Position numbers and translations under genes: made by a program. The notes below the pieces were generated by a model. The model had not been told where the DNA came from and did no database searches. It saw only the letters and a program-made list of their open reading frames with translations. DNA of 25,358 bases from a virus: the IMG/VR virus record IMGVR_UViG_3300003595_000001, positions 13,066 through 38,423 of that record, one strand, 5' to 3'. Positions 1-25,358 of this stretch are shown here, one piece after another. Position 1 is the first letter of the stretch; each line of letters starts with the position of its first letter.

Positions 1-2718
1 CTTTTAACTATGGGCGAAGATACACAAGGTGAGATTTATTTCTCAACTAGAGTTGGTATTGGCACATTCAGACCGCCTGGTATTGGACCGAATAATACTA
101 AAATCTTTAAGATTACAGACTCTTATAGTTCAGTTGACGTTCCAAACGCTCCAGCTCAAATTCCAGTAACACAAAAAGCTCATACACATGGATATAAAGT
201 AACATACAACTTCACCGAACAAATGTTTGAGGTTGTTGAAATTTCTGATATTGAAATGTCAACGTGGGACGCATTTTGGCCAATATGGGAGATTAATGAT
301 CCAGCTTCGCACGTCCATCCAGTTATTACTGCATGGTCCCATGCAGTTGATGTTGAAATACCATTAGGTTCTTCTGCTGGTTGGCACTTCGACGAGGTTA
401 CTCAAGAATGGGGACCATACGATATTGGTGCTGATACTGCTTGGGCGCCTCCTTCTGTTGATACTGGTGGTTATGTTACAATTGACGTTGCACCAAACCT
501 TGCGGTGTCAATGGCAAATGAATATGGAGTTGAAGGACATTTCCATTACTTCGACGATGTTATTTTAGATTCTTTCGGTACTAATTATGGCAGACGATCT
601 AACTCATTAAGTCGGGTTGGTGCAGAAATTCTCGCAAACCAAGAAGAAGGTTCTGTTCATACTTTATATTCTTCAATCGTAGACGACGGAACTCGACGAC
701 ATTATCATGGTTATGATATTACATATTCTTCTGCACAACGTACATTTGTATTAGAAGAAACTGCTGAGTGGGAAGAGGGTGTACGTGATACTGGTGCGTA
801 TATATTAGTTGGAACTCAAACCCACGAACATCCAACTTCAGTTGACGGACTACTAACGTCTGTTGGTTGGAACGGTGACCCATCATTTGAAGCACCATCG
901 GCTGTCATCGGTCAGGCAAATGACTGGGACAATCTTAATGGGTCTTTAATTCCTCATCAACATTACTTTAATGATACTGGGTTAGACCAAGTTGGACCTA
1001 ATTCTGACAGAACTGCAGTTTATTTATCAAACACGCAAACAACCGACTTAATTTCGGGTGCTATTGAGAATGTTACATTATATTCTTCAATTTACCAAAA
1101 CCATTACCATGAGTACAATGTAACGTTCGACTCATTAAATGGTTCTTTAGTTATACAAGAAGTAGAACAGTGGGTATCTGCTGACAATCAACAATACTTT
1201 ATTAGAACTCCTGCTGATCACAGGCATCCAGTTTCCGTAGATGGTGTTCCTAGTGGAACTGGATATAATCAGATGATATCTATAAATAGTTTGCCTATAT
1301 TTGATTCTCCAGGTTTCCCTTATCCTGGTGGATCACATCCTCACTTCTTCAACGGCACAGTTGTTGGTCCATTCTCGGACGGCACTATTGAATATTCTGT
1401 TGGGTTAAGTGTTGATCAATCGTATAAGTTGATTGATGGTATAATTAATCAAGTTACACTTTATGACTCTATTTCTGGTGGACATTTTCACTCGTATGTT
1501 GTTAAGTGGGACGATTTGAATAATATATTCTATTGTACAAGTTCAGTTACATACGTTCGTGGTGGAATTGAAGACGCAACACAAGATACTGGTAAATATT
1601 ACCTATCGCAAATTCTAGGACCATCTGAAGGGTTGCATTGGCACAACTTAACGATTGACTGGAATCCAAATAATGAGGCAGTAGCACAGCAAAGTGGTGG
1701 TTCTATTTACCAAACAAACATAGCAAGTTCATACGAAACGTTAGTCAATCCTCCTTCAGTTGAAGTTAATGTTAATACAACAGCATTATCTCCTGTATCT
1801 ACAAGTTACCCAGATACACCGAGTGTTGGTGACAACACAACCATTATAACGTACAGTGATTTGACAACTACGACAACGACGACAACGACTATCACAAACG
1901 TAACAGAAACTATTACAACTAATATTTCAGACGGAACAAGTTCTTCTACAGTATTACCTCCAGTAGTTTCAACGGATGTAGATGTTGTGCAATCAACTCT
2001 GACGATTGAAAATGAACTCAAACGTAAGACATTTGTTAATAATATACTACAAGTTAATAATGCACCAACTATATGGATTGGCAATACATTTATTGACGGT
2101 GAAGGTTCTCATGATCATTTACTATACCAAGGTTGTTCTTTAGATACACAAGGACCGTTCTCGGGTAGAATGTGTGAACCAATTACCTTGGCAACTGCTA
2201 ACTTATTAATTAATGCGCAAGACCCTACTTTTGGAACAATTTTTTATGATTCTCCCAACGGCAACTTGTCGCATTATCATAGTTACTCGTTGAAGTTTAA
2301 CCCTTTCTTAGGTGACGACGGAACGTTCCTTGCTTTACCAATTAGTCAGTTTGATAGATTCCCTGGATCGGGTACGAACGTTCATAAGTTTATGTTAAGT
2401 GGTGGTTTCCACACCCATACATATTTCTTAACTGAGGCAGAATATGCTACGTTAGTTGGAGGAGGTTTGGTTCAAACCTCCCAAGCAGACGCTATTCACG
2501 CAGAACTATATACGCACACTTTAGTAATTAGACTTGTAAATTTCCAATATCAAATTGTATCTCAGTCGTCGGACTTTGATAACCACGATACCGTAATATA
2601 TCAAGGCATGGTTGCTGAGGGTGGACAATGGATTCAAAATCAACAAGGTTCTGGACTAGGTGACCATATTCATTCTACTACGATAGACGAATCGAATATA
2701 TGGCCTGTTCCAGCATAG
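1..2718 (+). CDS. Histidine-rich repeat virion protein in the gp7 slot (5' end open)
   Basis: This is a probable baseplate or tail structural protein; I recognise no T4 homologue by sequence. The frame is open to the window edge, the first ATG (position 10) has no Shine-Dalgarno sequence, and the repeat pattern also appears cut at this end, so the gene probably begins upstream. Numbering from that ATG gives 902 residues. HxH pairs occur near residues 58, 101, 177, 231, 272, 316, 365, 404, 443, 492, 543, 701, 755, 801 and 886. They organise into units of roughly 125-140 residues with an 'LYSS/LYDS' strand before the middle HxH. Residues 619-627 are nine consecutive Thr, followed by a Thr/Val-rich linker, and then a fourth repeat unit. 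Residues about 801-840 carry the HTH...LTEAE...THT module also found in two later proteins. It lies directly upstream of gp8, where T4 encodes gp7, but the similarity is positional only. Confidence 0.8.
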   Translation, partial: LLTMGEDTQGEIYFSTRVGIGTFRPPGIGPNNTKIFKITDSYSSVDVPNAPAQIPVTQKAHTHGYKVTYNFTEQMFEVVEISDIEMSTWDAFWPIWEINDPASHVHPVITAWSHAVDVEIPLGSSAGWHFDEVTQEWGPYDIGADTAWAPPSVDTGGYVTIDVAPNLAVSMANEYGVEGHFHYFDDVILDSFGTNYGRRSNSLSRVGAEILANQEEGSVHTLYSSIVDDGTRRHYHGYDITYSSAQRTFVLEETAEWEEGVRDTGAYILVGTQTHEHPTSVDGLLTSVGWNGDPSFEAPSAVIGQANDWDNLNGSLIPHQHYFNDTGLDQVGPNSDRTAVYLSNTQTTDLISGAIENVTLYSSIYQNHYHEYNVTFDSLNGSLVIQEVEQWVSADNQQYFIRTPADHRHPVSVDGVPSGTGYNQMISINSLPIFDSPGFPYPGGSHPHFFNGTVVGPFSDGTIEYSVGLSVDQSYKLIDGIINQVTLYDSISGGHFHSYVVKWDDLNNIFYCTSSVTYVRGGIEDATQDTGKYYLSQILGPSEGLHWHNLTIDWNPNNEAVAQQSGGSIYQTNIASSYETLVNPPSVEVNVNTTALSPVSTSYPDTPSVGDNTTIITYSDLTTTTTTTTTITNVTETITTNISDGTSSSTVLPPVVSTDVDVVQSTLTIENELKRKTFVNNILQVNNAPTIWIGNTFIDGEGSHDHLLYQGCSLDTQGPFSGRMCEPITLATANLLINAQDPTFGTIFYDSPNGNLSHYHSYSLKFNPFLGDDGTFLALPISQFDRFPGSGTNVHKFMLSGGFHTHTYFLTEAEYATLVGGGLVQTSQADAIHAELYTHTLVIRLVNFQYQIVSQSSDFDNHDTVIYQGMVAEGGQWIQNQQGSGLGDHIHSTTIDESNIWPVPA
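538..2420 (+). repeat. Protein-level tandem repeat with three HxH pairs per unit
   Basis: Within the first gene, four units start at residues 177, 316, 443 and 701. Each carries HxH at offset 0, a second HxH at +49 to +54 directly after an L/F-Y-S/D-S strand, and a third at +88 to +100. A partial unit lacking its first HxH lies at residues 38-103. The first three full units are contiguous; a Thr-rich linker separates the fourth. The repeat is visible in protein but not as near-identical DNA, so it is old. Confidence 0.7.
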
Positions 2719-2734
2719 TAACAACAAAAAACGT

Positions 2735-2751
2735 TATAAATATTATAAATA
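2735..2751 (+). promoter_or_regulatory. Tandem T4-type late promoter for gp8
   Basis: Two exact copies of the T4 late -10 box TATAAATA lie at 2735-2742 and 2744-2751, one base apart, in the 71-bp gap before gp8. T4 late promoters need only this box, read by the phage late sigma (gp55) with the gp33/gp45 coactivators. Transcripts would start roughly 30-45 nt before the gp8 ATG at 2790. A good ribosome site, AGGAG at 2778-2782, follows. Confidence 0.75.
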
Positions 2752-2789
2752 GAATTATTAAATAAAACATTTAACTTAGGAGTAAACAC

Positions 2790-3878
2790 ATGGGTGCAAT
2801 TGTAACCAGTAAATTTAGAACTCAGAACTTGATGGTTTTCATCGACCAGTTTAAAACCACTGGTGTTGCGGCTGATGATAACTTCTTGTACTTAGGATTC
2901 GGACGTTCGGAAGCATGGTCGGACGACGTGAACGGAAACGACGAATCAAACGGTAACTTTATCTTACCAGACCCTCTTGACGAGGACGAGGCAAGATATT
3001 GGGCAGATATCGTTGGAGCAAAACGTATTCAGGACGATGATATTTCTCCTGTACTTCCTCGTATTGACTGGGACAACGGTGACCCGTATGCATTTGACGG
3101 TTCTGAAGGTGTAACAGGTATTCCTGACGCAGGTCGTTCATTTATCTCTATTGTTGGTTCTCATTCTATTGCAATGAATACAGAATACCGAGTGTATGAA
3201 TGTGTGAAAGAGCCTGGTGGAGCATATTGTGACAACTACACAAGCAATAGTGCAACTGATTGTGCTGCAGCTGGTGCGACTTGGACTGCAGAAACAAGTG
3301 GTTTTGGTAAATGTTACATTGGTGGTTCTTATTCAGCAATTCAAACAGATAGAACAACTTGTGAATCAACTACTGGTGGACTTTGGTTACCAAACGCTGC
3401 TTCTAATAGTCCTACTGGTGCGACTGGTGACACTCAACAAACCGTTGCTCAAGTAATTGACACATTAGATGGTTATGTATGGAAATACCTATACAAATTA
3501 GAACTAAACGACATTATTAACTCAACTACTAACGACTGGATGCCTGTAATTTATGGTGACGCGGTTCTTGCTGGTTCTGAGCAAGCAGTGTTTGGTGATT
3601 CTAATGCGATCTTCTCTGCTAAGTGTCATCATGGATTGATTCACGTTCGCCTTGAAACTAGTGACGGTTTCCCTGATAACGATGACTTCCGTCAAATTGG
3701 TTTACTACGTAATCCAGAGTTAGACGGTGGTGGTTCTAAAGCGCAGTCTTCTGTGTATTCTGATGCTACTTTATCTTTAGAAGAAAATACTGGACAGTTG
3801 ATTTATTTGGAAAACAGACGTGCGATTACTCGTGCCCCTGACCAAATTGAGGACCTGAAACTTGTAGTAGAATTCTAA
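2790..3878 (+). CDS. 8: Baseplate wedge protein gp8
   Basis: This is a structural protein of the contractile-tail baseplate. In T4, gp8 is a dimer that binds gp7, gp10 and gp6 in each wedge. The 362 residues compare with 334 in T4. Recognisable gp8 signatures in order are AIVTSKFRTQN near the N-terminus (residue 3), FGRSEAWS near 32, PRIDW near 90, DGYVWKYLYKLE near 227, FRQIGLLRNPE near 300, and a C-terminal GQLIYLENRRAITRAPDQIE block, all with clear T4 counterparts. The middle has a Cys-rich insert with Cys 138, 147, 158, 175 and 191 ending in GGLW. T4 gp8 has a shorter version (C...C...GGKW, from memory). AGGAG seven bases before the ATG supports this start. Confidence 0.95.
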   Translation: MGAIVTSKFRTQNLMVFIDQFKTTGVAADDNFLYLGFGRSEAWSDDVNGNDESNGNFILPDPLDEDEARYWADIVGAKRIQDDDISPVLPRIDWDNGDPYAFDGSEGVTGIPDAGRSFISIVGSHSIAMNTEYRVYECVKEPGGAYCDNYTSNSATDCAAAGATWTAETSGFGKCYIGGSYSAIQTDRTTCESTTGGLWLPNAASNSPTGATGDTQQTVAQVIDTLDGYVWKYLYKLELNDIINSTTNDWMPVIYGDAVLAGSEQAVFGDSNAIFSAKCHHGLIHVRLETSDGFPDNDDFRQIGLLRNPELDGGGSKAQSSVYSDATLSLEENTGQLIYLENRRAITRAPDQIEDLKLVVEF

Positions 3879-3889
3879 ATCCCTTTTAA

Positions 3890-3915
3890 ACTAACTCTAT
3901 AAATATAGGGTTAGT
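3890..3915 (+). other. Hairpin with a late promoter in its loop
   Basis: ACTAACTCTAT (3890-3900) pairs with ATAGGGTTAGT (3905-3915), an 11-bp stem with one G-U pair and a 4-nt loop. It begins 12 bases after the gp8 stop codon. No T-run follows, so it is not a standard intrinsic terminator. It could protect the 3' end of gp8 mRNA or slow transcription. The core AACTCTAT-N4-ATAGrGTT recurs at 16955-16974. Confidence 0.6.
3898..3905 (+). promoter_or_regulatory. T4-type late promoter box
   Basis: An exact TATAAATA overlaps the loop and top of the hairpin just described, about 40 bases before the ATG of the 1848-residue protein. Downstream is a modest ribosome site, AGGA at 3935-3938. Confidence 0.65.
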
Positions 3916-3945
3916 GTAATTAGACACTCATTTTAGGATAATACT

Positions 3946-6900
3946 ATGTCGATTAATTTCAATACCGCTCCATACTACGACGACTTTGACGCAAATGACC
4001 AGTTCTTAAGGATTCTTTTTAATCCTGGACGTTCTGTTCAAGCTCGAGAGTTGACGCAAATCCAATCAATACTTCAGAATCAATTAAGTTCTGGAGCAAA
4101 TAACATTTGGAAAGACGGAACTGCAATTGTTGGTGCTGATATTGGTGTCAATAAAAGACATTATATTCAATTAGCAACAGCCGACGCCTCATGGTTAGGT
4201 CGTGTTGTAAAAGGAGTTACGTCTGGTGCGATCGGTAAAATTGTACAATTACACGATGACGAAACTCAGCCTGTATATTACATCAAACCTTTATCTAATG
4301 AGTTTGTTGTTGGTGATGCTATTGAAACTTACGATACACACTGTGACATAACGATTCCCGGCGTTACTTTAACGAACGGTGTATGTAGTGGTAATAGTTG
4401 GTATAATGGGTCAATGACGGTAATACGAAGTGTTGCTCTTGGTAATGAGGGCGTTGTGACTGGTATTGGTAAAGGACTAGAGGCTACGATTGGTAATGGT
4501 ATTTTGTATGTAGGAAATCATTTTGTTCCTGTTATATCCCAAACTATTTGGGTAGATTACACATCCGATACTCCTACAGCTGAAATTGGAATTGATATTG
4601 AAGAAACTATTATTGAGGCAACTTCTGACCCAAGGTTACTAGATCCAGCTTCTGGTTTCTATAACCAAAATGCTCCAGGTGCTGATAGGTATTCTATCAA
4701 TTTAAAATTAACTAAGTCATCAGACTCGGTTGATGGTACTAACTTCCTACCAATGATAGGTATTGTTGTTGGTAAAATTGATAAACCTGTATCACGTACT
4801 TCACTTAATGGACTTGTTGATGAACTTGCTAGAAGGACGTACGATGAGTCTGGTGATTACACAACAAAAAACTTTCCAATCGAAATTATCGAAGACGAAA
4901 CCAATGAAGCGAACTACATAGTTAAAATTGAAGCAGGTAAGGCGTATGTTAGAGGTTACGAAAACGAATTAACTTCTACTGTAGAACTAACAGCACCCAA
5001 AGGAAGAACAACGAGACATATCGTCAACGATAATATCCGTACAGAGTTTGGTCCTTATTTAGAGATTAACTCATTAGACGACGTTAGGGGAGTTTTTGAT
5101 GTATTTAAGAAAGAGAAAGTTAATTTCATTACAAATGCACTATACACCGGCGGTCAAGTACAAGATAAAATCGACTTATCTAAACGAATTACTCACTTCA
5201 CAAAATATGGGGATGCATTTAGAATTTATTTAGACACGGAAGAAGGTTTGGACATTATTGCTCCTGCTACTTATGTTGTTTCTGAATCTAATCCTGCGGT
5301 ATATGCAAAACTACATAGACCTACGGGTTCTACTGTCAGGAAAGGTGTATTTAAACCTTGGTTATATGAAACTGCAAGATTAACATCAACATTGACTGCT
5401 GGTCAAATTAACTATTCTACTCAAAAGAATTATAGTGTAGTTAATACTGGTGGAACTAACATGACGATTGCTTCTGCATATCCGTCTATGCATTGGGAAC
5501 GTGTTCTTTATATTTACAACGGAGACACTGGTTCAAATATTCCAGAGAAAGGAACAAGTTCAACCGCACCTGTTGTGTGGTATGCCGATACAACGGGTAA
5601 TGAAAACGTAGTTATCTATTTTGAAGACCAGGCGGGTGCTCCTAGTAATACATATCAAAACGATAACCTACAAATTATGTCGGATATGTATATATCAAAC
5701 TCTACTTGGAAGTCTATCACACATACAACTAAAACTGATGTGGATATTGTATTAGACGCAGACAATAAATTAATAATCGAGCCTGGTGTCAGTAAAATTA
5801 TTTCTATCACAGACCCTGGAGCAAATGACGTTACTGACGAATTTTGGTTCTTCGAGGGTGATTTTGATACAGAATACAAAAACGCTTATGTTCAATGGTC
5901 AAACCCAGATGAAAGTGTAATACCACAAACTGGTACATACACAGTAACATACGAAGTATTTACATACGGTTCTTCTACGGGTTCTTCGTTTACTGGTGTG
6001 AATTCATTCACGGACGGTGCTATCTCATACGCCGATATCGGCACATACGAAGGGTTCTTAGTACCAAATACTTACAGACTTTCTGATACGTTAGACTTTA
6101 GATGTACGGATGCTAATTTTAACGAAGGAAACTTCTTACCGTTGCCTGGTGGTGATATTACAGTTTCATATGATTACTACTTACCACGTGCAGATAGAGT
6201 AGTATTGAATACTGATGGTATTTTTGAAATCAAACAAGGGTTCCCATCGGAAGGAGCAAAACTTCCAAAAGAAAGAGAATCTGAAATGACTCTTTATAAC
6301 TTATATGTTCCTCCATACACATATCATGCGAAGAATATTTCAGTTACACATATTGATAATAAGAATTACAAGATGAGCGATTTGCGTGAGTTAGATGAAC
6401 GCATTTCTTCATTAGAATACTACACAGCATTAAATCTATTAGAAAAAGATACTGCTTCTATGCAAGTTATCGACTCAAATGGATTTGAAAGATACAAGAA
6501 TGGTATGTTAATCGATCCATTCGTTGACCATGGTATTGGTGACGTATCTAGCACTGAGTATTTTGTTTCAATTTACCCAGAAGCGGGTATTTGCACTACA
6601 CCTTTTGAAATGAAAGGGTATGACTTTGAAATGTCTAATTCGGGCACGACGGGTATGAGAAAAAGTGCTGAAGGGAAAACTTGGACATTAGACTTTAGTG
6701 TTGAAGAGGCTTGGTTGTCTCAACAATTTGCTTCATCTTGGATAAACTTAAACCCTTTCGCCAGAATGTCGTGGACAGGGTTTTTAGAACTCTCCCCTTC
6801 GTCTGACACTTGGTTTGAAGACCAATTTAGACCAGATATCGTAGTACAAAACGAAAACAATAACGCAGTATTGGCACAAGTTGAAGCATTTGGTACTCAA

Positions 6901-9492
6901 ACTCGTTGGGGTGCTTGGGCAACTACTTGGACTGGTTGGAACGATGTTGGTGCAGCTAAAGATTTCGTTGCGGGTTCTTCTGAAACTAAATTTAGAGGAC
7001 GTACAAGAAACGTACATGGTTGGGAAGGACGTGTAGACGTTACTAAGATGGACGGAACTATTGCAGCTAACGGACATACTAACATTAGAGGATTCAGCCT
7101 TCAAGAAATTTGGGATCAAGGTTGGATGGCAACTAATACTTGGATCGGTGGAACAAGAGACGTTGCTCCTACAAACAGACCATCAAAGCAATTTGATATG
7201 TGGCAGGATGTTATTAAGAAATCCGATACATGGAAACAGGACCAAACAAGAACGTCGACTTCTGTAAGAAGTGGAACTCGTACTTACCAAGAAGCGAAGG
7301 ACATCAGAACTACTTTAGATAATAAAGTATTAGATAGTTCTGCTATTGGTTGGATGCGTTCTAAAGATATTACAATCAAAGCAGACAAGATGAGACCTTC
7401 TACTAAGATGAGTTTTGAATTTGACGGTGTCAATGTTGATGCATATTGTAAACCTTTCAACGGTGCACTTGGTGATGATATTATTACAGACGAAAATGGT
7501 AGAATCAGGGACGCACAATTCACTATTCCGAGTGATAACAGTGGAGTTAAGTTTAGAACTGGTAAGAAGTTCCTTGCTATGCAAGACGCATTTGACGGCA
7601 CAGTTTCTACTCAGGCATCGGCTAGTTATACTGCAGCCGGCACATTAAATACTCGACAAAGAACTGTTATGAGTACGTTGGAAGCAGAGACTAAGGTTGA
7701 GGATATTTCTGATACACAAATTGGAAACGAAAACAGAACTACTCAAATGGGTGGTGCAATAACAACTACGACTTCAAAGAAGTCTATTCGTGAATATTAC
7801 GACCCTGTTGCAGAATCGTTTATGGTATCTAATATGGACGGTGGTGTATTTATTGACTCTATTGATATTTACTTCTACTCTAAAGACACAGAGATGACTC
7901 CAGTTAGAATCGAGATACGTGAGATGAATGCTGGTTATCCTACTTGGAGCCCATTGCCTTTAGCAACTAAGTTATTGTACCCAGAAGATGTATATACTTC
8001 AAGTAATGGTACAGCAAATACAAGATTTACCTTTGACGACCCTATTTATTTGTTGAATGGAACTGAATATTGTTTCGTTGTTATTTCAGATTCATTAGAA
8101 TATAATATATGGATTTCTGACTTAGGGGAACAAGATAAATCTACGGGTGAATATATCAATTCACAACCGTTCCTTGGTTCAATGTTCACATCGCAAAACA
8201 ACTCTACTTGGACACCAGAACAAACTAAAGACGTTAAGTTTCAATTAAATAAGTGTGTGTTCCAAACCGACGAGATTGCAACTGCTCAGTTTGATATGAG
8301 AGGTTTTGATGGAATTCATCAAGCAACAGGATTCACTCCAAACTTCTCCCCATTATTACTTCAAGGTACTGATGTTGATTATAGTGTTGTAGTAAACTCT
8401 GATACTAATAATATCATAACGGGAGTTACTGACGGAAACGACGAAGTGTTTGATGTTCAAATGACGTTTGATGGTTCTCATACTATCGCTTCTGGGTATT
8501 CATATACTCCTTTATCAGTTCTTGCTAACGTAACAACAAATAACCCTAACTTGACTCCAGTATTTAATGCTGAACGTTTAAGTGTTATTACTCAAAATAA
8601 TGTTGTACACGATGCAGCGGTTGAAGTTCATAATCAGAAAGGTGTTTATGTATCTAAGATGGTACAACTCGCTAATCCTGCTGACGACCTGAAGATGTGG
8701 TTGTCGGTTCAAGAGAAAACCGAAACTTCTGTTAAAGTTTTCTATGATACGGGTTCTGTAATTCCTAGACACGTTGACATCACAACTAATGCGGATTTCA
8801 CTTCTCATGGTTATTACACCGTTAATGATTTTGAAGAAGAATATGCATTTACATATGTCAACTCCCCAGAGATTCAAGTTACATTATGGAACGGTGCTGT
8901 TGGTTCTAATCCTGGTTATTCAACTTGGAATGGTACTGTTGGAATGTTTGAATCAAGTATGTATATTGATGGTGACGACGATACAGATAACACAACAAGA
9001 ATGTATGTTACTGATATTTCGTTCCCTCAACAGGTTATTGATACCTGTTGGGTTTCAAAGTACGACTTAGAAGGTGTTCAAAAGTATAATTCTTCGGTCA
9101 ACTACGCAGTTGGTGATATTTACTTTGGTTCTGGTTCTGGAAACGACTTAGATAGAAAATTCTACAAAGTAGTAATATTACCAGACGGAACGCAAGGCAC
9201 AGAAGATGTTCCTTTATTACAAATAACTTCTTCTGTTGATGTGGCCCATGTTGATTTCCCAATGGCAATTATTGAATCTGATCCAGTTGTATGGAGAGAA
9301 ATGAAGGATTCAGGTTCTTCTAATAATAACTCTGAGATTTCAACAGACATGGAGTTTATTGAACATACATTCGAACCGTTGAAAAAGATTACAAATGAGT
9401 TTAGTTCGTTTAGAATTAAAGTTGAATTGCATACTACAAACCCAGTTTACTTACCTGCGATTAGAGAATTGCGTGTACTTGCTGTAACATAA
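3946..9492 (+). CDS. Giant baseplate/tail structural protein, DUF4815-like
   Basis: This is a virion protein of 1848 residues. Residues 2-46 (INFNTAPYYDDF, then ILFNPGRSVQARELTQIQ) match the N-terminal signature of large structural proteins conserved in marine T4-like phages (DUF4815 type, from memory). These sit after gp8 and are often suggested to stand in for T4 gp10 and its neighbours. Cys residues near 126-147 form another Cys...C...W element. Residues about 790-870 (DLRELDERISSLEYYTALNLLEKDT) are helical and could trimerise. Around 1285-1442, after REYYDPVAESFMV, is a beta-sandwich-like region (VRIEIREMNAGYP ... LNGTEYCFVVISDS) resembling jelly-roll or carbohydrate-binding folds. The last 40 residues (KKITNEFSSFRIKVEL...) form a conserved-looking C-terminal strand block. 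It has its own late promoter. Exact placement in the baseplate is inferred. Confidence 0.88.
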   Translation: MSINFNTAPYYDDFDANDQFLRILFNPGRSVQARELTQIQSILQNQLSSGANNIWKDGTAIVGADIGVNKRHYIQLATADASWLGRVVKGVTSGAIGKIVQLHDDETQPVYYIKPLSNEFVVGDAIETYDTHCDITIPGVTLTNGVCSGNSWYNGSMTVIRSVALGNEGVVTGIGKGLEATIGNGILYVGNHFVPVISQTIWVDYTSDTPTAEIGIDIEETIIEATSDPRLLDPASGFYNQNAPGADRYSINLKLTKSSDSVDGTNFLPMIGIVVGKIDKPVSRTSLNGLVDELARRTYDESGDYTTKNFPIEIIEDETNEANYIVKIEAGKAYVRGYENELTSTVELTAPKGRTTRHIVNDNIRTEFGPYLEINSLDDVRGVFDVFKKEKVNFITNALYTGGQVQDKIDLSKRITHFTKYGDAFRIYLDTEEGLDIIAPATYVVSESNPAVYAKLHRPTGSTVRKGVFKPWLYETARLTSTLTAGQINYSTQKNYSVVNTGGTNMTIASAYPSMHWERVLYIYNGDTGSNIPEKGTSSTAPVVWYADTTGNENVVIYFEDQAGAPSNTYQNDNLQIMSDMYISNSTWKSITHTTKTDVDIVLDADNKLIIEPGVSKIISITDPGANDVTDEFWFFEGDFDTEYKNAYVQWSNPDESVIPQTGTYTVTYEVFTYGSSTGSSFTGVNSFTDGAISYADIGTYEGFLVPNTYRLSDTLDFRCTDANFNEGNFLPLPGGDITVSYDYYLPRADRVVLNTDGIFEIKQGFPSEGAKLPKERESEMTLYNLYVPPYTYHAKNISVTHIDNKNYKMSDLRELDERISSLEYYTALNLLEKDTASMQVIDSNGFERYKNGMLIDPFVDHGIGDVSSTEYFVSIYPEAGICTTPFEMKGYDFEMSNSGTTGMRKSAEGKTWTLDFSVEEAWLSQQFASSWINLNPFARMSWTGFLELSPSSDTWFEDQFRPDIVVQNENNNAVLAQVEAFGTQTRWGAWATTWTGWNDVGAAKDFVAGSSETKFRGRTRNVHGWEGRVDVTKMDGTIAANGHTNIRGFSLQEIWDQGWMATNTWIGGTRDVAPTNRPSKQFDMWQDVIKKSDTWKQDQTRTSTSVRSGTRTYQEAKDIRTTLDNKVLDSSAIGWMRSKDITIKADKMRPSTKMSFEFDGVNVDAYCKPFNGALGDDIITDENGRIRDAQFTIPSDNSGVKFRTGKKFLAMQDAFDGTVSTQASASYTAAGTLNTRQRTVMSTLEAETKVEDISDTQIGNENRTTQMGGAITTTTSKKSIREYYDPVAESFMVSNMDGGVFIDSIDIYFYSKDTEMTPVRIEIREMNAGYPTWSPLPLATKLLYPEDVYTSSNGTANTRFTFDDPIYLLNGTEYCFVVISDSLEYNIWISDLGEQDKSTGEYINSQPFLGSMFTSQNNSTWTPEQTKDVKFQLNKCVFQTDEIATAQFDMRGFDGIHQATGFTPNFSPLLLQGTDVDYSVVVNSDTNNIITGVTDGNDEVFDVQMTFDGSHTIASGYSYTPLSVLANVTTNNPNLTPVFNAERLSVITQNNVVHDAAVEVHNQKGVYVSKMVQLANPADDLKMWLSVQEKTETSVKVFYDTGSVIPRHVDITTNADFTSHGYYTVNDFEEEYAFTYVNSPEIQVTLWNGAVGSNPGYSTWNGTVGMFESSMYIDGDDDTDNTTRMYVTDISFPQQVIDTCWVSKYDLEGVQKYNSSVNYAVGDIYFGSGSGNDLDRKFYKVVILPDGTQGTEDVPLLQITSSVDVAHVDFPMAIIESDPVVWREMKDSGSSNNNSEISTDMEFIEHTFEPLKKITNEFSSFRIKVELHTTNPVYLPAIRELRVLAVT

Positions 9493-9503
9493 GGAGAATA
9501 GAT

Positions 9504-9713
9504 ATGGAAGACTTAAAATATACTAAAGATCCAATAACGGGTGCTGTGATTTTCAAAGACACCGACGGATATAATGCTCGAAAGAAAGTAATTGCAGGAC
9601 AAAAACTTAGAAATCTACAAGAACAAAGTAATAAGAAAGTTATAAATAGTATGAGAAGTGAGATAAATACACTAACTTCACTAGTTGAATCGTTATTAAA
9701 TAAGGAGAATTAA
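9504..9713 (+). CDS. Small coiled-coil protein
   Basis: A 69-residue protein of unknown function. After a short N-terminal stretch (DPITGAVIFKDTDGYNARKK) it is a charged, heptad-like helix from about residue 25 to the end (LRNLQEQSNKKV...INTLTSLVESLLNK), consistent with a coiled coil. A strong ribosome site (AAGGAG) lies just after the stop of the giant upstream gene, so the two are probably co-transcribed. The next gene begins two bases after its stop. Position within the tail-fibre genes suggests a small virion connector or assembly factor, but nothing in the sequence proves it. Confidence 0.75.
   Translation: MEDLKYTKDPITGAVIFKDTDGYNARKKVIAGQKLRNLQEQSNKKVINSMRSEINTLTSLVESLLNKEN
9641..9648 (+). 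promoter_or_regulatory. Possible internal late promoter box
   Basis: An exact TATAAATA lies inside the 69-residue gene, 67 bases before the next start codon and about 275 bases before the 2335-residue gene. No other late box lies between 3898 and 16987, so it could drive those genes. It is coding sequence in AT-rich DNA, so chance is a real alternative. Confidence 0.35.
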
Positions 9714-9714
9714 T

Positions 9715-9909
9715 ATGGCAACAGAATCTACAGCCAGAGAAATACCTTATGTAAGAAAGGACGATACATTTAAAACTTGGAGAGAAAGAACTAACCAAAT
9801 GATTCAACAGCAGAACAACATTGTTCGACTGTACGAATTTGAAATGTTAGGTGTTTCAGACCCATACGTCATTGCATCATTGCAAATGGCATTCTTTGAA
9901 GAAGAATAA
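9715..9909 (+). CDS. Small protein resembling a tail-fibre N-terminal module
   Basis: A 64-residue protein with a clean ribosome site; its leader (TAAGGAGAATTAATATGG) is almost identical to that of the preceding small gene (TAAGGAGAATAGATATGG). Residues 13-30 (VRKDDTFKTWRERTNQMI) resemble the 'DTF..W...TN.mI' segment that, in my recollection, opens many marine phage tail-fibre and virion proteins. Here it stands alone, ending in an acidic FFEEE tail. It may be a detached attachment module that bridges the baseplate and the 2335-residue protein encoded next. The function is inferred. Confidence 0.75.
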   Translation: MATESTAREIPYVRKDDTFKTWRERTNQMIQQQNNIVRLYEFEMLGVSDPYVIASLQMAFFEEE

Positions 9910-9923
9910 TACAGGAATCAAAA

Positions 9924-12900
9924 ATGTCACATTATACAAACTCATCGTTTACATTAGACGAATTATTAAAAATCGACCAACAGAAGGAAGACTTTTTAGA
10001 TTCTTTGACCATTAAACTTTCAGACCCAGCATTGGGAATTAAAGACTTAGCATTGATGCTGAAATCTTTGGAGATTATGGATAATATGGAGCATTTAAAC
10101 GCTTACCGTCAATTCATTATCAACCTTGCTAATAAGTCTGCTGACTTTACCACTCCTAACGAACTAGTAAACAACGGTGACATTTCTATTGAATATATTA
10201 CAAGCAATATTGTACAAAACCCTAATTTTGATTCTGACGCATTAGAAGTTGAAATCGCCAAATCTTCAAACTTCGAAGTAGGAACTGACATTGCAATGCC
10301 TTGGGCAAACGGAACTACGTATAAATTCGATACATTAATTGCAGAAGGAACTAATATTATCTCAGGAATTTCTGACGGTAATGGCGCGACAGCAGTTTGG
10401 TTTAATTCTACACTAAAACCTAATACACAATACAAATTATCATATGATTTAGTTATTAATGATGTTGGTTGGGACTTACCTAACGGTGCTAAGAACATGG
10501 TGGACGTTCTTTCTGAAGATGAAATGGTATTCTCGGAAAGTGGTGGTGGACCAGACCCAATAACATATGTTGTATCTGTAGTTGAAGATGCAAATATGAT
10601 ATTACCTACTTGTGATGGAGTCATTGTACCATTCGACACCTCAATCCCGGATTATAACAACGCGTTTCCTGCTATGGAACTCGCTTGTACTGGTTCTGGT
10701 GGAGTTTGGGTAGAAGGTAACATTAACGACCCACTTACACAAAATCACGACATTATTCCATACAACGTAGTTGCTCGTGAAGGTGATACATTAATCTTTA
10801 CAAACCCTTCGACAAACTACTTATTACACAATGCAGTATCCGACGACAACATCTCATTTACTTCTCCTGATATGCCGCCTGGATCTAATTGGTCTTGGGT
10901 TGTTGACGGATACCATGATATTTACTTCCATTGTACTTTCCATCCATTAGAAGAAGGAAGGTTACTTACTAAAACTGACCATAGATACGTTTACAATATC
11001 GACCACGGGTTGAATAAAGGTGATACAGTTAGAATGCCTATCAACTATGGTACTATGGAAGAACTACCTTCTTTATCAAATTCATACTTCATTAGTTTGC
11101 AAATGGACAACCCATGTACCTCAATTGGTGGTGTTGGTAGTCAAACGAACATAGAATCGTTATACCACAACTTATCTATTGGTGACGTTGTTTCATTCCA
11201 ATCTGGACCAGAAAACGTCACAGATACATCAAGTTCGGTTGATGTAACATTTTCGGGAGGAAACGCCACACTTGAGGCACAGGCGTCGGTTGTTATTCAA
11301 AATGGTATTGTAACATCAATTGCGTTAGAAGATAACGGAACTTGTTCAAACACAATATACTCAGACGAAGCAACTTGTGTTGCCAACTCAGAAACTTGGA
11401 CACCACAATTAGCGGTAGGTGCTGGATATGAATCTGCTCCATTATTATTTATCGCCGGTGGTGGCGGTTCTGGAGCTACTGCAATAGCAACATACGACGG
11501 TCGTGTAGTTTCTACTATCAATATAAACTACGGTGGTGGTGGTTATACATCACAACCTACTGTACAATTTACAGGTGGTGACCCAACTACTCCTGCAACA
11601 GCAACTGCCAATTATGACGCAGCCACTGGGCAAATTAACAGCATTACTATTACGGACTCTGGTGTTGGATACCAAACAACCCCAACCATTACTATTGTTG
11701 GTGGTAATCCAACCACAGCAGCTCTGTTTGAATGTTCTATATCTGGTTCTATATCTGCGGTTACATTAACAGCAGGTGGTTCTGGTTATGGTTCAGACGG
11801 TTCGGTGATTTTTGGAGAAAAGGCATGGGAAACGTTTGAAATTTCTGCTGTTGTAAAAGGACAAGAACAAGTTGACATTTTCCTAGACGACGTGAACCAA
11901 ATGGGACATATTCATACAGTCACTATGACTACTGCACAGTTTGATAATGTTAAGTTAGGAAATAACGAAGTTATAGCAACGAACGCAGATAATACAGGAC
12001 ACTCTCACGATTGTACATTTACTTGGGACTTAACTCTAAACGGAGGACTTGGCGGAATTTGGTTAGTCGGAATGACTGGCAACCACACGCACGGATTAGA
12101 TGTATATAACGAAGTATCTGGTGGTACTAAAATTGAATTAGTAAACTTCGGTCATTATCATGAAATTCTGATCACCGAAGCAGAAGAAGCAACACTAAAG
12201 GCAGGTTTGCTAATTGTGACTGGTGATAACCCAGACGGAACTACTGCGCATGACGGAACTGGTGTTGTTATGACTAAAACGTCAGACTTTGGTACTTCAG
12301 ATCCTCAGCATTTCCATACAGTTGAATTTGGTTGCGTTGATGCAGTAAATGATGTTTACGCAATTACTGTAATTGATCAACACATCCATGACTTTGGTCG
12401 TGTTTGGTATCCTGGATCGTTTAGTTTCTCAATATCACAATGGAACGACGGTTCTTCTAGTGCTGGAAGTAACCCAGCCTTTATTGAACTGCCTTTTGCG
12501 GATATTCCTGGTTATGTTAAGAAAGAAAAGGGTATATATTCTATAAATCACGGGTTGGTTCAAGGTCAACGAATACATTTCCAGAACATTTTTAATGGAA
12601 TTCATCATGGTAATACAAACTATTGGGTAGAATCTGTAATAGACGCAGATAATGTTTCTGTTACAGAAACAATTATTTATCCTCTTGCAGGTGCTCCAGG
12701 AACTACTCCTACTATTCATAATGTTATTGAAGAGTACACGGTTGTTGCAGACTTAGCATCGTACAGATTCCAAGTTGAAAGAGATATTACAAACCACATT
12801 GGTTCTGCTTACGTAGAAGGTGTGCAGATTGAATGGTCTAGACCTAACACAATTGAATCAAACTTACACGGATTAGTTGTTGGTGATGTTGTACAGTTGC

Positions 12901-15900
12901 CTTCTGGTCCTCAACCTTACACTCCATCAGAACTTCCTGGTGCTATGCGTGACCATACAGTTATTGCTATTGGTGATGGTTATGGTCCTACTGAACATAT
13001 GGAAATTATTGTTGATACGCAAACTACTATTACGTTTGCTGATCCAAACCTTTCTGTTGTTGAAGGTGCTCAGAACTCTCCGTGGTATTGGTCTTGGTGG
13101 GACAGAACCGCTGCATCATATGCTCCGTATCAAAGAGATGAAGCAGTTTACCAAAGTTTTGGTGACGTAACACTATACGACAGTATTACTGGTGAAAAGG
13201 CTGGTTTTGAATTATTCCGTGGTGGTACATACAAATTTACAAATAATGCATGGAACCCTTCTGGACATATTACACAGATTGACCCTTCAACGGGCAATTT
13301 AGTTCCTATGTACATGCACGCTGCTGGTATTAAAGCAATTCCAGGTGCAGGTTGGGACAACCTAGTACAAGCAGGTATGACACATAGTGCATGCCAAGAT
13401 GGTGTATCAGGCCTCGACCATTATCATTGTGTATCAATGAGAGCGAACCACGGTCTAACTATCGTTTCTGGTGACCATAACCCGTTTGTTAATACTACCG
13501 AAGAGCCTGGCACGTGGGTTGGTCCCGAACCTTTCCCAGTTTGTATGGGACTTGGTGGTTGGTGTGAAGAACTAGACGTTGACGGTTGGTACTATAATGG
13601 TATTGACGATGAGTCTGTGTGTTCTGCACTTAACCCAACGGGCGATGTTGGTTTGGCACAATGGAGAGGTCCACAATTTATTGGTAACTTCTCTAAAGAA
13701 TTTACATGGACAGTTCCTGAAGACTTTGGTCTTACTGGTGCTGACGGTGTTACTGGACTTGGTCCGTTTGTTGCTCCAGGTGAGTTAAACTTAGCATACC
13801 ACGTTGAATCATACCAAGGACTATATAAATTTGATAAGTCTGGTATGATTGAAGGAACAAACCCTATTATTAACATATACCGTGGTGGAGTTTACAGATT
13901 TAGACTTAATGCTCCTGGTCACCCTTTCTACATCACAACCGACAACGGATCTAACTTTACTCCTGGTTCATACTTCGGTGAGTACACTAACGGTGTTGTT
14001 GGTTCTCGAGCTGTTACTGGTTACGGACCAAACGAAGGTGTTACTGGTCAATTTGGTGACGACGACGTTGAAGTATTAGAATTTACAGTTCCTATGGACG
14101 CACCCGATACGTTATATTATCAATGTGAGTTCCATTCATCTATGATTGGTACGTTAAATGTTATAGATTTACCTATTGTTGATGCAGGTGATGAAATTGT
14201 AGTTTACTACCATCACGGACAAGATAACATGTGGACTCCATTATGGATTAAGGACAAGATTGTTGTAGACAACGGTTCTGGTCCAAACTTCTTCCAAGTA
14301 CAACCTATTCCTGAGAATTCGTTCCCAGTGAAGGGAACTCAGGCGGATGTTACTGGATTAGGTAACTTGATTACTGGTTATGGTGCAGGAGCAATCCCTA
14401 AAGCACAGGCAATGGATATTGAATTCGGTTCACTTTCATACTTAGACCCAGTCGCCTTGACCGCCGGAATTGGTCAAGAGACATTCTTAACCACAACTGG
14501 ACTTGTTGGTACTAGTAAATTCTATATCTCATTAGATGATACAGAACGTTCTAATATTGAAATGACTAATGTGTTGTTACAAGAAGCACCTTGGTCGGAA
14601 AATGGTTCTTTCGAAATTAGTGCAGGTCAGGCATTTACTACTGACGCGGTTGTTGGTGGTAATATTGAACAAATCGTAACAGGTTCTGTCATTGACGGTG
14701 ACCAATATGAAGTTGGTTATGAAATCATTGAAGGTTTTGTTGATCAATTTGGTGGTAATTCTGGTACTGTTCAACTGTCGTTAATTGGTGACACTACGGT
14801 TACTGGTAACTTTAACACAGACGCAGGAATGTACTCTGAAACGTTAATTGCTCCAGTTAATACTACACATATGAAACTTACTGCAAGTGGTGCTGGTAAA
14901 GTAGATAACGTTTCACTGAAGCAACGTGTATCAGGACAAAATGCTTGGTATCTTGGTGATGGTTGGACTGTTAATACTGATGGTCAAGCGTATTGCGACG
15001 GTTCTGTTCAAGGACGTACTGAAATCAATCAGACTGTTAATATCCAAGAAGGTAAATTGTATGAAGTTAAATATACTTTAGCAAATACTGACCCAGAAGG
15101 TGATGGTTCTCAAGGACGTTTACAATTAGCATTGGGTACTAACCCATACAACTTAATTTCTAATTGGAATTTTGATGCTAGTGGTATTAACATCAATTGG
15201 AATTCACCAGGAAGTGCATACACAATAGATAGTGCAAATGCTAGGTTGAATTTTGAAAACTCAAATGCCGACGGAATTACTTACACTTTCACTGATAACT
15301 TAAATAACATAGTTGATTATGAAATTACTATGGAAGTGTTATCAGTAACAGGTACGGTTCATAATTTCCAAGTTGGACCTGGACCTCAGGCAAACCATTA
15401 TCATACTATCGATTTGCAACAGTCGCAGTATGACTTTATGATTGCCAACGAAGGTTCTTCTCTTACATTGCAACAGTCTGATACTACTCACGCTGCTTAT
15501 TATACGCATACGTTCTCTCTTGCGTTTGATAGCACAGTAGAAACTTGTACTATGCAATTGGGTTACTCGCAAGATAATATGTGTTTCCTTAATGACGGTA
15601 CTCCAGATCCATCAAATACGACATCTACGGATTGTTTATCTGCTGGAAATACTTGGATTCCAACACAACCTAACTACGACTATTCTTGTTCGTTTGTTGA
15701 TTTTGATAACCTACAAAACGGTATTACTAATCAATTAACAATGACAGAATTGACGCAAGACGGTGGTGCCGGATTACCTGCTTCTGATGTTCATAATATT
15801 GTTCTTGGATTTGCTAATGGAGTTCTAACGGTAATATCAGACGAAAATGATATTGCATATGACGAAATTACATTACTTACAGCAGATTCTGGTATTATTA

Positions 15901-16931
15901 TTACTTCTCAGACGTTCTTAGAAGGTCATGATGAGATTATCAAAACTGGTATTACAACTACTAATTCAGATATGACAGTTTCATTAGGTCAGGGTGCTAA
16001 TATGGTAACTGGACCTATGGTTGATTCTGTAGGTTTACATAACTTCGTTCTTTCTGGTGCCATTGGTAATACAATTACTATTAACACTAACGGTTCTGGT
16101 ATCATTGGTTCTATTAAGATGAAAGAAGTTCAAGTTCCTGTACTAGACCATCATTCTACTGGTGTTGTAAATGAAGGTGAAAAGACATACTTCATTCGTG
16201 CTGGTGGTTATGATACTAAGTTACACTTTATTGGTGATGTGGACAAACGTCCAGTAGAAACAGATATTCCTTTCTACTACAGCAGAGGTTTCAAAGGTTC
16301 TATCGATACAGTTACAGTTAAAGAAGTTAATGAAAATTGGACTTTTGCTTCTGAAGAAGGTGGTAGTTCTTACATCGATAATGACAACGGTGTAATTGTT
16401 ACTAATGGTACTGATGAAGCACATAGAGGTATTGCTCATATTTCGTTTGACGTAGTTGAAGGAGATAATTATAAATTATTCTTATCTGTTGATAGACCTA
16501 CTAGTTCTGTAATTAAGGTTGGACCTGCACCTGACAATAACCAATATGGTGAAATGTTAATTGCTGATTCATCTAATGATTCTAACCCTACCGCTCATAG
16601 AGATATGGTGTTTACTGCTGGTGCAACTGGAGTGTGTTACTTAACTCTTGCGACTACTGGTAACGGTTTTACTTACTGGGATCAAGTTTCAGTTAGAACT
16701 ATTCCTAACCTTTCTTCTGACGAATACCTATTGTTAGGTCGTGCGTTGAATGTGTTTGGTATGCCGATCGGTAGTGAGTCTAGATGGAAGCAACATAATA
16801 CAGATTCAGAAAACCTTGACTTTAATGGTCGTGTGGTTGCTGGATTTAGAACTTTAGAAAGTTTTGGAGAGAATGTTATTGAAACGTATTACGATGATGT
16901 TGATGAGGTTATTGATAATACACCAGTTTGA
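9924..16931 (+). CDS. Giant mosaic tail protein with cupredoxin-like domains
   Basis: A probable tail-fibre or baseplate-surface protein of 2335 residues. Visible domains in order: helical N-terminus (1-85); beta-sandwich with carbohydrate-binding flavour (about 90-190); plastocyanin-like domain (about 280-350; His302, Cys337, His340, Glu343); HGL..GD repeats near 353, 411, 872 and 968; Gly-Tyr repeats GGGYTSQPTV and GVGYQTTPTI (about 436-630); paired HxH block (662-822); degenerate cupredoxin-like domain (about 1095-1300); second complete plastocyanin-like domain (about 1310-1415; His1333, Cys1401, His1404, Met1407); several CBM4/9-like jelly-roll stretches (about 1550-1770 and 2130-2250); another HxH block (1825-1862). 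Cys-W mini-modules occur near 474-490 and 1887-1911. There is no signal peptide and no enzyme motif. It uses AGGA at 9913-9916 for initiation. Metal and sugar binding are inferred from motifs. Confidence 0.88.
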   Translation: MSHYTNSSFTLDELLKIDQQKEDFLDSLTIKLSDPALGIKDLALMLKSLEIMDNMEHLNAYRQFIINLANKSADFTTPNELVNNGDISIEYITSNIVQNPNFDSDALEVEIAKSSNFEVGTDIAMPWANGTTYKFDTLIAEGTNIISGISDGNGATAVWFNSTLKPNTQYKLSYDLVINDVGWDLPNGAKNMVDVLSEDEMVFSESGGGPDPITYVVSVVEDANMILPTCDGVIVPFDTSIPDYNNAFPAMELACTGSGGVWVEGNINDPLTQNHDIIPYNVVAREGDTLIFTNPSTNYLLHNAVSDDNISFTSPDMPPGSNWSWVVDGYHDIYFHCTFHPLEEGRLLTKTDHRYVYNIDHGLNKGDTVRMPINYGTMEELPSLSNSYFISLQMDNPCTSIGGVGSQTNIESLYHNLSIGDVVSFQSGPENVTDTSSSVDVTFSGGNATLEAQASVVIQNGIVTSIALEDNGTCSNTIYSDEATCVANSETWTPQLAVGAGYESAPLLFIAGGGGSGATAIATYDGRVVSTININYGGGGYTSQPTVQFTGGDPTTPATATANYDAATGQINSITITDSGVGYQTTPTITIVGGNPTTAALFECSISGSISAVTLTAGGSGYGSDGSVIFGEKAWETFEISAVVKGQEQVDIFLDDVNQMGHIHTVTMTTAQFDNVKLGNNEVIATNADNTGHSHDCTFTWDLTLNGGLGGIWLVGMTGNHTHGLDVYNEVSGGTKIELVNFGHYHEILITEAEEATLKAGLLIVTGDNPDGTTAHDGTGVVMTKTSDFGTSDPQHFHTVEFGCVDAVNDVYAITVIDQHIHDFGRVWYPGSFSFSISQWNDGSSSAGSNPAFIELPFADIPGYVKKEKGIYSINHGLVQGQRIHFQNIFNGIHHGNTNYWVESVIDADNVSVTETIIYPLAGAPGTTPTIHNVIEEYTVVADLASYRFQVERDITNHIGSAYVEGVQIEWSRPNTIESNLHGLVVGDVVQLPSGPQPYTPSELPGAMRDHTVIAIGDGYGPTEHMEIIVDTQTTITFADPNLSVVEGAQNSPWYWSWWDRTAASYAPYQRDEAVYQSFGDVTLYDSITGEKAGFELFRGGTYKFTNNAWNPSGHITQIDPSTGNLVPMYMHAAGIKAIPGAGWDNLVQAGMTHSACQDGVSGLDHYHCVSMRANHGLTIVSGDHNPFVNTTEEPGTWVGPEPFPVCMGLGGWCEELDVDGWYYNGIDDESVCSALNPTGDVGLAQWRGPQFIGNFSKEFTWTVPEDFGLTGADGVTGLGPFVAPGELNLAYHVESYQGLYKFDKSGMIEGTNPIINIYRGGVYRFRLNAPGHPFYITTDNGSNFTPGSYFGEYTNGVVGSRAVTGYGPNEGVTGQFGDDDVEVLEFTVPMDAPDTLYYQCEFHSSMIGTLNVIDLPIVDAGDEIVVYYHHGQDNMWTPLWIKDKIVVDNGSGPNFFQVQPIPENSFPVKGTQADVTGLGNLITGYGAGAIPKAQAMDIEFGSLSYLDPVALTAGIGQETFLTTTGLVGTSKFYISLDDTERSNIEMTNVLLQEAPWSENGSFEISAGQAFTTDAVVGGNIEQIVTGSVIDGDQYEVGYEIIEGFVDQFGGNSGTVQLSLIGDTTVTGNFNTDAGMYSETLIAPVNTTHMKLTASGAGKVDNVSLKQRVSGQNAWYLGDGWTVNTDGQAYCDGSVQGRTEINQTVNIQEGKLYEVKYTLANTDPEGDGSQGRLQLALGTNPYNLISNWNFDASGININWNSPGSAYTIDSANARLNFENSNADGITYTFTDNLNNIVDYEITMEVLSVTGTVHNFQVGPGPQANHYHTIDLQQSQYDFMIANEGSSLTLQQSDTTHAAYYTHTFSLAFDSTVETCTMQLGYSQDNMCFLNDGTPDPSNTTSTDCLSAGNTWIPTQPNYDYSCSFVDFDNLQNGITNQLTMTELTQDGGAGLPASDVHNIVLGFANGVLTVISDENDIAYDEITLLTADSGIIITSQTFLEGHDEIIKTGITTTNSDMTVSLGQGANMVTGPMVDSVGLHNFVLSGAIGNTITINTNGSGIIGSIKMKEVQVPVLDHHSTGVVNEGEKTYFIRAGGYDTKLHFIGDVDKRPVETDIPFYYSRGFKGSIDTVTVKEVNENWTFASEEGGSSYIDNDNGVIVTNGTDEAHRGIAHISFDVVEGDNYKLFLSVDRPTSSVIKVGPAPDNNQYGEMLIADSSNDSNPTAHRDMVFTAGATGVCYLTLATTGNGFTYWDQVSVRTIPNLSSDEYLLLGRALNVFGMPIGSESRWKQHNTDSENLDFNGRVVAGFRTLESFGENVIETYYDDVDEVIDNTPV
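10761..10980 (+). other. Cupredoxin-like domain 1 coding segment
   Basis: Residues about 280-350 read as the metal half of a plastocyanin: a REGDTLIFTN strand, LLHNAV carrying His302 (compare plastocyanin PHN), then YFHCTFHPLEEG carrying Cys337 and His340. The axial Met is replaced by Glu343 when aligned with domain 2. Such a Glu could alter or abolish copper binding. Confidence 0.6.
13860..14170 (+). other. Cupredoxin-like domain 2 coding segment
   Basis: Residues about 1313-1415 contain IYRGGVYRFRL, then GHPFYI (His1333), then TLYYQCEFHSSMIG with Cys1401, His1404 and Met1407. That is the full His-Cys-His-Met ligand order of type-1 copper sites, with C-x2-H-x2-M spacing. No copper binding has been shown here; the assignment rests on motif order and the flanking strands. 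Confidence 0.65.
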
Positions 16932-16952
16932 TAAGGTACAGAAAATAAAAAG

Positions 16953-16976
16953 ACAACTCTATATTAATAGAGTTGT
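16953..16976 (+). other. Perfect 10-bp hairpin after the 2335-residue gene
   Basis: ACAACTCTAT (16953-16962) and ATAGAGTTGT (16967-16976) form a perfect stem with loop ATTA, 21 bases after the stop codon. GTAAAAGTTTTAT follows, a weak T-tract, so partial termination is possible. It shares its core with the hairpin at 3890-3915 and likewise precedes a late promoter. Confidence 0.65.
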
Positions 16977-16986
16977 GTAAAAGTTT

Positions 16987-17000
16987 TATAAATATAAATA
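16987..17000 (+). promoter_or_regulatory. Overlapping double late promoter box
   Basis: TATAAATA at 16987-16994 and again at 16993-17000 overlap by two bases (TATAAATATAAATA). They lie 42-55 bases before the ATG at 17042, in the 110-bp gap between the two large tail genes. A strong ribosome site, AGGAG at 17029-17033, follows. Confidence 0.75.
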
Positions 17001-17041
17001 ATACAATAAGTGTTATACAAAATTAATTAGGAGATAGATAA

Positions 17042-20000
17042 ATGTCTATTACATTGGATACAATTACCCATGCGGTCAACTCGTTTAACGACATTCCAGA
17101 CGTTACGTTCAACTCTATTGACATTGGCGAGTTTGCTAACGACGTAGAAATTTATACTAATACCCCTGCGGTAATGATTCCTTCTAAATTGAATGCTATG
17201 GCAGGTTCAATGAAGACTTGGTTGAATACCAATATTGCAGCACCATTAGAAGCACAACAAAATACCTTTAAAACGGAAGTAGTTGTACGTACTAATGAGG
17301 CAATGACTGCTGTTGAAACTTATATCAATAACGAAGTAAAATCTTTTGTTAATGATATTTTTGTTCCGTGGGCAAACAACTCTGGTGTATTACTTGCTGA
17401 TAATGCTAATACATTAGAAGGAAACGTTACTACTACATTAGGTCAATTAACAACAGACTATACTATCCACGTAGCAGCCCAAGACGCTATTATCGCTCAA
17501 GCACTTCAAAGTTTTGAAGATAACCTTGCTCAATACACTGGTGATTCTGGTGCTGGTTACTCTATTCATCAAACAAATCAGTTAATTGCTGACCAAACGA
17601 TGACCAAAGATATTTCTTTAGATAACTATAAGTTTGACGAAAACGGAAATGTTACATATTTCAGAGAAGGTGATTTTGAAACTCATCATATCGTATATAA
17701 CGCAGAAGAACAAATTATTTCTTACGGCGAAACTTTATCTATTTCTGGTGAAGCAAGACCTTTTGTAAATCATCAAATCCTAGGGTATGATGAAAGTGGA
17801 CTTAAAACTTCGATTGAGCAAGTTAAATCATACAACTTCTTCATCAACACAGACGCATCTAATATCAAATCTTTTCGTGCTACGGGTAATGAGAAAAACG
17901 GTGATGCAGCTTTGGACTTAACTATCCTTAATAACACTTCTGTTGCAGACACGGACAACCCCTCAATTTTATTAACAAGAGGCACGCCGGTTATTATGAC
18001 ATTCGAAGGAATTATTGCTGGAGATTTTGTTTCTATAGAAGACGGTTCTGGTAACGTTTATGATGATGGTGTTAGTGGACAATATGCCATGGATTCTGAC
18101 ACTATTACATTCAAACCATATAAGTCGTACTGTCATGACGGTGTTTCTGGTGCTACGGGTTGGGGTGTTGTTTCAAACATGGGTGCTTCTGAAATTGATG
18201 GTGATAATTCAGGCGCTTTCCAAGACCCAGACTTATGTGAAAAATACTTCACACCAAATGTTTCTATTTTGGACGACTTTACACGTGAATATGAGTTTGT
18301 AACTGCAGGGGAAACTTATGACAGTGCACTTTCTGATGGTTTAATTTATAAAGTATTCATCTCCGACGACTCAGGTTTCTCTGATACATATTCATACACA
18401 ATTGACCACAACAGTAAGTTAGGTACTGGTGCTATTGTGAACGCAGTATATGACGACGGTTGTTCTGATATCACAATTACAAATGGTGGTAACGGTTTCT
18501 CAAACGGAACTATTGCTCGTATATTTGATCAAGATTCAGTTGCCACTCCGGCAGTATGTGCTATCACTACTGGTGATGGTTCTATTGGTTCGGTCAATAT
18601 CATAAATGGTGGTGCAGGGTACAACGGTTTCTGGAGAATTAATTTACCTGATATCGGAGGATTAGGTGCTCATACACACATTATTGAAGTTTCTCAAGCA
18701 GAAGTGAATCAAATTAAAGCAGGTTCACCTATTACAAAAACAACACTAGACGCAGGGCATACTCATGATGTTACAATGTCATGGAACTCATTTGTAGAAG
18801 AATTTAATTTTGATGTATATGATGTTGTTGCGGGCCATGAACATGGACCGATCTCTTCTTCTAATGAAATTAACCCTGATATTCAATTACAGTTTATCGG
18901 TGATGGCACAAACGCCGCTGGTTATATTGTATTAGACGAGTCAGGAACGGTTGTTGATGTTATTATTACTAATTCTGGTATTGGATACACTAATATAACG
19001 GTTCAAACTTTAGGTGGTGCAGCCACAACGGATGCTACATTAAGTGGAAACTTAGTAAATGGTGCGGTTGTTTCTATTAACGTAAATACTCCAGGAGCAG
19101 GTTATACTGACTCTACTGCGGCAACAATCAATGTAGGAATTACATCAAGTTTATTTAACCCTTCTGAATTTACAGCTAAAGTGGGTGATACAATCCACTT
19201 CACTAATAATGATGCTGCAGCTCATACAGTAGAAAACGTTGAAGGTGCCTTTGCTTCTCCTTCGTTACCACAATCTGCTACTTGGGATTATGTTATTACT
19301 AAAGACACAGATATTACTGATATTTACAACCTAACGGGTTCTGGTATCGCACAAGACGGTAGAATGTATGTACGTGAAAATACTACATTCATTGATATCG
19401 TTTCAAATACTGGTGGTGGTTTACGTGCTAAAGGTACTATTAACGCTGCAGGCACATTGACTAACGTTGCTATTATAGAAAAAGGTTTTGGTTATACAAA
19501 TGCAGATTCGGTAAGAGTTATTGACGTATCAGGTACTGGTGAAGGTGCTTACGCTACTGCAAATATAGACCGTAAAGTGATTGATATTACTATTGATAAT
19601 GGTGGTGCTGGTTATGATGCAAATACTAGAATTCTTGTAGTTGACCCTTCAGGTAGAGACGTAAATGGAACTAAAGTATTTGGTTCTGGTGCTGTTATAA
19701 CCCCTACTATTGACGCAAGTGGTACTATTACTGCTATTACGGTTAATAATCAAGGTTCTGGATACACAGACGTAGACTTCATTGTTCATGATGCTTCTGG
19801 GTTGGGTGCTGGTTTAGTATTAACTCCAAGTGTAGATTCATATGTAGAAAGTATTACTATGACCGCTCGTGGTGCTGGTTACACAAACCCTATTTGTATT
19901 GTTTCTGATTCAGTAGGAACATATGGTAATGGAAATGATGCAGGTAATTCTACTCAAAATAACGTTGCTGGTAACTTATTCACATCTACTGCTATCCTTA

Positions 20001-20515
20001 ACGACGGAATCGGTTCGATTGTTGTTGTTGATGGTTGGAAAGATTATGTTGCAGGAACTCAACGTGTTACTATTGTTGATATTGATCCAAACCCTACTGG
20101 GTTTGGTGCTACTGCTACTGCTTCGTTGAATGCGGGTGGTGCGGTTTCTGGTATTACAATCACAAATTCTGGTACTTCATACAAACAACCACAAGTTACA
20201 GTTGACGGTGAGGTTCTATATTTTGGTGCTGTAATTAATGCAGTAAATACCAACATTGCATTATTCGGACCAGAAGGTAATACTAACGCAAGTCCATTCG
20301 CAGCTAATGGAGTATCTGATACTAACTTTAAGAACGGTGTTATGATTCAGTTTGGTAATGATGGTGGTCACTCAATTAACGACTCATGGACGTTTAAGTT
20401 ACAGACATGGAAGAAAGGTACACCAGGAACACTAACATATAAGACATACCAATATGATGGTAGTTTAATTAACACACAGGGCACAATATCTTTAAGAGAT
20501 ATTTGGGAAGCTTAA
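17042..20515 (+). CDS. Large tail-fibre-like protein with Gly-Tyr repeats and HxH module
   Basis: A probable virion adhesin or fibre of 1157 residues. Residues 1-170 are mostly helical and could form a trimeric stalk (SMKTWLNTNIAAPLEAQQNTF...). Residues about 200-440 are a beta-rich region with a C-H-DGVSG motif near 362, shared with the preceding protein. Residues 544-601 hold the HxH module (HTH...VSQAEVNQIKAG...GHTHDV...GHEHGP). Residues about 715-776 are a cupredoxin-like fold (HFTNNDAAAHTVEN, His728) whose C-x2-H ligand loop is lost. Gly-Tyr repeats (GGAGY, SGIGYT, PGAGYT, GFGYT, GGAGYD, GSGYT, GAGYT) run from about 465 to 1060. The C-terminus (INDSWTFKLQTWKKG...) looks like a closing cap. 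It is clearly built from the same parts as the 2335-residue protein and is transcribed from its own late promoter. Receptor binding is inferred. Confidence 0.85.
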   Translation: MSITLDTITHAVNSFNDIPDVTFNSIDIGEFANDVEIYTNTPAVMIPSKLNAMAGSMKTWLNTNIAAPLEAQQNTFKTEVVVRTNEAMTAVETYINNEVKSFVNDIFVPWANNSGVLLADNANTLEGNVTTTLGQLTTDYTIHVAAQDAIIAQALQSFEDNLAQYTGDSGAGYSIHQTNQLIADQTMTKDISLDNYKFDENGNVTYFREGDFETHHIVYNAEEQIISYGETLSISGEARPFVNHQILGYDESGLKTSIEQVKSYNFFINTDASNIKSFRATGNEKNGDAALDLTILNNTSVADTDNPSILLTRGTPVIMTFEGIIAGDFVSIEDGSGNVYDDGVSGQYAMDSDTITFKPYKSYCHDGVSGATGWGVVSNMGASEIDGDNSGAFQDPDLCEKYFTPNVSILDDFTREYEFVTAGETYDSALSDGLIYKVFISDDSGFSDTYSYTIDHNSKLGTGAIVNAVYDDGCSDITITNGGNGFSNGTIARIFDQDSVATPAVCAITTGDGSIGSVNIINGGAGYNGFWRINLPDIGGLGAHTHIIEVSQAEVNQIKAGSPITKTTLDAGHTHDVTMSWNSFVEEFNFDVYDVVAGHEHGPISSSNEINPDIQLQFIGDGTNAAGYIVLDESGTVVDVIITNSGIGYTNITVQTLGGAATTDATLSGNLVNGAVVSINVNTPGAGYTDSTAATINVGITSSLFNPSEFTAKVGDTIHFTNNDAAAHTVENVEGAFASPSLPQSATWDYVITKDTDITDIYNLTGSGIAQDGRMYVRENTTFIDIVSNTGGGLRAKGTINAAGTLTNVAIIEKGFGYTNADSVRVIDVSGTGEGAYATANIDRKVIDITIDNGGAGYDANTRILVVDPSGRDVNGTKVFGSGAVITPTIDASGTITAITVNNQGSGYTDVDFIVHDASGLGAGLVLTPSVDSYVESITMTARGAGYTNPICIVSDSVGTYGNGNDAGNSTQNNVAGNLFTSTAILNDGIGSIVVVDGWKDYVAGTQRVTIVDIDPNPTGFGATATASLNAGGAVSGITITNSGTSYKQPQVTVDGEVLYFGAVINAVNTNIALFGPEGNTNASPFAANGVSDTNFKNGVMIQFGNDGGHSINDSWTFKLQTWKKGTPGTLTYKTYQYDGSLINTQGTISLRDIWEA

Positions 20516-20546
20516 TACAAAGATATTACAATAGGAGTAAATTCAA

Positions 20547-21800
20547 ATGGGAATGGACATATTAACCCTCGGGAAAATCAAAAAGATTGACGATAAGATC
20601 GACGGTGTCAATATTAACGTTGACGCTAAAATTGCACAACTAGAAATTGACACAAACACGTCGATCAGTGGTAGTGCATCTGATACAGCAAGCGCTGTTG
20701 CAACATTAACTTCTGACATGAACACGGCGATTGCCGCAATCAACGTTAATACTGTTACTGGTGATCACGCGGTTAGTGGGAATCAAACTACAGTTGGTAC
20801 TGTTACAGCAAATACCTTTGTTGGAGATGGTGCTCAATTAACAGGACTAAACCCATTCCCAGATACTGCTTCATTACAGTCAGACGCATATTTAATGGCC
20901 AATCCTGCAGGGACAGTCTTTTGGGCAGAAACTGATTTTAAATTAAGAATAGTATATACTCAGGGATACATGATGGGTGGTTACCAAGGTAGTTCTCCTT
21001 GGAGAAATGTGAATAGAACTGTACACGCAACAGATATCACAACAAACTTAGGAGACGTTCTTGCACGATCTGGTGGTTATTGTACTGGTGGATTTTCTGA
21101 CCTAGATGCGTTCTTATATGGATCGGGCAACACTATGGGTGCTTCGGCAAATGTTGAAGGATTCCATATGTTCTCCGAGACAGGGTTCTCTGTAAATAAT
21201 ATGACTGCATCAAGAAATGACTCTGGCGAATTCCAAAACCAAGAAGGAACTATGGCATATATTTATGGTGCTGGAACTGGTAATGTTGATAGACATAACT
21301 TCTCGTCTGGGTCGTTTACTAATATATACAGTGGAGATTCGTCAGACCATCAAAATTCAAATCAATGGGGTGACGACCTTCATGGGTTCCGTTCTAAAGG
21401 TTCTCAAAAAATGAATTTTTCAACAGAAGCTTGGAGTGCTTTTGCTAATGTTGTTGGTGCTCAAACTCACTCTAAAACTCTTCCTTCTAAACACGGTAGA
21501 ATGTATATCGAAAACAACGGAAATAGTACAAGTGGAAGTCAGGTAGTAAAATACAACACTACTACATTCTCGGGTGCTAATACTGGTAACTTTAAAGCAG
21601 GTATTGGTGGTGAGACTAACTTTGAAATCGGACAAGAGCACGGGTATGGTTTAGGAGATTGTGGATCACATGGTTGTCAGTCTAATCACTCATACAAAAC
21701 ATATTATCATTCAGACTCACATACAGTTCTTGGTGCAGCTGGAGAAATTAAAGGACACCCTGGAGCATCTTCGGGTGGTTGCGGAACAAGAGGAGCATAA
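20547..21800 (+). CDS. Tail fibre protein with Cys/His-rich C-terminus
   Basis: A fibre of 417 residues. Residues 1-65 are helical and heptad-like (KIKKIDDKIDGVNINVDAKI...), a likely trimerisation stalk. Residues about 70-100 (TVTGDHAVSGNQTTVG, then ANTFVGDGAQLTGL) are the short-beta-repeat motif typical of phage fibres. From about 130 the body (YTQGYMMGGYQGSSPWRNVNRT) is Gly/Ser/Asn-rich and repeats xYGSGN/YGAGTGN-like turns, suggesting a beta-propeller or shaft. The last 60 residues contain DCGSHGC, NHSYKTYYHSDSH and GGCGTRG: three Cys and several His, a possible metal- or disulfide-stabilised receptor-binding tip. The start is set by AGGAG at 20533-20537, nine bases upstream. The gene just downstream looks like its assembly partner. 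It is not obviously T4 gp37. Confidence 0.85.
   Translation: MGMDILTLGKIKKIDDKIDGVNINVDAKIAQLEIDTNTSISGSASDTASAVATLTSDMNTAIAAINVNTVTGDHAVSGNQTTVGTVTANTFVGDGAQLTGLNPFPDTASLQSDAYLMANPAGTVFWAETDFKLRIVYTQGYMMGGYQGSSPWRNVNRTVHATDITTNLGDVLARSGGYCTGGFSDLDAFLYGSGNTMGASANVEGFHMFSETGFSVNNMTASRNDSGEFQNQEGTMAYIYGAGTGNVDRHNFSSGSFTNIYSGDSSDHQNSNQWGDDLHGFRSKGSQKMNFSTEAWSAFANVVGAQTHSKTLPSKHGRMYIENNGNSTSGSQVVKYNTTTFSGANTGNFKAGIGGETNFEIGQEHGYGLGDCGSHGCQSNHSYKTYYHSDSHTVLGAAGEIKGHPGASSGGCGTRGA
21791..21795 (+). promoter_or_regulatory. Ribosome site that sets the next start
   Basis: AGGAG lies seven bases before the ATG at 21803 and inside the last codons of the fibre gene. It favours 21803 (MYILYKES) over the in-frame ATG at 21779, which overlaps the fibre and has no ribosome site. 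Confidence 0.75.
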
Positions 21801-21802
21801 TA

Positions 21803-22540
21803 ATGTATATTTTATATAAAGAATCAGGCGCAGGATACCCAGCGTCAGTAGTACCTAAGTTTAATGTTAGAGGTAGAATAATCGCCCAGGTGGACGCAAA
21901 CGACCCTATCAATTTCATCAAAGGTAATGTTAAAACCTTACCAGACAATATTGTTGAAACAGGCGCAATGTTTGTAGGAAAATGGAAAGATAAATATTAC
22001 ATATTAAGTGACGGACAACATTCTTCATCAAAGGAAACTAATGATGACGAAAAGGTTGATGTTGAATTGTCAGACGAAATAAAAGCAGCTTCTTTAAGTA
22101 TCTTAAAAACTGTATTGATTTCTAATGTTGAAGACGTATTTGATTTTAGGTTTAAAGGATTAAACGCAGACGTTCCTGAACTAGAATATTCAACTTGGTC
22201 TGCTCAAGTTAAAGAATCAGACGCATATTCTGCAGACGACTCTGTTGCCACTCCAGTTCTTGATGTTTTATCAGAAGCAAGAGGAATTAGTGTTGCAGAC
22301 TTGGTTGCTAAAATTTCATCTAACGTTGCTTCTTATAATATTGAGGTGTCTACTCTACTCGGACAACAGCAAGCAAAGGTTGACGAAATAACGTCCATTG
22401 ATAATGTAAAAGACCTATTGGAATGGGATGAAGTTAATTTTGGTATTGAAATGCCATATAAAATCGCAGTCGAAAAGGGAGTTTCTTTTGAAGAAGGAGT
22501 TCTTCGTTCTACTCCAGTCATAACCGAAGTAAAGTTTTAA
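21803..22540 (+). CDS. Probable tail fibre assembly protein, DUF4376-like
   Basis: A 245-residue protein beginning two bases after the fibre stop codon. The N-terminal half (MYILYKESGAGYP... FVGKWKDKYYILSDGQ) is a small beta domain. The second half fits the DUF4376 pattern common in phage fibre-assembly proteins: an aromatic/Trp-led helix with alternating acid and Ala (STWSAQVKESDAYSADD), then 'ATPVLDVLSEARGISVADLV', then a helix with KISSNVASYN and a GQQQAKVDEI end. In that family the protein is a chaperone or tip partner for the fibre encoded just upstream, as with T4 gp37/gp38 (analogy of arrangement, not sequence). The C-terminal 40 residues are unassigned. The role is inferred from pattern and position. 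Confidence 0.7.
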   Translation: MYILYKESGAGYPASVVPKFNVRGRIIAQVDANDPINFIKGNVKTLPDNIVETGAMFVGKWKDKYYILSDGQHSSSKETNDDEKVDVELSDEIKAASLSILKTVLISNVEDVFDFRFKGLNADVPELEYSTWSAQVKESDAYSADDSVATPVLDVLSEARGISVADLVAKISSNVASYNIEVSTLLGQQQAKVDEITSIDNVKDLLEWDEVNFGIEMPYKIAVEKGVSFEEGVLRSTPVITEVKF

Positions 22541-22553
22541 ATAAAACTCGTTA

Positions 22554-22614
22554 AAAAATCCCATATATATATTTGTAGATAAGTAAATTATTATGAATAT
22601 ATTATGGGATTTTT
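22554..22614 (+). other. Inverted repeat covering a start codon
   Basis: AAAAATCCCAT (22554-22564) is perfectly complementary to ATGGGATTTTT (22604-22614), with a 39-nt AT-rich loop. The 3' arm contains the ATG of the next gene at 22604. In RNA the stem would hide that start codon; it also ends in a T-run and could act as a weak terminator. Confidence 0.55.
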
Positions 22615-22819
22615 AACACCTTTAAGATACATGTCAGCAAGTACCATTGTTGCGGCGATGTTTTTACACAGCCAGCCACACCTTTTTCCATATAACGTAT
22701 ATATTCACATGGTGGGAGCCATGTTATGGACTATTGTGGGGTTGTCCAGTAAAGATCGCGCGATACTTTTGAATTTTGCACCACAGATTCCTATTTTAGG
22801 AATCGGTATGATATTATAA
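22604..22819 (+). CDS. Small membrane protein
   Basis: A 71-residue hydrophobic protein, probably in the host inner membrane. Likely membrane segments are residues about 10-22 (MSASTIVAAMFLH), 31-47 (VYIHMVGAMLWTIVGL) and 54-71 (ILLNFAPQIPILGIGMIL), separated by SQPHLFP and SSKDR turns. I recognise no family. It has no convincing ribosome site, and its ATG lies in the arm of an inverted repeat. An alternative start at 22631 would leave 62 residues. Length and composition could fit a small holin- or antiholin-like or superinfection-exclusion protein, but no motif supports choosing one. Confidence 0.65.
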   Translation: MGFLTPLRYMSASTIVAAMFLHSQPHLFPYNVYIHMVGAMLWTIVGLSSKDRAILLNFAPQIPILGIGMIL

Positions 22820-22850
22820 ACCAAACTAATTATATTATGGAGAACAAACA

Positions 22851-23600
22851 ATGAGCAATACAATCAAACTAAAAGAAAGTAGCCTATACTCAACATTAGA
22901 CGAATTTGGTCGGGAATTATTAGACTATTCGATGAATAGAACACAAGGGTATTCAAAATTTCAAATGGAAAACTTTGTAATTAACCCCGCAATTACCAAT
23001 TACAGAAAAATGGATCAAGTTATGCTTGAGATCGAAAGCAGAACTCAAGTAGAACGTACTATTGTAATGGAAATTAAAACAAACAAGATTAAAATCGATA
23101 TGTTAAAAGAAGATATTGAATCGTTTGAAGGAAGGAAAGGCAATAAACAACTACTTGAGATAGAATTAGAACGGTTGGAATATGATTTAGTGGTTAATAC
23201 CAAAAGGCATAAGCAAGCATTCATGGAATTAGAAACGTTAATAAGTATCGTTTCTGATAACTTTGAAACGACAGAAGAAGTAGTTTCGATGCTTGAAGAC
23301 GACATTGAAGAAAAGGAAGAAAAGTATTGGGTCACTCGTATGGCTAAACAAGCTGCAATGGATATGGTATCATCGGGGAGAATTGGTGTTGGTAATATGG
23401 ACGCTATTGCTGGTATGCCCGAAGATAAACAAGTAGAAACTCTTGCTGTCGCATTACAATACAATCAAAGACTTAATGACGGAATGTCTCAAATCAACTC
23501 AAATGTATTGGAAGGTCTTCATACAAACGAAGGATCGTTGCCAAAGTTTGACGTTCCTTCTATCACTGATAAATTATTGGTGAAATTGGATGATGAATAG
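22851..23600 (+). CDS. Coiled-coil protein of unknown function
   Basis: A 249-residue soluble, highly charged, mostly helical protein. Residues about 60-150 are a long Glu/Lys/Ile-rich heptad region (TNKIKIDMLKEDIESFEGRK ... LEIELERLEYDL), with two antiparallel helices likely around the GRKGNK turn. Residues about 158-185 (EKYWVTRMAKQAAMDMVSSG) plus GRIGVGNMDAIAGM look like the conserved core. The last 40 residues are low-complexity and end in an acidic LDDE. Its stop overlaps the start of the next gene by 11 bases, so the two are translationally coupled and may work together. A short ribosome site (GGAG, about 22840) precedes it. I assign no function. Confidence 0.8.
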   Translation: MSNTIKLKESSLYSTLDEFGRELLDYSMNRTQGYSKFQMENFVINPAITNYRKMDQVMLEIESRTQVERTIVMEIKTNKIKIDMLKEDIESFEGRKGNKQLLEIELERLEYDLVVNTKRHKQAFMELETLISIVSDNFETTEEVVSMLEDDIEEKEEKYWVTRMAKQAAMDMVSSGRIGVGNMDAIAGMPEDKQVETLAVALQYNQRLNDGMSQINSNVLEGLHTNEGSLPKFDVPSITDKLLVKLDDE

Positions 23601-25308
23601 ACTTTTTAGTTTACCAATTAATTCAAAATTAAACCTACAACAAACAGACCAATTCATATCAGAAGTAAGTGAAGTAAAAGGATACGTCCACGATTTATAC
23701 TTCACTTGTAGGATGCCTCCATTTACTCAAGATGCGATGGGTGATATTTTTGAAGAAAAGGACTTTGTTCAAGTTGCGTTTAATGCTATGACTATTGGCA
23801 AGACTTTGGGTATTCCTGTATCTGCAACGTTTAACAACATACACATTTCCCCCAAACAAGAAAACCTTAATACTTTTATAGAATACTTCAAACCTTTATA
23901 TGATATGGGTGTAACTACGGTAACTATACCCCACAGTCTTTGGATGGCAGGTGGACAACTCAAAAAGGCATTCCCTAAATTAACAGTAAAGAATACAATA
24001 ATCCGTGATGTACACACTCCAAGCGAGGTTGTGTATCTAGGAAAGGTTGGATTTGATTTGGTCAATTTGGATAGAGATTTGATGAGGGATAAAGACACCT
24101 TATTGAAAATTAAAGAAGCACGAGATTTTGTAAGGAAGGTGTATAATCCCGACTTTAAAGTTTCTTTGTTGGTGAACGAAGGGTGTGTTGGTGAATGCCC
24201 AGTAATGGACGAACATTTTACATTCAATTCAACAAGGGTTGCAGACGATGTTCCATATTTCTTCGATACAATAAGTAAAAACAGTTGCCCTAAATGGGAA
24301 ACCGAAGACCCTTCGCACAGTTTAAAGATAGCAAACCTATCACCTTGGAAAGAGGATTGGGACGAATATATAAATGAATTAGGTATTGACGTATTTAAGT
24401 TGCACGGAAGGGAAGACCTAAGAAGACAATTTGAAAGTATAGAATTAATAAAACGATTCAAAGACAACGAGACTTTTGTATTCAAAGACTTCGAGAGTTA
24501 TATAGGTGAGTCTAATTTAGAAAACAAACCAATTAAGGTTTGGAGAGATAAGATTAGAAATTGCAAATTCGATTGCTGGAAGTGTCATTACTGTGACGAC
24601 GTGTCCAACGCCAAACGCGAAGACGAATTTTACACAACACACCCATACGCAGAACACGTTAAATCTTCGTTAATAGAAGCATTTGAATTTGATGGAGTGA
24701 TGAACGATATTGTAGGTTTGACTTCAGAAAAGGTTAAATTCTTATTAAATAAAATAGGTTCTATGCCTGACGCAAGGTATTTAGAAATAGGTTCTTTCCA
24801 AGGAGCAACATTATGTTCTACTTTACAAGACAACTCGATGTCTGCAATAGCAGTAGATGATTGGAGCAGTGAGAAAATAGAACCGTTGAGAGATGTTGAT
24901 GGTTGGGAAAGTGAAGAAGAATTACCAAAAGACGTATTCATTAAGAATGTAGAAAGGTATGCAAAGAACAGTAATGTTACTGTTATGAATGGGAGGATGG
25001 AAGAGTTAAATGTTGAAGAATTTCCATTCAAACCTAATATCATTTTTTATGATGGACCTCATAGTTATACAGACCAATATCATATCTTTGAAAAACTAGA
25101 CGCAATGATTGACGATGTTTTCATTTGGATCACAGACGACTACAATTGGAGACAAGTGGAAGATGCTGTGTCTAGAGCATACACGGACATGAAATATGAA
25201 GTAATATATGATAAGAAAATATTCACTAAAGGGGAAGACCCAGAAGATTTCTGGAATGGATTGAGGGTTTCTGTACTACGTAAATCAATTAAGTTAAATA
25301 ATACTTGA
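23590..25308 (+). CDS. U32-like Fe-S domain fused to a class I methyltransferase
   Basis: A 572-residue two-domain enzyme. The N-terminal half resembles peptidase-U32-type TIM barrels (families such as UbiU/UbiV and RlhA): alternating beta/alpha with IPVSATFNNIHIS, VTTVTIPHSLW and LLVNEGCVGECPVMDEHFTFN. Cys199 and Cys203, Cys233, then Cys325, 329, 332 and 335 (C-x3-C-x2-C-x2-C) are plausible iron-sulfur or zinc ligands. The C-terminal part from about residue 360 is a Rossmann-fold SAM methyltransferase of the Methyltransf_24 type: motif I YLEIGSFQGATL (residues 397-408), acidic VDDWSS near 423, IIFYDGPHSYTD (near 487) and WITDDYNW (513-520). The substrate is unknown. It may start at ATG 23590 or 23593, both overlapping the upstream gene, with no clear ribosome site. 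U32 assignment is moderate; the methyltransferase is stronger. Confidence 0.85.
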   Translation: MMNRLFSLPINSKLNLQQTDQFISEVSEVKGYVHDLYFTCRMPPFTQDAMGDIFEEKDFVQVAFNAMTIGKTLGIPVSATFNNIHISPKQENLNTFIEYFKPLYDMGVTTVTIPHSLWMAGGQLKKAFPKLTVKNTIIRDVHTPSEVVYLGKVGFDLVNLDRDLMRDKDTLLKIKEARDFVRKVYNPDFKVSLLVNEGCVGECPVMDEHFTFNSTRVADDVPYFFDTISKNSCPKWETEDPSHSLKIANLSPWKEDWDEYINELGIDVFKLHGREDLRRQFESIELIKRFKDNETFVFKDFESYIGESNLENKPIKVWRDKIRNCKFDCWKCHYCDDVSNAKREDEFYTTHPYAEHVKSSLIEAFEFDGVMNDIVGLTSEKVKFLLNKIGSMPDARYLEIGSFQGATLCSTLQDNSMSAIAVDDWSSEKIEPLRDVDGWESEEELPKDVFIKNVERYAKNSNVTVMNGRMEELNVEEFPFKPNIIFYDGPHSYTDQYHIFEKLDAMIDDVFIWITDDYNWRQVEDAVSRAYTDMKYEVIYDKKIFTKGEDPEDFWNGLRVSVLRKSIKLNNT

Positions 25309-25333
25309 CTTTTGCATCACGATATGGTATAAT
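25305..25333 (+). promoter_or_regulatory. Strong sigma70-type (early) promoter
   Basis: TTGACT (25305-25310), a 17-base spacer, then TATAAT (25328-25333), with TG one base before the -10 (extended -10). This near-perfect host housekeeping promoter has the form of T4 early promoters. Its -35 overlaps the TGA stop (25306-25308) of the fusion gene, and it reads out of the window. No gene is visible in the remaining 25 bases. Confidence 0.8.
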
Positions 25334-25358
25334 ATAATATGACATTACAATAATAATA

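Follow-up and report, generated by a model that had tools for sequence, protein, structure and literature searches.

P0001, a 2335-residue protein of a marine T4-like myovirus, contains two segments that almost certainly adopt the cupredoxin fold and that retain, at near-invariant positions, the residues expected of a metal site. We propose, with a probability of about 0.7, that P0001 is a mosaic tail/baseplate protein displaying two metal-binding cupredoxin domains that act as contact modules. The features discussed here are located in Table 1, numbered along the window, that is, the whole stretch of 25,358 nucleotides that was analysed.

Table 1. Positions in the window of P0001, its cupredoxin domains and ligands, and neighbouring features.
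Feature	Position	Strand	Evidence
gp8-like baseplate wedge gene; fixes the genomic context	2790..3878	+	PF09215 E 1.4e-35; phrog_977, phrog_438
P0001, mosaic baseplate/tail protein, 2335 aa, with both cupredoxin domains inside	9924..16931	+	ORF
Cupredoxin domain 1, residues 214-355	10563..10988	+	PDB profile matches; model matches almost all cupredoxins
His302, domain 1, putative first equatorial ligand	10827..10829	+	H in 36/36 domains fetched via the neighbouring gene
C337-T-F-H340-P-L-E343, domain 1, putative Cys and His ligands, Glu at the axial place	10932..10952	+	C, H and E in 36/36
Weak half-match to the domain 2 profile inside P0001, GFELFRGGTYKFTNNAWNPSGHI	13161..13268	+	8.0 bits
Cupredoxin domain 2, residues 1289-1421	13788..14186	+	phrog_677 E 2.8e-18; rusticyanin, Foldseek E 2.6e-5
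His1333, domain 2, putative first equatorial ligand	13920..13922	+	63/64 non-redundant members
C1401-E-F-H1404-S-S-M1407, domain 2, putative Cys, His and Met ligands	14124..14144	+	each 63/64
P0002, neighbouring virion-type protein, 1157 aa	17042..20515	+	PHROG virion and connector matches
Degenerate cupredoxin in P0002, without the Cys-His-Met/Glu ligands	19160..19390	+	PF00127 about 18.6-18.9 bits (cut-off 21.2); domain 1 profile E 2.4e-4

P0001 lies within a T4-like cluster of baseplate genes

The viral record from which the window is taken is 38.4 kb long, and a 78-kb viral contig is identical to it across the region at the stretches compared. The gp23 of this contig is a T4-type capsid protein (E = 2.4e-100), with its nearest relatives in Pelagibacter phage HTVC008M (51.8%) and the Methylophilales phages (Melnitz, 50.1%). 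The gene order of the contig, in which several genes were assigned by eye, is T4-like: spike, PAAR-like, gp25-, gp6- and gp7-like genes come first, followed by the window's gp8, P0003, P0001 and P0002 and then by neck, terminase, sheath and tube genes. P0001 lies 3′ of the gp7-/gp8-like baseplate genes and 5′ of the gp13/gp14-like, terminase, sheath and tube genes, and because of this order we assign it by position as a baseplate/tail gene, which supports its earlier description as a giant phage tail protein. It also matches PHROG tail and virion-structural families and, weakly, DUF642.

Two segments of P0001 are predicted to fold as cupredoxins

When whole P0001 was used as the query against Pfam, NCBIfam, and PDB, neither cupredoxin domain was detected; the signal appears only when isolated domains or family profiles serve as queries. 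For domain 2, a profile of 23 family members (A5) matched 9cck (E = 1.8e-5), plastocyanin (2.2e-5) and amicyanin (1.2e-4) in PDB, with further matches to pseudoazurin, azurin, auracyanin, and rusticyanin, and copper proteins accounted for almost all of the 60 matches listed. A narrower profile (A3) gave weak results against PDB, the best cupredoxin having E > 1. Profile-profile comparison linked the family to the gp9 profile with an E value of 1.3e-23. The AlphaFold2 model of domain 2 is a beta sandwich (pLDDT 79.8); all 50 Foldseek matches listed for it, rusticyanin among them, are cupredoxins or cupredoxin-fold domains, and its VIA Z score to the nitrite-reductase cupredoxin domain 2dv6 is 11.2 (rmsd 2.5 over 100 residues).

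The structure prediction and the profile search that the earlier note had proposed for this segment thus both point to a Greek-key cupredoxin sandwich resembling solved cupredoxins. Its label of "plastocyanin-like" holds in that these are cupredoxins, but plastocyanin itself is too loose a term, the fold of domain 2 being nearest to rusticyanin, auracyanin, and the nitrite-reductase cupredoxins. Neither domain of P0001 gave any match to PF00127 (Copper-bind; gathering cut-off 21.2 bits). Among the 23 family members of domain 2, nine matched PF00127 at E ≤ 0.1, and 16 gave a sub-threshold match to the At5g54830-like domain PF25489 (best E = 4.6e-6).

Domain 1 was examined with a profile of 25 sequences, which matched best in PDB the C-terminal cupredoxin of a nitrite reductase (9cck, E = 1.9e-4), followed by 5fc9 (0.0089), amicyanin (0.048), and then plastocyanin; with the copies of P0002 added, the best E value became 9.9e-6. 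Profile searches therefore identify this segment, too, as the cupredoxin it had been suggested to be. The limits first given for it, residues 275 to 355, do enclose cupredoxin sequence, but the domain begins with a first strand at about 214-221, and its β1-β2 loop holds an insertion containing a Cys. The AlphaFold2 model is again a beta sandwich (mean pLDDT 76.6) and the matches listed for it are nearly all cupredoxins, with a modest best Foldseek E value of 0.035. Its VIA Z scores were 5.5 to 9cck and 5.4 to both 5fc9 and nitrosocyanin, and the structure-comparison tool itself cautions that values below 8 possibly reflect just a common arrangement; the assignment of domain 1 consequently rests mainly on sequence. 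A profile-profile comparison of domain 1 with an azurin-type set reached a probability of 3.6, the domain 1 alignment being too shallow.

The ligand motifs are not explained by chance

The eight residues singled out in the earlier note are all present at the numbers it gave: His302, Cys337, His340, and Glu343 in domain 1 and His1333, Cys1401, His1404, and Met1407 in domain 2. The strand context described there holds as well. The pattern C-x2-H-x2-[M/E] occurs in P0001 at exactly two sites, 337 and 1401. In 2000 shuffles of the same residues we counted a mean of 0.028 such motifs per copy, and the full H-C-H-M arrangement was present in 0.65% of them; on this test, a chance origin of the Cys-His-Met/Glu sites was rejected.

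Domain 2 has the complete ligand set of a type-1 site, His, Cys, His, and Met, in order. Its Cys-to-Met loop has the length found in amicyanin, and in an azurin-type alignment the context of His1333, GHPFYI, stands against GHNWVL, and YYQC..H..M against the Cys-His-Met loop. In domain 1 the His, Cys, and His are present, and neither an axial Met nor its Gln or Leu variants were found in any of the 36 copies, all of which have Glu. As HCTFHPLEEG of domain 1 aligns with HCTFHPFMRG of amicyanin, Glu343 takes the position of the axial Met, confirming the substitution originally noticed.

The putative ligands are nearly invariant in samples fetched without them

Our first ligand counts were open to circularity, since some of the search patterns held the Cys or a His. 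We therefore recounted with baits that lack the ligands, namely the N-termini of gp9 and, for the orthologues of P0001, the neighbouring upstream gene P0003. With the N-terminus as bait, 77 complete gp9 proteins were obtained, and every one of them has the H-C-H-M ligands in its C-terminal domain. Among the P0001 orthologues fetched via P0003, H-C-H-M was found in 24 of 25 copies of domain 2 and H-C-H-E in each of 36 complete copies of domain 1, in which the change from Met to Glu at the axial ligand is thus fixed. The lone exception in domain 2 arises from a single-base substitution, His to Asp; apart from it, the sequence differs from a relative at 2 of 408 bases. In a set of 64 non-redundant domain 2 members (median identity 37%), which was gathered with a profile and is therefore mildly biased, every ligand is retained in 63 members, and of the five columns that vary least, four are the ligands. 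Domain 2 has a single Cys, Cys1401, and so a disulfide was rejected as the cause of its conservation.

The earlier note had left undecided whether the segments bind metal or merely reuse the fold. The latter reading, in which the cupredoxin fold serves as a structural or receptor-contact sandwich in a metal-free virion and the ligands are kept for folding or by descent, has precedents: the ectodomains of ephrins are cupredoxin folds without copper, and beta-sandwiches are often reused in the tail proteins of virions. It also draws on P0002, whose degenerate copy lacks the Cys and the second His in all four sequences read and is nevertheless kept in relatives. Because such ligand-less copies persist, the cupredoxin fold can serve without metal in this phage. 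Within P0001 itself, the half-match to the domain 2 profile (Table 1) recurs at the equivalent place in relatives with 7.3-12.3 bits and is possibly a third, degenerate cupredoxin. Against fold reuse in domains 1 and 2 stand the four sequence-distant ligands, each retained in 63 of 64 members although identity over most of the domain falls to about 26%, and the unbiased gp9 sample, in which not one of the 77 proteins departs from H-C-H-M. In P0002, moreover, the site was lost and the ligands are gone together. This pattern of conservation argues for a used metal site and is not what mere reuse of the fold would predict; we regard a metal-free role as unlikely, and the near-invariance of the ligands in unbiased samples favours the metal-binding half of the original alternative.

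Domain 2 belongs to a module that is widespread in marine phages

Relatives of domain 2 were found in 340 phage isolate records and in no fewer than 454 viral contigs; the isolate records are nearly all of Synechococcus or Prochlorococcus phages, joined by a small number of other marine phages. Phage T4 gave no such match. The family forms the C-terminal module of gp9 and also occurs in other marine phage fibres: in P-SSM2, PSSM2_298 has two copies and PSSM2_028 one between collagen-like repeats, and further members are a podovirus protein (P-SCSP2) and the fibre of phage Bellamy. The fold search leads in addition to "beta-sandwich proteins" of giant viruses. Cellular relatives come from Bacteroidota and Verrucomicrobia; these secreted or lipoprotein-like proteins likewise keep the ligands. 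The family of domain 1, in contrast, is narrow, its members having been seen solely in metagenomic viral contigs with a relationship to that of P0001; tblastn against 50,697 phage records gave no match to domain 1, and a scan of bacterial genomes found no relative of it.

Cyanophages carry petE (phrog_515 is named PetE), and one depositor gave the name PetE to a short S-SCSM2R protein with a member of the domain 2 family. The domains might on these grounds be host plastocyanin genes captured as auxiliary photosynthesis genes. The domain context contradicts this, however, and capture of a host petE was rejected as extremely improbable. The domains are embedded in a protein of the baseplate cluster, and the "PetE" of S-SCSM2R has a fibre-type N-terminus in common with a P-SSM2 fibre. 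On the plastocyanin equivalog of NCBIfam (TIGR02656, cut-off 87.85 bits), both domains score far below the cut-off, with 12.7 bits for a domain 1 relative, and the best score seen, 18.1 bits, belongs to the degenerate copy in P0002.

The module has been found in particles of another phage than that of P0001. Mass spectrometry of cyanophage S-SZBM1 virions purified with CsCl (PMC9146016) detected the baseplate wedge protein S-SZBM1_206, whose C-terminal domain belongs to the domain 2 family; this is published evidence for the family in virions. Cupredoxin domains of virions or tails are undescribed in the open-access literature that we searched. The cupredoxin fold is old and well known; what appears to be new is a widespread virion module that conserves the ligands.

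Proposed role of the two domains

In the mechanism that we propose, the particle would acquire its metal either in seawater or in the host periplasm, after leaving the reducing cytoplasm of the host. Domain 2 would hold copper in a type-1 site formed by His, Cys, His, and an axial Met; judged by the ligands, its metal site is likely functional, and the metal is probably copper. The site of domain 1 is probably functional as well; given its axial Glu, the metal it binds may be zinc, or copper with a carboxylate ligand. Bearing on this choice, the entry title of 2afn, a nitrite reductase in which Glu replaces the type-1 Met (M150E), describes the enzyme as zinc-containing. Once loaded, the domains would most likely serve at the baseplate-fibre periphery as rigid modules that make contact, either in adsorption or in attaching fibres, and the metal would be needed to shape their binding face. 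The C-terminal part of T4 gp9 is the attachment place of the long tail fibre, and fibre attachment or host contact is for that reason the most natural role; we consider a contact or adhesion function about an even bet, and the analysis turned up nothing that points to a receptor.

An electron-transfer or redox-trigger role is conceivable and less likely, and host recognition tied to copper is conceivable too; we think it improbable that the domains have a redox role of any kind. In its specific form, a copper centre in the baseplate would sense or exchange electrons with a partner on the host surface and so help to trigger irreversible attachment. Domain 2 would suit such a role with its complete type-1 ligand set, its loop of amicyanin length, and a fold nearest to electron-transfer proteins (rusticyanin, auracyanin, and the nitrite-reductase cupredoxins). 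Yet neither a partner nor a redox chain came to light, axial Glu variants such as domain 1 are ill suited to fast electron transfer, and the module recurs across very different fibre contexts, so that we hold this version to be quite improbable. The broadest claim, that most marine T4-like cyanophages as well as the lineage of P0001 display true type-1 copper centres on baseplate and tail fibres, and that metal loading or the redox state of the copper controls adsorption or the infection trigger, we regard as doubtful; if true, it would be an undescribed metalloprotein step in phage entry.

Returning to metal-loaded contact modules, it is probable that the particles of these viruses bear metal sites, which have apparently been undescribed so far. 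Few marine viruses have been studied as well as the cyanophages, yet the strongly conserved putative metal site of gp9 and of several tail fibres has apparently gone unnoticed in the open literature searched. If these sites bind copper, virions would constitute a pool of protein-bound copper in seawater, copper would become a testable factor in phage adsorption, and there would be a parallel in copper to the iron-based "Ferrojan horse" idea. A PHROG family so far defined by position only gains a lead to its function that is testable in cultured cyanophages, and the fixed Met-to-Glu change of domain 1 offers a parallel, from nature, to mutants in which the axial ligand was engineered.

Comparison with known systems

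The closest counterpart of domain 2 is in gp9 (phrog_677, the cyanophage baseplate wedge tail fibre connector), with which it shares the domain itself, the H-C-H-M ligands, and the baseplate location. In gp9, however, the domain stands at the very end of about 410 residues, whereas in P0001 it lies mid-protein, and the loop before its last strands is longer. The phrog_677 match covers only positions 316-410 of the 412 of the profile; the N-terminal part of gp9 is absent from P0001, and the identification of P0001 with gp9 itself was rejected. With the plant-protein domain PF25489 the likeness is weaker, domain 2 of P0001 scoring 15.9 bits against a curated cut-off of 27.

Rusticyanin, auracyanin, and the cupredoxin of three-domain copper nitrite reductase share with domain 2 the fold (Z 11.2 to 8.7), the ligand order, and the axial Met. 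They differ in being free or enzyme-linked electron carriers with proven copper, while the site of domain 2, at 15-18% identity to them, is a predicted one.

The predicted fold of domain 1 also gives a modest match to the cupredoxin fold of nitrosocyanin, a red copper protein that has a carboxylate ligand (Z 5.4, over 97-98 residues with a high rmsd of 7.9-8.3); a correspondence of the Glu of domain 1 in position is putative. The H, C, and H of amicyanin and of the Nitrosopumilus cupredoxins 9cck and 5fc9 align with those of domain 1, and amicyanin has the CTFHP motif in common with it. Where these proteins have an axial Met, every phage copy of domain 1 has Glu, and the phage domain is further set apart by its loop insertion.

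Relatives of the domain 2 cupredoxin

The cupredoxin family of domain 2, the His-Cys-His-Met module of the 2335-residue baseplate/tail protein P0001, was also found in secreted or lipoprotein-like proteins of Bacteroidota and Verrucomicrobia (records L162, L166, L262-L266 and L292-L308), and these members have no clear Pfam home. In BFVD, the domain 2 fold was matched by "beta-sandwich proteins" of Pithovirus LCPAC302/LCPAC304 and Marseillevirus LCMAC201/202 (E values in the range 3.6e-7 to 3.6e-5), so that giant viruses may possess modules akin to domain 2. Because the deposited PetE of Synechococcus phage S-SCSM2R joins this family to a fibre-type N-terminus, its plastocyanin name is doubtful, and the annotation looks to be an error.

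Inserts and HxH motifs in the baseplate cluster

Short Cys-bearing inserts closed by a C-x(3-6)-GG-x-W-like pattern are repeated among adjoining structural proteins; the insert in the beta1-beta2 loop of domain 1, the His-Cys-His-Glu module of P0001, differs in length and number between relatives. The apparent domain pair of P0009 is odd for a protein encoded between tail and neck genes.

Features of the window proteins and of the phage PetE
Feature	Position	Description
P0004, 902 aa	window 10-2718	15 HxH motifs
P0009, 572 aa	window 23590-25308	U32-peptidase-type, then methyltransferase-like domain (judged by eye)
P0001	residues 255, 485, 1207, 1904	Cys inserts
P0005	residues 158, 191	Cys inserts
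P0003	residue 147	Cys insert
PetE, S-SCSM2R	L318:2276-2782	tail-fibre-type N-terminus, domain-2-family cupredoxin

Besides P0004, motif counts gave eight HxH motifs in P0001 (residues 661-819) and three in P0002, the 1157-residue virion-type protein of the next gene (residues 543-598). Since HxH pairs hold iron in the fibre tips of T4, this baseplate cluster may contain iron sites beside the copper-type sites.
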